Source: Pseudoxanthomonas sp. PXM01 (GTDB taxonomy: Bacteria; Pseudomonadota; Gammaproteobacteria; Xanthomonadales; Xanthomonadaceae). Taken from it: DNA of 64,000 nt. The notes beneath the pieces were generated by a model that did no database searches, was not told where the DNA came from, and saw only the letters and a list, made by a program, of their open reading frames with translations. A program made the position numbers and the translations under genes. Location of the stretch: positions 682,001-746,000 of the forward strand of contig NZ_JACVAJ010000001.1 of assembly GCF_014851815.1 (NCBI RefSeq). The letters run 5' to 3'. Numbering within the stretch: position 1 is the first letter of the stretch; every line of letters begins with the position of its first letter. This document shows positions 1 through 64,000 of the stretch, in pieces.

Positions 1-587
1 CGTGTTTCCGCATGCAGGTCGGCACCGTCGCCCAGACGCGTACGCGGCTCGTGCGGCTGTGCCGCCATGCGATCGATCTGCTCGACCAGCGCGCGCGCAC
101 CGCCATGCCGGACTGCGACGGTCTCGACCACCGGCACACCGAGTTCGCGCTCCAGCGCGGCGAGATCGATGGCGATGCCGCGACGCTGCGCGGCATCCAT
201 CATGTTGACCGCCAGGATCATCGGCTTGCCGAGTTCGCGCACTTCCAGCGCGAACCGCAGGTGCAGGCGCAGGTTGGTGGCGTCCACCACGCAGACCAGC
301 ACGTCGGGCGCCGCCTCGCCGGGATAGAAGCCGCGGCAGACGTCACGGGTGACGGCTTCGTCCAGACTTGCGGCGTGCAGGCTGTACGCCCCTGGCAGGT
401 CCAGCACGGCGTAGCTGCGACCGGAGTCGCTCGAATGCAGTCGCCCTTCCTTGCGCTCGACGGTGACGCCGGCGTAGTTGGCGACCTTCTGCCGGCTGCC
501 GGTCAGCTGGTTGAACAACGCGGTCTTGCCGCAGTTGGGATTGCCGACCAGCGCCAGCCGCAGCGTCGATGCGTCGGAAGCGCTCAT
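1..587 (-). CDS. feoB: Ferrous iron transporter FeoB, N-terminal part (runs off the window)
   Basis: This is the first 195 residues of FeoB, the inner-membrane Fe(II) permease with a cytosolic GTPase domain. Reading the minus strand from ATG at 587 shows the G1 loop GNPNCGKT near residue 15, G2-type VTVERKEG, G3 DLPGAYS and G4 NMMD, the normal order for the FeoB G domain. The ATG overlaps the feoA stop codon by four bases, so the two are translationally coupled. The membrane part lies outside the window. Regulation is expected through the Fur-box candidate upstream of feoA. The open reading frame has no internal stop. Identification is secure from the G motifs and the feoA partner. Confidence 0.95.
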   Translation of the reverse strand, partial: MSASDASTLRLALVGNPNCGKTALFNQLTGSRQKVANYAGVTVERKEGRLHSSDSGRSYAVLDLPGAYSLHAASLDEAVTRDVCRGFYPGEAAPDVLVCVVDATNLRLHLRFALEVRELGKPMILAVNMMDAAQRRGIAIDLAALERELGVPVVETVAVRHGGARALVEQIDRMAAQPHEPRTRLGDGADLHAET

Positions 588-829
588 GCCGCCGCTCCGG
601 TGCGCAATCGCACGCGGGCTGCTTCCGAGCGGCGCAGCGCGAAGCGGGTGAAACCAACCTGCACCAGCAGCGGTTCGGCGCCCAGCGGACCCTTCGCCAC
701 GATTTCGACGTCCTCGCCGTTGACGAAGCCCAGTTCGCGCAGGCGACGGGCGATGTTGTCCTGCGGACCATGGTCCTCGACGGATTCGACGATGGCGGGC
801 GTACGCCGGGGAAGGTCGGTCAGGATCAC
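584..829 (-). CDS. feoA: Ferrous iron transport protein FeoA
   Basis: An 81-residue SH3-like cytosolic protein that assists FeoB in Fe(II) uptake. The length and the segments RRLRELGFVNGEDVEIV and LLVQVGFTRFALRRSEA match the FeoA family. The start is a GTG at 829, preceded by a GAGG ribosome binding site about seven bases away. It heads a feoAB operon reading out of the window. A near-perfect 19-bp inverted repeat of Fur type sits 12 bases upstream. No feoC is visible here. Confidence 0.95.
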   Translation of the reverse strand: MILTDLPRRTPAIVESVEDHGPQDNIARRLRELGFVNGEDVEIVAKGPLGAEPLLVQVGFTRFALRRSEAARVRLRTGAAA

Positions 830-841
830 GCAGCAGCCTCA

Positions 842-863
842 AATGCGAACTGTTCTCATTGTA
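842..863 (-). promoter_or_regulatory. Fur-box candidate overlapping the feoAB promoter
   Basis: Positions 842-860 form an inverted repeat AATGCGAACTGTTCTCATT with 16 of 19 positions symmetric, of the AATGnGAAnnnTTCnCATT form expected for Fur sites. On the minus strand it overlaps a TACAAT -10 hexamer (858-863), so iron-loaded Fur would block feoAB transcription. No convincing -35 was found. Site and spacing are seen directly; Fur binding is inferred. Confidence 0.6.
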
Positions 864-937
864 GCATCGCCGCACTGCACGACGGCCGCAACGGACTGTG
901 CCGCTATCATTCGGCGACTTTGCAGGGAATGGCACGC

Positions 938-1741
938 ATGGCGGCATCACCGCAGGAACACCCCCTCGTACTGACCCGCGCCGGCGCCGTGGCGCGCATC
1001 CGGCTGGAGCGCCCCGCCCTGCACAACGCCTTCGATGCAGCCCTGATCGCGGCGCTGACGGAGACGCTGGTCCAGGCGGGTGCCGACCCCGCTGTCCGGG
1101 CCGTGGTACTGGAGGGCAGCGGCGCCTCGTTCTCCGCCGGTGCCGATCTGAACTGGATGCGCGGCATGGCGGCGGCCAGCGAAGGCGCGAACCGCGAGGA
1201 CGCCCTCGCCCTCGCCCGCCTGATGCGCACGCTGGACGAACTGCCGAAGCCCACGATCGCCCGGGTCCATGGCGCGGCATTCGGCGGCGGCGTCGGCCTG
1301 GTCGCGTGCTGCGACATCGCCATCGGCGTCCCGGAGGCGAAGTTCGGCCTGACCGAAAGCAAGCTGGGCCTGCTGCCCGCGGTGATCTCGCCGTACGTCA
1401 TCGCCGCCATCGGGCCACGCGAGGCGCGCCGCTGGTTCGCCACTGCGGAAATCTTCGACGCCGCCACCGCGCTTCGGATCGGGCTGTTGCACGACGTGGT
1501 CGCCACCGACGCACTGGACGCCGCCATCGAACGCCAGCTTGCGCTGCTGTTGAAGGCGGGCCCGCATGCCGCTGCGGGTGCGAAGCGTCTCGTCGCCCGC
1601 GTGGCGGATTGCTCCGACCGCGACCGGCTCGACACTGACAACGCCGACCTCATCGCCGGACTTCGCGTGTCGGCGGAGGGCCAGGAGGGGTTGTCTGCCT
1701 TCCTCGACAAGCGCGCGCCGGCGTGGACCCTCAGGGAGTGA
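938..1741 (+). CDS. liuC: Enoyl-CoA hydratase family protein, probable methylglutaconyl-CoA hydratase
   Basis: A crotonase-fold protein of 267 residues. It shows the family oxyanion-hole segments SGASFSAGADLNWM and HGAAFGGGVGLVACCD, and the E of LTESKLGLLPA in the acid/base region. In this setting, directly before methylcrotonyl-CoA carboxylase alpha and HMG-CoA lyase, it most likely hydrates 3-methylglutaconyl-CoA to HMG-CoA in leucine degradation. ATG at 938 is preferred because AGGG (924-927) is well spaced from it; ATG 929 is only one base after that site. A TATCAT -10 candidate lies at 905-910. Other enoyl-CoA substrates cannot be excluded. Confidence 0.88.
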   Translation: MAASPQEHPLVLTRAGAVARIRLERPALHNAFDAALIAALTETLVQAGADPAVRAVVLEGSGASFSAGADLNWMRGMAAASEGANREDALALARLMRTLDELPKPTIARVHGAAFGGGVGLVACCDIAIGVPEAKFGLTESKLGLLPAVISPYVIAAIGPREARRWFATAEIFDAATALRIGLLHDVVATDALDAAIERQLALLLKAGPHAAAGAKRLVARVADCSDRDRLDTDNADLIAGLRVSAEGQEGLSAFLDKRAPAWTLRE

Positions 1742-1745
1742 CCGC

Positions 1746-2147
1746 ATGATCGATCACCTGGGCATCGAAGTCGCCGACTACGCACGCAGCCGTGCCTTCT
1801 ACCAGGATGTGCTGGCCACGCTCGGCCATGGCGTCGTGATGGAGGTGACGCGCGAGATGACGGGCGGTTACGAAGGCTGCGGCTTCGGTCCGCCGGGCCG
1901 CCCGCATTTCTGGGTCGGCAAGGACAGCGGCGAGCCTGGCCGGGGCGCCCACATCGCGTTCACCGCACAGAACCGTGCACAGGTGGACGCCTTCCACGCT
2001 GCCGCACTCGCGGCCGGCGCGCGCGACAACGGCGCGCCCGGCCTGCGTCCGCACTACCACGCGAACTATTACGGCGCCTTCGCCATCGATCCTGACGGTC
2101 ACAACATCGAAGCCGTCTGCCACCTGCCTGCGGAAGCACAGTCCTGA
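1746..2147 (+). CDS. VOC family (glyoxalase/bleomycin-resistance fold) protein
   Basis: A 133-residue single-module vicinal-oxygen-chelate protein. It begins with DHLGIEVADYARSRAFY, typical of VOC proteins, and ends with FAIDPDGHNIEAVCH, where the conserved C-terminal Glu metal ligand is seen. It sits four bases after liuC and shares one base with liuD (TGATG), so it is co-translated with the leucine catabolism genes. The substrate is unknown. A role in epimerising or detoxifying an acyl-CoA or aldehyde side product would fit but is only inference. Confidence 0.85.
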   Translation: MIDHLGIEVADYARSRAFYQDVLATLGHGVVMEVTREMTGGYEGCGFGPPGRPHFWVGKDSGEPGRGAHIAFTAQNRAQVDAFHAAALAAGARDNGAPGLRPHYHANYYGAFAIDPDGHNIEAVCHLPAEAQS

Positions 2148-4138
2148 TGTTCTCCAAGATCCTGATCGCCAACCGCGGCGAAATCGCCTGCCGCGTCATC
2201 CGCACCTGCCGCCGGCTCGGTATCCGCACCGTCGCCGTGTACTCCGAGGCCGACGCCGACGCCCAGCACGTGCGCCAGGCCGACGAAGCCCACCTCATCG
2301 GCGGCCCCCGCCCGGCGGACAGCTACCTGCGTGGCGACGCGATCATCGAGGTCGCGAAGAAAACCGGCGCGCAGGCCATCCATCCGGGCTACGGCTTCCT
2401 GTCCGAGAACGCGGACTTCGCCGATGCCGTTGCGGCCGCCGGTATGGTGTTCATCGGTCCGTCCGGCGCGTCCATGCGCAAGATGGGCAGCAAGGCCGGC
2501 GCCAAGGAGCTGATGGCGGCGGCCGGCGTACCGGTCGTCCCCGGCTACACAGGCGAGGACCAGTCGCCGAACACCCTGTCGCGCGAAGCGGCGCGCATCG
2601 GTTTCCCCCTGATGATCAAGGCCGCGCACGGCGGTGGCGGCAAGGGCATGCGCGTGGTGCACCGGCTGGAGGAGTTCATCGCCCAGCTGGAAAGCTGCCA
2701 GCGCGAAGCCGCGAATGCGTTCGGCCGCGACCGCGTGCTGCTGGAACGCTACGTACAGTCGCCACGCCATATCGAGATCCAGGTATTCGCCGACATGCAT
2801 GGCCACACCCTGCATCTCAACGAGCGCGAATGCTCCGCCCAGCGCCGTTACCAGAAGGTGCTGGAAGAGTCGCCCTCGCCGTTCCTGACGCCCGCGTTGC
2901 GCACCGCGATGGGCGATGCGGCGGTGAAAGCCGCGCAGGCCATCGATTACGCCAACGCCGGCACGGTGGAATTCATCGTCGATCCCGACGGCCAGTTCTA
3001 CTTCATGGAGATCAATACCCGCCTGCAGGTGGAGCATCCGGTCACCGAGATGGTCACCGGCCTGGACCTGGTGGAATGGCAGCTGCGCGTGGCCGCGGGC
3101 GAACCGCTGCCGCTGGTGCAGGACGCCATCGTGCAGCGCGGGCATGCCATCGAGGTTCGCCTGTACGCCGAAGATCCGGAGGCCGGCTTCCTGCCGGGAT
3201 CCGGACGGCTGGAGTCGCTGGTCCTGCCCGCACCCTCGGCCCAGGTGCGCCTGGATGCCGGCGTCATCGAAGGCGACACGGTGACCATCTTCTACGACCC
3301 GATGATCGCCAAGCTGATCGTCTGGGGCGAGGATCGGCCCACCGCGCTGGCGCGGCTGCGCGCCGCGCTGGCCGAGTGCGACATCGTCGGACCCAAGTCG
3401 AACATCGGCTTCCTCGAGCAGCTCGCCCGGCATCCTGCCGTGGTGGAGGGGCGCATCGATACCGGGTATCTGGACCGGCACCTGGGCGAGTTCATGCCCG
3501 CACCGACACTGACGACCGACCTGCAGGTGGCCGCCGCCGTCGCCGTTCTGCTGGAACAGGAAGCGACCGCCCGCAGCGACGCCGCCGTGTCGGGCGATCC
3601 GGGCTCCCCATGGGCCATCGCCGATGGCTGGCGCCTAGGTCACGCCGGCCGCCGGCCACTGGCCCTCCAGCACCGCGACCAGCGCTGGGACGCGCTCGCA
3701 CACGGCCATGGCGGTCGCTATGCCGTCGAGGTGGATGGCGCGACGCATCCGGTCGCCGGTGCCAGGCTGACCGCTGGGCTGCTCGAGTTGCGTATCCATG
3801 ATCAGGCACGACGCTTCCGCGTCCACCGCCATGGCGCCCGCCTCACCCTGCACGACGGGGAACGGCGCGCCACGCTGGAGACGCTGCCGGCGTACCAGCG
3901 GACGGCAGGCGGGGACAGCGGCGGGGACGGCCGCATCATCGCGCCGATGCCGGGCCGGGTGGTGGTGGTCAAGGCGCAGGTCGGGGACAGCGTGGACGCA
4001 GGACAGGAGCTGCTGGTGATGGAAGCGATGAAGATGGAGCTGGCCGTCAAGGCACCGCGCGCCGGCGTGGTGGCGGAACTGCGCGCGGCGGCTGGCGATT
4101 TCGTCGACGCCGATACTGTGCTGGTGACGCTGGAGTGA
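2147..4138 (+). CDS. liuD: Methylcrotonyl-CoA carboxylase biotin-containing alpha subunit
   Basis: A 663-residue fused biotin carboxylase plus biotin carrier. The N-terminal biotin carboxylase domain starts MFSKILIANRGEIACRVIR. It has the glycine-rich ATP loop AAHGGGGKGMRVV near residue 165 and the catalytic segment FYFMEINTRLQVEHPVTE near residue 290. The biotinyl lysine is in VMEAMKMELAV near residue 630. It carboxylates 3-methylcrotonyl-CoA together with a carboxyltransferase subunit (liuB) that is not in this window. A propionyl- or geranyl-CoA carboxylase alpha subunit is possible by fold, but liuC and liuE on either side favour leucine degradation. Confidence 0.93.
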   Translation: MFSKILIANRGEIACRVIRTCRRLGIRTVAVYSEADADAQHVRQADEAHLIGGPRPADSYLRGDAIIEVAKKTGAQAIHPGYGFLSENADFADAVAAAGMVFIGPSGASMRKMGSKAGAKELMAAAGVPVVPGYTGEDQSPNTLSREAARIGFPLMIKAAHGGGGKGMRVVHRLEEFIAQLESCQREAANAFGRDRVLLERYVQSPRHIEIQVFADMHGHTLHLNERECSAQRRYQKVLEESPSPFLTPALRTAMGDAAVKAAQAIDYANAGTVEFIVDPDGQFYFMEINTRLQVEHPVTEMVTGLDLVEWQLRVAAGEPLPLVQDAIVQRGHAIEVRLYAEDPEAGFLPGSGRLESLVLPAPSAQVRLDAGVIEGDTVTIFYDPMIAKLIVWGEDRPTALARLRAALAECDIVGPKSNIGFLEQLARHPAVVEGRIDTGYLDRHLGEFMPAPTLTTDLQVAAAVAVLLEQEATARSDAAVSGDPGSPWAIADGWRLGHAGRRPLALQHRDQRWDALAHGHGGRYAVEVDGATHPVAGARLTAGLLELRIHDQARRFRVHRHGARLTLHDGERRATLETLPAYQRTAGGDSGGDGRIIAPMPGRVVVVKAQVGDSVDAGQELLVMEAMKMELAVKAPRAGVVAELRAAAGDFVDADTVLVTLE

Positions 4139-4764
4139 GGTCCGTCCCGCCGTCATCGTGGCGCACGGCCGTCGCCCTGCTGGCGGCCTGCCTGCTGGGC
4201 GGCTGCGTGATGTTCGAGCAGCCGCCGGCACCGCTGGCCTGCGATCCGGCTCTCGTCGGCCGCTGGATTCCCTTGCCCGACAGCCCGCAGGACCGCGTCC
4301 CGCTGGGCAAGGACGATTACGCGGAGGTGGACGCCACCTGCCGCGTACGTCTGCACGATGCCGCGCGCGCCGATGCGCCGCAGTTCGACGCGCTCGGATT
4401 CGAACTCGACGGCGAACGCTACCTCGCCCTGGGCTTCAAGGAACTGGAAGGCCTGTTCGGCACCGGCAAGGCGGCCACGCCACCGATCCCGAAGGGCATG
4501 CCGGCCGGCGCGGTCACACTGCTGAAGTACCGCATCCGCAACGATACGCTGCAGATCGCGATGCTCGACACGGTGGACATCATGCAACGCGTGCAGCAGG
4601 GTTCGCTGAAGGCGCGCGAGGCCGACGCCAGCACCTACGTGTTCGAAGGCGGACCCGAGCAACTGCGCAGGTTGCTGCAGTCCGAGCCCACACTGTTCGA
4701 CGCCTTCGACGGTCGCGACAAGACGCTGCGCATGCGCCGTGCCAAGGACGGGAAGCGCTCATGA
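4135..4764 (+). CDS. Predicted lipoprotein of unknown function
   Basis: A 209-residue protein starting at GTG 4135, which overlaps the liuD stop (GTGA). The N-terminus is a signal sequence with a lipobox, LLGGC around residue 22, so the mature protein is probably lipid-anchored. The rest is a soluble domain with no motif I recognise (segments ALGFKELEGLFGTG and TLLKYRIRNDTLQIAML). It is followed by liuE with an ATGA overlap, so it belongs to the same transcript although it has no known role in leucine breakdown. Confidence 0.8.
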   Translation: MRSVPPSSWRTAVALLAACLLGGCVMFEQPPAPLACDPALVGRWIPLPDSPQDRVPLGKDDYAEVDATCRVRLHDAARADAPQFDALGFELDGERYLALGFKELEGLFGTGKAATPPIPKGMPAGAVTLLKYRIRNDTLQIAMLDTVDIMQRVQQGSLKAREADASTYVFEGGPEQLRRLLQSEPTLFDAFDGRDKTLRMRRAKDGKRS

Positions 4765-5672
4765 GTGCCCTGCCCTCCAGCAGCGATTTCGTCCGCATCG
4801 TCGAGGTCGGCCCCCGCGATGGCCTGCAGAACGAGAAGACCCTGGTCGCCACCGTCGACAAGGTCGAACTGATCGACCGGCTGTCGCGCACCGGCCTGCT
4901 CAGCATCGAGGCCACCAGCTTCGTCAGCCCCAAATGGGTGCCGCAGCTGGCCGATGCCGCCGAGGTGTTCGCCGCCATCCAGCGGCGTCCCGGCACGGCC
5001 TATCCCGTGCTGGTCCCGAACGAGACCGGTTACGACCGCGCACGCGCCGTCGGCGTCGAGGAGGTGGCGGTCTTCACCGCGGCGTCCGAGGCGTTCAACC
5101 GCAAGAACATCAACGCTTCCATCGACGAATCCATCGAACGGTTCCGCCCGGTGCTCGAGCGCGCCGCCGCCGATGGCGTGAAGGTACGCGGCTACGTGTC
5201 CACCGTCCTCGGCTGTCCCTACCAGGGCGACGTACCGCTGGCCGATGTGGTGCGCGTGGCGCGCCAGTTGCATGCGATGGGCTGCTACGAAATCTCGCTG
5301 GGCGACACCATCGGCGTCGGCACGCCGCGCAAGGCGGCCGACATGCTGTCGGCGGTCGCCGCGGAGGTGCCGATGTCCGCTTTGGCCGTACATTTCCACG
5401 ACACCTACGGGCAGGCGCTGGCGAACATCCTCGCGTGTCTCGACGTCGGCGTCCGCGTGGTCGACTCGGCCGTCTCCGGCGCAGGCGGTTGCCCTTACGC
5501 CAAGGGCGCCAGCGGCAACGTCGCCAGCGAGGACGTGGTCTACCTGCTGCATGGCCTCGGATTGCGCACCGGCGTGGACCTGGACCTGCTGGCGGACACC
5601 GGCCGCTGGCTGTCGGCCCGGCTGGGTCGCGAGACCGGCAGCCGCGTCGGCAAGGCCCTGGCGGCCGCATGA
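4761..5672 (+). CDS. liuE: Hydroxymethylglutaryl-CoA lyase
   Basis: A 303-residue TIM-barrel lyase that cleaves HMG-CoA to acetoacetate and acetyl-CoA, the last step of leucine degradation. Visible motifs are VEVGPRDGLQNE at the start (catalytic Arg and metal-binding Asp), LHTHxD-type metal ligands in VHFHDTYGQALAN, and the glycine-rich loop with catalytic Cys in SGAGGCPYAKGASGNVASEDV. ATG 4761 overlaps the lipoprotein stop. It is followed by an overlapping GGDEF/EAL gene. Length and motifs match the family throughout. Confidence 0.96.
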   Translation: MSALPSSSDFVRIVEVGPRDGLQNEKTLVATVDKVELIDRLSRTGLLSIEATSFVSPKWVPQLADAAEVFAAIQRRPGTAYPVLVPNETGYDRARAVGVEEVAVFTAASEAFNRKNINASIDESIERFRPVLERAAADGVKVRGYVSTVLGCPYQGDVPLADVVRVARQLHAMGCYEISLGDTIGVGTPRKAADMLSAVAAEVPMSALAVHFHDTYGQALANILACLDVGVRVVDSAVSGAGGCPYAKGASGNVASEDVVYLLHGLGLRTGVDLDLLADTGRWLSARLGRETGSRVGKALAAA

Positions 5673-8227
5673 ACCAAGGCCCGGCCAGCGACGTCGACGT
5701 GATGGCGCTGGCCGCCGCGCTCGAACGCGCGGTCGCGGCAGAGACCAACCCGTCCACTGCCCGCCTGCTCCAGGACGCGCGCGAGGCGCTGCTCGCCAAG
5801 CAGCACGAAGCGGATACCGAGCGCTCGCGTTACCGCAATCTGTTCGACGCGGTCCCCGACCCGGTCAGCATCATCGCCGAGGACGGCACCATCCTGGACC
5901 TCAACCAGGCAGGGACGACGGCATACAAGCGTCCGCGCGACGGGATCGTCGGGCGCAACATCAACGTGCTCAATCCCGACCTGCCGCGCGACCATCTGGT
6001 ACCGGTGTGGGAAACGCTGAACCGCGGCGAGACCTACGTCATCGAAGTCACCAACATGCGCGGCGACGGCACCCGGTTCCCCGTCGAAGTGCACTCGGCC
6101 AACATCAACTTCGACGGCCGCAAGAGCATCGTCGCGGTCGCCCGCGACATCAGCAGCCGTCGGCTGGCGGAACTGCGCTACCGCGAGCTGATGGAGACCA
6201 TCGACAAGGGCATCGTGGTGCACAACCGCGACCTGGAAGTGCAGTACTGCAACGGTGCCGCGATGCGCATCTTCGGCATCCGCGAGGACCAGCGCGCCGA
6301 TCAGGAACTGGCGCTCGGTCGCTGGCACATCGTCGACGAGCACGGCCGCGAGATGGCGCGCCATGAGCTCCCTGCCCAGCGTGCGCTCGACACCGGCCAG
6401 ATGGTCGAGAGCGTACTGCTCGGCCTGTATCACCGCGAAAAGAAGCAGTTGCTCTGGCTCACCGCCACCTCGGTGCCGCAGTTCGCGCCCGGCGCGAGCG
6501 TGCCCTCCCAGGTCAGCACGCTGTTCAGCGACGTCACCGAACTCAAGCGCGACAGCGCGCTGTTCGACCGCGCGCAATCGCTCGCCCACATCGGCGGTTG
6601 GGAATGGGATCTCGGTCGCGACCGCATGTACCTGACCGACGAGGCCCAGCGCATCCTCGGCGCGGCACGCCCGCTGGTCACGCTCAACGACATGCTGTCG
6701 TGTCTGCGCGAAACCGACCGTCGTCGCCTGCGCGGTGCGCTGGACCTGATCACCGCCGGTGGCCAGGGTTTCGACCTGGAACTGCAGGGCACCCAGGCCG
6801 ATGGACACCCGTTCTGGATCCGCGTGATCGGCGATGCCGAACCGGGCGATCCCGGCGCCTCGCGCATCACCGGCACCATGCAGGACATCTCGCAGGACAA
6901 GCAGGCCGAGGAGATGCTGCGCATCCAGGCGCGCACCGATCCGCTGACCGGCCTGATGAACCGCGACGCCGTGCTGACCGAGCTTGGCGCGCGCCTCGCC
7001 GATCCCGAGCGCGCGCGCGTCGCGGTGCTCTACATCGACCTCGACCGGTTCAAGATGGTCAACGACGTGCTGGGCCACAACGCAGGCGACGAGCTGCTGG
7101 TGCAGGCATCGGACCGCATCCGCGGCGCGGTCGGCACCGAGGGGATGATCGCGCGCTTCGGCGGCGACGAGTTCCTGGTGATCTGCGACGCCGGTGAAGA
7201 CCCCCACCAGCCGGAAGCGATGGCGCATGCGGTGCTGGGCGCGTTCGCCGATGCGTTCCGCTTCGGCAAGGACGAGTTCGCCATCACCGCCAGTATTGGT
7301 CTGGCGGTGGCACCGGGCGACGGCCTGCGGCCGCAGCAGCTGATCCAGAACGCCGACATCGCGATGTACGACAGCAAACATCGCGCGCGCAACGGCTGGC
7401 AGAGCTTCACCCAGGAACTGGCCCAGCGGCAGCAGGATCGCCTGCAGATCGAGACGCAGTTGCGCCGCGCGGTCGACAACGAGGAGTTCCGCCTCGTCTA
7501 CCAGCCGCAGGTCGACCTGCGCAACGGCCGCATCATCGCCGGCGAAGCGCTGATCCGCTGGCAGAACCACCAGTTGGGCGAGTTGCGGCCTGACGTCTTC
7601 ATCAGCCATGCCGAGACCACCGGCGACATCGTGCGCATCGGCAGCTGGGTGCTGCGCGAAGCCTGCCGGCAGGTGGCCGCCTGGCGCGACATGGGCCTGG
7701 GCATCGTGCGCGTGGCGGTCAACGTGTCGTACCGCCAGTTCGCTGGCGACGACCTGGCCGATCGCGTGCGCGCCATCCTGGCCGAGTTCGACCTGCCCGG
7801 CAGCGCACTGGAGCTGGAGTTCACCGAGCGCGTACTGATCGAGGACGCCCCTGCCACGCTGCGCACCTTCGCCGACCTGCGCCAATTGGGCGTGCTGCTG
7901 ACCATCGACGATTTCGGCGAGGGCTACAGCGCACTGAACTACCTGCGCCGCCTGCCGATCCACGGCCTGAAGCTGAGTCCGCTGTTCACCGAGGGCGTAC
8001 CGAACAACCGCTCCGACGTCGCGGTCTGCCAGGCCGTCTCCGCCATCGCACGCAGCCTGGGGCTGGGGCTGGTGGCCGAAGGGGTGGAATCCGAAGCCCA
8101 GCGCCAGTTCCTGCTGAACCTCGGCGTCCCGGTCGGCCAGGGCTTCCTGTTCGCTCCCGGCCTGTCCCCGGACGAGTTCGCGCGCCGTCTCGCCGACGCC
8201 CCGCTGGAGCGGGCGCTGCACGCCTGA
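5669..8227 (+). CDS. PAS-PAS-PAS-GGDEF-EAL signalling protein
   Basis: An 852-residue cytosolic c-di-GMP protein with no membrane segment. A short helix is followed by about three PAS modules (roughly residues 50-170, 175-295 and 300-405). A GGDEF domain follows with intact GGDEF near residue 498, then an EAL domain with EAL near 624. The GGDEF part lacks the RxxD inhibitory site five residues before the motif. The EAL part keeps NVS, EFTE, DDFGEGYS and VAEGVE, but the usual KID reads KLS near residue 767, losing an Asp of the metal/active-site network. Diguanylate cyclase activity is likely; phosphodiesterase activity is uncertain. ATG 5669 overlaps the liuE stop. Confidence 0.92.
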   Translation: MNQGPASDVDVMALAAALERAVAAETNPSTARLLQDAREALLAKQHEADTERSRYRNLFDAVPDPVSIIAEDGTILDLNQAGTTAYKRPRDGIVGRNINVLNPDLPRDHLVPVWETLNRGETYVIEVTNMRGDGTRFPVEVHSANINFDGRKSIVAVARDISSRRLAELRYRELMETIDKGIVVHNRDLEVQYCNGAAMRIFGIREDQRADQELALGRWHIVDEHGREMARHELPAQRALDTGQMVESVLLGLYHREKKQLLWLTATSVPQFAPGASVPSQVSTLFSDVTELKRDSALFDRAQSLAHIGGWEWDLGRDRMYLTDEAQRILGAARPLVTLNDMLSCLRETDRRRLRGALDLITAGGQGFDLELQGTQADGHPFWIRVIGDAEPGDPGASRITGTMQDISQDKQAEEMLRIQARTDPLTGLMNRDAVLTELGARLADPERARVAVLYIDLDRFKMVNDVLGHNAGDELLVQASDRIRGAVGTEGMIARFGGDEFLVICDAGEDPHQPEAMAHAVLGAFADAFRFGKDEFAITASIGLAVAPGDGLRPQQLIQNADIAMYDSKHRARNGWQSFTQELAQRQQDRLQIETQLRRAVDNEEFRLVYQPQVDLRNGRIIAGEALIRWQNHQLGELRPDVFISHAETTGDIVRIGSWVLREACRQVAAWRDMGLGIVRVAVNVSYRQFAGDDLADRVRAILAEFDLPGSALELEFTERVLIEDAPATLRTFADLRQLGVLLTIDDFGEGYSALNYLRRLPIHGLKLSPLFTEGVPNNRSDVAVCQAVSAIARSLGLGLVAEGVESEAQRQFLLNLGVPVGQGFLFAPGLSPDEFARRLADAPLERALHA

Positions 8228-8249
8228 GCGCCTCGTCGGGAGAGATTGG

Positions 8250-8320
8250 TGTGGGAGCGACGTCAGTCGCGATGAAGCTCTACAGGGAGGGCCTTATCGC
8301 GACTGACGCCGCTCCCACAG
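8250..8320. repeat. Inverted intergenic repeat, family 1, copy 1
   Basis: Left arm 8250-8273 (TGTGGGAGCGACGTCAGTCG...) and right arm 8296-8319 are near-perfect reverse complements around a 22-base loop. Three more copies are at 23822, 33458 and 61721. It lies between the GGDEF/EAL stop and the next promoter and could form a long RNA hairpin or act as a REP-like element. Confidence 0.85.
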
Positions 8321-8398
8321 GCGTTACCCGGTCATGGGCTCCCCGCCCCTCCCCCGCCATCGCGTAAAATGCGGCCCTTTCCGCAGCAGGTTCACCGC

Positions 8399-9169
8399 AT
8401 GCAGCTTTCCGATACCCGTGCCGTCATCACCGGCGGTGTCTCCGGCCTCGGCCTGTCCGTGGCCCGCCACCTGGTCGCCCACGGCGGCAAGGCGGCGCTG
8501 TTCGACGTCAACGACGACAAGGGCGCGGCCGCCGTCGCCGAACTCGGCGAAGCCAATGTCCGTTACTTCCGTACCGACGTGACCGATGAAGCCGGCGTGG
8601 CCGCGAACGTCGCTACGGCGAAGGACTTCCTCGGCGGCCTGAATGCGGCGATCAACTGCGCCGGCATCCTCGGCGCGGGCCGCGTGCTGGGCAAGGAAGC
8701 GCCCATGCCGCTGTCGACCTTCCAGGCCACCGTGATGGTCAACCTGGTCGGCAGCTTCAACGTGGCGAAGGCGGCCGCGGACCTGATGCAGCACAACACC
8801 CCGAACGCCGACGGCGAGCGCGGCATCATCGTCAACACCGCCAGCGTGGCGGCGTACGAAGGCCAGATCGGCCAGGCCGCCTACTCGGCCTCCAAGGGCG
8901 GTGTGGTCGGCATGACCCTGCCGATGGCCCGCGAACTCTCGCGCTTCGGCATCCGTGTGATGACCGTCGCCCCCGGCATCTTCTGGACGCCGATGGTCGA
9001 TGGCATGCCGGAGGCCGTGCAGCAGTCGCTCAGCGCGTCGATCCCGTTCCCGTCGCGCCTCGGCAAGCCGGAGGAATTCGCCGACCTGGTCGCCTACATC
9101 CTCGGCAACCCCTACCTCAACGGCGAGACCATCCGCCTCGACGGCGCGGTACGCCTGGCGCCGAAGTAA
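8399..9169 (+). CDS. SDR family dehydrogenase, 3-hydroxyacyl-CoA dehydrogenase type-2-like
   Basis: A 256-residue classical short-chain dehydrogenase. It has the NAD-binding TGGVSGLGLSVARHL near residue 10, NCAGILGAGR, catalytic Ser in NTASVAAYEGQIGQ and the YSASKGG catalytic pair. The closest family by segment order and by the motif APGIFWTPM is the HSD10-type 3-hydroxy-2-methylbutyryl-CoA dehydrogenase of isoleucine and fatty acid oxidation. That substrate is an inference. A TAAAAT -10 candidate about 30 bases before ATG 8399 suggests its own promoter. It stands alone between a repeat and the EF-P-like gene. Confidence 0.87.
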   Translation: MQLSDTRAVITGGVSGLGLSVARHLVAHGGKAALFDVNDDKGAAAVAELGEANVRYFRTDVTDEAGVAANVATAKDFLGGLNAAINCAGILGAGRVLGKEAPMPLSTFQATVMVNLVGSFNVAKAAADLMQHNTPNADGERGIIVNTASVAAYEGQIGQAAYSASKGGVVGMTLPMARELSRFGIRVMTVAPGIFWTPMVDGMPEAVQQSLSASIPFPSRLGKPEEFADLVAYILGNPYLNGETIRLDGAVRLAPK

Positions 9170-9216
9170 GCGGGCCAGTGCCCTCCACTTTCCCATTCCC
9201 CAGATACGGTTGATCC

Positions 9217-9783
9217 ATGAAGGCTTTCGACATCAAAAAGGGCAACGTCGTCGAACACAACGGCGGCGTGTACCAGATCCGCGACATCGAGCGCAGCTCG
9301 CCGCAGGGCCGCGGCGGCAACGTGCGCTTCCGTTTCATCATGTACAGCGTGCCGGGCGGCAACAAGCTGGATGCCAGCTTCGACGCCGACGACAACCTGA
9401 GCGAAGTGGAGCTGCTGCGCCGCCAGGCGACGTATTCCTACAAGGACGGCGACGCGTTCGTCTTCCTCGACGACGAGGACTACACGCCCTACACGCTGGA
9501 CGCCAATGTCATCGGCGATGACGCCGGCTACATCACCGATGGCCTCGCGGGTTGCTACGTGCAGGTCATCGACGAGCTGCCGGTCGCGCTGCAGCTGCCG
9601 CAGCACGTGACGCTGGAAGTGGTCGAGACGCCGCCGGAGCTGAAGGGCGGCACCGCCACCAAGCGTCCGAAGCCGGCCAGGCTGAGCACCGGCATCGAGA
9701 TCATGGTGCCGGAGTACATCACCAACGGTGAGCGCATCCTGGTCAACACGACCACGGGCGAGTTCGGCGGCCGCGCCGACTGA
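9217..9783 (+). CDS. efpL: Elongation factor P-like protein EfpL (YeiP)
   Basis: A 188-residue protein with the three-domain layout of EF-P, which acts at the ribosomal E/P site to relieve stalling on proline-rich stretches. The N-terminal KOW-like domain starts [19 protein letters not shown]. The loop that carries the modified lysine in EF-P reads SSPQGRGGN here, with Arg in place of Lys, as in the unmodified EfpL subgroup. The C-terminus [20 protein letters not shown] matches the family. A canonical efp is presumably elsewhere. Start ATG 9217; single gene facing a convergent neighbour seven bases away. Confidence 0.93.
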
Positions 9784-9790
9784 GGTCGGG

Positions 9791-11614
9791 TTACGACGCG
9801 CCTGCCGCATCCCCTGCGCGCAGGCGCGCGCCGATCGTCTCGAGGTTCGCCTCGATGCCCCGCAGCACCTCGCGCTGGTCGGCAGGCAGCCATCGCTCCA
9901 GTTCGGCGCGCAGCGCGCCATCCTGCTCGCGCAGGCGCGCCACGCGGATCCTCGCCTCCTCCGCCACGCGCGCGCGCTCATCGGCCTGCGGCAGCCCGTA
10001 GCCTTCGGGCACCAGTTCAGAAGGCCGACTGACGAAGCCGGTGTCGCCGAGCCACGCGCGCAACGCATCCAGTGCCCGTGCGATGTCGTCCGACGCGTCG
10101 CGCCCCAGGTACCGCCGCTTCAGTGCGTCGCGCAGCAGCAGTTGCTGGCGACGCTGCGCCGCGTTCTCCAGCACAAACAACGCCGCACTGGTGCGCAGGT
10201 CGGCCTGCGGCAACCAGACGGCACGCTCGCCCGGTGACAACGCCAGCCAGGCCTGCGCATCGCGCTGCGGCAGCGACAGTGCGTCGCGGGCGACCGCGAA
10301 CAGCGCGTCGTACCGCGCGCTCATCGGCTCGAAGTAGTAGCCGAGCCGGCGTGCTTCGTCGGCATTTTCCAGCACATCGATATCCGCGATGCCACGACGC
10401 TCCAGCTTCCTGAGCAGCCCGGTCGGCGTGATGCTCGCCAGCGGCTCGTTGGCCAGACGTGGCACGCCGTCGTGCAACAGCTTCCAGGTCTCGACCGCGC
10501 AGTTGTTGCTGATGAAGTAGTAGCGCCCGTCGTAACTCCAGTGCAACTGGGCGGCGCGTTCCAGCAACGAGCCGATTTCGCTTGGGCCCAGTCGCAACGG
10601 AATGGACTGCAGGCCACGCAGCTCGACCCGGGTGTACTCCTCGATCACCTGGTCCAGCGGCAGAAGGAACAGCCGCGACGGGTACGAGCCGGTCAGGCCA
10701 CGCCAGCCGGAGATCTGCACGTCGCCGACGAAGGCACGGAACGACAGCACGCGATGATGCGAGAGGTCGAAGCGGCAGTCGGGGCCGGGAGTGCGACCGG
10801 GCGCGCAGATCACCAGCCGCAACATGCTGTGGCCCCAGCGGCTCATCGCCTGGGTGTTGCCCTCGGCGAGCAGATAGTCGATCGCGTACACGCGTGCCGG
10901 GTCGAGGGACAACAACGAGGCATCGCCCGCTTCGGCGTCCGCATCGAGGAACGGCAGATCCGGCGTACAGGCACCCGTCGCCGCAGCCACGTTGAAGTGC
11001 GCCGCGAAATGGCGATGCAACGCCGGACGCCGGCATGCGTACGCCGGATCGAGGATGAAGCGCTCCAGGTTCACCGCCACGAATTCGGACGGGCGCTCCC
11101 GTTCGTAGGGGTCCGGCGTCCGCGCGACGAAGTCGTTGCGCGAACGGCGCCCTGCGAACGGGAACACGCTGCGCTGCCACCCGGCCAGATCGCGCAGGCG
11201 CGGATCACCAGACAGGACGTTGCGCTGCGCGCGGTCGTAACTGTGGGCCAGTTCGTGCACGAGCGCCTCGCGGACGGCACGCACGGAAGCATCGTCCGCC
11301 GACACCGTGTCGCGCACTTGCCATGCATCGAGCAGTTGGCGCGACAACAACACGCGACCGCCCACCCGTCGTCCCGCGACATGGTCTGGAAAATCATCGC
11401 GCCACTGCAGGACGAGGCCGGCAGGCAGGCCATTGCGCCATGTCCCGGGCAGGCGCGGCAGGACATCGTCGATGAGCGACTGCGTCGCGGTGACGTCGTC
11501 GGGTGTCAGCCCCGCGGAATCGATCTTGAGCGTAGTCGCCGCAGCGGCCGGCCCCAGCCATGCTCCCAGCAGGAGCACGGCGATGCGCCGGCCCCGGGGC
11601 CGACGCGGATGCAT
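9791..11614 (-). CDS. Secreted DUF4105-type protein with HExxH metal motif
   Basis: A 607-residue exported protein: the N-terminus has an arginine-rich start and a hydrophobic stretch ending PAAAATT, a signal peptide. Residues near 125 contain VHELAHSYD, an HExxH-type zinc motif. The middle part has WGHSMLRLVIC and ISNNCAVETWKLL, characteristic of DUF4105 proteins, where a permuted peptidase-like function has been suggested. The C-terminal third is helical and charged. It shares one base (TGATG) with the upstream small secreted protein gene, so the two form an operon. The function is unknown; a periplasmic hydrolase is plausible. Confidence 0.82.
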   Translation of the reverse strand: MHPRRPRGRRIAVLLLGAWLGPAAAATTLKIDSAGLTPDDVTATQSLIDDVLPRLPGTWRNGLPAGLVLQWRDDFPDHVAGRRVGGRVLLSRQLLDAWQVRDTVSADDASVRAVREALVHELAHSYDRAQRNVLSGDPRLRDLAGWQRSVFPFAGRRSRNDFVARTPDPYERERPSEFVAVNLERFILDPAYACRRPALHRHFAAHFNVAAATGACTPDLPFLDADAEAGDASLLSLDPARVYAIDYLLAEGNTQAMSRWGHSMLRLVICAPGRTPGPDCRFDLSHHRVLSFRAFVGDVQISGWRGLTGSYPSRLFLLPLDQVIEEYTRVELRGLQSIPLRLGPSEIGSLLERAAQLHWSYDGRYYFISNNCAVETWKLLHDGVPRLANEPLASITPTGLLRKLERRGIADIDVLENADEARRLGYYFEPMSARYDALFAVARDALSLPQRDAQAWLALSPGERAVWLPQADLRTSAALFVLENAAQRRQQLLLRDALKRRYLGRDASDDIARALDALRAWLGDTGFVSRPSELVPEGYGLPQADERARVAEEARIRVARLREQDGALRAELERWLPADQREVLRGIEANLETIGARLRAGDAAGAS

Positions 11615-11913
11615 CAGCGGGCCAGGATCGCCTGCGCCAGCTGCATGTCGCTGGCCTTGCGCGCGGCTTCGTCCTTCTCGCGCAGGTGGCGCAGTGCGGC
11701 TTCGAGCTGGGCGCCGCGGATGCGGCCATCGCTGGCGACGAAACTGGCAGCGTCTTCGCGCGCCTGCACGACGATCTTGTCGTCGCCCGACGAGCTGTCG
11801 GACGACGCCGACGAACCGGCCGAGGAGGCACCCGCGGAAGAACCGGCGAAGCTGCCGGCGAGCGTCGGAACGGAGAACGCCAGCAGCACGCCGGCCAGGA
11901 TCAATCGGGACAT
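11614..11913 (-). CDS. Small secreted Ser/Ala/Gly-rich protein
   Basis: A 99-residue protein with a clear signal peptide (MSRLILAGVLLAFSVPTLA) followed by a low-complexity run of Ser, Gly and Ala, then an amphipathic helical tail containing RIRGAQLEAALRHLREKDE. ATG 11913 was chosen because the signal peptide begins there. It precedes and overlaps the DUF4105-type gene, suggesting a joint function in the envelope. I do not recognise the family. Confidence 0.7.
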   Translation of the reverse strand: MSRLILAGVLLAFSVPTLAGSFAGSSAGASSAGSSASSDSSSGDDKIVVQAREDAASFVASDGRIRGAQLEAALRHLREKDEAARKASDMQLAQAILAR

Positions 11914-12002
11914 GGAATTTCCAAACGGGGGAACGCCGTGGCCGGCGCGGTGCGCAAAGACTACCCGCAATCGATGTGGCGAGGATGAATCCGCGACTAT
12001 TG

Positions 12003-13391
12003 TCAGCTGTCGAAGAGCTTGCCCGGGTTCATCAGCCCATTCGGATCCAGCACCCGCTTGATGCCGCGCATCACTGCGATCTCTTCGGCACTGCGCGTGC
12101 TTTCCAGATAGCCTTTCTTTACCAGCCCGATGCCGTGCTCCGCCGAAATGCTGCCGTGGTGGCGTTTCAGCGACGCGGCCAGCAGCTTCGTCACCTGCTC
12201 GCACTGGGTGACGAAGTGCGCGTTCTCCATGCCATCGGGCTTCAGCACGTTGATGTGCAGATTGCCATCACCGATATGGCCGAACCACACCACGTCGAAC
12301 TGCGGATAGGCCTCGCCCAGCAGCGACTGCGTTTCGGCCAGGAAGGCCGGCATCGCCGAGATACGCACCGATACGTCGTTCTTGTAGGGCACGTAGCGCG
12401 CCAGGGCTTCGGTGATGCCTTCGCGCAGGCGCCACAACTGGGCCGCCTGTGCGTCGGACTGGCTGATCACGCCGTCGCTGACCCAGCCCTGCTCCATGCA
12501 GGCTTCGAAGGCCGCCATGGCAGCCGCTTCCTTTGCCTCGTCGCCGATCGCGAATTCGGTGACCACGTAGTAAGGATGCACTTCATCGAAGGGCTTCTGC
12601 GCGCCATGAGCCAGCACGTGCTGCAGCGCGCGGTCGGTGAAGAACTCGAACGCTTCCAGTTGCAGCCGCTCGCGGAACGCGGCGAACACCTGCATCAGCA
12701 CCTCGAACGACGGCAGCGCCAGCAGCATGACGTTGGTCGGCGGCGGCGGATCGGTCAGCCGCACCGTGGCCTCGACCACGATACCGAGCGTGCCTTCCGA
12801 TCCGATCCACAAATGGCGCAGGTCGTAGCCGCTGGAGTTCTTGATCAGCGCCTTGTTGAGCTCCAGCACCTCGCCGGCGCCGGTGACCACCTTCAGGCCG
12901 GCGATCCATTCGCGGGTGTTGCCGTAGCGGATCACGCGGATGCCGCCGGCGTTGGTGGCGATGTTGCCGCCGATCGCGCAGGAACCGCGTGCGGCGAAAT
13001 CCACCGGATAGACCAGGCCATGGTCGCGCGCCGCGTTGTGCACGGCTTCCAGCGGCATGCCGGCCTGCACGGTCAGCGTGCGGTCCACGGCATTGAAGTC
13101 CAGCGCCTGGTTCATACGCTCAAGGCTCAGCACAAGTTCGCCGTTCGCCGCCACAGCGCCACCCGACAGACCGGTGCGACCGCCCGACGGTACGATGGCA
13201 ACGCGATGCTCGTTGGCCCAGCGCACCACGGCCTGCACCTCCTCGACCGTGGCCGGCAGCGCGATCGCCAGCGGCGTCGGCGTCCAGCGGCGGGTCCAGT
13301 CGCGACCGTAGTGTTCCAGGTCGGCAGGCTCGGTCTTCAGTCGCAGCGCCGGGACGGCATGCTGCAGGGCTTCCAGGCGCGGATCGCTCAT
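12003..13391 (-). CDS. FAD-linked oxidoreductase, probable D-2-hydroxyglutarate dehydrogenase
   Basis: A 462-residue flavoprotein of the VAO/PCMH fold. The FAD-binding half has IVPSGGRTGLSGGAV, the GGNIATNAGG loop and GSEGTLGIV. The C-terminal half has the metal/substrate motif FGHIGDGNLHINV and the closing SAEHGIGLVKKGYL. These fit D-2-hydroxyglutarate/D-lactate dehydrogenases. It is divergent from serA, whose product can make D-2-hydroxyglutarate from 2-oxoglutarate. That context favours D-2-hydroxyglutarate as substrate and electron transfer to an ETF or quinone acceptor. A D-lactate or glycolate substrate cannot be ruled out by sequence alone. ATG 13391. Confidence 0.88.
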   Translation of the reverse strand: MSDPRLEALQHAVPALRLKTEPADLEHYGRDWTRRWTPTPLAIALPATVEEVQAVVRWANEHRVAIVPSGGRTGLSGGAVAANGELVLSLERMNQALDFNAVDRTLTVQAGMPLEAVHNAARDHGLVYPVDFAARGSCAIGGNIATNAGGIRVIRYGNTREWIAGLKVVTGAGEVLELNKALIKNSSGYDLRHLWIGSEGTLGIVVEATVRLTDPPPPTNVMLLALPSFEVLMQVFAAFRERLQLEAFEFFTDRALQHVLAHGAQKPFDEVHPYYVVTEFAIGDEAKEAAAMAAFEACMEQGWVSDGVISQSDAQAAQLWRLREGITEALARYVPYKNDVSVRISAMPAFLAETQSLLGEAYPQFDVVWFGHIGDGNLHINVLKPDGMENAHFVTQCEQVTKLLAASLKRHHGSISAEHGIGLVKKGYLESTRSAEEIAVMRGIKRVLDPNGLMNPGKLFDS

Positions 13392-13583
13392 TGCGGGGGC
13401 AGGACTTTCGGGGGCGCCCAGCGTGCCAGCGATGCCGTGTGGCGTCCAGCCGATACCACCCTTGGTTTCAGGGGCAACCAAGCGAAGAAACAACAACCGA
13501 GCTTTCCATGGCGCGCCGCACCATCGGCGTCTTCCATCTGGCATAGTGACGGCCCTTTCCCCTCAGCTGCGACCTTTCCGGCA

Positions 13584-14825
13584 ATGTCGATCAAGAAGAC
13601 CTCGTACCCGAAGCAGGACATCCGCGTGCTGTTGCTGGAAGGGGTCAGTCAGACGGCCGTCGAGACGTTCCGCGCGGCCGGCTATTCGCATATCGAATTC
13701 CACGAGAAGTCGCTGCCGGAAGACGAACTGAAGCGTCGCATCGCCGAGGCGCACATCGTCGGCATCCGTTCGCGCACCCATCTGAGCGAAGACGTACTGG
13801 CGCAGGCTCGCCGCCTGATCGCAGTGGGCTGCTTCTGCATCGGCACCAACCAGGTGGATCTGGACACGGCGGAACTGGCGGGCATCCCGGTCTTCAACGC
13901 GCCCTATTCCAATACCCGCAGCGTGGCCGAGCTGGTGATCGCGCAGGCCATCCTGCTGATGCGCGGCATTCCGCAGAAGAACGCCGAATGCCATCGCGGC
14001 GGCTGGAGCAAGTCGGCCGCCGGCAGCCACGAGGTACGCGGCAAGACGCTGGGCATCATCGGCTACGGCCATATCGGCACCCAGGTCGGCGTACTGGCCG
14101 AAGCCCTGGGCATGCAGGTGCTCTTCCACGACATCGAGACCAAGCTGTCGCTCGGCAATGCCCGCTCGGCCGTGAGCCTGGACGACCTGCTGGCGCAGAG
14201 CGACGTGGTGACGCTGCACGTGCCGGAGACGGCGGCGACCAAGGACATGTTCGGCACCGCACAGATCGCCAAGCTCAAGCACGGCGCGCACGTGATCAAC
14301 GCCTCGCGCGGGACCGTCGTCGACATCGACGCGCTGGCCGATGCGCTGAAGTCGGGCAAAATCGGCGGTGCGGCGGTCGACGTGTTCCCGCTGGAGCCCA
14401 AGGGCAACGCGGAACTGTTCGAGTCGCCGCTGCGCGGCCTCGACAACGTCATCCTTACCCCGCACGTCGGCGGCAGCACGCTGGAGGCGCAGGACAACAT
14501 CGGCATCGAGGTGGCGGCCAAGCTGGTGCGCTACAGCGACAACGGCAGCACGCTGTCGTCGGTGAACTTCCCCGAAGTCACCCTGCCCGGCCACGACGGC
14601 AGCCGCCGCATCCTGCACATCCACCGCAACGTGCCGGGTGTGCTGTCGCAGATCAACGACATCTTCCGCGACCGCGGCATCAACATCGATGGCCAGTTCC
14701 TGCGCACCGATCCCAAGGTCGGCTATGTCGTCATCGATGTCACCGCCGACGAGGAGCAGACCGCCAGCCTGCGCGATGCGATGGCGGCGATCGACGGCAC
14801 GCTGAGGGTGCGCGTGCTGTACTGA
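13584..14825 (+). CDS. serA: D-3-phosphoglycerate dehydrogenase
   Basis: A 413-residue enzyme that starts serine synthesis by oxidising 3-phosphoglycerate. It shows the NAD site GIIGYGHIGTQVG near residue 155, the catalytic Arg in NASRGTVVDIDAL, and the His of TPHVGGSTLEAQ. A C-terminal ACT domain (HRNVPGVLSQINDIFRDRGIN, residues ~340-413) usually gives serine feedback control. The organisation matches the E. coli type rather than the long type. ATG 13584 begins MSIKKTSYPKQD. The 192-bp divergent spacer to the flavoprotein gene probably holds both promoters; I could not single out strong hexamers. Confidence 0.96.
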   Translation: MSIKKTSYPKQDIRVLLLEGVSQTAVETFRAAGYSHIEFHEKSLPEDELKRRIAEAHIVGIRSRTHLSEDVLAQARRLIAVGCFCIGTNQVDLDTAELAGIPVFNAPYSNTRSVAELVIAQAILLMRGIPQKNAECHRGGWSKSAAGSHEVRGKTLGIIGYGHIGTQVGVLAEALGMQVLFHDIETKLSLGNARSAVSLDDLLAQSDVVTLHVPETAATKDMFGTAQIAKLKHGAHVINASRGTVVDIDALADALKSGKIGGAAVDVFPLEPKGNAELFESPLRGLDNVILTPHVGGSTLEAQDNIGIEVAAKLVRYSDNGSTLSSVNFPEVTLPGHDGSRRILHIHRNVPGVLSQINDIFRDRGINIDGQFLRTDPKVGYVVIDVTADEEQTASLRDAMAAIDGTLRVRVLY

Positions 14826-14837
14826 CGCACGGAGGAC

Positions 14838-14859
14838 GGCGGGCCTGGGCCCGCCCTAC
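14838..14859. repeat. GC-rich hairpin repeat, family 2, copy 1
   Basis: GGCGGGCCTGGGCCCGCC at 14838-14855 followed by CTACG. The same unit recurs at 45089-45146 and 47493-47563. It forms a strong hairpin at the end of serA (plus) and the Nudix gene (minus). Its CTA supplies the TAG stop of the minus-strand gene. Confidence 0.75.
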
Positions 14860-15401
14860 GCGTCCCGCGCCAGCCATTTGCGGGCCATGCGGCTGATCGA
14901 CACATCGGCATCGTCGATCATGGACGCGATGTCGCGCCAGGCCAGGTCCAGCGACTCCTCGCTGACCGCATAGTTCTCGCTGCCGGTGGCGCGGACCACG
15001 TAGCGCACGTCGTAGTGCCAGTGTCCGGGGACGTCCTTGCGCTCGGGAATCCAGTGGCGGTCCAAGTCGAAGATCGCGCCCTCGACGCAGAGATCGGCCA
15101 GGCCGGACTCCTCCTCCGCCTCCTTCAGGGCCACGCGCGCCATGTCGGTGTCGCCATCGGCGTGCCCGCCCAGTTGCAGCCAGCGGTCCAGCTTGCGGTG
15201 GTGGGTCATCAGGATGCGCCGGCCATCACCGCTGACCAGCCACACGCCGCCGGTCAGGTGCCCCTCCAGCCGCTCACGCACGAACGGATTGGCCGGATCG
15301 TCCAGCAGCGCCAGGAACTGCCCAGCCACCTCACGTTCGGCCGGCCAACGGCGGGCGTAATCGATGATATGACCCCGGAGATCGCTGTAAGCGGCTGACA
15401 T
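14856..15401 (-). CDS. Nudix hydrolase
   Basis: A 181-residue protein with a central Nudix fold. The Nudix box around LGGHADGDTDMARVALKEAEEESGL departs slightly from the consensus GX5EX7REUXEEXGU: Thr for the first Glu and Lys for Arg, while the catalytic E-EE-G core remains. It should hydrolyse a nucleoside diphosphate linked to another group; the substrate is unknown. Its TAG stop lies in the family 2 repeat. ATG 15401 follows a GATAAT -10 candidate some 50 bases upstream. It is convergent with serA and divergent from the amino acid permease. Confidence 0.85.
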   Translation of the reverse strand: MSAAYSDLRGHIIDYARRWPAEREVAGQFLALLDDPANPFVRERLEGHLTGGVWLVSGDGRRILMTHHRKLDRWLQLGGHADGDTDMARVALKEAEEESGLADLCVEGAIFDLDRHWIPERKDVPGHWHYDVRYVVRATGSENYAVSEESLDLAWRDIASMIDDADVSISRMARKWLARDA

Positions 15402-15558
15402 GGCAGAGTTTTCTTCTGGTTCGACCGAACGTGACCCGGCATTATCGCTCGCGATGTTGCAGTCGCGCTTGTGAACAAGAGGCCGGTTTGGCAAGGTACG
15501 GCGGATCAATCCCCTGCCGCCAGGCAGGGCACAGCCGTTCAGACATGGGGACCACACG

Positions 15559-17097
15559 ATGCTCTTTTGGCGCGTCAAGCCGCTCGACAAAATTCTTGAA
15601 ACGGCTGAAAAGAAGGCGCTAAAACGCCAGCTGGGCGGCTTCCAACTGACGATGCTGGGCATCGGCGCCATCATCGGCACCGGCATTTTCGTCCTCACCG
15701 CCGAAGCGGGCCAGAAGGCCGGCCCCGGCATGATGATCGCGTTCGTGATCGCCGCCGTGGTCTGCGGCCTCGCGGCACTGGCCTACTCCGAACTGGCCTC
15801 GATGGTGCCGGTCTCCGGCTCGGCCTACACCTATACCTACGGCGTTCTGGGCGAAGCGATCGCCTGGACGGTCGGCTGGGCACTCGTCCTGGAGTATGCC
15901 GTCGCGGCCGGCGCGGTCTCGGTGGGCTGGTCAGGCTACGTCAACGGCCTGCTGAACAGCGCGGGGTGGGAGCTTCCACGGGCACTGCAGAGCGGCCCTA
16001 TGGACGGCGGCAGCTTCAACCTGCTGGCTTTCTGCATCGCGCTCGCCGTGACCGGCCTGCTGGTGATCGGCACGTCGAAGTCGGCCAAGGTCAACGCCAT
16101 CCTGGTGCTGATCAAGGTCGCTGCCTTGACCGTCTTCATCGCGATCGCGGTTCCCGCAGCGCAGGACACCAACTTCGAACCGTTCTTCCCGACCGGCTGG
16201 GGCAGCCCCATGGGCGGCATCGGCGTGCTGGGCGCGGCAGCCTCCATCTTCTTCGCCTACGTCGGCTTCGATGCGGTCTCCACCGCCGCCGAGGAAACCA
16301 AGAATCCGAACCGCAACATCCCGATCGGCCTGATCGGGTCGCTGGCGGTATGCACCGTGTTCTACATGCTGGTCAGCTACGGCGCGGTCGGTGCCAACGG
16401 CGCGCAGCCGATGTTCGATGCCAACGGCGTGGCCTTCCACCCGGGCACGCCCGAAATGGCCGCGGCCTGCGTCGGCAGCGACGCGCTGGTCTGCAGCAAG
16501 GAACCGCTGGCCCACGTGCTGAAGGTGATGGGCTTCGCCGGCATCGGCAACGCGATCGGCATGGCTGCCGCGCTGGCCCTGCCGTCGGTCATCCTGATGA
16601 TGCTGTACGGCCAGACCCGCATCTTCTTCACCATGTCGCGCGACGGCCTGCTGCCGCCGGTCCTGTCGAAGGTGCACCCGAAGTTCCACACCCCGCACGT
16701 GGTGACGCTGATCACCGGCGCGTTCGTCGCGCTGTTCGCGGCGCTCTTCCCGGTCGGCATCCTGGCCGACATCTCCAACTCGGGCACGCTGTTCGCGTTC
16801 ATGGCCGTGGCGGCTGCGGTGCTGATCCTGCGCAAGCGCGATCCGAAGCGCCACCGTCCGTTCCGCACGCCGATGGTGTGGCTGATCTGCCCGCTGGCGA
16901 TCGCCGGCTGCCTGCTGCTGTTCCTGAACCTGTCGATGTACACCATCGGCCTGTTCTTCGGCTGGGCGATCCTGGGCCTGATCATCTACTGGGCGTACGG
17001 TTACCGCCACAGCGACCTGGGTCGCGGCGACAAGGGCCCCGATGGCGGCCCGCGCATCGATCCCGAGCCCCCGTTCCACGAAGGCCCCCAGGCCTGA
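15559..17097 (+). CDS. APC-family amino acid permease (cationic amino acid transporter type)
   Basis: A 512-residue inner-membrane transporter with about twelve hydrophobic segments. Signature regions are GIGAIIGTGIFVLTAEAGQKAGPG in the first helix, LAYSELASMVPVSGSAYTY and FFAYVGFDAVSTAAEETKNP, all typical of the CAT/YfnA branch of the APC superfamily. The substrate is likely a neutral or cationic amino acid; it cannot be named from sequence. A GGGGA ribosome site precedes ATG 15559. A clean hairpin follows the gene, separating it from the next transporter. Confidence 0.9.
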   Translation: MLFWRVKPLDKILETAEKKALKRQLGGFQLTMLGIGAIIGTGIFVLTAEAGQKAGPGMMIAFVIAAVVCGLAALAYSELASMVPVSGSAYTYTYGVLGEAIAWTVGWALVLEYAVAAGAVSVGWSGYVNGLLNSAGWELPRALQSGPMDGGSFNLLAFCIALAVTGLLVIGTSKSAKVNAILVLIKVAALTVFIAIAVPAAQDTNFEPFFPTGWGSPMGGIGVLGAAASIFFAYVGFDAVSTAAEETKNPNRNIPIGLIGSLAVCTVFYMLVSYGAVGANGAQPMFDANGVAFHPGTPEMAAACVGSDALVCSKEPLAHVLKVMGFAGIGNAIGMAAALALPSVILMMLYGQTRIFFTMSRDGLLPPVLSKVHPKFHTPHVVTLITGAFVALFAALFPVGILADISNSGTLFAFMAVAAAVLILRKRDPKRHRPFRTPMVWLICPLAIAGCLLLFLNLSMYTIGLFFGWAILGLIIYWAYGYRHSDLGRGDKGPDGGPRIDPEPPFHEGPQA

Positions 17098-17116
17098 CCA
17101 AGGCTGAGGCACTCCC

Positions 17117-17147
17117 GGATGGCGCGGAAACGCGCCATCCTTCGTTT
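17117..17147 (+). terminator. Rho-independent terminator after the amino acid permease
   Basis: Ten-bp perfect stem GGATGGCGCG (17117-17126), GAAA tetraloop, CGCGCCATCC (17131-17140), followed by TTCGTTT. It ends the permease transcript 20 bases after the stop codon. Confidence 0.75.
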
Positions 17148-17196
17148 GGGCGTGGGGAAACCCGTTCCCGCCGTCCCCGTCTTCGACGACACCTGC

Positions 17197-18498
17197 ATGT
17201 CCGACACCCAACCCCGCAAGATCGGCCCGGTCCTGGCGACCTTCTCGGTCGCCAACAACATGATCGGCTCCGGCTTCTTCCTGCTGCCCGCCACGCTGGC
17301 ACGGTCCGGCGGCGTGACCGCGCTGAGCTGGCTGCTGGCCACCGTGCTGGCGGTGCTGTTGGGGGCCACGTTCGCACGCCTGGTGCGCGACTACCCGAAG
17401 CTGGACTGCCCGGACGACTACGTGCGCCCGGCGCTGGGCCGCGACATGGGCTTCCTGGCGGCCACGCTGTACTGGATCTCGTCGTGGATCGGCAACAACG
17501 CCATCGCGGTGGCCGCGTTCGGTTACCTCGCGCTGCTGCTGCCGGTCGGCGACGGCACGCTGACACGCGTGCTGGGCCAGATCGCACTGATCTGGCTGAT
17601 GTTCGCGCTGAACCTGTTCGGCCCGCGTGCCATCGCGCGCTTCCAGTCGTTGTGCGTGGTGCTGGGCCTGCTGCCGGTCGCCGCGATCCTGATCTGGGGC
17701 TGGGGCAGCTTCGATGCCGGGATCTACCAGGCGGCTTGGAATGTCTCCGGCGAATCGGATGCGCACGTGGTGTTCGGCTCGCTGGCACCGATCTTCTGGG
17801 CTTTCGTCGGCCTGGAAACCGGTGCGATGGTGGCCGGCGTGGTGCGTGACGCGGCCCGCAACGTGCCCATCGCCACGATGGGCGGCATCGTCATCGCCGG
17901 CCTGGTCTACCTGGCATCGTCGGTGCTGATGATGGGCATCGTGCCCGCCGCCGAACTGGCCGATTCGGGCGCTCCGTTCGCGCTCGTGGCCGGGCGCATG
18001 TTCGGCGAATGGGCCATCCCGGTGATCGCCGCCGCGGCCGCCCTGAAGGCCACCGGCACGCTGGGCGGCTGGATGCTGGTAACGGGCGAATCCGGCGCAC
18101 GCGCCGCGCAACGCGGCTTCCTGCCCGCCATCTTCGGTCGCCTGCGCGCGAACGGATCGGCGGGCTGGGGGCTGCTGATCATCACGCTGTCGATGACCGC
18201 GCTGGCGGTGTTGACGCTGTCGCCCACCGTCTCCGGCCAGTTCGAAACCATCATCAACATGGTGGTGACGCTGGTGGTGATGGCCTATGTCGCCGCCGCG
18301 CTCAGCCTGATGCTGGGCACGTCGGCACGCCCCGCGTCGCGTGGCGACCGCCTCGTCGGCATGGGCGCGCTGCTGGCCTGCGGCCTGCTGGTGTACTCGA
18401 CACCGGTCAAGACGCTGGTCGGCGGCATCGTCATTGCCCTGCTGGCGCTGGCCGCATACCGGGGATTCGCACGACGTCCGGCGTCGCCGGGACCATGA
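17197..18498 (+). CDS. APC-family transporter, AdiC/PotE-like antiporter
   Basis: A 433-residue protein with about twelve transmembrane helices. The first helix contains NNMIGSGFFLLP, matching the GSG substrate loop of the arginine:agmatine and putrescine antiporters. GLETGAMVAGVVRDAARNVP follows in helix 6. It most likely exchanges a basic amino acid or amine, but the exact pair is unknown. ATG 17197 gives the expected short cytosolic N-terminus, so the upstream in-frame ATG at 17119 was rejected; it lies inside the terminator hairpin. The next gene, mtnB, has its own promoter candidate. Confidence 0.86.
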   Translation: MSDTQPRKIGPVLATFSVANNMIGSGFFLLPATLARSGGVTALSWLLATVLAVLLGATFARLVRDYPKLDCPDDYVRPALGRDMGFLAATLYWISSWIGNNAIAVAAFGYLALLLPVGDGTLTRVLGQIALIWLMFALNLFGPRAIARFQSLCVVLGLLPVAAILIWGWGSFDAGIYQAAWNVSGESDAHVVFGSLAPIFWAFVGLETGAMVAGVVRDAARNVPIATMGGIVIAGLVYLASSVLMMGIVPAAELADSGAPFALVAGRMFGEWAIPVIAAAAALKATGTLGGWMLVTGESGARAAQRGFLPAIFGRLRANGSAGWGLLIITLSMTALAVLTLSPTVSGQFETIINMVVTLVVMAYVAAALSLMLGTSARPASRGDRLVGMGALLACGLLVYSTPVKTLVGGIVIALLALAAYRGFARRPASPGP

Positions 18499-18512
18499 GC
18501 CGGCGCAGGCGG

Positions 18513-18525
18513 TAAACTGGCGGGC
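18513..18525 (+). promoter_or_regulatory. Candidate -10 element for a leaderless mtnB mRNA
   Basis: TAAACT at 18513-18518 (preceded by GCGG) lies seven bases before ATG 18526, which is where transcription would start. A ribosome binding site is absent between them apart from GGCGGG. The -35 is not clear. Confidence 0.4.
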
Positions 18526-19167
18526 ATGAACGCCCTGCCCTACGACGCCGACCAGTTGCGCGACCGCGCGCAGTCCATCATCTCCAACGTGCGCGAACTG
18601 GCGCAACTGGGCTGGACGCCGGCCACGAGCAGCAATTTCTCGCAGCGGCTGGACGAGCAGCACGCGGCCATCACTGTCTCCGGCCGCGACAAGGGCCGGC
18701 TGGTGGAAGCGGACATCATGGTGGTGGACTTCGACGGCCTGGCGGTCGGCAGCGACCATCGTCCGTCGGCGGAAACGCTGCTGCATACGCAGCTGTACCG
18801 TCGCTACCCCGAGATCGGCTGCGTGCTGCACACCCATTCGCTGGTGCAGACCGTGGCGTCCCGCCTGTTTGCCGGCGCCGGCCATGTCCGCCTGGAAGGC
18901 TTCGAACTGCTGAAGGCCTTCCACGGCAACAGCACGCACGAGATGGCCATCGACGTACCCGTGTTCGCCAATACCCAGGACATGCCGACGCTGGCCGCCC
19001 AGGTGGACGCCCTGCTCGACCGCCAGCCGCTGTGGGGCTACCTGATCGACGGCCACGGCCTGTATGCGTGGGGCCGGACCATGGCCGAGGCACGCCGCCA
19101 TCTGGAAGCGTTCGAGTTCCTGTTCGCCGCCGAACTGGAGCTGCGCAAGCTCGGCTGCCGGCGCTGA
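18526..19167 (+). CDS. mtnB: Methylthioribulose-1-phosphate dehydratase
   Basis: A 213-residue class II aldolase-fold enzyme that dehydrates 5-methylthioribulose-1-phosphate in the methionine salvage pathway. Zinc-ligand motif LHTHSLVQT near residue 105 and DGHGLYAWG near residue 170 are visible, as is the substrate loop [10 protein letters not shown]. It is the first of three consecutive salvage genes (mtnB, mtnD, mtnC). A short hairpin, GATAACC-GAC-GGTTATC (19166-19182), overlaps its stop codon and precedes mtnD. Confidence 0.95.
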
Positions 19168-19262
19168 TAACCGACGGTTATCGCTGCGTTCCGATTCTGC
19201 AACAGGACGCGGGGAGCGGGTTTGCTACCCTAACGTCCCCCTCGCCGCCTCACGCCATCGCC

Positions 19263-19823
19263 ATGAGCCGCCTGCGCATCTTCAAGGAATCCGACCCGGC
19301 CACGCCGGAGTTCGCCAGTTACGACCCCGACTTCATCGCCACCGAACTGAAGAAGCTCGGCGTGACCTTCGAACGCTGGAAAGCGACCAAGGCGATCGCG
19401 CCCGGTGCGCCGGCGGAAGACGTGATCGATGCGTATCGTGCCGATATCGACCGGCTGGTCGCCGAGCGCGGCTTCAAGACCGTCGATGTGGTCAGTATCG
19501 CGCCGGACAATCCGCAGCGCGAGGCGATGCGCGCGAAATTCCTCGACGAACACTTCCACAAGGAGGACGAAGTGCGCTTCTTCGTCGCCGGATCGGGGCT
19601 GTTCACGCTGCACGTGGGCGACAAGGTCTACGAAGTCGAATGCGTGCAGGACGACCTGATCGGCGTGCCCGACAGCACGCTGCACTGGTTCGACATGGGG
19701 CCGGAACCGAGCTTCGTAGCCATCCGTTTCTTCACCGAGCCGGACGGCTGGGTGGGCCATTTCACCGGCACCACGCTGGCTCAGGAGTTCCCGCGCTACG
19801 AAGGCCTCACCGACGGGCACTGA
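19263..19823 (+). CDS. mtnD: Acireductone dioxygenase
   Basis: A 186-residue cupin that oxidises the acireductone intermediate to the 2-oxo acid precursor of methionine (Fe form) or to an off-pathway product (Ni form). The metal ligands appear as [13 protein letters not shown] (HxH...E) near residue 97 and the later His in [13 protein letters not shown] 19263 begins [12 protein letters not shown], the family norm. It lies 95 bases after mtnB and 33 bases before mtnC. Confidence 0.96.
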
Positions 19824-19856
19824 GCCCGCGCACTCCTCCCCGAAGAATCCCGCGCA

Positions 19857-20561
19857 ATGCCCGTTTCCGCCATCCTCACCGATATCGAAGGCACCACCAG
19901 CAGCATCTCGTTCGTGAAGGACGTGCTGTTTCCCTATGCACGCCGCGCCCTGCCCGGCTTCGTGCGCGAGCACGGCCAGGAGCCGGACGTGCGGCGCTGG
20001 CTGGATGCCGTCGCTACCGAGCACGGCAGCATCTGCAGCGACGATGTCATCGTCGAGACGCTGCAGGGCTGGATCGACCAGGACCGCAAGCACACCGCGC
20101 TGAAGGCGTTACAGGGCCTGATCTGGGAAGCCGGCTACCGCGACGCCGACTTCACCGCGCATATCTACCCCGATGCCGCGCCCGCGCTGCGCGAGTGGCA
20201 TGCACAGGGCTACCCGCTCTACGTGTATTCGTCCGGCTCCGTGCCGGCGCAGAAGCTGTTCTTCGGCCACAGCGATGCGGGCGACTTGACACCGCTGTTC
20301 TCCGGCTGGTTCGACACCGAGATCGGCGGCAAGCGCGAAGCCGGCAGCTACCGCGCGATTGCGGACCGCATCGGCATCGCGCCGGAGGGCATCCTGTTCC
20401 TGTCCGACGTGGTCGAGGAACTGGACGCGGCGCGTGACGCGGGATTGCAGACCCGGCTGGTAGACAGGCTGGACGACTATGCGCAGCCGCGTACCGGCGA
20501 CGCCGCGAGCGGCCATGTGCGGGTCGAGTCGTTCGCCGACATCACGCTGCCCGCCGCGTGA
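19857..20561 (+). CDS. mtnC: Enolase-phosphatase E1
   Basis: A 234-residue HAD phosphatase that enolises and dephosphorylates 2,3-diketo-5-methylthiopentyl-1-phosphate to the acireductone used by MtnD. The catalytic loop reads [12 protein letters not shown] at the N-terminus, with [13 protein letters not shown] (motif II) and [13 protein letters not shown] (motif IV). It completes a B-D-C salvage block. Its stop codon is overlapped by the GTG start of the EamA transporter. Confidence 0.96.
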
Positions 20562-21439
20562 GCGATGCCGGCGCGCTGCGTCGTGCCACGCTGATCGGAC
20601 TGGTCGCGATCCTGTTGTGGGCATCGCTGGCCCTGCTCACGACCGCCACCGGCAACCTGCCGCCGTTCCAGGTGCTGGCGATCGGCTTCGGTATCGCGGC
20701 CTTGCTGGGCCTGGTTCGCGCAACGTTGCGCGGTGCCGCGGGCTGGCGCGAACTCCGCCAACCGCTGCCGGCCCTCTCGCTGTCGACGCTCGCGCTGTTC
20801 GGCTACCACGCGCTGTACTTCATCGCGCTGAAGCGTGCGCCGGCGGTGGAAGCCAACCTGCTGAACTACATGTGGCCGCTGCTGATCGTCGTCTTCGCCG
20901 GCCTGTTCGGTGGCGTATCGGTGCGTCCCGGCCAGTGGCTAGGCACCGCGCTCGGATTGGTCGCTGCGGTCCTGCTGGTCACCCGTGGCCGCGGCCTGCA
21001 GGTCGAACCCGCACATGTTCCTGGCTATCTGGCGGCACTGGGCGCGGCGTTGATCTGGTCGCTGTATTCGGTGCTCAACCGGCGCTATGCCGACGTGCCC
21101 ACTGCGGCCATCACCGTGGGCTGTGCGGGCGTCGCCGTGCTGGGCACGATCGCGCACCTGCTCAGCGAACAGACTGTCGTGCCGACCGCAGGCCAGTGGG
21201 TCGTACTGCTGCTGATGGGCATCGGGCCGGTGGGCGCGGCGTTCTGGCTGTGGGACCACGGCACCAAGCGCGGCGATATCGCGTTGCTGGGCAGCCTCTC
21301 CTACCTCGCCCCCCTGCTGTCCACCCTGCTGCTGGTGGCATCGGGCCGCGCGGAAGCGCATTGGATACAGGCGGTCGCAGTCGCCCTGCTGCTGGCCGGC
21401 GCGTGGCTGAGCGTCCGCGCCAGCCGCGCCCCTCGATGA
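20558..21439 (+). CDS. EamA/DMT-family exporter
   Basis: A 293-residue membrane protein with ten hydrophobic helices in two repeated halves, the drug/metabolite transporter fold. [29 protein letters not shown] resembles the YddG aromatic amino acid exporter group. The start is GTG 20558, overlapping mtnC (GTGA), so it is translated with the salvage genes. Export of an amino acid or salvage by-product is possible. A terminator hairpin follows at 21568. Confidence 0.87.
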
Positions 21440-21477
21440 GAGCGATTCGCGTTTCTACATGGCGCCGCGCGATTGCC

Positions 21478-21598
21478 TAGACTGCGCGCCACGTCGCAAG
21501 CCAGCCCTCCGCAAGCCAGCCACGTGAACCTCGCCCGCCAGCCTTCGCGCGCCCGCCAGGTCCCAGGACGCCTCCCATCGGGAGGCGTTTCCGTTTCT
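21478..21598 (+). ncRNA. Candidate small RNA or 3' UTR transcript ending at a terminator
   Basis: The 164-bp spacer holds a TAGACT -10 candidate (21478-21483), then a 12-base direct repeat CGCAAGCCAGCC at 21495-21506 and 21510-21521 flanking CTCC, then the terminator hairpin. No protein is encoded. C-rich CCTCC segments could pair with ribosome binding sites. The -35 is poor, so this may simply be the 3' end of the transporter mRNA. Confidence 0.3.
21568..21598 (+). terminator. Rho-independent terminator after mtnBDC-EamA
   Basis: Nine-bp perfect stem ACGCCTCCC (21568-21576), loop ATC, GGGAGGCGT (21580-21588), then TTTCCGTTTCT. It separates the plus-strand salvage unit from the convergent YdeI-like gene. 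Confidence 0.8.
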
Positions 21599-21603
21599 GC
21601 GGT

Positions 21604-22185
21604 TCAGTCGTGGATCTTCTCGCCCTTGGCGAGCATGGCGACCAGCTTTTCGACCCGTGCGTGCTTCGTTTCCGGCTTCACCGCGGTCTGCACGCGCCAG
21701 CACACTGCGTAGCGGTTGGTCTTGTCCAGCGTGTCGAAGAAGGCCTTCGCCTTGCGATGCTTGGCGAGCGCCAGCGCCTTCGCCAGTTCCGGTGGCACCT
21801 CCATCGACTTGGCGCCGTCATAGGCCGCGTCCCAGCGGCCGTCCGCCTTCGCCGCTTCGACTTCGCGCAGTCCCGCAGGGCGCATGCGCCCTGCCGCGAC
21901 CAAGACATCGATCTTCGCCACGTTGATCTTCGACCAGGTGCTACGCGCACGCCGCGGGGTGAAGCGCTGCAGGAAGAACTGGGCGTCAAAGCCCTTCTTC
22001 TGTCCGTCGATCCAGCCATGGCACAGCGCGACGTCCAGTGCCTCGGCATAGCTCACCGAGGCGATGCCGGCCTCCTTCTTGGCGATCTTCAGCCATAGGC
22101 CAGCCGAAGTCGCATGGCGCTCCAGCCAACGTTCCCAGGCGGCGGCATCGGCAAAGTGTTCGATCGGAAGCTCGGGCGTGGCCAT
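21604..22185 (-). CDS. YdeI/OmpD-associated family protein
   Basis: A 193-residue cytosolic protein. The N-terminal half contains WLERHATSAGLWLKIAKKEAG and LDVALCHGWIDGQKKGFD, which define the YdeI/BcpI-like family; the C-terminal half (PPELAKALALAKHRKAKAFFDTL) is the associated helical domain. The biochemical role is not known. It lies two bases after the phosphoesterase gene and is probably co-transcribed with it. Confidence 0.85.
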   Translation of the reverse strand: MATPELPIEHFADAAAWERWLERHATSAGLWLKIAKKEAGIASVSYAEALDVALCHGWIDGQKKGFDAQFFLQRFTPRRARSTWSKINVAKIDVLVAAGRMRPAGLREVEAAKADGRWDAAYDGAKSMEVPPELAKALALAKHRKAKAFFDTLDKTNRYAVCWRVQTAVKPETKHARVEKLVAMLAKGEKIHD

Positions 22186-22187
22186 GC

Positions 22188-23771
22188 TCAGGGTTCCGCA
22201 GTCTGCAAACGATAGGCGGTGTGCGCCGCGACCTCACCGCGCCAACGATCAAAGGCCCGGACCTCCACCCGGTGCTCGCCTTCCGCAAGATCGGTGGGCA
22301 GCGCGGCGCGCCACAGGTGGTGGGAGGGTTCGGCCTCCGGCGAACGGTCGTAGCCCCGCAATGCATCGGCCACATCGTCGCGCATGTTCTCGACCAGCAG
22401 CGCGGGATCCGGCTGCTCGACACGCTTCATCGGCTTCCACTCGCCATCATCGACGCGGAACTCGACCCGGGTATCCGCCTCACCCATGTAGACGTTGGCG
22501 TAGACGCCCCAAGCGGGATAGGCGCCTTTTCGCAGGACCTTCGGAGCATGCAGGCCGATGCCGTTGTCGTCCTTGGCGCGCGCCGGGTGCCAGGACAGCG
22601 CGTACTCGCCGCCGGCCTGGACGCGCAGCCGCGCATAGCCGTTGGGCGTACCGTCGGCCATTGTCGAAGCGGGAATCCCCTGCGCATCCTTGACGCCCGA
22701 CCAGTAGGCGCCACAAGCCGCACCGACGTTGTACTCGTGCAGCGGCCGCAGGCCATGCCAGCCGGTGGAATCGTCGTGATACCAGTGCCGTTGCGTGTGG
22801 GTATGTCCGCTCAGCAGCAGCACATGCGGAAAATCCTTCAGCAGTGCGAACAGGCGTTCCCGATCCGCGACACGGAACCCACGGGCACCTTCCTCGAAGA
22901 GCGGGATATGCACCCCGATCACCAGCAACCGGTCCTTGCGGACCATCGGCAGGTAGCCCTGCAGGAAGGCGAACTGGTCCTCGCGCAGGCCGCCGAAGTA
23001 CGACGGCGACTTGCCCGGCTGATAGATCACGTCGTCCAGTCCGATGAAGGTGACCGCCTCTTCTTCCCACGCGAACGTGTCCGGGCCGAGGTGATGGCGG
23101 AACGTGCGTAACGAATCCGCGTCATTCGCAGCGTCAAAATCCAGGTCGTGATTGCCCGGGATGAACAGCCAGGGCACCTGCAGACTCATCGTCGTGCGCA
23201 GCATCTCCGGATACAGCGCGAGATCGTCGTTGACGACGTCGCCCAGCGTCAGGCCCAGCGAAGCCACGTGCTTGCCGACCAGTGGCTGCACGATATCGCG
23301 CCAGTAGTAGTCCACGTCCTGCACCGAAGCAGTCTGGCTGTCGGCGAACAGCAATGCCTCGAACGCACCGTCGCCCGCGGGTGCGTCGCGCGGACGCAGC
23401 GCGAAGTGCCTGCAACCGGGCTGGCGTTGCGGAACGCCGCCGTACTTCAGCGCCGGTCCCTTGTGGTACTGCCGGTTGTGCCAGAAATCCGGCATCCCGT
23501 CCGGCCGTACCGCCAGGTCGTAACCGGCGGGCTTGATGACGAACAGCGTGCGTCCGTCTTCGTAGGGGACGTCGTACTCGCCCATCGTTCCGGTGGTGGC
23601 GAGCTGCACGCCGTCGGACACCTTGACGCCCGGAATGCCGGGCTCACCGGCATCGCGCACACCGTTCCCGTTGCGATCCTCGAAGACGACGCCGCTGCTG
23701 CAGGGCGGCGGCAACGCATGGGCAGGAACGGCCAGACAGGCCAGCAACAGAGCGGTCAGCGAGGCGCGCAC
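22188..23771 (-). CDS. Secreted calcineurin-like metallophosphoesterase
   Basis: A 527-residue exported protein. A signal peptide (MRASLTALLLACLAVPAHA) is followed by an SdrD-B-like beta domain (VFEDRNGNGVRDAGEPGIPG). The phosphoesterase domain has FADSQT, LGDVVNDD, PGNHDLD, GVHIPL and LSGHTHTQ. The C-terminus is the beta domain usual for this subfamily. First-motif DSQ replaces DxH, as is common in this group. It probably hydrolyses a phosphate ester in the periplasm; the substrate is unknown. A family 1 repeat lies upstream. Confidence 0.88.
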   Translation of the reverse strand: MRASLTALLLACLAVPAHALPPPCSSGVVFEDRNGNGVRDAGEPGIPGVKVSDGVQLATTGTMGEYDVPYEDGRTLFVIKPAGYDLAVRPDGMPDFWHNRQYHKGPALKYGGVPQRQPGCRHFALRPRDAPAGDGAFEALLFADSQTASVQDVDYYWRDIVQPLVGKHVASLGLTLGDVVNDDLALYPEMLRTTMSLQVPWLFIPGNHDLDFDAANDADSLRTFRHHLGPDTFAWEEEAVTFIGLDDVIYQPGKSPSYFGGLREDQFAFLQGYLPMVRKDRLLVIGVHIPLFEEGARGFRVADRERLFALLKDFPHVLLLSGHTHTQRHWYHDDSTGWHGLRPLHEYNVGAACGAYWSGVKDAQGIPASTMADGTPNGYARLRVQAGGEYALSWHPARAKDDNGIGLHAPKVLRKGAYPAWGVYANVYMGEADTRVEFRVDDGEWKPMKRVEQPDPALLVENMRDDVADALRGYDRSPEAEPSHHLWRAALPTDLAEGEHRVEVRAFDRWRGEVAAHTAYRLQTAEP

Positions 23772-23821
23772 GGGAACTCCAGCGGGGACGACCGGCGGAT
23801 TATGGCGCAGCCGCGCTTCCT

Positions 23822-23938
23822 CTGTAGGAGCGACGCAAGTCGCGACCGTTACCCGGGCTCAAACGTGGATGCCCATCGCGCGCTGAGCGTACTCGCGGCA
23901 TCTCAGTCGTGCGGTCGCAACTTACGTCGCTCCTACAG
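23822..23938. repeat. Inverted intergenic repeat, family 1, copy 2
   Basis: Left arm 23822-23848 (CTGTAGGAGCGACGCAAGTC...) and right arm 23912-23938 are nearly perfect reverse complements, separated by 63 unrelated bases. It lies between the hisIE end and the phosphoesterase start. Confidence 0.85.
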
Positions 23939-23952
23939 CAACCAAGGCTGCG

Positions 23953-24579
23953 TCACGGAGATGCGTGGCGCGCGCGCAGGACCTCGATGGCATCGGCCAA
24001 CGACAACCCGCGCGCTCGCAGCAGCACGGTCAGGTGATACAGCAGGTCGGCGCTCTCACCGAGCAGTGCGGCCTCGTCCTGCGCCACGGCTGCCAGGGCG
24101 GCTTCCACGCCCTCCTCGCCGACTTTCTGCGCGATACGACGGACACCGGACTCGAACAGGCGCGTGGTGTAGCTGTCGGCGGGCCGCTCGCGCTCGCGCT
24201 GTGCGACCAGCGCGTCCAAGTCGGTCAGGAACGCCGAAGGCGCAGACGGGAAACAACTGGCGCGCTGCAGATGGCAGGTTGGTCCTTGCGGGTGCGCGAG
24301 CACAAGCAGCGTGTCGCTATCGCAGTCGACATCGACCGACACCAGTTCCAGCACATGGCCCGAGCTTTCGCCCTTGGTCCACAGGCGCTGCTTGCTGCGG
24401 CTGAAGAAGGTCACACGGCGGCTCGCCAGCGTGGCGTCCAGCGCCTCGCGATCCATATAGCCCAGCATCAGCACACGCAGGTTCGACGCGTCCTGCACGA
24501 CCACCGGCAGCAGACCATCACCCTTGGTCCAGTCGAGCGTCGCCGGATCGACCTCTCCTTGCACGTCCTCAGTTGCCAC
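23953..24579 (-). CDS. hisI: Bifunctional phosphoribosyl-AMP cyclohydrolase/phosphoribosyl-ATP pyrophosphatase
   Basis: HisIE performs steps two and three of histidine synthesis. The N-terminal HisI domain shows [29 protein letters not shown] and the metal-binding CDSDTLL...[11 protein letters not shown]. The C-terminal HisE domain shows [29 protein letters not shown]. It is last in the his operon and overlaps hisF. The start is uncertain: GTG 24579 (GAGGTG upstream) is preferred over ATG 24612 or GTG 24564. The length with this start is 208 residues. Confidence 0.93.
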
Positions 24580-25345
24580 GTCGCACCTCGATGCCTTGTC
24601 CGGCCAATACATCCTTCAACGCAGGGATCGCGATATGGCCACTGTGGAAAACGCTGGCGGCCAATGCACCGTCGACATCGGCCTGTTCGAACACGTCGAT
24701 GAAATGCGCCACGTCGCCTGCGCCGCCGGACGCGATCAAGGGTACGTCGCACACAGCACGCACTTCCGCGAGCTGCACCAGATCGTATCCGCGTCGCACG
24801 CCGTCCTGATCCATGCAGTTCAGCACGATCTCGCCGGCACCCAATCGCTGCGCCTGCACCACCCAGTCCAGGGTGCGAAGGCCCGCACCCTGCATCTTCG
24901 TCGGGTCACCGGTATAGCGGCGAACCCGCCACTCGCCGTCCGTCTCGAGGATCGAGTCCACGCCTACGACCACGCATTGCACACCGAAGGCCTCGGCCAG
25001 CTCGCCGATGAGCGCGGGGCGTTCCAGCGCCGGCGTGTTGACCGACACCTTGTCGGCGCCGCTGTAGAGCACGCGCCGGGCGGTCTCGACATCGCGGATG
25101 CCACCGGCCACGCAGAACGGGATGTCGAGCAGGCGCGACACCCGTTCGATCCATGCGTAGTCGACCGACCGGCCCTCCGGGCTGGCGCTGATGTCGTAGA
25201 ACACCAGCTCGTCGGCGCCCTGGTCGCGGTAGCGCAGCGCCAGGTCGGCGATGTCGCCCATGTCGACATGGTCCCGGAACTTCACGCCCTTCACGACGCG
25301 GCCTTCGCGCACGTCCAGGCATGGAATGATGCGCCGGCTCAGCAC
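24569..25345 (-). CDS. hisF: Imidazole glycerol phosphate synthase, cyclase subunit
   Basis: A 258-residue TIM barrel that uses ammonia from HisH to make imidazole glycerol phosphate and AICAR from PRFAR. The half-barrel phosphate motifs are clear: [18 protein letters not shown] with catalytic Asp at the N-terminus, [12 protein letters not shown], and [12 protein letters not shown] at the C-terminal half. The start is GTG 25345, overlapping the hisA stop by seven bases; this gives the standard [12 protein letters not shown]-terminus. Confidence 0.96.
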
Positions 25346-26076
25346 GCCAGGGCCTCCGGCAGCGTGAAGCGGCCTTCCAGCAACGCACGCCCGAGCACGA
25401 TCCCCATGCAGCCCGCGTCGCGTGCTCCATTGACATCGGCGAGCGCACTGACGCCGCCCGATGCTTGCACGGCAAGCGTCGGGACGGTTGCCCGCAGGTG
25501 GGCGTACAGATCCAGATTGGGACCGGTCAGCATCCCGTCGCGCGCGATGTCCGTGCACAGCAGGTGGCGCAGGCCGGCGGCGGCGTAGCGTGTCGCGAGC
25601 TCGTCGAGCGTTTCGGACGCCGTCTCGGTCCAGCCATGCACCGGCAGGCGCCAGACCCCCGCGTCGTCGCGGCGCGTGTCCAGCGCAACGGTGATGCGAT
25701 CACTACCGAACTCGGCCAGCCACTCCAGTACGGTCTCGGGCTCACGCACGGACAGCGAGCCAATGACCACGCGATCCGCACCGGCATCGAAAATACGCGC
25801 CACATCATCACGCTTCCGCACGCCGCCACCGGTCTGCACTTTCAGCGGCGTGTGGTGCGCGATGTCAGCCAACAGCGCTGCCAGTGTGTAGCCACCGGCG
25901 CGTGCGGCATCCAGATCGACGAGGTGAAGCCATTCGGCGCCCTGCACGGCGTAACGCAGTGCCACGTCCAACGGCTCGCCCTCGTAGCGCGTTTCGCGGG
26001 CATAGTCGCCCTGCGCCAGGCGAACGACGCGGCCTTCGCGCACGTCGATGGCGGGATAAACGGTGAAACCGGTCAT
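25339..26076 (-). CDS. hisA: ProFAR isomerase
   Basis: A 245-residue TIM-barrel isomerase converting ProFAR to PRFAR, step four of histidine synthesis. It begins [22 protein letters not shown] with catalytic Asp, contains [13 protein letters not shown], the second catalytic Asp in [14 protein letters not shown], and [11 protein letters not shown]. It is homologous to and adjacent to hisF. ATG 26076 overlaps the hisH stop by four bases. Confidence 0.96.
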
Positions 26077-26672
26077 TGCAATCCGTACTCGATGAAATTC
26101 TTCAGCAGGCGCGCGCCCACGGCGCCAGAGCGCTCGGGATGGAACTGCGCACCCGCGACATTGCCCCGCTGCACGACGGCGGCGAAGCGCTGGCCATGTT
26201 CACTGCTGCACAGGCAGTCGTCGTCGACCGGCGCCGCGTAGCTGTGGACGAAGTAGGCATGGTCGCCATCCGCGATGCCTTCCAGCAACGACGCCTCGCG
26301 GCGGCGGCGCAGCGTGTTCCAGCCCATGTGCGGCACGCGGATACCGGGCGCTGTGGCCAGCTTGCGGACGCGCCCGGGGAGCAGACCGAGGCATGCGGTA
26401 TCGTCCTCTTCGGAATGAGCGAACAGCAGTTGAACGCCGACACACACGCCGAGCAGCGGCTTGTCCAGGGTACGCAGCACCTCGACGAGGTCGAGATCCT
26501 TCAACCGTGCCATGCAGACCGCCGCGGCACCCACGCCGGGCAGGATGACCCTGTCCGCCGCACGGATGGTGTCGGCGTCACCGGTCAGTTCCGCCTCGAC
26601 GCCCAGGCGCTGCAGCGCATAGCGCACCGATCCGATGTTGGAACCACCGGCGTCGACCAGGACCACCCTCAT
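26073..26672 (-). CDS. hisH: Imidazole glycerol phosphate synthase, glutaminase subunit
   Basis: A 199-residue class I glutamine amidotransferase feeding ammonia to HisF. The nucleophile Cys is in [10 protein letters not shown], the oxyanion segment is LPGVGAAA, and the His/Glu pair is in [13 protein letters not shown] 26672 overlaps the hisB stop by one base (TGATG); a GTG at 26675 is an alternative. Length and motifs are normal. Confidence 0.95.
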
Positions 26673-27745
26673 CACAACGCGCCCTTGGTCGACGGCAGTT
26701 CCGCACCTTCGCGCTTCACGGCTTGGCGCAATGCGCGTGCCAGCGCCTTGAAGCTGGCCTCGACCTTGTGGTGGTCGTTGTCGCCTTCGACCTTCAGGTT
26801 GAGGTTCAGGCCTGACGCATCGCAGAGGGATCGGAAGAAGTGCGGCACCAGTTCGGTCGGCAGGTCACCGACGCGCTCGCGCTTGAACTCGCCATTGAAG
26901 ACGAAGTAAGGCCGCCCGCTGAAGTCGAGTGCCGCGCTGGCCAGCGTCTCGTCCATCGGCAGGGTGAAGCCATAACGACCGATGCCGCGCTTGTCGCCCA
27001 GCGCTTCCTTCAGCGCCTGGCCCAGCGCGAGGCCGGTATCCTCGACGGTATGGTGTTCATCGATGTGCAGGTCGCCGTCGGCGCGCACGTCCAGTGCGAA
27101 ACCGCCGTGCTTGCCGATCTGTTCGAGCATGTGATCGAAGAACGGCAGGCCCGTCTTCGCGACCGGTTCGGCAACGCGATCGAGGTCCACTTCGACGCGG
27201 ATCTTCGTTTCCTTGGTGTTGCGCTGGACGATGGCGCGACGCGGCGCATCCGCCAATTCATGCGCGATGCCGGCCCAGTCCCATTCGCCACCGAATTGCG
27301 CGGTCCTCAGCTGGAAACCGCGGATCTTCAGGTTGTCGGCGAACTGGATATCGGTCGGACGGTCGCCGACCATGCCCGAACGCGCCCAGTCGATGCTGCG
27401 GTCCTGCAGGTACGGCACCATCAGGCCGATGCCGGGCTTACGCGTGGGCTTGTTCTCGTGCGGCCAGCTTTCGTCGATCAGCACGTCGCGGAAGCGGATG
27501 CCCTGGCTTTCGAACACTTGCATCATCAGCGCCTGCGGCCCGTCGAAGCTGGCGCGCGGGTACTGCTCGCTGCCCAGGCCGTCCTGGTTGCTGACGATGA
27601 CGAACTGGTAGCCGGCATCGCGCAACTTGAGCAGCGCCGGGATCACACCGGCCACAAAGCGCACCTTCTCGTACGCATCGATCTGGAAGTCCTCGGGCTC
27701 CTCGATCAGGGTGCCGTCACGGTCGATGAAGAGGATGGGCGTCAC
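26672..27745 (-). CDS. hisB: Bifunctional histidinol-phosphatase/imidazoleglycerol-phosphate dehydratase
   Basis: A 357-residue fusion. The N-terminal HAD phosphatase (residues 1-160) starts with [14 protein letters not shown] and removes phosphate from histidinol phosphate. The C-terminal dehydratase (residues ~168-357) has the metal-binding [15 protein letters not shown] and [17 protein letters not shown]. This two-domain form is typical of enterics and Xanthomonadaceae. GTG 27745 overlaps the hisC stop by four bases (GTGA). Confidence 0.96.
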
Positions 27746-28824
27746 GCGGCCTGCTCCTGGGCGTTGAGGGCCGCGATGACGCGGTCGTTCTGGGCCGGCG
27801 ACCCGATGGTGATACGCAGGGCATCGCCCAGCTGCGGCGCGGCGCGCTGGTCGCGCACTACCACACCTGCCGCCAAAAGTGCGCGGAAAGCGCCTTCGGC
27901 ATCATCGAAGCGCGCCAGTAAGTAGTTGCCCTGCGAGGCGTAAACACGCCGGACACCGGCGGCCGTCTCGAGTGCGATGCGCAGGCGCTCGCGCTCGCTA
28001 CGCACCAGCGCGACGCGCTCGCTGGTCAGCGCCAGTGCGACATCCGACAGCCCCTCCAACGCGAGGTCGGCGCACGGGGTCGGCACCGGATACGGTGCCT
28101 GGCAGCGTTGCAGCACCGCGATCAGATCGGCGTCGCCGATCACGACGCCGATACGCGCAGCTGCCAGAGCATGCGCCTTGGACAGCGTGCGCAGCACCGC
28201 AACATTGGCATGCATTGCCAGCAGCGTGGTCGCGGAGGCACTGTCGGCGAACTCGGCATAAGCCTCGTCCACGACGACCAGCGCCTCGCCTTCCAGCGCC
28301 TGGGCCAGCGCAGCGATGGCGTCGAGCGGAATCGCGGAGCCGGCAGGGTTGGACGGCGAGCACAGGAACACCAGCTTCGCGCCCTGCCCCAGTGCCGCTT
28401 CGCGGATGGCATCGAGGTCAGCGACCAGGCCCGTGTCGCCGTCCAGCAGCGGCACTTCGATGATCGGCGCTCCCTGCAGGCGCGCGCAGACCGCATACAT
28501 GCCGAACACCGGCGGCGTGACCACGATGGCGTCCTGCCCCGGCACGCACAACGCACGTACCAGCAGGTCGATTGCTTCGTCGCTGCCGCGGCCGACCAGC
28601 AGCTGCTCCGGCGAAACGCCATAGATCTGCGCCAGCCGCGCACGCAACGCCGGCGGCTGCGGATCGGGATAGCGACGGCTACGGCCCTGCCCGTCCGCAG
28701 GATTCGCCCACGCAGACTCGTTGGCGTTCAACCAGACATCGCCCCGCAGCGCCTCGCTGCGCGCGGACTTGTAACCGGCGAAGCCGCGCAGGTCAGGACG
28801 GACCAGAGACAGTACATCGCTCAT
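27742..28824 (-). CDS. hisC: Histidinol-phosphate aminotransferase
   Basis: A 360-residue PLP-dependent class I/II aminotransferase. [12 protein letters not shown] near the N-terminus is the substrate-binding segment of His[16 protein letters not shown] and [10 protein letters not shown] contact the cofactor; the PLP lysine is in [14 protein letters not shown]. It transfers an amino group to imidazole acetol phosphate. ATG 28824 overlaps hisD by four bases. Confidence 0.95.
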
Positions 28825-30134
28825 GCGGCCGCCTTGCGCAGGCGCAGCGCAACCGCGTTGGCGTGCGCGTCCAAGCCTTCGGCACGCGCCAGCGTCAGTG
28901 CGCAGTCGCCGATGGCCGTGATGCCTGCACGGCTGGCCGACTGTACGCTGACGAAATTCTGGAAACTGGCCACGCTGACTCCGCTGTAGGCACGCGCCGC
29001 GCCGCTGGTGGGCAGCACGTGATTGGTGCCACTGCAGTAATCACCCAATGCTTCCGGCGTGTAGTCGCCGAGGAAGACCGAACCGGCCGCTTCCACCTTG
29101 TCGAGCCAGGCACGCGGCTCGCGCAGCGCCACGATCAGGTGCTCCGGCGCATAGCGGTTGCTGATGGCGAAGGCGTCATCCAGCGAAGCGACCTTGACCA
29201 GCCGCGACGCCGACAGCGCCTGTCGCGCGATCTCCGCACGGTCCAGCGTGGCGAGTTGCTTGATGAGTTCGGCCTGCACCCGTTCGATCAGGCCGGCGTC
29301 GTCGGACAGCAGCAACACCTGCGAATCCGGACCGTGTTCGGCCTGCGACAGCAGGTCTGCGGCAACGAACGCCGCATCCGCGCCGGCATCGGCGATCACC
29401 AGCACTTCGGAAGGACCGGCAGGCATGTCGATGGCCGCCGCGCCTGCCTGCGCGACCTGCTGCTTGGCTTCGGTCACGTAGCTGTTGCCTGGGCCGAACA
29501 GCTTGTCGCAGGCCGGCACGCTGTCGGTGCCGAAGGCCATCGCGGCGATCGCCTGCGCACCGCCCAGCTTGAACACGCGGCGCACACCCGTCAGCTGCGC
29601 GGCGACCAGTACCGCCGGATCCGCCGTGCCGTCTTTGCGTGGCGGCGTGCATAGCACGACCTCGCGGCAACCCGCCAGGCGCGACGGAACACCCAGCATC
29701 AGCGCGGTCGACGGCAACGGTGCGCTGCCGGCTGGGACGTACAGGCCCACGCGGGGAATCGGCCGGATCATCCGCTCGCAGATCACGCCAGGCGCCGTTT
29801 CCACGACATACGGTTGCGCCATGCCGGCACGGTGGAACGCTTCGATGCGGTCCGCGGCCTCTTGCATCGCCTGGCGCAGCTCGGCGGGCACGGCGGTGTG
29901 TGCGGCAGCGAACTCTTCTTCGCTGACTTCGAACGTGGCGAGCTCCACGCCATCGAAGCGCGCGGTGACCTCGCGCAACGCCGCATCGCCGCGTGCCTGC
30001 ACATCGGCCAGCAGGCCTGCCACGGCCTCGCGCGTGCGCTGCGCCACGGTCTGCACCGGGCGCGCCAGCAGCGCCGTACGTGCCGCGTCGTCCAGCGCAT
30101 TCCAGTCGTAGACGGGCGCGGGAGAAACGCTCAT
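28821..30134 (-). CDS. hisD: Histidinol dehydrogenase
   Basis: A 437-residue zinc enzyme oxidising histidinol to histidine in two NAD-dependent steps. Motifs include [53 protein letters not shown] with metal/catalytic His, and [18 protein letters not shown] 30134 overlaps hisG by four bases. Length is normal for the family. Confidence 0.96.
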
Positions 30135-31045
30135 GCCAGCGACCTCTCGACCGATAGCACCATCAGGCCCTGGGCACCGGCGCGCTGCAGTTCCTCCAGC
30201 CGTTGCCAGGTGACCGTGCCGTGGCACATCGCCTGCAGCGACAGCGGACCTTCGTCGCCGCCCGGCAGGGTAATCAGGCCGTCGCTGTCGCCCAGCAGGC
30301 GCGACAGCGCTGGCACGGTGTCGCGCTCGGCGCGGAACATCAGCAGCTTGCTGTCCTTCAACTTCAACACGCCGTCCAGGCGACGCAGCAGCATGTCGGC
30401 CAAGCCGGCACGGGCATCGTCGAATTCGCGCGCCGGTCCGGCCAGCACGGCTTCACTGTCCAGCAGCGTCTCCACCGGCTTCAGCTGGTTGGCGGCCAGC
30501 GTGGCGCCGCTGGAGACCAGATCGCAGATGAGGTCCGCGGTACCCAGCTTCGGCGCGATCTCCACCGAGCCGGACAGTTCGACCACCGCGGCGTCGATAC
30601 CGCGCGCCTGCAGCCACTGGCGCAGGATCGACGGATAGCTGGTGGCGATGCGCAGGCCCTGCAGTTGCTGCGGGCCCGTCCACTCCCAGCTGTCGGGCAC
30701 CGCCAGCATCAGCCGGCAGCTGCCGAAGCCCAGTGGACGCAGTTCGCGGTAGGCCTGCGGCAGACCGTTGAGGGCGCGCTCGCCCGCCTGCTCGTCCAGC
30801 TCGTTGCGGCCGACGATGCCGAAGTCGCAGACGCCGTCGGCAATCAGGCCGGGGATGTCGTCGTCGCGGACCAGCAGCAGGTCCACGGGCAGGGATTCGC
30901 CGTAGCAGAACAACTTGTCGCGGCTTTCGCGCCAGCTCAGGCCGCAGGCGGCCAACAGCGTGCGCGCCGGCTCGGCCAGCCGCCCACTCTTCTGGATGGC
31001 GATACGCAGGCGCTCGCGCGTCGCGGGGGTCGGGGAGGGACTCAT
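30131..31045 (-). CDS. hisG: ATP phosphoribosyltransferase, long form
   Basis: A 304-residue enzyme that commits ATP and PRPP to histidine synthesis. [16 protein letters not shown] marks the N-terminus, and the PRPP-binding segment is [17 protein letters not shown]. The residues after ~220 form the C-terminal ACT-like domain by which histidine inhibits the long form, so HisZ is not needed. It follows the TrpR-like gene by eight bases. ATG 31045 gives a normal N-terminus; transcription is expected from the promoter at 31421-31449. Confidence 0.95.
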
Positions 31046-31053
31046 GGGAGAAC

Positions 31054-31383
31054 TCAGTGGGAAGCGGAGGCTGTCGCGGCCTGCTGGCGCTGGACGGCGG
31101 CGGCATAGCCACCGGCCCCCCGCTCCAGCGTGCGGGCGACGCGGCCGATGGTGGTCACGCTGACCTGGGTCAGGTCGTGGATCTCGCGGTAGGGCACGCC
31201 CTTCAGCAGCAGAGGCACCACCCGCCAGCGGTCGGACATGGCTTCCAGTTCGGCCGGCGTACACAGGTCTTCCAGGAAGGCCCGCACCTCGCCCGCCTGC
31301 TCCAGCGCGGCCAGCGCCTCGGCCAGCGCCTGCAGCGGGCCGGAGGCGGACGCGATGTCTTCGTTGGCGGAACGGCGTTTCAT
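31054..31383 (-). CDS. TrpR/YerC/YecD-family regulator, likely his-operon repressor
   Basis: A 109-residue helical DNA-binding protein of the TrpR superfamily. The helix-turn-helix core is [31 protein letters not shown] near residues 60-90; the upstream [16 protein letters not shown] is the family signature. It heads the his operon, and its promoter carries a TrpR-type palindrome, so it probably represses hisG-IE (and itself) with histidine or its tRNA state as signal. The effector is inferred, not visible. The name hisR has been used for such genes in Xanthomonadales. Confidence 0.87.
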
Positions 31384-31401
31384 GGACCGGGGGCTCGTTT
31401 C

Positions 31402-31425
31402 AATGTATTAATGCGCTAGTACATT
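31402..31425 (-). promoter_or_regulatory. TrpR-type operator of the his operon
   Basis: A 24-bp palindrome (AATGTATTAATG on the left, CGCTAGTACATT on the right) with 9 of 12 paired positions. It contains CTAGTAC, the half-site of the E. coli trp operator. It ends 19 bases before the regulator start codon and overlaps the -10 of the promoter, as expected for repression. Confidence 0.65.
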
Positions 31426-31449
31426 AATTGGATTGTTGCAGAGCGTCAA
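31421..31449 (-). promoter_or_regulatory. Promoter of the his operon
   Basis: On the minus strand, TTGACG (31449-31444), a 17-base spacer, and TAATGT (31426-31421). The -35 is strong and the -10 weak; the operator lies over the -10 and the start region. Confidence 0.55.
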
Positions 31450-31616
31450 CCCGCCTGTTGTCTGGATACACGCGTCGATTGCGTTGTCTTGGGCAGGACA
31501 GGACGGGGACCCGCGATGGACTGGAGCGGACACGGACGATGAGTACACTGCCAAGGACGCCTGAACGCCGGACCGGGAATACCGACCGCCTGCCGGGCAC
31601 CCCGGGGGGGACGGGT

Positions 31617-33443
31617 ATGCCGCCATCACGCAACTCGCGATTCGCGCGCCACGGGCTGGCAGGCTGGTTCCTGCTGCTTGTCCTCGCGCCGCTGCTGGTG
31701 GCCGCCGAGACCCCGGCGCGCATCACCCGCGACACCACCTACCTGCCCCTCGCGCCGCAGACGACCTACCTGCACGACACCGGCGGCGCGGCGACGCTGG
31801 ACCAGGCGCACCGCCTGCTCGACGACGGCCGCTTCGACCCGCTACCCAATGGCGATGCCTCCTTCGGATTCCAGACCGGCGCGTTCTGGTTCCACGTCCG
31901 CGTGACCAACGAGAACCCGCGTGAGCAACGCTGGCTGCTGGTCCAGCAGTACGCGCTGAGCGACCACATCGACGTGTATGCCCGCTATTCGGACGGGCGC
32001 ATCGTGCACCACGCTGGCGGCGACGCTTTCCCGTTCGAACAGCGCAGCATCCGCTACCGCCACCCCAATTTCTGGCTCGACCTGCCGACCGGCGAAGAAG
32101 TCGACCTGCTGGTGCGCGTGCAGAGCCAGAGTTCGATGCAGGTGCCGCTGTTCCTGTACACGCCCGCCGCCTTTGCGGAGCTGTCGCGCGACGGCCAGCT
32201 GGGCATCGGCATCTACTACGGCATCCTGCTGGCGCTGTTCTTCTACAACCTGGTGCTGTGGCTGGTGCTGCGCGACGGCAGCTACTTCTGGTACCTGTTC
32301 CACATCAGCGCCTTCGGGCTGGTGCTGTTCACCCTCAACGGCCTGGGCTTCGAGTACCTGTGGCCGCATTCCACCTGGCTGGCGGACAAGTCGGTGCCGC
32401 TCTCGGTCTGCCTGGCGCAGATCGGCATGCAGCAGTTCTCGCGCACCTTCCTCGACCTCAACACGCGATGGCGGCTGGGCGACCGCATCAGCAAGGGGAT
32501 CATCGCGTTCTTCGTGCTGCTGGGCATCGCCGCCACGCAGCTGCCGTACCACGTGGCCACGCCGATCGCCTCGGCGGCAGTGTTCCCCAGTATCGTGTGG
32601 ATCGCCGTCATCACGCTGATGGTGGTGCGTACCGGCTACCGGCCCGCCAAGGTGTTCCTGCTGGCGTGGGCGATGTTCCTGCTGGGCACCGGCATCTTCG
32701 TGGCACTGGCGTTCGGCCTGCTGCCGAAGACCTTCATCACCGAGTACGGCGTGCAGATCGGTTCGGCGCTGGAGATGCTGCTGCTATCGGTGGCGCTGGG
32801 CTACCGCTACGCCGCCCTGCGCAACGAGAACGAACGCATCGTGCGCGACGCGAAAAACTCGCTGGAGGCGCAGGTCATCGAGCGGACCGGCGAACTGCGC
32901 CAGGCGATGTCGGAACTGGAGAGCGCGCATCACCGGCTGCGCGAGTCCAGCCGCCTCGATGGCCTGACCGACCTCTACAACCGCACGCATTTCCGCGAGG
33001 CCTTCGAGCACCTGCTGTCGCAGTCGCGCAACTCGCAGCGACCGATCTCGCTGCTGATGATCGACCTGGACCACTTCAAGCGCATCAACGACACCTACGG
33101 CCACCTCGTGGGCGACGACTGCCTGCGCTGCACCTCGAATACGCTGGCCGAGACGCTACGACCGCATGGCGCGCTGCTGGCGCGATTCGGTGGCGAGGAG
33201 TTCATCGCCGCCCTGCCCGGCATGAGCCTGGGCGAGGCCAGCGTGGTAGCCGAGGAACTGCGCCAGGCGCTGCGTGCGCAACCGTGCCGCAGCGGCGATC
33301 TCGAGATCGCCGTGTCCGCCAGCATCGGCGTGCACTGCGTCGATCTGGAAGCCCGCGACAGCCTGGAGTCGGCGCTGCAGGTGGCCGACCAGGCGCTGTA
33401 TGCCGCCAAGGCCGAAGGGCGGGATTGCGTGCGGACTTTGTAG
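31617..33443 (+). CDS. 7TM-DISM membrane diguanylate cyclase
   Basis: A 608-residue membrane protein. A signal sequence (residues 1-32) precedes a periplasmic 7TMR-DISM sensor domain (about 40-180, GAFWFHVRVTNENPREQRWLLV). Seven transmembrane helices follow (about 195-400), then a short coiled coil and a GGDEF domain. The active motif is GGEEF near residue 525, so it should make c-di-GMP. No RxxD inhibitory site is seen five residues before it. ATG 31617 was chosen over upstream ATGs (31539, 31428) because it gives a proper signal peptide and follows a G-rich ribosome site. Confidence 0.9.
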   Translation: MPPSRNSRFARHGLAGWFLLLVLAPLLVAAETPARITRDTTYLPLAPQTTYLHDTGGAATLDQAHRLLDDGRFDPLPNGDASFGFQTGAFWFHVRVTNENPREQRWLLVQQYALSDHIDVYARYSDGRIVHHAGGDAFPFEQRSIRYRHPNFWLDLPTGEEVDLLVRVQSQSSMQVPLFLYTPAAFAELSRDGQLGIGIYYGILLALFFYNLVLWLVLRDGSYFWYLFHISAFGLVLFTLNGLGFEYLWPHSTWLADKSVPLSVCLAQIGMQQFSRTFLDLNTRWRLGDRISKGIIAFFVLLGIAATQLPYHVATPIASAAVFPSIVWIAVITLMVVRTGYRPAKVFLLAWAMFLLGTGIFVALAFGLLPKTFITEYGVQIGSALEMLLLSVALGYRYAALRNENERIVRDAKNSLEAQVIERTGELRQAMSELESAHHRLRESSRLDGLTDLYNRTHFREAFEHLLSQSRNSQRPISLLMIDLDHFKRINDTYGHLVGDDCLRCTSNTLAETLRPHGALLARFGGEEFIAALPGMSLGEASVVAEELRQALRAQPCRSGDLEIAVSASIGVHCVDLEARDSLESALQVADQALYAAKAEGRDCVRTL

Positions 33444-33457
33444 AACTCGGGATGTTG

Positions 33458-33520
33458 GGTGTGGGAGCGACGTAAGTCGCGATAGCTTTAGAAGCTCGCG
33501 ACTTACGTCGCTCCCACACC
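33458..33520. repeat. Inverted intergenic repeat, family 1, copy 3 (perfect hairpin)
   Basis: A perfect 25-bp inverted repeat: arm 33458-33482 (GGTGTGGGAGCGACGTAAGT...) and arm 33496-33520, with a 13-base loop. It lies between two convergent genes and may serve as a bidirectional terminator. No T run follows. Confidence 0.9.
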
Positions 33521-33536
33521 TACTTTCCCCTGCGGA

Positions 33537-35426
33537 TCAGCGATTGCGGACCGCGGCAAGGATCTCGCCCGATTCCACCAGACGCACCGCGGTGGCGACT
33601 TCGCCATCCAGCGCACGATCGCGGTCGAGGAACGGGATCTTCGCGCGGATCGCCGCATGTGCAGCCGCGACGGCGTGGCCGGGATGGAACGCTTCACTGG
33701 ATGCCAACGCCGCACGCAGCGCCTCGACTTCGTGCAGGAATTCCTCGCGCCCCTCCGCACCCACCTGCGGGCCACCCGCCACCTTCACGGCCAGGCCTTC
33801 GGCATCGGTGCGGTCCGACAGGGCGCGGGCCGCGTTGATCATGTCGCGGCGCAGGTCCAGCGCCTGCGCGGCGGTATAAAGCTCCAGTGCCAGCACCTTG
33901 CCCAGGTCCTGCACCATCGCGAGCACGTGGCGCGCCTCGTTGGCGCCCATCGACACATGGTCTTCCGCATTCGCACTGGTCGGCACCGAGAACACGCTGG
34001 CCGGATGCGCGCGACTGGCCAGGTCGTTGACGATGGCCGCCGCGGAGTACTGCACGATCATGTGGCCCGACTCGGTGCCGTCCTCGTTGCCGATCAGGAA
34101 CGCCGGCAGGCCGTCGTTGGTCGACGGATCGACGAGTTTATTGAGGCGGCGCTCGGAGATCGACGCCAGCGTCGGGATGGCCGCCTTCACGTAGCTCATC
34201 GCCAGCGCCAGCGGCATGCCGTGGAAGTGGCCGGCCGAGATCACCTGTTCTTCGACGTGCTCGGCCTGCTTGTCCGGGAACACCAGCGGATTGTCGGTGA
34301 CCGCGTTGAGCTCGATCTCCAGCACGCGTCGGGCCTGCTCGACCGCATCGCGCACGGCGCCGTGCACCTGCGGGATGCAGCGCAGCGAATAGCTGTCCTG
34401 CGGCTGGTGCTTCTTGCCGCCGCGGAACGGCATGAAACGCAGGTAGAACTTCTCGCGGCCGTGGCGCTGGTCGGTCGGCACCCAGTCCCAGCCGATGTCG
34501 AAGCGCAACGCCTGTGCTTCGGCGGTATCCCAGCTGCGTGGCAGCCACGGGCGGAACCTAGGCACCAGGTGATACGGGATGTCGGCCAGCGTCGAGCCGT
34601 CGAGCAGCTCGCGCAGGCGGCCGGCGACATGCACCTGGCCCGGATGCGGGCGCAGTGCATGCACTTCCTCGGCGAAGGCGCCCAGGCGGCCAGCGAACGC
34701 ATCGATGGTCATCGCGGCGGCGAGATCGGCGGTATCCAGCAGCTGGTCCAGCCGGTAGGTCGCCAGCACGCCCATCGCCAGCATCTGCGCGGTGCCGTTG
34801 TTGAGCGCCAGGCCTTCCTTGTACGACAGGCTGACCGGCGACAGGCCCGCGCGCTTCAGCGCGTCGGCACCGGCGATGCGCTCGCCTTCGTAGAACGCTT
34901 CGCCGCCGCCCAGCAGCACGATGGCCAGGTGCGACAGCGGTGCCAGGTCGCCCGAGGCGCCGACCGAACCCAGCGACGGCACCACCGGCACGATGCCGGC
35001 ATTGAGCATCGCCGCCAGCGCCTGCAGCGTTTCTACGCGGATACCGGAGTGGCCCTTCAGCAGCGTATTGATGCGGATGCCGAGCATGGCACGGACAATC
35101 TCCGGCGCCATCGGCTCGCCGACGCACACGGCGTGCGTGACGATCAGGTTGTACTGCAGTTCCTCGTGCAGCGAACGTCCCGACTTCACCGCGCCCGGCA
35201 GTTCGTCGCGCAGCGGATGCGCGCCGAGCAGCTTGTCGGCATTGCTGCCGAAGCCGGTGGAGACGCCGTAGATCGGCTCTTCGCGACGGACCTGTTCCGC
35301 CAGGAAGTCGGCGGCGCGCGCGACCGCCTTCAGCGCGCCCTTGTCCAGCTCGACGCTGGCACCGAACGCGATCTCGACCAGCTTGTCGCGGGTCAGCGAT
35401 TTGCCATCCAGCAGGATCGGCTTCAT
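33537..35426 (-). CDS. hutH: Histidine/aromatic amino acid ammonia-lyase with an extra internal segment
   Basis: A 629-residue MIO enzyme, about 120 residues longer than usual HutH. The MIO-forming ASG is in GSVGASGDLAPLSH near residue 158. The Tyr loop is EPIYGVSTGFGSNADKL, and the selectivity region reads LQYNLIVTHAV with the His of histidine ammonia-lyases. QDSYSLRCIPQVHGA and the C-terminal VPTSANAEDHVSMG are also present. About 65 additional residues (WLPRSWDTAEAQALRF to FMPFRGGKKHQ) precede QDSYSLRC. It starts one base after hisS; no hutU, hutI or hutG is near. Tyrosine or phenylalanine cannot be excluded as substrate. Confidence 0.85.
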   Translation of the reverse strand: MKPILLDGKSLTRDKLVEIAFGASVELDKGALKAVARAADFLAEQVRREEPIYGVSTGFGSNADKLLGAHPLRDELPGAVKSGRSLHEELQYNLIVTHAVCVGEPMAPEIVRAMLGIRINTLLKGHSGIRVETLQALAAMLNAGIVPVVPSLGSVGASGDLAPLSHLAIVLLGGGEAFYEGERIAGADALKRAGLSPVSLSYKEGLALNNGTAQMLAMGVLATYRLDQLLDTADLAAAMTIDAFAGRLGAFAEEVHALRPHPGQVHVAGRLRELLDGSTLADIPYHLVPRFRPWLPRSWDTAEAQALRFDIGWDWVPTDQRHGREKFYLRFMPFRGGKKHQPQDSYSLRCIPQVHGAVRDAVEQARRVLEIELNAVTDNPLVFPDKQAEHVEEQVISAGHFHGMPLALAMSYVKAAIPTLASISERRLNKLVDPSTNDGLPAFLIGNEDGTESGHMIVQYSAAAIVNDLASRAHPASVFSVPTSANAEDHVSMGANEARHVLAMVQDLGKVLALELYTAAQALDLRRDMINAARALSDRTDAEGLAVKVAGGPQVGAEGREEFLHEVEALRAALASSEAFHPGHAVAAAHAAIRAKIPFLDRDRALDGEVATAVRLVESGEILAAVRNR

Positions 35427-35427
35427 G

Positions 35428-36840
35428 TCAGCGCCCCGCCAGTGCGCGCGCCTGTTCCAGCTCGACCTTCAGGCTGCTGGCCAGTTCCTCGCGCGTCACT
35501 TCGAACTGCTGTTCGCGCTGCAGGTCCTTGACCGTCACCACGCCGCGGGCGAGTTCGTCTTCGCCCGCCAGCACCACGAAGCGGATGCCGGCACGCGAGG
35601 CGTACTGGAACTGCTTGGCCAGCTTGCGGCTCTCCATCTGCACTTCGGTATTGATGCCCGCCGCGCGCAGACGACGCGCGATGTCGAGCGAGCCGGCCAG
35701 CTGCCCGTCATCCATCAGGGCCACCATGGCCTGCACGCTGCTCTCGTCGCTGCCGGCGATCAGGCCGGCCTCGCGCAGCTGCCAGAACAGGCGGGTCAGA
35801 CCGATCGAGATGCCCACGCCGGGCAGCTTGGACTTGGTGTAGTGGCTGGCGAGGTCTTCGTAACGGCCGCCGGAACAGATCGAGCCGATCTGCGGGTAGC
35901 CGTCCAGCTGGGTCTCGTAGACGGTGCCGGTGTAGTAGTCCAGGCCGCGAGCGATGGAGAAATTCAGGCAGTACGCATCCTCGGACACGCCCAGCGCCTT
36001 GACCAGCTCCAGCACTTCGCGCAGCTCCGCGATGCCCTGGTTGAAGGTGTCGCTGCCCTGCCCCAGCGCGTCGAGCTTGGCCAGCGCATCGGCATGGCCG
36101 TTGCTGCGCACGGCGACAAAATCGAGGATGCGGTCGACGCCCTCGGCCGACATGCCGAAGCCTTCGCCGGTCAGCGTCTCGCGCACGTAATCGGCGCCGC
36201 GCTTGTCCAGCTTGTCGACTTCGCGCAATACCAGTGCCTGCTGCTCGCCGTCGGTTACGCCCTGTGCTTCGAAGAAGCCGCGCATCAGCTTGCGGTTGTT
36301 CAGCTGGATGGTGAAGGCGCCGATGCCCAGTTCACTGAAGACCGCGTGGATCACCGCCAGGATCTCGGCGTCGAAGCGCACGCTCAGCGCGTCCTTGCCG
36401 ATAACGTCGATGTCGCACTGGTAGAACTCACGGAAGCGGCCGCGCTGGGCGCGCTCGCCGCGGTAGACGCGCTGGATCTGGTAGCGGCGGAACGGGAAGG
36501 TCAGTTCGTGTTCGTGCTCGGCCACGTAGCGGGCCAGCGGCACGGTCAGGTCGAAGCGCAGGGCCAGTTCGGGCAGGCCTTCGCCTTCCTTGGCCAGGGC
36601 GCCGGTGGACTGGACGAAGTAGACCTGCCGTTCGGTCTCGCCGCCGGACTTGGTCAGCAGGGTCTCGGACAGTTCGAAGACCGGGGTCTCCACGGGCAGG
36701 AAGCCGAAGCGCTCGTAGTTCCGGCGGATGGTGTCCAGCATGCGCTGGAACGCGATCTGCTCGCGCGGGAGCAGCTCCATGACGCCAGGCGGGGTACGGG
36801 GCTTGATCAAGGGGAACTCCGGCTTTCGTGAACGGCGCAT
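35428..36840 (-). CDS. hisS: Histidyl-tRNA synthetase
   Basis: A 470-residue class II synthetase charging tRNA-His. Motif 1 lies at [11 protein letters not shown] and after; motif 2 is [26 protein letters not shown]; the HisA motif is [13 protein letters not shown]; motif 3 is [13 protein letters not shown]-terminal anticodon-binding domain ([20 protein letters not shown] onward) closes the protein. Motif 2 is of the type also found in eukaryotic-like HisRS. ATG 36840 is preferred over the internal ATG 36780. It is followed after one base by the ammonia-lyase gene. Confidence 0.94.
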
Positions 36841-36918
36841 TTTACTTTCGTTGGCGTATCCGCCGCAGCCTTTCGCAGCCCGTCCGCCCAACTTTCGTCA
36901 GAGGATCTTTCCGGGGGC

Positions 36919-36947
36919 TTGCCCGGGCCGGTTCACCCCCCTATAAT
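36919..36947 (+). promoter_or_regulatory. Promoter of tRNA-Pro
   Basis: TTGCCC (36919-36924), 17-base spacer, consensus TATAAT (36942-36947), then a GC-rich discriminator TTTCGCGCTC before the tRNA, as usual for stringently controlled stable RNA. Confidence 0.8.
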
Positions 36948-36959
36948 TTCGCGCTCAGT

Positions 36960-37036
<77 letters not shown>

Positions 37037-37043
37037 ACTGATC

Positions 37044-37069
37044 AAAGCCGGCCTTGTGCCGGCTTTTTT
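37044..37069 (+). terminator. Rho-independent terminator of tRNA-Pro
   Basis: AAAGCCGGC (37044-37052), loop CTTGT, GCCGGCTTT (37058-37066) continuing into a run of six T in total. It ends the tRNA transcript. Confidence 0.88.
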
Positions 37070-37097
37070 CATGCGTGGACGCGGGGCTTCGACGGCG

Positions 37098-38078
37098 TCA
37101 GTCGTGGATCCCGTGCTCGCGCAACAGCGCGGAGATGTCGAACCGCCACAGGTTCCGCGAGCCATTCAAGGCCGCATCCAAATGACGGTTCAGCGCAGCG
37201 AGGTCGTTGTCCTCACGCGGGAAGTGCGACGGCGCCGGACGCATGCTGGTCACGTAGATCTCGCCGAAGGCGCGGCCCAACGACGGCGCATTTTCAAGGA
37301 AACGGCTGTTCACCTCGCCGGGCAAGCGGATCGGTACGTCCCAGCCACCGGCGGCACTGCGGAAGACGATGTAGATGTCGGCGGCGCCGGCCGAGTCGCC
37401 TTCGTCGCCGGCGAACAGCATGAAGCGCTCGCGCGGATCGATTGCCGGATCCATATGATTGGCCTGCACGCCCTTGCCCAGCGCCACCTGCACCGGTGCC
37501 GACCAGCCCTCGCCCTCCGGCGTCACCTTGTAGACCTGGAAGCCCGCACCCGCATCCTCGCGATGCGCCGAGAAGTAGAGGTTCCCGTTCGCCGCCACCG
37601 ACGGGTTGTAGACCATCGGCACGCGCGCGATCTCGCCGCCGATATGCACCGGCTCGCCCCAGCCATCTCCTTTGCGCTCGACATACCAGAGGTTGGCGCC
37701 AGGGAAGGCCATGCGCCCACGCTTCGCAACCAGACTCTCGCCGCCGGGGTGCACCGGCCGGTTGGAGACGAAGTACAAGCGCCGGCCATCAGGCGACACG
37801 TGCGGCTCGGAGTCGTTCCAGGTGCCGGAGAACGGCGCCAGCCGCACGTCACCGTAGCTTCCGTCGTCCTTGCGCCGGGCGGACAGGATGGCATTCCTGC
37901 TGGACACTAGATCCCCGCGCATGAAGTACATTTCGCGCCCATCGGGCGAGAACGTCGCACTTGTCTCGTTGTAGGCCGTGGATATGACGCCGGGTGCGAA
38001 CGGTTGCGCATCGCCTGCGGACGCGGGGACCCACGCACCGACAGTCGACAGCAGGACGGCGAAAGAGAGCATGCGCAT
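37098..38078 (-). CDS. Exported WD40-like beta-propeller (PD40) protein
   Basis: A 326-residue protein with a signal peptide ([21 protein letters not shown]). Repeated blades of the TolB/PD40 kind are seen: [52 protein letters not shown] and [19 protein letters not shown]. It probably folds as a six-bladed propeller in the periplasm, but the ligand or partner is unknown. ATG 38078 or 38072 both give the signal peptide. It lies between tRNA-Pro and proA without clear operon links. Confidence 0.82.
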
Positions 38079-38178
38079 GATCGATTCCGCGGAAGGCAGG
38101 TCCGCGGAGCGTAGGCAGTCCGGTGCAGGCGCGCGATGCCGGATGCCTTGGCATGCGGCCAGTCGAGGGCTTGACGCG

Positions 38179-39450
38179 CTAGGCCGAGCGCAGCACGTCC
38201 GGATGCCGCACCTGCCCCTCCCCACGCACCACGAACCGTTCCACCGTCAGCGCCTCCAACCCCATCGGTCCGTACGAATGGAGTCGCGTGGTGGAAATGC
38301 CGATTTCCGCACCCAGCCCCAACTCGCCGCCATCCGAGAACCGCGATGAGGCGTTGACCATCACCACGGCTGACCGCAGTGCGTTAAGAAATTTCTCCGC
38401 ATGGACGGGATCGCGAGTGACGATCACCTCGGTGTGGTCGGACGTATAACGGCGGATGTGGGTGATAGCGGCATCCAGGTCGTCCACCACGCCGACCGCG
38501 ATCACCAGGTCGAGGAACTCGGCGGCGAAATCCTCGTCCGTTGCGACGACCGCACCCGGCATCAGCGCTTTGGCCGCCGTATCCGCCCGGACCTCGACGC
38601 CGCGCGCACGCAGCGCCTCGGCCGCACGCGGCAGGAAGGTCGGCGCGATATCCCGATGGACCAACAGCGTCTCCAGCGAGTTGCAGGCCGAAGGACGCGA
38701 CACCTTGCCGTCCAGCAGCAGGGCCAGCGCCAGGTCCTCGTCCGCGCCCGCATCCACGTACTGGTGGCAGACACCCTTGTAGTGCTTGATGACCGGCACG
38801 CGGGCGTGTTCGGCGACGAAGCGGATCAGTCCCTCACCACCGCGCGGAATCACCAGGTCAACGATGTCGCTGAGCTGGATCAGTTCCAGGATGGTCTCGC
38901 GGCGCAGGTCCTCGACCAGCGTCAGCACCGCCTCAGGCAACCCGGCCTCGCGCAGGGCCCGCTTCAACGACGCTGCGATGGCGGTGTTGGAATGGATCGC
39001 TTCCGACCCGCCGCGAAGGATCACCGCGTTGCCCGCCTTCAGGCACAGCGCCGCCGCGTCCGCGGTGACGTTCGGGCGCGCCTCGTAGATCATCGCGATC
39101 ACGCCCAGCGGCACCCGCACGCGTTCGACGTGGATACCATTCGGACGGTCGTAGGCACGGGTCACCTGCCCGACCGGATCCGGCAGTTCCGCCACTTCGC
39201 GCACGGCAGCGGCGATACCTTGCAGCCGGGCGCTGTCCAGGCGCAAGCGATCCAGCATGGCGCTACCGATGCCTTTGGCCGCGGCCGCCTCGATGTCCTT
39301 CGCGTTGGCTGTCAGGATCTCCGCCTCGTCGGCCAGCAATGCATCCGCCATCGCCCGCAGCAGCGCATTCTTCGCCTCGGTGGGCAAGGACGCGATGGCA
39401 TGGGCCGCGTCGCGGCATTGCAGGGCTTGCTGGGTGATCTGGCCGGTCAT
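38179..39450 (-). CDS. proA: Gamma-glutamyl phosphate reductase
   Basis: A 423-residue aldehyde dehydrogenase-fold enzyme reducing gamma-glutamyl phosphate in proline synthesis. The catalytic Cys is in [22 protein letters not shown] contacts include [15 protein letters not shown] and [11 protein letters not shown], and the C-terminus contains [25 protein letters not shown] 39450 is 20 bases after proB. It is the last gene of the arg-pro unit. Confidence 0.96.
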
Positions 39451-39469
39451 GGGGTTCCCGTCTGCGTGC

Positions 39470-40618
39470 TCACACCAGGACCAGGTCGTCGCGATGGACG
39501 ACGTTCTCGCCGTAGGTGTAACCGAGGATGCCTTCGATGTCGCGCGAGTGGCGGCGCGCGATGCGGCGGATGTCGACCGCCGAGTACTGGCTGACACCAC
39601 GCGCGATGCGGCGGTCGCCGCCTTCGTCGCGCAGCACCAGCTCGATCATGTCGCCACGGCGGAAATCGCCTTCCGCCGTGGTCACGCCACCGGGCAGCAG
39701 CGACGCGCCCTTCTGGCCCATCGCACTCGCCGCACCGGCATCGACCACGATGGCCCCGGATTCGACGGGCACGTTGCGAAGCCAGTACTTGCGCGCGGCC
39801 AGCCGGTTCTGCGCGGGCCGGAAGCGCGTACCGAGCAGCGCGCCGCGCGCCAGCGTGGAGACGGTCGCCGCCTGCGTGCCGTTGAACAGGAAGGTCTCGA
39901 TGCCGGCTGCCGCCGCCTTGGCCGCCGCTTCCAGCTTGGTATGCATGCCGCCGGTACCGACGCCGCTGCCGGCGCCGCCCGCCATCGCGAAGAATTCCGG
40001 CGTCAGCGCCTCGACATCCAGGATCGGGCGCGCATCGGCATGCGTGCGCGGATTGGCGGTGTAGAAGCCGTCGATGTCAGTGGCGATGAACAGCGCATCG
40101 GCGTCTATCAGGGCCGCAACGACCGCGGCGAGGTTGTCGTTGTCGCCGAGCTTGAGTTCATCGACGGACACGGTGTCGTTCTCGTTGACCACCGGCAGCG
40201 CACCCAGCGCCAGCAGTTCCTGCAGTGTCGCGCGCGCGTTGAGGTAGCGACGACGGTTGCGCAGATCGTCGTGGGTCAGCAGTACCTGCGCCACGGGACG
40301 ATCGAAGAACCGCTGCCATAGCGCGATCAGCTGCGCCTGCCCAAGTGCCGCCAACGCCTGCCGCTCCGCCATCGCCACACCGGCCTGCGGCTTGCGATGC
40401 AGCAGCCCGCGCCCGGCCGCGACCGCACCGGACGACACGATCACCACCTCGCGCCCGGCGGCGGTGCTGGACGACACGAACTGCGCCAGGTTCAGCGCGT
40501 GGCGCGGGCTGAGCCCCTCGCCATCGGCCGCCAGCAGGCTGCTGCCGACCTTGAGCACGGCGCGACGCCAGGCCGGCAACGGTTGTTCGGAGAACGGCAG
40601 CGGCGCGGCGTGGGTCAT
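39470..40618 (-). CDS. proB: Glutamate 5-kinase
   Basis: A 382-residue kinase starting proline synthesis. The amino acid kinase domain shows [20 protein letters not shown] and [21 protein letters not shown]; the C-terminal PUA domain begins around residue 285 and holds [27 protein letters not shown]. Proline feedback is expected at the kinase domain. It sits nine bases after the YciI-like gene, so it is downstream of argH in the same transcript. Confidence 0.96.
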
Positions 40619-40627
40619 GGGGTCAGC

Positions 40628-40885
40628 TCAGCGTGTGTTCCATTCGTAGACGGTGAGGTCGGACGTTCCGGTCAGCGCGAGGGGATCGCGCGCCGCGATC
40701 GCCCGCGCTTCCTCCAGCGATGCCACGTTGACCAGCACGTAGGCGCCGCCACTCTTGTCGCTGAAGCCGCCGGTCATCTCCAGCTGTCCGGTGGCGCGCA
40801 ACTCGTCAAGGAACGCGAGATGCGGGGCGATGACGGCGTCATCGAACGACGGCCGACGCATTGCCATGACGAGGTAGCGCGTCAC
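40628..40885 (-). CDS. YciI family protein
   Basis: An 85-residue ferredoxin-like alpha/beta barrel protein. [35 protein letters not shown] and the [16 protein letters not shown] tail are typical of YciI. Its function is not known. The start is GTG 40885, overlapping argH by four bases. Its place between argH and proB suggests co-expression with amino acid synthesis. Confidence 0.85.
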
Positions 40886-42174
40886 AGGGCGTCCCAGCGG
40901 GCGAGCAGTTCGTCCAGACGCAGATCGGCCGCCGCGCCGGGCGAGACGCGCGCGGCAAGGCTGCCTTCCGGCGTACGTCCCAGCCCTGCGCTGTCGGCCG
41001 ACGCGGCCGCGGCCTTGTAGGCTTCGCGGAATGGCACGCCCGTGACCGCCGCTTCGACCGCGACGTCGGTGGCGTACATGCCGGAATCGATCGCGGCCCG
41101 CAGTTTTTCTTCGCGCCAGCCCAGGTTCGCCAGCAGCGCCGGCAGCAGTTCCAGCGCCGGCAGGCCGCGGCCGAAGCCGTGGAAGATCGCGCCCTTGCTG
41201 GCCTGCAGGTCGCGGTGGTAACCCGACGGCAGCGACAGCAGCTGCTCGATCTCGCTGCGTGAGGCGGACACGCTGGCGTGGGTCGCGCGCATCAGCTCGA
41301 TGACATCGGGATTGCGCTTGTTCGGCATGATCGAACTGCCGGTGGTGTACTGCGCCGGCAACGAGACAAAGCCGAACTCGGCGCTGGTGAACAGCGACAG
41401 GTCCCACGCGATACGCCGCAGGTCCAGCGTGGCGGCGCCGAGGGCTTCCAGTGCGGCCAGCTCGAACTTGCCGCGCGACAGCTGCGCGTAGATGGGGCTG
41501 ACCTGCATGCGCGCGAAGCCGAGCGCGGCCGTGGTGTGCTCGCGGTCCAGTTTGAGGTTGACGCCATAACCGGCGGCGGTACCCAGCGGATTGGTGTCGA
41601 CCAGCCGCAACGTGTCGCGGGCGCGTGTGGTGTTGTCGATGAAGGCTTCGGCCCAGCCCGCCCACCACATGCCGGCCGACGACACCACCGCCCGCTGGAT
41701 GTGCGTGTAGCCGGGGATCGGCAGGTCGCGTTCGGCCTGCGCACGGTCAAGCGCGACCTTGGCGATCTCGCGCGACAGCACGGCCACGCGCGCCAGCTTT
41801 TCCTTCAGCCACAGGCGCGTGGCGACCAGGATCTGGTCGTTGCGGCTGCGCCCGGTGTGGATCTTGCGGCCGGCATCGCCGAGGCGCTCGGTCAGACGTG
41901 CCTCGATGGCGGAGTGGCCGTCCTCGAAGCGTTCGTCGAGCACGAAGTCGCCGCGGCGGAAATCCTCTGCCAGCACCGCCAGTTCGCGCTTCAGGCCGGC
42001 GAGTTCGTCGCCCGACAGGATGCCGCTGCGCTGCAGGCCTTCGGCATGCGCAGCGCTGGCCTGGATGTCGTGCAGGAAGAACTCGCGGTCCAGCACCACG
42101 TCGTCGCCGGCCAGGAAGCGCTGGATCTCCGCGTCCACCGCCACGCCGGGCTTCTGCCACAACAGGTCGCTCAT
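40882..42174 (-). CDS. argH: Argininosuccinate lyase
   Basis: A 430-residue fumarase-superfamily enzyme releasing arginine and fumarate. The signature [18 protein letters not shown] holds the catalytic Ser loop; GRSRNDQ and GYTHIQRAV hold substrate and catalytic residues. The numbers of residues and the layout fit ArgH. ATG 42174 overlaps argC by four bases. Confidence 0.96.
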
Positions 42175-43133
42175 GCCGTCGTCTCCTGCGGAATGCTCTC
42201 CAGCTCGTCGAAGCCGAAAGCGAGATTGAGGTTCTGCATCGCCTGCGTCGCCGCGCCCTTGAGCAGGTTGTCCAGCGTGGCGACCACGACCAGCCGCTTG
42301 CCACCCGGTGCCAGCGTGAAGCCACCGATCTCGACGCCGTGCTCGCCGGCGATCCGACTGACCCACGGCGCTTCGTCGAGGACGCGGATCAGCGGCTCGG
42401 CCGCGTAGCGTTCGCGGTACAGCGCACGGACGTCGTCGATCTTCATGGCCTGCTGCAGCCAGAGATTGACCGTCATCGTGATGCCGCGGAAATGCGGCGC
42501 GACATGCGGCATGAACTCGACCGGCACGCCGAGCTGCCGGCTGACTTCACGCTCGTGCATGTGGTCGGTCAGCGCGTACGGCATCAGGTTGTCGCGCAGA
42601 AGTTCGGTGTTGTTCTTGTCCGACGGCGACGTGCCCGCACCGGAATAGCCCGACACGCCGAAGCACTGCGGCGGCCCGGCCAGGCGATCGAGCAGCGGCG
42701 CGATGGCCAGCTGCATCGCGGTGGCGTAGCAGCCGGGATTGCTGATGCGCTTCTGGCCCGCGTACTTCCTGCGGGTCAGTTCCGGCAGGCCGTAGTACCA
42801 GTGCTCGTCGAAACGAAAATCCGCCGACAGATCGACGACGACGGTATCGGGCGCCTGCGCATCGATGGCCGCCACCAGTTCGGCCGCCTTGCCATTCGGC
42901 AGTGCCAGGATGATCGCGTCTGCGCCCTTGCCGCCGACCTGATCATGGCTCAGGGTCTCATAGCGCAGTTCGCCCTCGAAGCCCGAGATATGGTCGCTGA
43001 CCTTCTGCCCGACGAGCTCGCGCGAAGACACGAAGGCCAGCTCCAGCTGCGGATGGCGGGCGATCAGGCGGATCAGTTCCGCGCCGGTATGGCCGCGGGC
43101 ACCGACGATGCCGACGGTCTTTTTGCTGCTCAT
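42171..43133 (-). CDS. argC: N-acetyl-gamma-glutamyl-phosphate reductase
   Basis: A 320-residue NADP enzyme for the third step of arginine synthesis. The N-terminus [21 protein letters not shown] is the Rossmann site; the active-site Cys is in [29 protein letters not shown] carries the catalytic His. ATG 43133 overlaps the GNAT gene by four bases. Confidence 0.96.
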
Positions 43134-43753
43134 GGGGATTCCTGTTCGTGCTGCGCCAGCCGGGCCTGCAGGTTGCGTTTCACCGCGGGCCATTCGCTGT
43201 CGATGATGGAAAAGACGACGGTATCGCGCGGCGACCCGTCGGCGTGGCGCTTGTGGTTGCGCAACACGCCGTCCTGCTTGGCGCCCAGGCGGGCGATGGC
43301 CGCGCGCGAGCGATGGTTGAACCAGCTGGTCTCGAACACCACGCTGATGCAGCCCAGCGTTTCGAAGGCGTGCGCCAACAGCAACAGCTTGGTTTCGGTA
43401 TTGACGCCGGTCCGCTGGACGTCCGGTGCATACCAGGTGTAGCCGATGCTGAGCTTGGGCACGTCCGCTTCCAGCCCGTAGTAGCGTGTGCTGCCGACGA
43501 CGCGGCCATCGGCATCCAGCACCACGAACGGCAGCACGCGGCCGTCGGTCTGCGCCGCCAGCACTGCGTCGACGTAGCTCGCCGCCTCGTCGGCCTTCGG
43601 TACGCTGGTGAACCACAAGGCAGCCAGCGTGTCGCCCGCCAGTGCCGCACGCAAGCCTTCGGCGTGGTCGCGCGACATCGGTTCCAGGCGCGCATGGCGA
43701 CCCGCCAGGACGGGGACCTGCTGCCAAGCAGCGGGAAGCGAGGCGGTCGCCAT
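43130..43753 (-). CDS. GNAT family N-acetyltransferase (RimJ/RimL type)
   Basis: A 207-residue acetyltransferase. The acetyl-CoA site is around [21 protein letters not shown], followed by [22 protein letters not shown], which is the RimJ/RimL-like ending. It is placed between argB/A and argC in the arginine unit but does not resemble N-acetylglutamate synthase. A protein or small amine target is more likely. It ends overlapping argC and starts one base after the argB/A stop region. Confidence 0.85.
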
Positions 43754-43754
43754 G

Positions 43755-45074
43755 TCAGTCCTTCAGCGTCGGCAGCCGCGTGCGGCAATGGGCCACGCAA
43801 CGCTCGATATCACCAAAATCCTCGATGCCGTACCAGAATACCTTCCACTTCTCCTGCTTGTAGCAGCCGTCCGACTCGGCGTAGTAGAAGATGTTGACCT
43901 GGTTGTTGTGGCGCGAACGCCAGAACAGCTGCGGGTTCTCTTCACGCATCACGTGCCAGACCGCGCGACCCAGGCCTTCGCCCTGCGCGTCGTCGAGCAC
44001 CGCGAACTTGTCGAGGTAGGCGAAGCCCTCTTCCTGCGTCAGGATCAGCGCGGTGCGGTAGTTCTCGCTGATGTAGATGCGGTAGGGCGTGGTGCGCTCG
44101 AAGTAGTCCGGCAGCAGCGTGCGGCCGAAGCTGGATTCGATCAGCGTCTTCAGACGCGGCAAATCAACGCCCTCCCAGCCGTTCTGGAAACGCAGCACGC
44201 GCTCACCGCGACGCACCAGTGTGCCGGAACCGCGATGGGTGAACAGTTCCTTGGCCAGTTCGGCCGGCTTGGTGATCGACACCGACGAGGTCAGCGGCAG
44301 GCGATCGAGCAGATCCTTGATCTGCTCGATCTTCACCCGCATGCCGCCGTTGATCCACGGCTGCGACATCAGCTCGTCGTACTCGGTCGACAGGTTGATC
44401 GAGTCGATCACGCGTCCTTCCGCGTCCAGCAGGCCACCGGTGCCGGTCAGGAAGATGATCTTGTACGGCTGCAGCACCTGCACCAGTTCGTTGGCGGCGA
44501 AATCGGCGTTGATGTTGAGGATCTGTCCGCCGACGGTCTCGCCCATGCTGGCGATCACCGGGATGGAGCCCGCTTTCAGGCTGGCCTCGATCGGCGACTG
44601 GTTGATGCGGGTGACGTCGCCGACCAGCCCGTAGGTGGCCTGGTCCTTGTACTCGGCCTCGAACACGCCCGACACGATGGAGGTGGCGCGCGCACCCAGT
44701 TGCTGCAGCGCCTCGACCAGCGCCAGGTTCTGTTGCAGGAACACCTTGCGCACGATCGCCAGCACCTCGGGCGTGGTCACCCGCAGGCCGTTGACGGTCT
44801 GCTTGGTGATGCCGGCGGCCGTCATCTCTTCATCCAGTTGCGGACCGGCGCCGTGTACCACGATCGGGGTCAGGCCGACTTCCTGCAGGAAGGTCAGCGA
44901 GGACGTCAGCGCTTCCAGATCGTCGCGCAGCACCGCGCCGCCGACCTTGACCACGGCGAAGCGCTTGGCGTCCAGCTGCGAGAAGCGCTTGACGTACTGC
45001 GAAATTTCCTTCGCGCTGCCCATGCTGGACAGAAGCCTGATGATGGTCTGACGGGTTTGCTTGTTCGATTCCAT
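43755..45074 (-). CDS. argB: Fused N-acetylglutamate kinase/N-acetylglutamate synthase
   Basis: A 439-residue bifunctional enzyme that makes N-acetylglutamate and phosphorylates it. The amino acid kinase part (about 1-280) has [37 protein letters not shown] and the regulatory lysine/glycine loops. The C-terminal part (about 290-439) is the vertebrate-like NAT domain with [23 protein letters not shown]. This NAGS-K fusion is characteristic of Xanthomonadaceae and resembles mitochondrial enzymes. It is probably inhibited by arginine. ATG 45074 is followed upstream by a family 2 repeat. Confidence 0.95.
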
Positions 45075-45088
45075 GTCTTCTTGCTTGG

Positions 45089-45146
45089 TAGGGCGGGCCT
45101 TGGCCCACCGTCGTCATCGTTGCGCATGGCGGGCCTGGGGCCACCC
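45089..45146. repeat. GC-rich hairpin repeat, family 2, copy 2
   Basis: GTAGGGCGGGCCTTGGCCCACC at the left and GGCGGGCCTGGGGCCACCCTGC at the right, arranged head to head in the 79-bp gap between argE' and argB/A. Each part folds into its own hairpin. Confidence 0.75.
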
Positions 45147-45153
45147 TGCGTCG

Positions 45154-46245
45154 TTACTCCAGAATCCGGACCACGCTGTCGGCGTACCGCTGCAACTGCT
45201 CCAGCGACACCCATTCGTCGGCCGTATGCGCCTGCGCGATGTCGCCCGGGCCGTAGACGAAGGCGGTGAGGCCGGCGGCCGAGAACAGCGAGGCCTCGGT
45301 CCAGAAGTCCACCGCATTGCCGATCGGCAGCCCGAGTTCGTCCGCGAGGTCTCGCGCTGCCAGGCGGCGCTCTTCCGCACGGGCGATGTCGCCGGACGGC
45401 AACGACGGACCGCGGAAGGTCTCTTCGTACTCGGCCAGCGCATCGGCATTGGCGAAGCTGCGGAAGGTGGCGTGCAACTGATCCATGTCCTGCGACGGCA
45501 GCGGACGGAAGCCGAAACGGACTTCCGCGCTGGGCGCAATCATGTTGGCCTTGATCCCGCCTTCGACCCGGCCGATGTTGAAGCGCAGCCCGGTCAGTCC
45601 GCCGAAACGCAGATGATGCTGGTCCTGCACGAAATCCAGCGCGGTCGTGCCCCAGCGCATCGCGTTGTGCAGCGCGCTCAGCGACAGCGCGTTCTCGGCC
45701 GAGGCATGGCCCGCCTGTCCCTTGAACGCCATGCGTACGGCACTGATGCCGCGGTGCGCGAGCACCGCTTCGCAGCGGCTCGGCTCGGCAATGATCGCCT
45801 CGCCGAAGCCATGGTCGCGTGCCAGGAAGGCGGCGATGCAGCGTGCGTCGTTGGCTTCCTCGTCGGTGGTGAACAGGAACGCGGCATCGCCCTGCGTGAC
45901 CTGCGCGGCCGCGACCAATGCCGCCGCTGCACCCTTGATGTCGCAGGCGCCCAGGCCGATCGCGCGATCGGCCTCGATCCGCAGCGCATGCGGGCTGGCG
46001 CTCCACGCCGGCGACGACGGCACCGTGTCCAGGTGCACGTTGAACACCCGCTTCGGCTGGCCGCGCACGGCGAAGAACGACACCGCGCCCGCACCGTGGT
46101 CGGTCACCTCGATGCGGAAATCCGGCAGCTGCGCGCGCAGGTAGTCGAAGATCCCGTCTGTGCCGATGTCACGCGGCGGATTGCGGGTGTCGAACGACAC
46201 CAGCGCGTCGAGATGGCGCAGGGTGCTGGCAAGCAGGTCAGTCAT
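45154..46245 (-). CDS. argE: N-acetylcitrulline deacetylase (ArgE-like M20 hydrolase)
   Basis: A 363-residue zinc M20 hydrolase. Metal ligands are seen in HLDTVPSSPAW, LGACDIKGAAAAL, TTDEEANDARC and the final VDFWTEASLF/GPGDIAQAHTADEWV. In an organism whose carbamoyltransferase acts on N-acetylornithine, this enzyme should deacetylate N-acetylcitrulline to citrulline rather than N-acetylornithine. That is inferred from the neighbour argF'. ATG 46245 lies 27 bases after argG. Confidence 0.92.
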   Translation of the reverse strand: MTDLLASTLRHLDALVSFDTRNPPRDIGTDGIFDYLRAQLPDFRIEVTDHGAGAVSFFAVRGQPKRVFNVHLDTVPSSPAWSASPHALRIEADRAIGLGACDIKGAAAALVAAAQVTQGDAAFLFTTDEEANDARCIAAFLARDHGFGEAIIAEPSRCEAVLAHRGISAVRMAFKGQAGHASAENALSLSALHNAMRWGTTALDFVQDQHHLRFGGLTGLRFNIGRVEGGIKANMIAPSAEVRFGFRPLPSQDMDQLHATFRSFANADALAEYEETFRGPSLPSGDIARAEERRLAARDLADELGLPIGNAVDFWTEASLFSAAGLTAFVYGPGDIAQAHTADEWVSLEQLQRYADSVVRILE

Positions 46246-46272
46246 GTAGGGCGTCCATCCGTATCGCCGGCA

Positions 46273-47481
46273 TCAGCCGCGGTTGATCTCGGCCCACAGG
46301 GTCGAGCTCATGCCGAACAGCTTGATGAAGCCTTCCGCCTCCTCCACGCCCCAGTCGGCGGACTGCGCGTACGTCGCACCCTTGGCGTTGAGGATGTGCG
46401 GCGACTTCACCGCCACCGCGTCGACGCGGCCACCGCGGGTCTCCAGCACCACCTCGCCGTTGACGATGGACTGCGACGACTGCAGGAAGGCTTCCAGGTC
46501 GGCCTTCAGCGGATCGTGGTAGAAGCCTTCGTACACCAGCTCCACCCACTTGCGTGCGACCTCGGGCTTGAAGCGGTTCTGCTGCTTGGTCAGCACGGTT
46601 TCTTCCAGCGCGCGGTGCGCGGCCAGCAGCGAGACCAGGCCCGGCGCCTCGAACACGATGCGGCCCTTCAGGCCGATCACGGTGTCGCCGGTATACACGC
46701 CACGGCCCACGCCGTACGGCGCGAACAGAGCGTTCAACTTCGCCAGCAGCGCGGCGCCGGCGACGGGCTGGCCGTCCAGGCTGACGGCTTCGCCGTGCTT
46801 GAAGCCGATCGTCACCCGCAGCGGCGCTTCGGGCCACTCGGCGCGCGGCGCGCACCAGCCACGCGCGCCTTCGCCGGGCGCTTCCCACTTGTCGATCTCG
46901 CCACCGGACATGGTCAGGCCCAGCAGGTTCTCGTTGATCGTGTAGCTCTTCTGCTTGGCGCGCACGCCGAAGCCGCGCTCTTCCAGATACGCCTGTTCGT
47001 AAGCGCGGGTCTGCGTGTGTTCCTTCTGGATTTCGCGGATCGGCGCCACGATGCGGTAGTCGCCACTGGCCTTGACGGCCAGGTCGAAGCGGACTTGGTC
47101 GTTGCCCATGCCGGTGCAGCCGTGCGCGATGGCATTGGTGCCCAACTCGGCGGCACGCTTCAGCGCGGCGTCGACGATCAGGTAGCGGTCGGACACGAGC
47201 AGCGGGTACTGGCCCTGGTAGCCCTCGCCCGCCCACACGAACGGCTTGACGAAGCCGTCCCAGATCGCAGGACCACCGTCGACGGTGACGTGGCTGGCCA
47301 CGCCCAATTCGGCGGCACGCTGCTCGATGAAGGTGCGCTCTTCGGCATCCACACCACCGGTGTCGGCGAACACGGTGTGGACGTTCCAGCCGCGTTCCTT
47401 CAGGTAGGGCACGCAGAAGCTGGTGTCGAGGCCGCCGGAGAAGGCGAGGACGATGTCTTTGGAGTCGTGGGGGGTGGTCAT
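46273..47481 (-). CDS. argG: Argininosuccinate synthase
   Basis: A 402-residue enzyme joining citrulline and aspartate with ATP. The PP-loop is [17 protein letters not shown] at the N-terminus; [17 protein letters not shown] and DNEYxIxxR-type segments follow. ATG 47481 gives [18 protein letters not shown] family 2 repeat separates it from argF'. The gene is in the expected place for the acetylcitrulline pathway. Confidence 0.96.
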
Positions 47482-47492
47482 CTTGAAGCTCT

Positions 47493-47563
47493 CGTAGGGT
47501 GGGCCCTGGCCCACCGTGATGGTGTGGTGTCGGTGTCGAAGCGGCGGGCCTGGGCCCGCCCTA
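47493..47563. repeat. GC-rich hairpin repeat, family 2, copy 3
   Basis: GTAGGGTGGGCCCTGGCCCACC at the left and GGCGGGCCTGGGCCCGCCCTAT at the right, head to head between argG and argF'. The final CTA provides the TAG stop of argF'. Confidence 0.78.
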
Positions 47564-48562
47564 TTTGATCAATGCCGCCATGATGGCCTTCTGCACGTGC
47601 AGTCGGTTCTCGGCTTCGTCGATGGCGATGCACTGCGGCGAATCCATGACGCCATCGGTCGCCTTGACGTTGCGGCGCAACGGCAGGCAGTGACTGAAGA
47701 CGCCGTTGTTGGTCAGCGCCATCTTCCGCTCGTCGACGATGAAGTGCTTGTACTGGTCGCGGATCGGCTTCTCGGGCTCCCAGTTGCCGAAGAACGGCAG
47801 CGCGCCCCAGCTCTTGGCGTAGACGACGTCCGCGCCGGCATAGGCGCTGTCGATGTCGTGGCTGACCTGCAGCGAACCACCGCTCTCGGCGACGTTCTGC
47901 TCGGCCCAGCCCATGTAGCGCTCATCCAGCACGTAGTCCGGCGTCGGGCACAGCAGGGTCACGTCCATGCCCATGCGCGTGGCGATGGTCAGTGCCGAAT
48001 TGGCCACGGCGGTGTTCAGCGGCTTCGGGTGGTAGGTCCAGGTGAGCACGTACTTCTTGCCGCGCAGGTCGGACGTACCGAAGTGCTCCTGCAGTGCCAG
48101 GGCATGCGCCAGCTCCTGGCAGGGATGGGTGATGGTCTCCATGTTGATCACCGGCACCGGCGAGTACTTGGCGAACGACTTCAGCACGATGTCCTCGCGG
48201 TCGTAGGCCCAGTCGACGAACTTCGGGAACGCGCGCACACCGATCAGGTCGACGTAACGGCCCAGCACCTTCGCCACCTCGGCGATGTGCTCTTCGGTGT
48301 CGCCATCCATCACCGTACCCAGGTTGAACTCGATCGGCCACGCATCCTTGCCCGGCTGCAGCACCACCGCATGCCCGCCCAGCTGGAACGCGCCCAGCTC
48401 GAAGCTGGTGCGGGTGCGCATGGACGGGTTGAAGAACACCAGCGCGATGGACTTGCCCTTCAGCGCGTCGCCCAGCTTGTTCTGCTTGTAGAGGGCAGCC
48501 TGCGTCAGCAGCGCGTCGAGGTCGCTGCGGCTCCAGTCCTGCGTGTTCAAGAAGTGCTTCAT
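47561..48562 (-). CDS. argF': N-acetylornithine carbamoyltransferase
   Basis: A 333-residue transcarbamylase acting on N-acetylornithine instead of ornithine. The carbamoyl phosphate loop is [14 protein letters not shown], the HPCQ motif is [11 protein letters not shown], and the substrate loop is [19 protein letters not shown], where the Lys after NV is the specific carbamylated Lys of the Xanthomonas enzyme. The replacement of the ornithine-binding HCLPA form by this loop sets it apart from OTCase. ATG 48562 follows a leader with a terminator and an Arg-codon ORF. It is the first gene of the arg-pro unit. Confidence 0.96.
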
Positions 48563-48605
48563 TACGGCATCCTGGTTTCGGGAATGTGGCAAAACGGGCT
48601 TCAGA

Positions 48606-48634
48606 AACGAAAAAACCCAGCCTCTGGCTGGGTT
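48606..48634 (-). terminator. Leader terminator upstream of argF' (attenuator)
   Basis: On the minus strand, AACCCAGCC (48634-48626), loop AGA, GGCTGGGTT (48622-48614), then a T tract. It lies 44 bases before the argF' start codon. A transcript stopped here would never reach the arg genes, so it must be conditional. Confidence 0.8.
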
Positions 48635-48669
48635 CCGGTGAACAAACGACGACGTCCGGGGTACCCAGC
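48627..48669 (-). promoter_or_regulatory. Predicted antiterminator of the argF' leader
   Basis: GCTGGGT (48669-48663), starting within the leader ORF stop codon, is an exact complement of ACCCAGC (48633-48627), the 5' half of the terminator; two more pairs extend it after a mismatch. The two structures are mutually exclusive. A ribosome resting on the stop codon would cover the first segment and favour termination. Confidence 0.65.
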
Positions 48670-48761
48670 TAGATGCAGGATTCCGGTCGACGCGCACGCG
48701 ACGTCATGCTCGAGGCCTGAGAGGCCGCGCTGTCAGCATGGGCGTGTGCGTTCATCTTCAT
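48669..48761 (-). CDS. Arginine leader peptide candidate (argF' attenuator)
   Basis: A 30-codon ORF from ATG 48761, or 12 codons from ATG 48707 (MTSRARRPESCI), ends at TAG 48671-48669. Three Arg codons (CGT, CGT, CGA) lie within the last nine codons, just before the antiterminator segment. Slow decoding at these codons when charged tRNA-Arg is low would leave the segment free and allow readthrough into argF'. No strong ribosome site is seen for the 30-codon start; AGG lies about eight bases before ATG 48707. The position and codons support it; translation is unproven. Confidence 0.55.
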   Translation of the reverse strand: MKMNAHAHADSAASQASSMTSRARRPESCI

Positions 48762-48833
48762 GGGCGCGAATGCTCGCATGTGCTGCGGCGCAGCGCAAGG
48801 ACGGATTCGGTTGCGTGTGCAACCGTGCACGAA

Positions 48834-49340
48834 TCAGGGACCGCTGGCGGTCGGCTGGACGGGCGCCACGTAGGGCACCACGGAAATGCGGATGCGCAGG
48901 CGGTTGCCGGGATCCTCGGCCAGCCGCGAGCGGTACTTCACGCCCTTGTAGATGTAGTCCACGTCGTAGGCGATGGGACGCTGGAACTCGCGCTCGATGG
49001 GCACGACGCGGCAATTGACCTTGACCGCGGGCAGCGTCACCGGAGGCGTCTGCGCCGGCTCGTCATCGCCGCCGAACCAGCCCCGCACCGAACTGACCAT
49101 CCGGCTCCAGCGCCCCTCGTCCTTTGCTTCCGGTGCAGCGGCTTCAGTCTTGGATGCGGGCACTTCATCGCAACGCTGCTCGGTGCGGGTCGCCCGCAGG
49201 GTCTGGTACACCGGCTCCACGCCCAGCACCTGCGCATAGTCCAGACGAACGTTCTCCGTCGGGATCACCCGTTCCTGCGCAACGACCGGGGCGGCGAGCA
49301 GGCAACAGGACAGGAGAAGGGCGGTACGGAGGCGGGGCAT
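48834..49340 (-). CDS. Exported protein of unknown function
   Basis: A 168-residue protein with a signal peptide (MPRLRTALLLSCCLLAAPVVAQ). The middle is low complexity (Glu, Ala, Lys), and the C-terminus AYDVDYIYKGVKYRSRLAEDPGNRLRIRISV resembles the tail of glycine-zipper envelope proteins, although no glycine zipper is present. It lies upstream of the argF' leader on the same strand and is divergent from cysS. The function is not known. Confidence 0.75.
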   Translation of the reverse strand: MPRLRTALLLSCCLLAAPVVAQERVIPTENVRLDYAQVLGVEPVYQTLRATRTEQRCDEVPASKTEAAAPEAKDEGRWSRMVSSVRGWFGGDDEPAQTPPVTLPAVKVNCRVVPIEREFQRPIAYDVDYIYKGVKYRSRLAEDPGNRLRIRISVVPYVAPVQPTASGP

Positions 49341-49449
49341 GTGGCCTGCAAGCGGTATCCAGGGGCCCCAGTGTAAGAATCACGCCTTGAGTGAGGCTGA
49401 ACATCGGCCGCCCGGGACCTCGCAAGACCCTCGCGCACGGCGCAGGCGG

Positions 49450-49455
49450 TAGAAT
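49450..49455 (+). promoter_or_regulatory. Candidate -10 element of cysS
   Basis: TAGAAT preceded by GCGG, 27 bases before the cysS ATG. The same GCAGGCGGTA context appears before mtnB (18505-18514). No clear -35 is seen. Confidence 0.4.
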
Positions 49456-49482
49456 TCCACGGCTCTCCCCTGCCCTGTCCCC

Positions 49483-50871
49483 ATGACCCTGCGCCTGCAC
49501 AACAACCTCACCCGCCGGGTCGAGGACTTCGCACCCCTTGGCCCGATCCCCACGATGTACGTCTGCGGGCCCACCGTCTACAACTACGTCCACATCGGCA
49601 ACGCGCGCGGCCCGGTCGTGTTCGGCGTGCTGGCGGCCCTGCTGCGCCGGCGCTTCGGCCAGTTGCGCTACGCCCGCAACATCACCGACGTGGACGACAA
49701 GATCAATGCGGCGGCCAAGGAACTGGGCGTGGCCATCTCGGCCATCACCGACCGCTACGCCGCCGCCTACCGCGAGGACATGGCGGGCCTGGGCGTGACC
49801 GGCGAGTTTGCCCCGGACATCGAGCCGGCCGCCACCGACCATATCGGCCAGATCGTCGCGATGATCGAGCAGTTGATCGCCGGCGGGCATGCGTATGCGG
49901 CCGAAGGCCATGTGCTGTTCTCCGTCGGCAGCTTCGCCGAATACGGCAAGCTGTCGCGTCGCGACCCCGAGGAAATGCTGGCCGGCGCCCGTGTCGAAGT
50001 CGCCCCGTACAAGCGCGACCCGGGCGATTTCGTGCTGTGGAAGCCGTCCACGCCGGACCTGCCGGGCTGGGAGTCGCCCTGGGGCATCGGTCGTCCGGGC
50101 TGGCATATCGAATGCTCGGCGATGGCCGCGGCCCATCTGGGCGAGACCATCGACATCCATGCCGGCGGCGTGGACCTGCAGTTCCCGCACCACGAGAACG
50201 AAGTGGCGCAGAGCGAATGCGCGCACAAGCACGCCGACGGCTCGCACAAGACGTTCGCCCGCTTCTGGGTGCACAACGGCATGCTCAACTTCGGCGGCGC
50301 CAAGATGAGCAAGTCGCTGGGCAATATCGAGAAGGTCCACGACCTGCTGCAGCAGCATCCGCCGGAAGCGCTGCGCTACGCCCTGCTCTCGGCCCACTAC
50401 CGGCAGCCGCTGGACTGGTCCGAAGCACTGGTGGAGCAGTCGAAGAACACGCTGGACCGGCTGTACGGCACGCTGCGCGATCTGGGCGACATCGATGCCG
50501 CCGCCGTCACGCCGCAGGTCATCGAAGACACGCTGGACGACGACCTCAACACGCCGCAAGCACTGGCCGAAGTCGCCCGTATCGCCGCCGAGGCCCGCAA
50601 GGCCTCGAACGACGCGGACAAGCAACGGCTCAAGAGCGAACTGATCGGCGCCGGCCGCGTGTTGGGCCTGCTGCAGCAGGATCCGGCCGAGTGGTTCGGT
50701 CGCGGCACCTCGTCCGACGACGATACCCGTATCCAGACGCTGATCGACGAGCGCACAGCGGCGAAGAAGTCCCGCGACTTCGCCCGCTCCGACGCCATCC
50801 GCGACCAGCTGGCGGCCGAGGGCATCCTGCTGGAAGACACGCCCCAGGGCGTACGCTGGAAGCGGGCGTGA
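49483..50871 (+). CDS. cysS: Cysteinyl-tRNA synthetase
   Basis: A 462-residue class I synthetase. The zinc Cys and HIGH-type signature are in [20 protein letters not shown]; further zinc ligands are in GWHIECSAM and [21 protein letters not shown] is the second ATP motif. The C-terminus has the anticodon-binding helices. Length is normal. A set of hairpin repeats and sufE follow. Confidence 0.97.
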
Positions 50872-50883
50872 CGCCCTCCCTTC

Positions 50884-51005
50884 CCTTCTCCCCCCGGGAG
50901 AAGGTGGCGCGAAGCGCCGGATGAGGGTTCGGCGAAGTCTGGATGCCGGTGCTGAATGGACCTCGCCGCACCCTCTCCCCAACCCCTCTCCCGACGGGAG
51001 AGGGG
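50884..51005. repeat. Hairpin-rich intergenic repeat, family 3
   Basis: Three hairpins: CCTTCTCCC/GGGAGAAGG (50884-50904), GGCGC-GAA-GCGCC just after it, and CCCCTCTCCC/GGGAGAGGGG (50983-51005). This CCCTCTCC-type block is a known style of intergenic repeat in Xanthomonadaceae and Pseudomonas. Only one copy is in the window. Confidence 0.6.
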
Positions 51006-51029
51006 CTTCAGAGAATGATAGAAAGCCCC

Positions 51030-51467
51030 ATGACCGACACGATCTTCCCGCTAGAACCAACCGCCGCCGATGCGCAGGCGGCCATCAAGGACGAGTTCGC
51101 CTTCTTCAGCGACTGGTCCGAACGCTATCAGTACCTGATCGACCTGGGCCGCAAGCTGCCCGCCTTCCCCGATGAGTGGAAGCGCGAGGAGCACCGCCTG
51201 CTCGGTTGCCAGTCGATGGTCTGGATCGTCCCCGAGGGCGATGCGTCCAAGCTCGATTTCCATGCCGTCAGTGACTCGGCCATCGTGTCCGGGCTGATCT
51301 TCCTGGCCCTGCGCGTGTACGCCGGTCGCCCGGCGGCCGAGATCCTCGCCACATCGCCGGACTACATCGCCGACATCGGCCTGGCCAAGCACCTCTCGCC
51401 CACCCGCAGCAACGGCCTGGCCTCCCTGCTGGCCTTCATCCGCGAGACGGCCGCGAACGCGACGTGA
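51030..51467 (+). CDS. sufE: Cysteine desulfuration protein SufE
   Basis: A 145-residue sulfur acceptor that stimulates SufS. The sulfur-carrying Cys is in HRLLGCQSMVW near residue 50, and GLAKHLSPTRSNGLASL is the family C-terminal motif. ATG 51030 starts MTDTIFPLEP; ATG 51015 is a possible earlier start. It overlaps the following MFS gene by four bases. It is not beside other suf genes here. Confidence 0.93.
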   Translation: MTDTIFPLEPTAADAQAAIKDEFAFFSDWSERYQYLIDLGRKLPAFPDEWKREEHRLLGCQSMVWIVPEGDASKLDFHAVSDSAIVSGLIFLALRVYAGRPAAEILATSPDYIADIGLAKHLSPTRSNGLASLLAFIRETAANAT

Positions 51468-52705
51468 GCGCAAGCGGTACGACCTCTGCGTTCTCGCTGC
51501 TCCGCAACCGCGGCTATGCGGCGGTGCTGGCATACCGCATCTGCGCCCTGCTGTCGTACCAGATCGTCGCGGTCACGGTCGGCTGGCATATCTACGAACT
51601 GACCCGTGACACGTTCTCGCTGGGGCTGGTCGGCCTGGCGGAAGTGCTGCCGTTCTTCTGCGTCGCGCCGTTCGCCGGCTACCTGGTCGATCACCTGCCG
51701 CGGCGTCGCGTCGGCATCGTGGCCTGTACTGCGCTGGCGACCACCGCCGTGATCCTGGTGGCGGTCTCCGCGGGCTGGCTACCGTTCCACGGGACGTGGC
51801 CGATCTACGCCGCCATCGCGCTGACCGGCATGGCGCGCTCCTTCCTCAGTCCGGTCTACAACGCGTTGTTCGCAAAAGTATTGCCGCGCGAAGACTTCGT
51901 GCGTGCGGCAGGCCTGGGCAGCGTGATCTTCCAGGCCGCACTGGTCACCGGGCCGGCACTGGGTGGTCTGTTGGTCGGCTTCGGCGGCAAAACACTGTCG
52001 TACGCGATGGCAGTGGTCTTCGCGCTGCTGGCGGCTACCGTGCTGGCGCGCCTGCGCGTGGAAGAGCCAGGACCGCCGGCAGTAAGCCTGCCCGTGTTCG
52101 CCAGCATCGCGCAGGGCGCGCGTTTCGTGTTGAACAACCAGATCATGCTCGGCGCAATGGCGCTGGACATGTTTTCCGTCCTGCTGGGCGGCGTGGTGGC
52201 GATGCTGCCGGCCTTCATCCACGACATCCTGCATTACGGACCGGAAGGCCTCGGCATCCTGCGCGCGGCACCGGCGGCCGGGTCGGTCTGCGTCGGCCTG
52301 TGGCTGGCACGTCATCCGCTGCAGAAGAATGCAGGCCGTGTGCTGCTGTTCGCGGTGGCCGGCTTCGGCCTGGCGGTCATCGCGTTCGGCCTGTCGCGCA
52401 GCTTCTGGCTGTCGGCCGTCATCCTGCTGTTCTACGGCATGTGCGACGGCGTGTCGGTGGTGGTGCGTTCGACCATCCTGCAGCTGTCCACGCCGGACGA
52501 AATGCGCGGGCGCGTCTCCTCGATCAACGGCATCTTCGTCAGTTCGTCGAACGAACTGGGCGCGTTCTACGCCGGCACGATGGCCAAGCTGCTGGGGCTG
52601 GTGCCGACGGTGATCCTGGGCGGCTTCGCGATCCTCTCGGTCGCCGGCGTGACCGCGTGGAAGGCCCCGCGCCTGCGCCGGCTGGACCTGCGCGAGCTGC
52701 AGTGA
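51464..52705 (+). CDS. MFS transporter
   Basis: A 413-residue membrane protein with twelve predicted helices. The loop VDHLPRRRVGIVACTAL between helices 2 and 3 and DEMRGRVSSINGIFVSSSNELG near helix 10 are typical of the EntS-like (MFS_3) exporters. The start is GTG 51464, overlapping sufE. A drug or metabolite is the likely substrate; siderophore export is possible but without local support. Confidence 0.87.
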   Translation: MSASGTTSAFSLLRNRGYAAVLAYRICALLSYQIVAVTVGWHIYELTRDTFSLGLVGLAEVLPFFCVAPFAGYLVDHLPRRRVGIVACTALATTAVILVAVSAGWLPFHGTWPIYAAIALTGMARSFLSPVYNALFAKVLPREDFVRAAGLGSVIFQAALVTGPALGGLLVGFGGKTLSYAMAVVFALLAATVLARLRVEEPGPPAVSLPVFASIAQGARFVLNNQIMLGAMALDMFSVLLGGVVAMLPAFIHDILHYGPEGLGILRAAPAAGSVCVGLWLARHPLQKNAGRVLLFAVAGFGLAVIAFGLSRSFWLSAVILLFYGMCDGVSVVVRSTILQLSTPDEMRGRVSSINGIFVSSSNELGAFYAGTMAKLLGLVPTVILGGFAILSVAGVTAWKAPRLRRLDLRELQ

Positions 52706-52723
52706 GGGTGTCGCTGCGCGGCG

Positions 52724-53179
52724 TCAGCGCCGCGCGGCCCATTCGTCGTACAGGCCCTGCTCGCCTTCGGGTCTGAGCGCACCGAGCCGCAGCGTCAAAT
52801 GCTCCGCCGGTGCCCGTGCCATCTCGCGATACACCTCGGCGGTGGACAAGCCGTAGGGCTCGCCGTCCTCGTTGCCATAGGCGTACCAGGCCTGCGAGAT
52901 GCCGCACAGGTGCATCGCGGCCAGGCACATCGGACACGGATGGCCGCTGGCGTAGACCACGCACCCTTCCAGCCGCGGGGCGCCGAGCCGGTGCGCCGCA
53001 TCGCGGATCGCCAGCAACTCCGCGTGCGCGGTCGGGTCGTGGTCACGATGGATGCCGTTGGCCGCGCGGGCAACCACCTCGCCTCCTCTGACCACGACTG
53101 CACCGAACGGACGGCCGCCTTCGGCGATGTTGGTTCGGGCCAGCGCCACGGCCTGGCGCATGAAGTCTTCGTGCTGCAT
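52724..53179 (-). CDS. Nucleoside/guanine deaminase (CMP/dCMP deaminase fold)
   Basis: A 151-residue zinc deaminase. The catalytic [10 protein letters not shown] and the zinc PCPMCLAAM motifs are present, with spacing as in guanine deaminase (GuaD) and tRNA adenosine deaminase relatives. The C-terminal [20 protein letters not shown] supports the guanine deaminase-like group. It is convergent with the MFS gene. ATG 53179. Confidence 0.87.
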
Positions 53180-53210
53180 ATGCGCTCCTGTGCAACAGAC
53201 TCCAGAGACA

Positions 53211-53236
53211 CAAAACCCCGCCGGAGCGGGGTTTTG
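53211..53236. terminator. Terminator downstream of dksA
   Basis: Eleven-bp perfect stem CAAAACCCCGC (53211-53221), loop CGGA, GCGGGGTTTTG (53226-53236). T-rich on both strands, it ends dksA transcription (minus). Confidence 0.85.
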
Positions 53237-53253
53237 CGATGCGCGTCGGCGGC

Positions 53254-54363
53254 TCAGTCGCCCTGCTGCTTCTGCAGGTGCTCCCAACGCTCCTGCGCGT
53301 CGATGGTGCGCTCGGCGGTCAGGCGCGCTTCCAGGCGGTCCAGGCCGATCTCTTCACCGGTGTCGACGCAGTAACCGTAGTCACCACCCTCCAGGCGCTT
53401 GAGCGTGCTGTCGATCTTGCCGATCAGCTTGCGGTAGCGGTCGCGGGTACGCAGTTCCAGCGAGTTCTCGGTTTCGCGGGTCGCGCGCTCGGCTTCGTCG
53501 CCGATGTCGCGGACTTCGTCCTTGAGGTTCTCGATGGTCTGCTTGGATTCCTCGACCAGGTCGGCACGCCAGTTGAGCAGGCGCTGGCGGAAGTACTCGA
53601 GCTGCAGGGGGCTCATGTACTCCTCGTCGGACGAGGGCTTGTAGCCGGTCGGCACGATCGGACGGCCGGTGGCTTCATCGGTCTTGTAAGGCACTTCTTT
53701 CACCTTGCCGCGCACGACCGGCGCCGCAGGGCGGGCGGCCACGGCGACCGCGACCTTGCCCACGGGGCGGGCAACGGCGGGACGGGGGCTCACGGGCGCT
53801 TCGACGGCGGTGGAGGCTTTGGCGTTCTTGGTATTCGGTTTCGGGGCTGGCACAGGCTTCGGGGGGGACGGAACCTTGGCGGCGGGCGCCGGAGCCTGGG
53901 CAGCCGCCTTGGGGGCGGGTGCAGGCACTGGAGTCTTGGTCGCAGCCGCGGTGGGGGCGGACTTTGCCGGAGCCTGCTTGGCAGCAGGCTTCGGTGCGGA
54001 GGTGGGAGCGGGCTTCGCGGCCTTGGCCGGTGCCTTCACCGGCGCCGCCTTGGTGGCCGGCGCGGGCGCGGGTTTCTTGGCGACTGCGGGCTTGGTCGCC
54101 TTGGCGACCGCCTTCTTGACCGGTGCCGCCTGCTTCGCCGCGGGCTTGGCCGCCGGCTTCTTCGCCGGGGCTGCCTTCTTGGCCGGTGCGGCCTTCTTGG
54201 CGGCCGCTTTCTTGGCGACAGGCTTGGGGGCCGCTTTCTTCGCTACCGGCTTGGGGGCCGGTTTCTTGGCGACAGCCTTCTTCGCGACAGGCTTCTTGGC
54301 GACGGTCTGAGCGGGTTTCTTGGCGGCCTTGGCGGCCTTCTTCGCAGGTTTCTTTGCAGCCAC
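53254..54363 (-). CDS. dksA: DksA-type RNA polymerase-binding factor with long Lys/Ala/Pro-rich N-terminus
   Basis: A 369-residue protein in which only the last ~145 residues are DksA-like. The coiled coil runs through [22 protein letters not shown] to [16 protein letters not shown], and the globular end is [29 protein letters not shown]. Only the first of four zinc cysteines is kept; the others are Thr, Thr and Ala, so it should be zinc-independent. The N-terminal ~220 residues are AAKKP-type repeats resembling histone H1-like and AlgP proteins. GTG 54363 with AAGGA upstream is preferred over ATG 54393. It should modulate transcription with ppGpp. Confidence 0.9.
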
Positions 54364-54407
54364 GAACAGCGCTTCCTTGTTCTTCCCGAGCATCGGGAAA
54401 GCGCGCT

Positions 54408-54413
54408 TTTATA
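54408..54413 (-). promoter_or_regulatory. Candidate -10 element of dksA
   Basis: TATAAA on the minus strand, placing the start of transcription near 54401. This would leave only about eight bases before ATG 54393 but about 38 before GTG 54363, which supports the GTG start. Confidence 0.45.
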
Positions 54414-54446
54414 GCCTACCCGGGAGGCAGCGGCAACCCGACGCGG

Positions 54447-54458
54447 TATCATCGGGCC
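54447..54458 (+). promoter_or_regulatory. Candidate -10 element for a leaderless yidD mRNA
   Basis: TATCAT (54447-54452) followed by six bases and ATG 54459. Transcription would start at or next to the start codon. Confidence 0.4.
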
Positions 54459-54719
54459 ATGCTCGCCCGCCTGCTCATCCTGCTGCTGAAGGGCTACAAG
54501 CGCTTCATCAGCCCGCTGCTGGGACCGCGCTGCCGCTTCGTGCCGTCGTGCTCGGAGTACGCCATGGAGGCGATCGGCCGGTTCGGCCCGCTGAAGGGCG
54601 GCTGGCTGGCGGCCCGCCGGATCGGCCGCTGCCATCCCCTGCACCCCGGCGGATACGATCCTGTACCGTCGTGCGACCACGAGCGCCCTTCCTCCCCCTG
54701 CCCCTCCAGGAACCCCTGA
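54459..54719 (+). CDS. yidD: Membrane protein insertion efficiency factor YidD
   Basis: An 86-residue inner-membrane-associated protein. [31 protein letters not shown] and [22 protein letters not shown] are the conserved core, with the cysteines of the family. It assists the YidC insertase. Unusually, it is not beside rnpA and yidC but precedes pyrC, sharing one base with it (TGATG). Confidence 0.93.
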
Positions 54720-56065
54720 TGCCCGCTACCGTCATCGTCAACGCCCGTCTGGTCAATGAAGGCCGCGTCACCGAGGGTGACCTGCGCATCGAGAACGGGC
54801 GCATCGCCCGGATCGCCGCCGAGATCCGTCCGCAGGGTGACGACGCCGTCATCGACGCCGCAGGGCGCTGGCTGCTGCCGGGGATGATCGACGACCAGGT
54901 CCACTTCCGCGAACCGGGCATGCCGCACAAGGGCGACATGGCCACGGAGTCCGCCGCCGCCGTGGCCGGCGGCCTGACCACGTTCATGGACATGCCCAAC
55001 ACCAGCCCGCCGACGCTCGACGCCGCCGCGCTGGAGGACAAGTACCAGCGCGCCAAGGGACGCGCCTGGGGCAACTACGGCTTCTACATGGGGGCCAGCA
55101 ACGACAACCTCGAGGCGATCCGCACACTGGACCCGAAGACGGCGCCGGGCATCAAGGTGTTCATGGGCGCATCGACCGGCAACATGCTGGTCGACAACCC
55201 GGAAACGCTGGATGCGATCTTCCGCGAAGCGCCCACGCCCATCATCACCCACTGCGAAGACACGCCGACCATCGACGCCAACCTGGCCGCCTTCCAGGCC
55301 AAGTACGGCGATGCGTTGAGCGCGGAACACCATCCCGACATCCGCAGCCGCGAGGCCTGCATCAAGTCGACGCGCCTGGCGATGTCGCTGGCGCGCAAGC
55401 ACGGTACCCGCCTGCACGTACTGCACATCTCCACCGCCGACGAGCTGGCGCTGTTCACGCCCGGCCCGCTGATCGCCGCCGACGGCACGCGCAAGAAGAT
55501 CACCGCGGAGACCTGCATCCACTTCCTGCGCTTCGATCGCGCGGACTATGCCGCGCTGGGCAACCTGATCAAGTGCAACCCCGCGATCAAGGACGCCAGC
55601 GACCGCGAGGCGCTGATCCGGGCGCTGGTGGACGACATCGTCGACGTGCTGGCAACGGACCACGCGCCGCACACGCTGGAAGAGAAGGAAAAGCCGTACG
55701 TTCAGGCGCCTTCGGGGCTGCCGCTGGTGCAGTACGCACTCGTGGCCGCACTGGAACTGGTGCACGAGCAGCGCATGGACGTCACCCGCGTTGTGCAGAA
55801 GTTCGCCCACGCGCCGGCGCAGCTGTTCGACGTGAAGGAGCGCGGCTACCTGCGCGAAGGCTATTTCGCCGACCTCGTGCTGATCGACGACGAGCCCTTC
55901 AACGTGAAACGCGAGGACGTGCTGTCGAAGGTGGGCTGGTCGCCGTTCGAGGGCCGCAGCTTCCGTTCGCGCATCGGCGCCACCTGGGTCAACGGGCGCA
56001 TGGTCTGGAACGGTGAGCATCTGGTCGGCACGCCCAATGGCCAGCGCCTGGAGTTCGCACGTTGA
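54719..56065 (+). CDS. pyrC: Dihydroorotase
   Basis: A 448-residue amidohydrolase for the third step of pyrimidine synthesis. The first metal motif reads IDDQVHFREPG, so Gln replaces the first His of HxH. The carbamylated Lys is in GIKVFMGASTGNML; further metal His in IITHCED and VLHISTA; Asp in LATDHAPHTLEEK. The Gln-containing form is found in a recognised subset of dihydroorotases. ATG 54719 overlaps yidD; the stop overlaps the peptidase start. Confidence 0.92.
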   Translation: MPATVIVNARLVNEGRVTEGDLRIENGRIARIAAEIRPQGDDAVIDAAGRWLLPGMIDDQVHFREPGMPHKGDMATESAAAVAGGLTTFMDMPNTSPPTLDAAALEDKYQRAKGRAWGNYGFYMGASNDNLEAIRTLDPKTAPGIKVFMGASTGNMLVDNPETLDAIFREAPTPIITHCEDTPTIDANLAAFQAKYGDALSAEHHPDIRSREACIKSTRLAMSLARKHGTRLHVLHISTADELALFTPGPLIAADGTRKKITAETCIHFLRFDRADYAALGNLIKCNPAIKDASDREALIRALVDDIVDVLATDHAPHTLEEKEKPYVQAPSGLPLVQYALVAALELVHEQRMDVTRVVQKFAHAPAQLFDVKERGYLREGYFADLVLIDDEPFNVKREDVLSKVGWSPFEGRSFRSRIGATWVNGRMVWNGEHLVGTPNGQRLEFAR

Positions 56066-56916
56066 AGCTGGCGGTCGCGGCACTGCTCGCCGCTGTCTGT
56101 GCTGGATGGATTCCGCTGGTTGCCGCGCAGGATGCGGTGTCCGCCCTACCGGTGTCGCAGGAAGAACGCGTCGTGTTCCCCACCAGTGTGTCGCAGGGCG
56201 CGCTGGTGTTCGGCAAGGTGCCGGCGGGCAGCCAGGTGCGTTACCGCGACCGCCTGCTGCGTACGACCGGCTACGGTACCGTGGCGTTCGGCGTGGGCCG
56301 TGACGAAGCAGGCCCGCTGAAGGTCGATGTCACCACGCCGTCGGGGCGTGCGGAATCCGTCAGCATCGCGGTCTCCCCGCGCGACTGGCCGGTCGAACGC
56401 GTCAACGGCGTGCCGCCGAAGACCGTCAATCCGCCGCCCGAGATCGCCGCACGTATCCAGCGCGAACAGGCGCTGGTCACCGCCGCACGCGGTCGCGACG
56501 ACGAGCGCGCCGACTTCGCCCTGCCGTTCCAGTGGCCCGTGCAGGGCCGCATCAGCGGCCGCTTCGGCAATGCGCGCGTCTACAACGGTCAGCCCGGCGC
56601 CGGCCATTCCGGCATGGATATCGCAGCGCCGACCGGCACGCCGGTCAAGGCGCCTGCGGGCGGCATCGTGACCTTCGCATCGCCCGACCTCTATCTCACC
56701 GGCGGCACCCTGCTGCTCGACCACGGCCATGGCGTCAGTTCCAACTTCCTCCACCTGTCGCGCATCGACGTGAAGGTCGGCGACCGCGTCGAGCCCGGCC
56801 AGGTGATCGGCGCCGTGGGTGCGACCGGGCGTGCGACGGGGCCGCATCTGCATTGGGGGATGAACTGGTTCGATACCCGCATCGACCCCCTGCTCGTTCT
56901 GGAACGCGGCAAGTAA
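56062..56916 (+). CDS. M23 family metallopeptidase
   Basis: A 284-residue exported zinc endopeptidase of peptidoglycan. A signal peptide (MKLAVAALLAAVCAGWIPLVAAQ) is followed by a beta-rich domain; the catalytic LytM domain has GAGHSGMDIAAPTGTP (HxxxD) and the GPHLHWGM motif. It starts at TTG 56062, overlapping the pyrC stop. The 3' end, encoding FDTRIDPLLVLERGK, is copied three more times downstream. Confidence 0.9.
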   Translation: MKLAVAALLAAVCAGWIPLVAAQDAVSALPVSQEERVVFPTSVSQGALVFGKVPAGSQVRYRDRLLRTTGYGTVAFGVGRDEAGPLKVDVTTPSGRAESVSIAVSPRDWPVERVNGVPPKTVNPPPEIAARIQREQALVTAARGRDDERADFALPFQWPVQGRISGRFGNARVYNGQPGAGHSGMDIAAPTGTPVKAPAGGIVTFASPDLYLTGGTLLLDHGHGVSSNFLHLSRIDVKVGDRVEPGQVIGAVGATGRATGPHLHWGMNWFDTRIDPLLVLERGK

Positions 56917-57033
56917 ACGCACACGGTTCACCCCCGGGCGCGTTGCGACGCGCTCGGCGTTATCCCTTTCGAAGATCCCGGTGGCGCGGTTCGATACCCG
57001 CATCGACCCCCTGCTCGTTCTGGAACGCGGCAA

Positions 57034-57159
57034 GTGACCGACCACCGTTCGCCATCCGGGCGCGTTGCGACGCGGTCAGCTCTATACCTCTCGAAGCTCC
57101 CGGTGGCGCGGTTCGATACCCGTATCGACCCCCTGCTCGTTCTCGAACGCGGCAAGTGA
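57034..57159 (+). CDS. Mini-ORF in the tandem repeat (unit 2)
   Basis: A 41-residue ORF starting at GTG 57034, which overlaps the preceding stop (GTGA). It starts MTDHRSPSGRVATRS and ends VARFDTRIDPLLVLERGK, the C-terminus of the upstream peptidase. Expression is unknown; listed because frame, start and stop are repeated in unit 3. Confidence 0.3.
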   Translation: MTDHRSPSGRVATRSALYLSKLPVARFDTRIDPLLVLERGK

Positions 57160-57281
57160 CCGACCACCGTTCGCCATCCGGGCGCGTTGCGACGCGCTCG
57201 GCTTTATCCCTCTCGAAGATCCCGATGGCGCGGTTCGATACCCGCATCGACCCGCTGCTCGTTCTCGAACGCGGGAAGTAG
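57156..57281 (+). CDS. Mini-ORF in the tandem repeat (unit 3)
   Basis: A 41-residue ORF starting at GTG 57156, overlapping the stop of unit 2. It ends MARFDTRIDPLLVLERGK. It differs from unit 2 by nine base changes, six of them synonymous. Confidence 0.3.
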   Translation: MTDHRSPSGRVATRSALSLSKIPMARFDTRIDPLLVLERGK

Positions 57282-57297
57282 CCGCACACGGTTTCGT

Positions 57298-58215
57298 TCA
57301 GAGTCGCCCGAGGAACTGGCTGGCTGGGCTGTCTGCCAGGTCGCGTGGGCGGACGAGCTTGGGGTTCGGCGGACCACGCTCCGGCCATGCCGCGCCCAAC
57401 AGACCCTCGGCCGCATTTGCCACATCGGCGTGGTGCGGCGCGGCCAGACCGACCTGCGCACGCAGCGCGGTGATCGAAGCCTCCAGCGCGTCGTCATCCA
57501 GTTCCAGGGCATCGATGGTGTCCCACACGGGCGCCGATCCCGCGAGCGCTTCGGCGCCAATCGCGTTCTGCTCAAGCACCTTGTGTTTCGGCTTCAGCAT
57601 CTCGCGCACTTCTTCCTGCAGTTTGGCGTAGTCGACATCGGGGAACGGCAGGTCGCTGGGTTCGCCGGGCACGATGGGGCGCGCCAGGCGGCGTGCGGGT
57701 GTCGTGTCCGCATCGGCGAAGGCACGGTACGCGAACTCGCTGCACAGCATCCGGTCCGAATCGGCGCGGATCGCGTGCTCGGTGGCTTCCCGGATCAACC
57801 AGCGCAACCACACGGGCAGATGCCGCGGCTTTCCTCGCAGGGCGACCAGCAGACCGATCGTCACCAGGTCGTCCTGCGCGAACGTGGTGCCGATCAGCGA
57901 ACGGGCGTGACGGAGCACGATCGCGCGATCATCGGCACCCAGCGGACCGCCATCCGCGGCCAGTGAACGGTAAGCGTCCACGAAGACCACGGGGCCATCC
58001 GGCGCCAACCGGTCCGCCAGCAGGCTCTCCTTCACCGCGGGCCTGATCCCTTCGATCAGCAGGCCATCCGCCGACACCAGCGACACATGGCTGTACCGGC
58101 TGTCGCCGAACCAGGCGATCAGCTTGGACAACTGACTCTTGCCCAGCATCAGCAGCAGGTCGCCGACCTGCAACTGGTCGACGGGGAACCGATCATCGGC
58201 GGGTTGAGGATCCAC
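57298..58215 (-). CDS. YiiX-like permuted papain-fold amidase
   Basis: A 305-residue protein with the permuted NlpC/P60 arrangement: LQVGDLLLMLGKSQLSKLIAWFGDSRYSHVSLV carries the early His, and the Cys nucleophile follows in DRMLCSEFAYRAF near residue 158. It could hydrolyse an amide or thioester in the envelope or cytosol; the substrate is unknown. It starts at GTG 58215 with AGGAG eight bases upstream, directly abutting the diguanylate cyclase gene. Confidence 0.82.
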   Translation of the reverse strand: MDPQPADDRFPVDQLQVGDLLLMLGKSQLSKLIAWFGDSRYSHVSLVSADGLLIEGIRPAVKESLLADRLAPDGPVVFVDAYRSLAADGGPLGADDRAIVLRHARSLIGTTFAQDDLVTIGLLVALRGKPRHLPVWLRWLIREATEHAIRADSDRMLCSEFAYRAFADADTTPARRLARPIVPGEPSDLPFPDVDYAKLQEEVREMLKPKHKVLEQNAIGAEALAGSAPVWDTIDALELDDDALEASITALRAQVGLAAPHHADVANAAEGLLGAAWPERGPPNPKLVRPRDLADSPASQFLGRL

Positions 58216-59889
58216 TCAGGCATCTCCTGGTTGCGAAAAGAGGTCGCCGGTGACGCGATCGCGTCCCGCCGATTTGCTGGAGTACAGCGCCACGTCAACG
58301 CGCTCCAGCAGGCGTTCGAACGTCTCGCCCGCGGCCAGCTGGGCCACGCCCAGGCTGAGGCTGGTATCGATGACGCGTCCGTCGATGGTCAGGGGCCGGT
58401 TGTTCACCGCGGCTCGCAGGTGCTCCGCCACGACCAGGGCGTTGTCGAACGTCGTGTCAGGCAGCAGCACCAGCATCTCGTCGCCGCCGTACCGGCCGAG
58501 GAAGTCGCGCTTGCGCAGCTTCCCGCGCGTACGCGTCGCCACCAGTCGCAGGCTCTGGTCACCCACGGGGTGGCCGTGCTCGTCGTTGATCCGCTTGAAA
58601 TGGTCGATGTCGAAGAACACCACCGACAGCGGCGTGTCCTGCGCATGCGCCAGGTCCACTTCGCGCTGCAGTTGCTCGATGATCGCCGTGCGCGACAGCA
58701 CGCCCGTCAACGTGTCCTGCGCGGCCAGCCGGCTGGCATGATCGCGATCGCGCCGCAGCTGCTGCATGCGGTCGGCGAGACCGACGGTCAGTACCAGGCC
58801 TGCCAGCGCAAACCCGAGCGGGAACGCATGGATCAGCCACGCCGGCCCCACCCACCAGCCGAGCAGTTCGCCCACCCGCGCCGCGGTCAGCAGCATCATC
58901 GGCAGCCACGAAAGCAGCAGGAAGAAGGCCGGCCGTTCGTTGCGCAGGGTGCCGCGCACGCTGGCGAACAGCACACCCGCCGTCGCCACCAGCAGCACCA
59001 GGTTGCCCACCTTGGGCACCAGCGGGCTGGTGCTGACCAGCGACGCGAGGATCAGGCAACCCAGCAGCACGTTGCATGCACGCAGCACACGCAGGATCGC
59101 CAGACCGCGAGTGGCGAGATCCAGGTAGAACGCCAGGAATGTGTTGCTGGCGATCACCGCCAGCATGCCGACCACCCGTGACATGCGCGGGTCCGACCCG
59201 AGCACATGACCGAAAATCTCGACGCTGCGCAGTTCGCCACCCGCAAGTGCAAGGAACAGCGCCTGCGAAAGCAGCGTCAGCGCAAGGAACCCGTAACTGC
59301 GCTCGCCCAACCCGATACAGAAACCCAGGGCCAGCACCGCCAGCACGCCCATCGCCCCGAGCACCATCGCACGCCATGCCACGTGCTCCAGGTCCTGCCT
59401 GTGCACCTCGTGCAGCGGTTCGATCGACAGCGGCATCGGCGTGCCGCCCACGGTCACCACCCGCAGATACAGGGGCTGGCCGGCACGAAGGCCCTCCGGT
59501 AGCGGGAATGCCAGGGCGCGGGCCGAGAACGCCAGATCGGCCTCCTCACCGAACAGGCGCCGTACGACCGGCGGACCATCGCCGGTCCACAGCTCCACCC
59601 GGTTCTGGTACGGCGCACGCACCACAAGATGCGGCTGCAGCGCCGCGTCCACGTCGACGGAACTGGTCACCCGCCACCAGCGCGGGGACGACCCGGGTTC
59701 GAAGATCACGCCATCGCGGGCGGCGGCGAAGCCGGCATCCCGTTGCCCGGACACGACCTCGCTCGCAGGCGCATCGGCATCCAGCCGAGCCAGCGAGAGG
59801 GTTTGAGCAGTGGCAGGCAGAGCCCACCCGATCAGGCAGCACCAGAGCAACCAGACTCTGGCCAGGCGCCGTGGATTCCCCATATCCAT
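58216..59889 (-). CDS. 7TM-DISM membrane diguanylate cyclase with inhibitory site
   Basis: A 557-residue membrane protein. After a signal sequence comes a 7TMR-DISM extracellular domain (about 30-165), seven helices (about 175-375) and a C-terminal GGDEF domain. The active motif reads GGDEM near residue 467, and RKRD sits five residues before it, matching an RxxD inhibitory site. It should synthesise c-di-GMP with product inhibition. It abuts the YiiX-like gene. It is distinct from the first 7TM cyclase, which has GGEEF and no RxxD. Confidence 0.89.
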   Translation of the reverse strand: MDMGNPRRLARVWLLWCCLIGWALPATAQTLSLARLDADAPASEVVSGQRDAGFAAARDGVIFEPGSSPRWWRVTSSVDVDAALQPHLVVRAPYQNRVELWTGDGPPVVRRLFGEEADLAFSARALAFPLPEGLRAGQPLYLRVVTVGGTPMPLSIEPLHEVHRQDLEHVAWRAMVLGAMGVLAVLALGFCIGLGERSYGFLALTLLSQALFLALAGGELRSVEIFGHVLGSDPRMSRVVGMLAVIASNTFLAFYLDLATRGLAILRVLRACNVLLGCLILASLVSTSPLVPKVGNLVLLVATAGVLFASVRGTLRNERPAFFLLLSWLPMMLLTAARVGELLGWWVGPAWLIHAFPLGFALAGLVLTVGLADRMQQLRRDRDHASRLAAQDTLTGVLSRTAIIEQLQREVDLAHAQDTPLSVVFFDIDHFKRINDEHGHPVGDQSLRLVATRTRGKLRKRDFLGRYGGDEMLVLLPDTTFDNALVVAEHLRAAVNNRPLTIDGRVIDTSLSLGVAQLAAGETFERLLERVDVALYSSKSAGRDRVTGDLFSQPGDA

Positions 59890-59952
59890 TCCGCCGAGCA
59901 GTCAGCGGCGGAGCTTAGCGTGTCTTCTGCGTCAAATGTTAATCGAGCAGAC

Positions 59953-60891
59953 TCAGTCGTTGCTGCCACTGACGCGGGCGACGGCGTCGTGGGGATGCAG
60001 GCTCTCGTAATGGGCGACCGTGGCGTCGTAGCGGGCCACGCGGGCATCGGTGGACAGCACGGACGCCACGCGACGGGCGGCGTCCTCGCAGAACATCAGG
60101 TTCTCGGCGTTGAGGCGGGCGAAGGCCTGCTCGTCGACGCGCTTGACCGCCGTCTGTACCGGCGTGCCGAGTACGGCTTCGATGGCATCCACCAAGGGCA
60201 CCAGCGGCAACTCATCGAACTGCGGACGCAGTTCCACCCGCACGCTGGCTCGGCTGCGCTGCGCGTGTGGCGTAGCGGCCAGGCCTCGCTCGGACGCCAG
60301 CCAGTCGTGCACGGCATCGACCGACAGCGCGGACGAGGCGTCGAAATCACGGGTGAAGCGCTCGGCGTTGGCCTGTCGCGACAGCGCGGCGGACGCCGGG
60401 CACGTGCTGGAGTACTCGACCGCGAAGGACAGTGCCAGGTTGAGATGTCCATCAACCAGCGTCGCCTCGATTTCGACCGGATAGCGCTTCCAGCCGGCGT
60501 AGTCGCTTTCCAGCGCCTTGCGCTGCAGGAGCGCGTCGTACCGGATCTTCAGCCGTGCACTGGTGGCCAACCCGGCCTGCGAGGCCACGCCGTCCTGCAG
60601 CAGGTGCCGCAACCCGGCCGGTGTGATCGCTTCACGCGCCAACCCATCCTGCAGCTGCAGGTACAGGCGCGACATGTGGATACCGCGTGCGTCGGGATTG
60701 GCCAGGTTCACCGACAGGTCGATGCTGGCCGCCACCTGCAACTGCCCGCCCAGTCCATCGGCGATGCGGACCGGCAGCGCGATGTTCTCCATGCCCACCC
60801 AGTCCAGGGGGCGCGCAAGCGGTACGCGCTGGTGGGCGACATCGGGAAGATCGGCGCGGGGCGCCACGGGAAGCGAGGGAGCCATGATCAT
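59953..60891 (-). CDS. folE2: GTP cyclohydrolase FolE2
   Basis: A 312-residue type IB GTP cyclohydrolase that makes dihydroneopterin triphosphate for folate. WVGMENIALPVRI, HMSRLYLQLQDGL, the catalytic Cys in EYSSTCPASAALSR and LNAENLMFCEDAARR are family motifs. It is a metal-promiscuous alternative to zinc-dependent FolE. ATG 60891 or 60885 may be used. A TACAAT -10 candidate is 27 bases upstream; I did not see a convincing Zur site. Confidence 0.94.
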   Translation of the reverse strand: MIMAPSLPVAPRADLPDVAHQRVPLARPLDWVGMENIALPVRIADGLGGQLQVAASIDLSVNLANPDARGIHMSRLYLQLQDGLAREAITPAGLRHLLQDGVASQAGLATSARLKIRYDALLQRKALESDYAGWKRYPVEIEATLVDGHLNLALSFAVEYSSTCPASAALSRQANAERFTRDFDASSALSVDAVHDWLASERGLAATPHAQRSRASVRVELRPQFDELPLVPLVDAIEAVLGTPVQTAVKRVDEQAFARLNAENLMFCEDAARRVASVLSTDARVARYDATVAHYESLHPHDAVARVSGSND

Positions 60892-60917
60892 TGCACGGGG
60901 GGAGTGGATGCCGCGCA

Positions 60918-60923
60918 ATTGTA
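60918..60923 (-). promoter_or_regulatory. Candidate -10 element of folE2
   Basis: TACAAT on the minus strand, 27 bases before the folE2 ATG. No strong -35. Confidence 0.35.
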
Positions 60924-61001
60924 CGCCCTGCCCCTGAATTTCCCGATGAAACAGTCCGTTACGGGCCACTCCTGTGGCTATCGCAGCGATATGCGCGGTC
61001 T

Positions 61002-61709
61002 TCAGTCGCCGCGCGCCGCACGCCAGCCGGTGAACAGCAGAACGGGGCGCGACGGCAGCGGTGCGGGCACACCCTTCCTGGACAGGCGTTCCAGTCTGCC
61101 CCGTGCATACGCCGTCAGGACACGACGCTCGCGCGCGCCCTGCCGCGATGCCTGCCAGCGTTGCAGGATCGCCTTCGCCCATGCCTGCACAGCGGCCGCG
61201 TCATCCGTCTGCCGGAGAGTGGTCGGCACCGCAATGCTCCCCATGTCGGCCACGCGCGCAGCGAGCATCTGGGCAATGACCGCGTCCGCGTCGGGCGCAC
61301 GATCCAGCACATGGGCTTCCACCGCCGCGACCGCGGCGCCGTAGCCCGCCAGCGCGGCGAAGGCATCTGCCGCGGACGCTGGCGTCTCCCGCGCGGCCAC
61401 CAGGGCCGGCAAAGCGTCGGCGAGCTGCGTCCAGGGGGCATGCAGCGGCTCCAGCCGGCGCCCAAGCGGATGGCGCGAACGCTGCCCGCTCCAGCCGCGC
61501 AGTTCTTCGCTCCACCATGCCAGCTTGGCATCGGCCGGCAGCGGATCGCCGCTGATGTTGAGAACGTCGTCGAATTCCTGCAGCAACGCGAACCACGCCA
61601 CCGCGACGTCCCGGCGCGCAGGCGCGACGAAGATCTCCCCGACCGACCATTCGGGCCAGCGGATACGCCACTTTTCCAGGAAGCTGTCGAGGGCGGCGGA
61701 ATCGGACAT
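61002..61709 (-). CDS. Squalene/phytoene synthase-like protein
   Basis: A 235-residue all-helical protein. LAWWSEELRGWSGQRSRHPLGRRLEPL matches the substrate-side segment of the SQS/PSY family, and the short length resembles the NDUFAF6-like members, where the Asp-rich prenyl diphosphate motifs are incomplete. Enzymatic prenyl condensation is therefore doubtful. ATG 61709 was chosen because the upstream extension lies in the repeat. It is on the same strand as gph and ubiG, separated by a repeat element. Confidence 0.7.
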   Translation of the reverse strand: MSDSAALDSFLEKWRIRWPEWSVGEIFVAPARRDVAVAWFALLQEFDDVLNISGDPLPADAKLAWWSEELRGWSGQRSRHPLGRRLEPLHAPWTQLADALPALVAARETPASAADAFAALAGYGAAVAAVEAHVLDRAPDADAVIAQMLAARVADMGSIAVPTTLRQTDDAAAVQAWAKAILQRWQASRQGARERRVLTAYARGRLERLSRKGVPAPLPSRPVLLFTGWRAARGD

Positions 61710-61720
61710 GTGATGAAAAC

Positions 61721-61849
61721 CTGTAGGAGCGACGTGAGTCGCGACCGTGATGCCGGAGCGAGCGGGCAATCGGCGATGGCCGTATACGGATGTGCCGGTG
61801 TACGACGGACGCCTGTAGACGTGCGGTCGCGACTTACGTCGCTCCTACG
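61721..61849. repeat. Inverted intergenic repeat, family 1, copy 4
   Basis: Left arm 61721-61747 (CTGTAGGAGCGACGTGAGTC...) and right arm 61824-61849 are near-perfect reverse complements, 76 bases apart. The right arm covers the gph stop codon (TAG at 61847-61845). Confidence 0.85.
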
Positions 61850-62528
61850 ACACGCTGGGTGCGGGCCATGCCGATGGCGCGATCAGCGCTGCCGGCAGCT
61901 CGACCATGACGTCCGCCTTCCATTGCACGGGATCCTCATGCGCCTGCCGGTAGCCCCACAGCGCCGCGATCGATGGCATGCCGGCCGCACGCGACGCCTG
62001 GATGTCGCGCTCGTCGTCGCCCACGTAGACGCACTCGGCGATGGCGATGCCGATGCGTTCGGCGGCGACCTGCAAGGGCAGCGGATGCGGCTTCTTCTCG
62101 GGCAGCGTGTCACCGCCGATCAGCACCGCGCAGCGATCGCTCCACCCCAGTTGCGGCAGGATGTCGCGCGCAAGGTACTCCGGCTTGTTGGTGACGATGC
62201 CCCAGACGCTGCCCGCGGCCTCCAGGGCATCGAGCATCTCCGCCACGCCGTCGAACAGCACGCTGTGGCGGCCGAGCTCCTCCTGGTAGATCGTCAGGAA
62301 TTCCGGTACCAGCGCGTCGCGCGTGCCCTGCTCCATGTCGGGGAATGCAGCCGCCAGCATGGCGCGCGATCCTTTCGACACATGCGGACGCAAACCTTCG
62401 ATGGTCATCGGATCGATGCCGCGCGACGCGCGCATGCGATTGGCGGTCGCCAGCATGTCCGGCGCGCTGTCGAGCAACGTGCCATCCAGATCGAACAGCG
62501 CGGCGCGCGGAAACCCCGTCGCCGTCAC
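61845..62528 (-). CDS. gph: Phosphoglycolate phosphatase (HAD)
   Basis: A 227-residue HAD hydrolase. [16 protein letters not shown] carries the nucleophile Asp, [15 protein letters not shown] is motif [12 protein letters not shown] holds the Lys of motif III, and [17 protein letters not shown] is motif IV. The start is GTG 62528, overlapping ubiG (GTGA). Next to ubiG this subfamily is usually called Gph and removes 2-phosphoglycolate or related dead-end phosphates; a MupP role (MurNAc-6-P) is an alternative in this neighbourhood. Confidence 0.9.
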
Positions 62529-63244
62529 GGTTTCACCGCGCTGGCGAGGTAGTTCACGTCGGTGCGCGAGGTCAGACGGGCGCGCTGGCGCCATGGCTCG
62601 TAGGCCAAGCCGGTGACGTCCTGCAACTGGAAGCCGGCTGCGCGCAGCCATGCGGCCAGTTCGGACGGGCGGATGAATTCCTTGTAATGATGCGTGCCCT
62701 TCGGCAGCAGGCGCGCGATGTATTCGGCGCCGACAATGGCCAGGGCGAACGCGGCCGGCGTGCGGTTCAGCGTGGACAGGAACAGGTGGCCGCCCGGCTT
62801 CAGCAGCGTGTGGCAGGCGCGGATGATCGACAACGGATCCGGCACGTGCTCCAGCATCTCCATGCAGGTGACCACATCGAAGCTGCCCGGCCGCTCTTCA
62901 GCCAACGACTCGACCGAGCGCAACTGGTAGTCGACCTGCACACCGGATTCGAGCTTGTGCAACCGCCCCACCTTTACCAGTTCAGGAGCCAGGTCGATCG
63001 CGGTGACCTGGGCGCCCTCGCGCGCCAGCGCCTCGCTCAGCAGGCCGCCACCACAGCCGACGTCCAGTGCGGCGGCATTCGTCAGCATCGCGCGCTCGCG
63101 CACGTACTGCAGGCGGACAGGGTTCAAGGCGTGCAAGGCCTTCTGCGGGCCATCCGGATCCCACCAGCGGTTGGCCAACGCGCCGAACTTGTCGAGCTCG
63201 GCCTGGGTGAAGTTGTCGTCGCGGGGCGAAGTCGTGGTCGTCAT
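62525..63244 (-). CDS. ubiG: Ubiquinone biosynthesis O-methyltransferase
   Basis: A 239-residue SAM methyltransferase for both O-methylations in ubiquinone synthesis. [19 protein letters not shown] near the N-terminus is specific for UbiG; SAM motif I is [15 protein letters not shown], and EMLEHVPDP is the following acidic loop. A leaderless promoter candidate (TACAAT six bases before ATG 63244) is present, although mtaD lies only 37 bases upstream. Confidence 0.96.
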
Positions 63245-63250
63245 GGCGCC

Positions 63251-63256
63251 ATTGTA
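63251..63256 (-). promoter_or_regulatory. Candidate -10 element for a leaderless ubiG mRNA
   Basis: TACAAT on the minus strand, six bases (GGCGCC) before ATG 63244. Confidence 0.4.
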
Positions 63257-63281
63257 AGGCCGACCCGACGACCGCGCCGGA

Positions 63282-64000
63282 TCAGGACAGGCGGATGCCG
63301 GCGATCCGTTCGCGCCATTGCCGCGCATTGGCGATGACGCCCTCGATGTCGATCTCCACCAGCACGCGCTGCCGCAGCTTCGGCCGGCCAGCGATCCACA
63401 CGTCGCTGACCTGCTGTCGCCCGGTCGCGTAGATCAGCTGCGACACCACGTGGTGCAGCGGCTGGGTTTCCAGTGCGGACAGGTCCACGCAGACCAGGTC
63501 GGCCTCCTTGCCCGGCTCGATCGAGCCGATGCGGTCGTCGAACCCGATCGCCTTCGCACCGCCCAGCGTGGCCGCGCGCAGCGCGCTGAACGCATCCAGC
63601 GCCGCCGCATCCTGCGCCACCGCCTTGGCCAGCAGTGCAGCGGTGCGGGTTTCGCTGAACATGTCCAGGTCGTTGTTACTGGCGCAGCCGTCGGTACCCA
63701 CCGCCAGCGTCACGCCCGCGCGCTCCAGCGCGCAGGCCGGACAGAAGCCGGACGCCAGCTTGAGGTTGGATTCCGGGCAGTGCACCACGCTGACGCCGCG
63801 CTCGGCGCAGAGGTGGATTTCCGCCTCGGTCAGCTGGGTCATATGGATGGCGATCAGGCGGTCGTTGACCAGACCCAGCCGGTCCAGGCGCGCGATCGGG
63901 CGCTGGCCGTATTTCTCCAGCGACTGTTCGACTTCCTGCGCCGTCTCGTGCAGGTGCAGGTGCACCGGCACGTCCAGCTGGTCGGACAGCATGCGCACGC
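63282..64000 (-). CDS. mtaD: TRZ/ATZ-family amidohydrolase, probable methylthioadenosine/SAH deaminase (5' part outside window)
   Basis: The C-terminal ~239 residues of a metal-dependent deaminase. [23 protein letters not shown] has the metal His; [12 protein letters not shown] and [13 protein letters not shown] follow; [17 protein letters not shown] holds the catalytic Asp; [14 protein letters not shown] closes the barrel. Neighbouring ubiG and this motif set match the MTA/SAH deaminase group, linking it to the mtnBDC genes through methylthioadenosine metabolism. The N-terminus is beyond base 64000. Confidence 0.88.

What the first reader, a model, noticed from the sequence alone, without database searches (positions are those of the whole stretch)
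48606..48761. Ribosome-mediated arginine attenuator before the arg-pro operon
The argF' leader holds, in order, a short ORF with three Arg codons in its last nine codons (short form MTSRARRPESCI), a segment GCTGGGT starting in its stop codon, and a 9-bp terminator with a T tract whose 5' half (ACCCAGC) is the exact complement of that segment. This is the geometry of his/trp-type attenuation but with arginine. Arginine genes are usually controlled by ArgR, and I know of no described Arg-leader attenuator for the acetylcitrulline pathway. I saw no ArgR-type box in the leader.
Basis: partly seen in the sequence, partly recalled or inferred. Interest (0 to 1): 0.88.

Follow-up and report, generated by a model that had tools for sequence, protein, structure and literature searches.

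The report
Arginine attenuator before the arginine genes
Before their arginine-making genes, these bacteria carry a short RNA switch in which a ribosome reading a tiny arginine-rich message most likely decides whether the genes are transcribed, a control that appears to take the place of the usual arginine repressor protein.

Summary
The argF' leader (minus strand, about 48763-48606) holds a promoter, a leader ORF starting about 2 nt from the inferred 5' end (MKMNAHAHADSAASQASSMTSRARRPESCI), clustered Arg codons, and segments that can form 1:2, 2:3 or 3:4 hairpins.

CGY-GCN-CGY-CGA is present in 81 of 81 near relatives' leaders. In distant families of the order the peptide is unrelated, yet 21 of 21 leaders with a terminator, chosen without regard to Arg, have at least 3 Arg codons in 6 (3.1 expected). 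Segments 2, 3 and 4 change together in several lineages. The clusters use no CGG, while the rare codon CGA makes up a third. ArgR was found in 8 of 299 genomes of the order, all in one family, and not in this genome.

The RNA is not wholly unseen: by alignment and gene neighbours, Rfam's "sRNA" Xoo5 (RF02242) is this leader in Xanthomonas oryzae.

Best reading: ribosome-mediated transcription attenuation responding to charged tRNA-Arg. A response to arginine has not been measured. A strongly conserved peptide (A..A.GMTSRARR) leaves room for a nascent-peptide contribution.

The parts
48793..48798 (-). -35 element TTGCGC (17-nt spacer to the -10)
   Evidence: TTGC-type element at the equivalent place in the printed upstream sequences (by eye). 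TTG-16..18-.A...T-5..9-in-frame start occurs in 109 of 156 leaders against a mean of 0.7% in shuffles. Against: the generic promoter scan reported none here, and 47 of 156 leaders do not fit the pattern.
48770..48775 (-). -10 element GAGCAT
   Evidence: As for the -35 element; weak match to the recalled sigma-70 consensus.
48763..48763 (-). inferred transcription start, 2 nt before the leader AUG
   Evidence: Rfam RF02242 model position 1 aligns here; the model length (124) equals the 5'-RACE size of sRNA-Xoo5 in PMC3039613 Table 2, from which I infer that position 1 is the RACE end. Not mapped in this species.
48669..48761 (-). leader ORF MKMNAHAHADSAASQASSMTSRARRPESCI*
   Evidence: An in-frame ATG or GTG 17-25 codons before the Arg run and an open frame to a stop in 81 of 81. 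At Ala -9 and Ala -6 codon third positions vary while first and second do not (136 leaders).
48687..48698 (-). regulatory codons CGT-GCG-CGT-CGA (Arg-Ala-Arg-Arg)
   Evidence: CGY-GCN-CGY-CGA in 81 of 81; last Arg codon to segment 2 is 20-22 nt in 135 of 156.
48678..48686 (-). segment 1, CCGGAATCC, pairs with the 3' part of segment 2
   Evidence: Predicted fold -19.7 kcal/mol, z only -0.87.
48656..48669 (-). segment 2, GCTGGGT-ACC-CCGG, begins in the stop codon
   Evidence: Sequence; complementary to segment 3.
48626..48638 (-). segment 3, CCGGAACCCAGCC: 3' arm of the antiterminator and 5' arm of the terminator
   Evidence: 2:3 fold -21.5 kcal/mol, z -2.63; co-variation.
48606..48622 (-). segment 4, GGCTGGGTTTT, and U-tract of the intrinsic terminator
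   Evidence: 3:4 fold -17.1 kcal/mol, z -4.14; terminator call.
47561..48562 (-). argF', N-acetylornithine carbamoyltransferase, first gene controlled
   Evidence: NF003384 643 bits against a cut-off of 288.
46273..47469 (-). argG, argininosuccinate synthase
   Evidence: NF003385 795.8 bits.
45154..46245 (-). argE-like deacetylase (acetylcitrulline deacetylase inferred from the pathway)
   Evidence: NF006439 619 bits, named acetylornithine deacetylase.
43755..45074 (-). argB, acetylglutamate kinase
   Evidence: NF003386 842 bits.
42171..43727 (-). ORF containing argC (true start further downstream)
   Evidence: TIGR01850 336 bits.
40882..42366 (-). ORF containing argH (true start further downstream)
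   Evidence: TIGR00838 284 bits.
39470..40618 (-). proB, glutamate 5-kinase
   Evidence: TIGR01027 408 bits.
38179..39600 (-). ORF containing proA
   Evidence: NF001221 596 bits.

Best explanation
It is a cis-acting, ribosome-mediated transcription attenuator of the arginine (and probably proline) operon that reads the charging of tRNA-Arg. Transcription starts about 2 nt before the leader AUG, so the leader ORF is probably translated from a near-leaderless RNA (inferred from Xoo5 5' RACE and the promoter position). With ample arginine the ribosome reaches the stop codon inside segment 2, covers it, and segments 3 and 4 form the terminator. When charged tRNA-Arg is scarce, the ribosome stalls on CGU-GCN-CGY-CGA. 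It covers segment 1 but leaves segment 2, about 20 nt downstream, free to pair with segment 3, so RNA polymerase reads on into argF'. Without translation, 1:2 pairing would allow 3:4 to form. Shown here: the parts, their conservation, their co-variation, the codon bias, and that ArgR was not found. Inferred: translation, stalling, termination and the response to arginine. Decoding of CGU, CGC and CGA by one tRNA, tRNA-Arg(ICG), is textbook knowledge, recalled.
For: Arg codons: the core is present in 81 of 81. Of 22 divergent upstream regions (families f4-f10), 21 have a terminator picked without regard to Arg, and 21 of 21 have 3 or more Arg codons in 6 in an ORF before it (3.10 expected from dinucleotide shuffles; 4 or more: 15 against 0.39), although their peptides are unrelated. 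Geometry: last Arg codon to segment 2 is 20-22 nt in 135 of 156. Co-variation: segment 2 (best-pairing 7-mer) x segment 3 at the middle position is T-A 109, C-G 38, T-G 5, other 4 of 156; segment 4 x segment 3 is T-A 113, C-G 42, T-G 1. With segment 2 fixed by the stop codon alone, 0 of 2000 partner shuffles reach the observed pairing (104 leaders of two families). Occupancy folds: with a ribosome on the last Arg codon, 2:3 forms before segment 4 is made in 152 of 156; with one on the stop, in 3 of 156, and the terminator forms in 156 of 156. Codons: CGA 135 of 409 and CGG 0 of 409 in core clusters, against 10 and 85 of 1277 in the argF' genes of the 80 named loci; 20 divergent leaders CGA 31 of 86, CGG 0 of 86, against 29 and 89 of 405. 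Regulator: ArgR not found in this genome nor in 291 of 299 of the order. RNA: a leader RNA was seen in X. oryzae as Xoo5. Uniqueness: a covariance model gives exactly one match of 60 bits or more in 30 of 41 genomes; the 10 whose argF' positions I had all lie just before argF'.
Against: No arginine response was measured. Xoo5's cloned 3' end, by the Rfam alignment, falls at 48643, 7 nt before the terminator stem, and its Northern sizes (~130, ~100 nt) are shorter than the 158 nt expected for the terminated leader, so processing must be assumed. At equilibrium the complete leader with a ribosome on the last Arg codon still folds into the terminator in 143 of 156, so the switch must be kinetic; with no ribosome at all 2:3 still forms before segment 4 in 68 of 156, so the protecting role of 1:2 is not general in these folds. 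The 1:2 hairpin of the window is not better than shuffles (z -0.87). Segment 2 pairing is imperfect in some (f2, some f3 and f9, four middle mismatches: L104, L105, L106, L145). Most of the co-variation is one split between two families, so independent events are few. One genome (G005, L102) with argF' and no ArgR lacks the leader. The core peptide is conserved beyond the Arg codons, which plain attenuation does not require.
Confidence: 0.9

Rival explanations
1. Nascent-peptide arrest: the peptide A..A.GMTSRARR itself, in the exit tunnel, makes the ribosome stall (perhaps sensing arginine), with the Arg codons only part of the signal, as in TnaC- or SpeFL-type systems (recalled).
For: In 136 core leaders, Ala -9 and Ala -6 are invariant although they were not part of the selection pattern, and Gly -4 is kept in 127; third positions vary (entropy 0.30 and 1.42 bits at the two Ala codons) while first and second do not. 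Thr and Ser are 81 of 81 in a set selected only on RARRP.
Against: The peptide is not conserved in families f4 and f6-f10 while the Arg cluster is. The bias towards CGA/CGC/CGT and the lack of CGG point to the codon/tRNA level, not the residue.
Confidence: 0.15
2. Xoo5 is an independent trans-acting small RNA with its own terminator, and argF' control is incidental.
For: Described as an sRNA by Northern and 5' RACE in X. oryzae (PMC3039613, passages) and held in Rfam as one.
Against: Found by a model search independent of argF', the element lay just before argF' in all 10 of 30 genomes that could be compared; five of these 10 and the window were in the model's training set. The core leader is an open reading frame under peptide-level selection. 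In distant families everything but the attenuator layout changes.
Confidence: 0.05
3. The operon is controlled at the promoter by an unrecognised DNA-binding regulator, and the terminator merely sets a constant level.
For: The promoter region is conserved and the absence of ArgR does not exclude other regulators, which were not searched for.
Against: Does not explain the conserved Arg codons, stop position, segment 2 or three-way co-variation.
Confidence: 0.04
4. A T-box or riboswitch binding tRNA-Arg or arginine directly.
For: Arginine T-boxes exist in other bacteria (PMC1262725, passage).
Against: No such family reaches threshold in the window; the only match at E up to 1 in 48400-48900 is Xoo5. 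The leader holds an ORF with Arg codons.
Confidence: 0.01

Closest known systems
his / trp / leu operon ribosome-mediated attenuators of proteobacteria (recalled; surveyed in Vitreschak et al. 2004, seen only as a reference)
   Same: Leader ORF rich in codons for the operon's own product, a stop next to segment 2, mutually exclusive 2:3 and 3:4 stems, U-tract terminator, biosynthetic operon downstream.
   Different: Arginine codons; leader ORF probably near-leaderless; strongly conserved peptide in four families; enrichment of one rare codon, CGA.
sRNA-Xoo5, Rfam RF02242 (PMC3039613; passages read)
   Same: By alignment and neighbours the same RNA: between PXO_00354 and PXO_00353 (the latter named N-acetylornithine carbamoyltransferase in that paper); matches window 48763-48643.
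   Different: Described as a small non-coding RNA; the passages read about Xoo5 mention no leader ORF, attenuator or arginine. The window match is 46.1 bits, below the gathering score of 50.
Salmonella speF leader orf34 (PMC6386406; abstract and passages read)
   Same: Consecutive Arg codons in a leader ORF sense arginine through ribosome pausing and choose between RNA structures.
   Different: Controls a polyamine gene through Rho, RNase G and access to the ribosome-binding site; two consecutive Arg codons, rare or frequent; not an intrinsic-terminator attenuator of arginine synthesis.
S. aureus rbfL leader peptide (PMC13009471; passages read)
   Same: Arg codons in a leader peptide sense arginine limitation.
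   Different: Pausing occludes a ribosome-binding site; AGA/AGG codons; controls a biofilm regulator.
ArgR regulon of gammaproteobacteria (PMC5343134; abstract and passages read)
   Same: Controls arginine biosynthesis genes.
   Different: A DNA-binding repressor; found in only 8 of 299 genomes of this order, all in family f11.

Membership tests
Ribosome-mediated (his/trp-type) transcription attenuator | Short leader ORF with codons for the operon's end product | tested here: met
   Arg codons in 81 of 81 near leaders; Arg cluster in 21 of 21 divergent regions with a terminator, 3.10 expected.
Ribosome-mediated (his/trp-type) transcription attenuator | Intrinsic terminator before the first gene | tested here: met
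   A terminator-like hairpin in 157 of 158 upstream regions, several of them wrong picks; re-anchored downstream of the Arg codons in 156.
Ribosome-mediated (his/trp-type) transcription attenuator | Antiterminator exclusive with the terminator, with co-variation | tested here: met
   few independent events, imperfect in some f1, f2, f3, f7 and f9 leaders.
Ribosome-mediated (his/trp-type) transcription attenuator | 1:2 pause/protector hairpin | tested here: inconclusive
   Predicted at -19.7 kcal/mol but z -0.87; without a ribosome 2:3 still forms early in 68 of 156.
Ribosome-mediated (his/trp-type) transcription attenuator | Leader ORF is translated | tested here: inconclusive
   Coding-type variation at codon third positions; no ribosome data.
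Ribosome-mediated (his/trp-type) transcription attenuator | Read-through rises on starvation for the cognate amino acid | not testable with these tools
   Needs a reporter or RNA measurement.
Xoo5 RNA family (RF02242) | Score above the gathering threshold of 50 bits | tested here: not met
   46.1 bits, E 1.5e-8, whole model 1-124 aligned; same place and layout, so a relative rather than a curated member.
Arrest peptide (TnaC/SpeFL type) | Peptide residues conserved beyond the sensed codons | tested here: met
   In the four core families only; not in the divergent families.
Arrest peptide (TnaC/SpeFL type) | Stalling depends on the nascent chain | not testable with these tools
   Needs toeprinting or ribosome profiling.
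ArgR regulon | ArgR gene in the genome | tested here: not met
   0 matches to PF01316 at E 0.001 in G000 (12 contigs, listed 100% complete); the control rang in 9 of 14 genomes.
T-box or riboswitch | Match to a described family | tested here: not met
   Only a tRNA in the window at gathering; only Xoo5 in 48400-48900 at E up to 1.

The most novel reading that the evidence does not exclude
A peptide-assisted arginine attenuator translated from a near-leaderless RNA: the conserved nascent chain A..A.GMTSRARR sets or sharpens the stall at a slow CGA codon read by tRNA-Arg(ICG), so codon starvation and nascent-chain arrest act together; the conserved released peptide might also act in trans. The element took over from (or was replaced by) ArgR within one bacterial order.
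Probability: 0.25. Interest if true: 0.85.

Novelty: new variant of a known kind. Interest (0 to 1): 0.72.

Why it matters
It would add arginine biosynthesis to the pathways controlled by ribosome-mediated transcription attenuation. It would suggest how the acetylcitrulline-pathway bacteria of this order control arginine synthesis without ArgR, give a function to the orphan RNA Xoo5, and offer a natural system for studying near-leaderless translation coupled to attenuation and the slow decoding of CGA. The listings of the ten literature searches in the held open-access library showed no description of it. Most subscription papers are outside that library, so prior description cannot be excluded.

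Tried and rejected
ArgR control was rejected. A second, out-of-frame ORF in the window (MLTARPLRPRA*, 48739-48704, also three Arg codons) was set aside: by reading, it is not kept in the relatives printed, where the conserved frame is that of MTSRARR; no separate test was run. A search for further copies of the leader gave one match of 60 bits or more in each of 30 of 41 genomes; the window and several other of those leaders were in the model's training set. Eight of the many weaker places were fetched and, by eye, look like ordinary gene-end terminators. No homologue of this form appeared outside the order (best 39 bits of 369 genomes of the class), but that search scored only 9 candidates per genome with strict filters, and the model also misses the divergent leaders inside the order. 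A first automatic terminator search picked wrong hairpins in several loci and was replaced by one anchored on the Arg codons. That anchoring selects for Arg codons, so a control with terminators chosen without regard to Arg was run for the divergent set. In one search L102 was anchored spuriously and is left out of the 156; L107 was not anchored, and is counted only (by eye). For the family f11 loci (L159, L160) and L162, L163 only ORFs were listed; their leaders were not judged.

Full report
What is there. The finding lies on the minus strand, upstream of argF' (N-acetylornithine carbamoyltransferase, 47561-48562; NF003384). Genes identified by family models downstream on the same strand are argG, an argE-like deacetylase, argB, argC, argH, proB and proA. 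An ORF at 43130-43753 gave no NCBIfam match at E 1e-15. Read 5' to 3' the leader has TTGCGC, 17 nt, GAGCAT, 8 nt, then ATG; a 30-codon ORF (MKMNAHAHADSAASQASSMTSRARRPESCI) with Arg codons CGT, CGT and CGA near its end; GCTGGGT starting in the TAG stop; CCGG; a second CCGG; and the terminator GGAACCCAGCC-AGA-GGCTGGGTTTT with further T residues.

Is it more than chance? The generic scans do not help: the promoter scan found nothing and the terminator scan found one hairpin where shuffles give 0.9. The terminator is nevertheless much more stable than shuffles (z -4.14), the antiterminator less so (z -2.63), the 1:2 hairpin not (z -0.87). The unconstrained minimum-energy fold of the whole leader contains the 2:3 pairing, whereas its centroid contains the terminator. 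A scan of the window for the combined layout found only this leader. The strong test is comparison.

Comparison, near relatives. The search for related loci kept the best 80 of 580 confirmed argF' relatives, so this set leans to close kin (records titled Pseudoxanthomonas, Stenotrophomonas, Xanthomonas, Luteimonas, Lysobacter and others). All 80, plus the window, have RARRP (pattern CG.GC.CG.CG.CC.) in an open frame upstream. In these 81 the Arg codons are CGY, CGY and CGA in every case, Thr and Ser before them are invariant, Met is 80 of 81, and an additional Arg codon eight codons earlier is kept in 74; that separate codon is often CGG (35 of 81).

Comparison, far relatives. Of 299 genomes of the order, 275 have an argF' match at E 1e-20, a few of them distant. 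I looked at 78 upstream regions from these (8 and 30 loci returned, and 40 stretches chosen for genus spread); one, L081, is the window's own genome. Fifty-six of 78 carry the core MTSRARR; they are in families f1, f2, f3 and f12. The other 22 (families f4 to f10) have no such peptide but show, for example, ARRRDRRP, RRRSRRP, NPRRRRV, RRLRRP, IRRRRG or VRRNRRR. Because the anchoring looks for Arg codons, I ran a control: with the terminator chosen without regard to Arg, 21 of the 22 have a terminator, and 21 of 21 have 3 or more Arg codons in 6 in an ORF before it (3.10 expected from dinucleotide shuffles); 15 of 21 have 4 or more (0.39 expected). The one without a terminator, L102 (G005), has argF' but no leader. 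So Arg codons survive where peptide similarity is gone, which is what a codon-reading attenuator predicts.

Alternative stems. Anchored leaders number 156 (136 core, 20 divergent). Segment 3 pairs with segment 4 by construction of the search. Segment 2, taken as the best-pairing 7-mer, matches segment 3 at the variable middle position as T-A 109, C-G 38, T-G 5 and mismatched 4 (L104, L105, L106, L145). The main alternatives are GCTGGGT/ACCCAGC and GCCGGGT/ACCCGGC; others include GCTGGGC/GCCCAGC (f10) and GCCAGGT/ACCTGGT (f8). With segment 2 set by the stop codon alone, pairing exceeds all 2000 partner shuffles (104 leaders), but that set is mostly one split between f1 and f12 and the shuffles ignore relatedness, so the number of independent events is small. 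Misfits exist: six leaders with a terminal C-A, three f2 leaders with two mismatches, and weak segment 2 in several f3 and f9 leaders. The stop codon begins 6 nt after the start of segment 2 in 113 of 156 and 2-3 nt before it in 20.

Ribosome positions. The last Arg codon lies 20-22 nt before segment 2 in 135 of 156. Leaving out the RNA that a ribosome would cover (up to 13 nt beyond the A-site codon start, a recalled footprint), 2:3 forms before segment 4 exists in 152 of 156 when the ribosome is on the last Arg codon, in 149 when on the first, and in 3 when on the stop; in the last case the terminator forms in 156 of 156. Against a simple equilibrium view, the complete leader with a ribosome on the last Arg codon still prefers the terminator in 143 of 156, so the decision must be made during transcription. 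With no ribosome 2:3 forms early in 68 of 156, so the 1:2 protector is only partly supported.

Codon choice. In the core leaders the six-codon cluster uses CGT 143, CGA 135, CGC 131 and no CGG, AGA or AGG (409 codons). The argF' genes of the 80 named loci use CGA 10 and CGG 85 of 1277, and ten ORFs of the window CGA 4 and CGG 24 of 227. In the 20 divergent leaders (eight-codon windows) CGA is 31, AGG 1 and CGG 0 of 86, against CGA 29 and CGG 89 of 405 in argF' genes of the 22 divergent loci. Fisher values are 3.6e-78 and 4.1e-11 (core) and 5.5e-11 and 6.5e-9 (divergent) for CGA and CGG; relatedness makes the core values far too small, the divergent ones less so. CGU, CGC and CGA are read by one tRNA, tRNA-Arg(ICG), and CGA slowly (recalled). 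I infer that the element reads this one tRNA, with CGA as the main stall site from which the ribosome would cover segment 1.

Peptide conservation. In 136 core leaders, Ala at -9 and -6 are invariant and Gly at -4 is 127 of 136, although not part of the selection pattern; at the two Ala codons third positions vary while first and second do not. This is selection on the peptide, and argues that the ORF is translated. Plain codon attenuation does not need it; hence the nascent-peptide rival and the novel case.

Promoter and RNA. The motif TTG-16..18-.A...T-5..9-start is found in 109 of 156 leaders, against 0.7% of shuffles. By eye, family f12 mostly has the start about 20 nt further down. Rfam RF02242 (Xoo5) aligns over its whole length to 48763-48643 with 46.1 bits, below its gathering score of 50. 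In PMC3039613 (passages read) sRNA-Xoo5 is 124 nt by 5' RACE, lies between PXO_00354 and PXO_00353, the latter listed there as N-acetylornithine carbamoyltransferase, and shows two transcripts in early growth (~130 and ~100 nt in its table) and only the short one later. I did not fetch the X. oryzae sequence; by the Rfam alignment its 5' end is 2 nt before the leader AUG. Its 3' end, from cloned cDNA, would fall 7 nt before the terminator stem, and the bands are shorter than the 158 nt expected here; trimming or processing must be assumed, and this is unexplained.

Regulator context. No ArgR (PF01316) was found in the window's genome, while 9 of 14 control genomes rang. In the order, 8 of 299 genomes have it, all in family f11, whose argF-type matches are distant (E 1e-58 to 1e-74). 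One of these, G011, gave no more than background with the leader model (30 bits). ArgR and the attenuator thus look like alternatives within the order, though G005 has neither. Other kinds of regulator were not searched for.

Distribution. A covariance model from 51 leaders (alignment A1; model R1) finds exactly one match of 60 bits or more (61-114) in 30 of 41 relatives, these being the genomes of families f1, f2, f3 and f12; some of them supplied training sequences. In the 10 of 30 whose argF' positions are, the match lies just before argF'. The other 11 genomes (f4 to f11) have none. Among 369 genomes of the class, only five members of the order score strongly; the best outside is 39 bits. 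Eight of the weaker places look, by eye, like gene-end terminators.

Literature. Ten searches of the held library were used; their listings showed no arginine-operon attenuator. In PMC2965389 the term search gave Xanthomonas once, for rpsL, and no word beginning with argin. PMC1262725, in the passages seen, names arginine RNA control by T-boxes. PMC6386406 (abstract, passages) and PMC13009471 (passages) show Arg-codon sensing in other genes by other means. PMC5343134 (abstract, passages) treats ArgR regulons; the word Xanthomonadales does not occur in it. Vitreschak et al. 2004 was not read.

Verdict. By what it works like, this is a his/trp-type attenuator for arginine. By membership, the leader codons, the terminator and the antiterminator are met; the 1:2 hairpin and translation are inconclusive; the response to arginine remains to be measured.

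Noticed in passing
window 48643-48763 (-): Rfam RF02242 (Xoo5) is typed as an sRNA but looks like a coding, cis-regulatory leader; its gathering score misses this window by about 4 bits.
   Followed up: yes
window 48704-48739 (-): A second short ORF in another frame, MLTARPLRPRA*, also with three Arg codons, overlaps the short-form start codon (ATGA); by eye not conserved.
   Followed up: partly
L102 (G005, family f5): argF' without any leader in a genome where no ArgR was found; the upstream neighbour ends in a sequence (LRIRI..) resembling that of the window's neighbour, so the element seems to have been lost in place.
   Followed up: partly
L106 (G007): The leader peptide GRRARRTRRPLLAG occurs twice, 186 nt apart, with an N nearby: a tandem duplication or an assembly artefact.
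   Followed up: no
L055: A record titled Bacillus subtilis SK7B5 carries a Stenotrophomonas-like argF' and leader (94% identity to the window protein): probably mislabelled or contaminated.
   Followed up: no
L159, L160 (family f11): ArgR lies in the same stretch as an aminotransferase-like ORF (by eye) next to a distant argF-type gene, an arrangement not seen at the other argF' loci looked at.
   Followed up: partly
PMC3039613 table (passage): ArgG and ArgF' proteins (PXO_00352, PXO_00353) are listed as down-regulated in a mutant of another sRNA, Xoo1, in X. oryzae.
   Followed up: no
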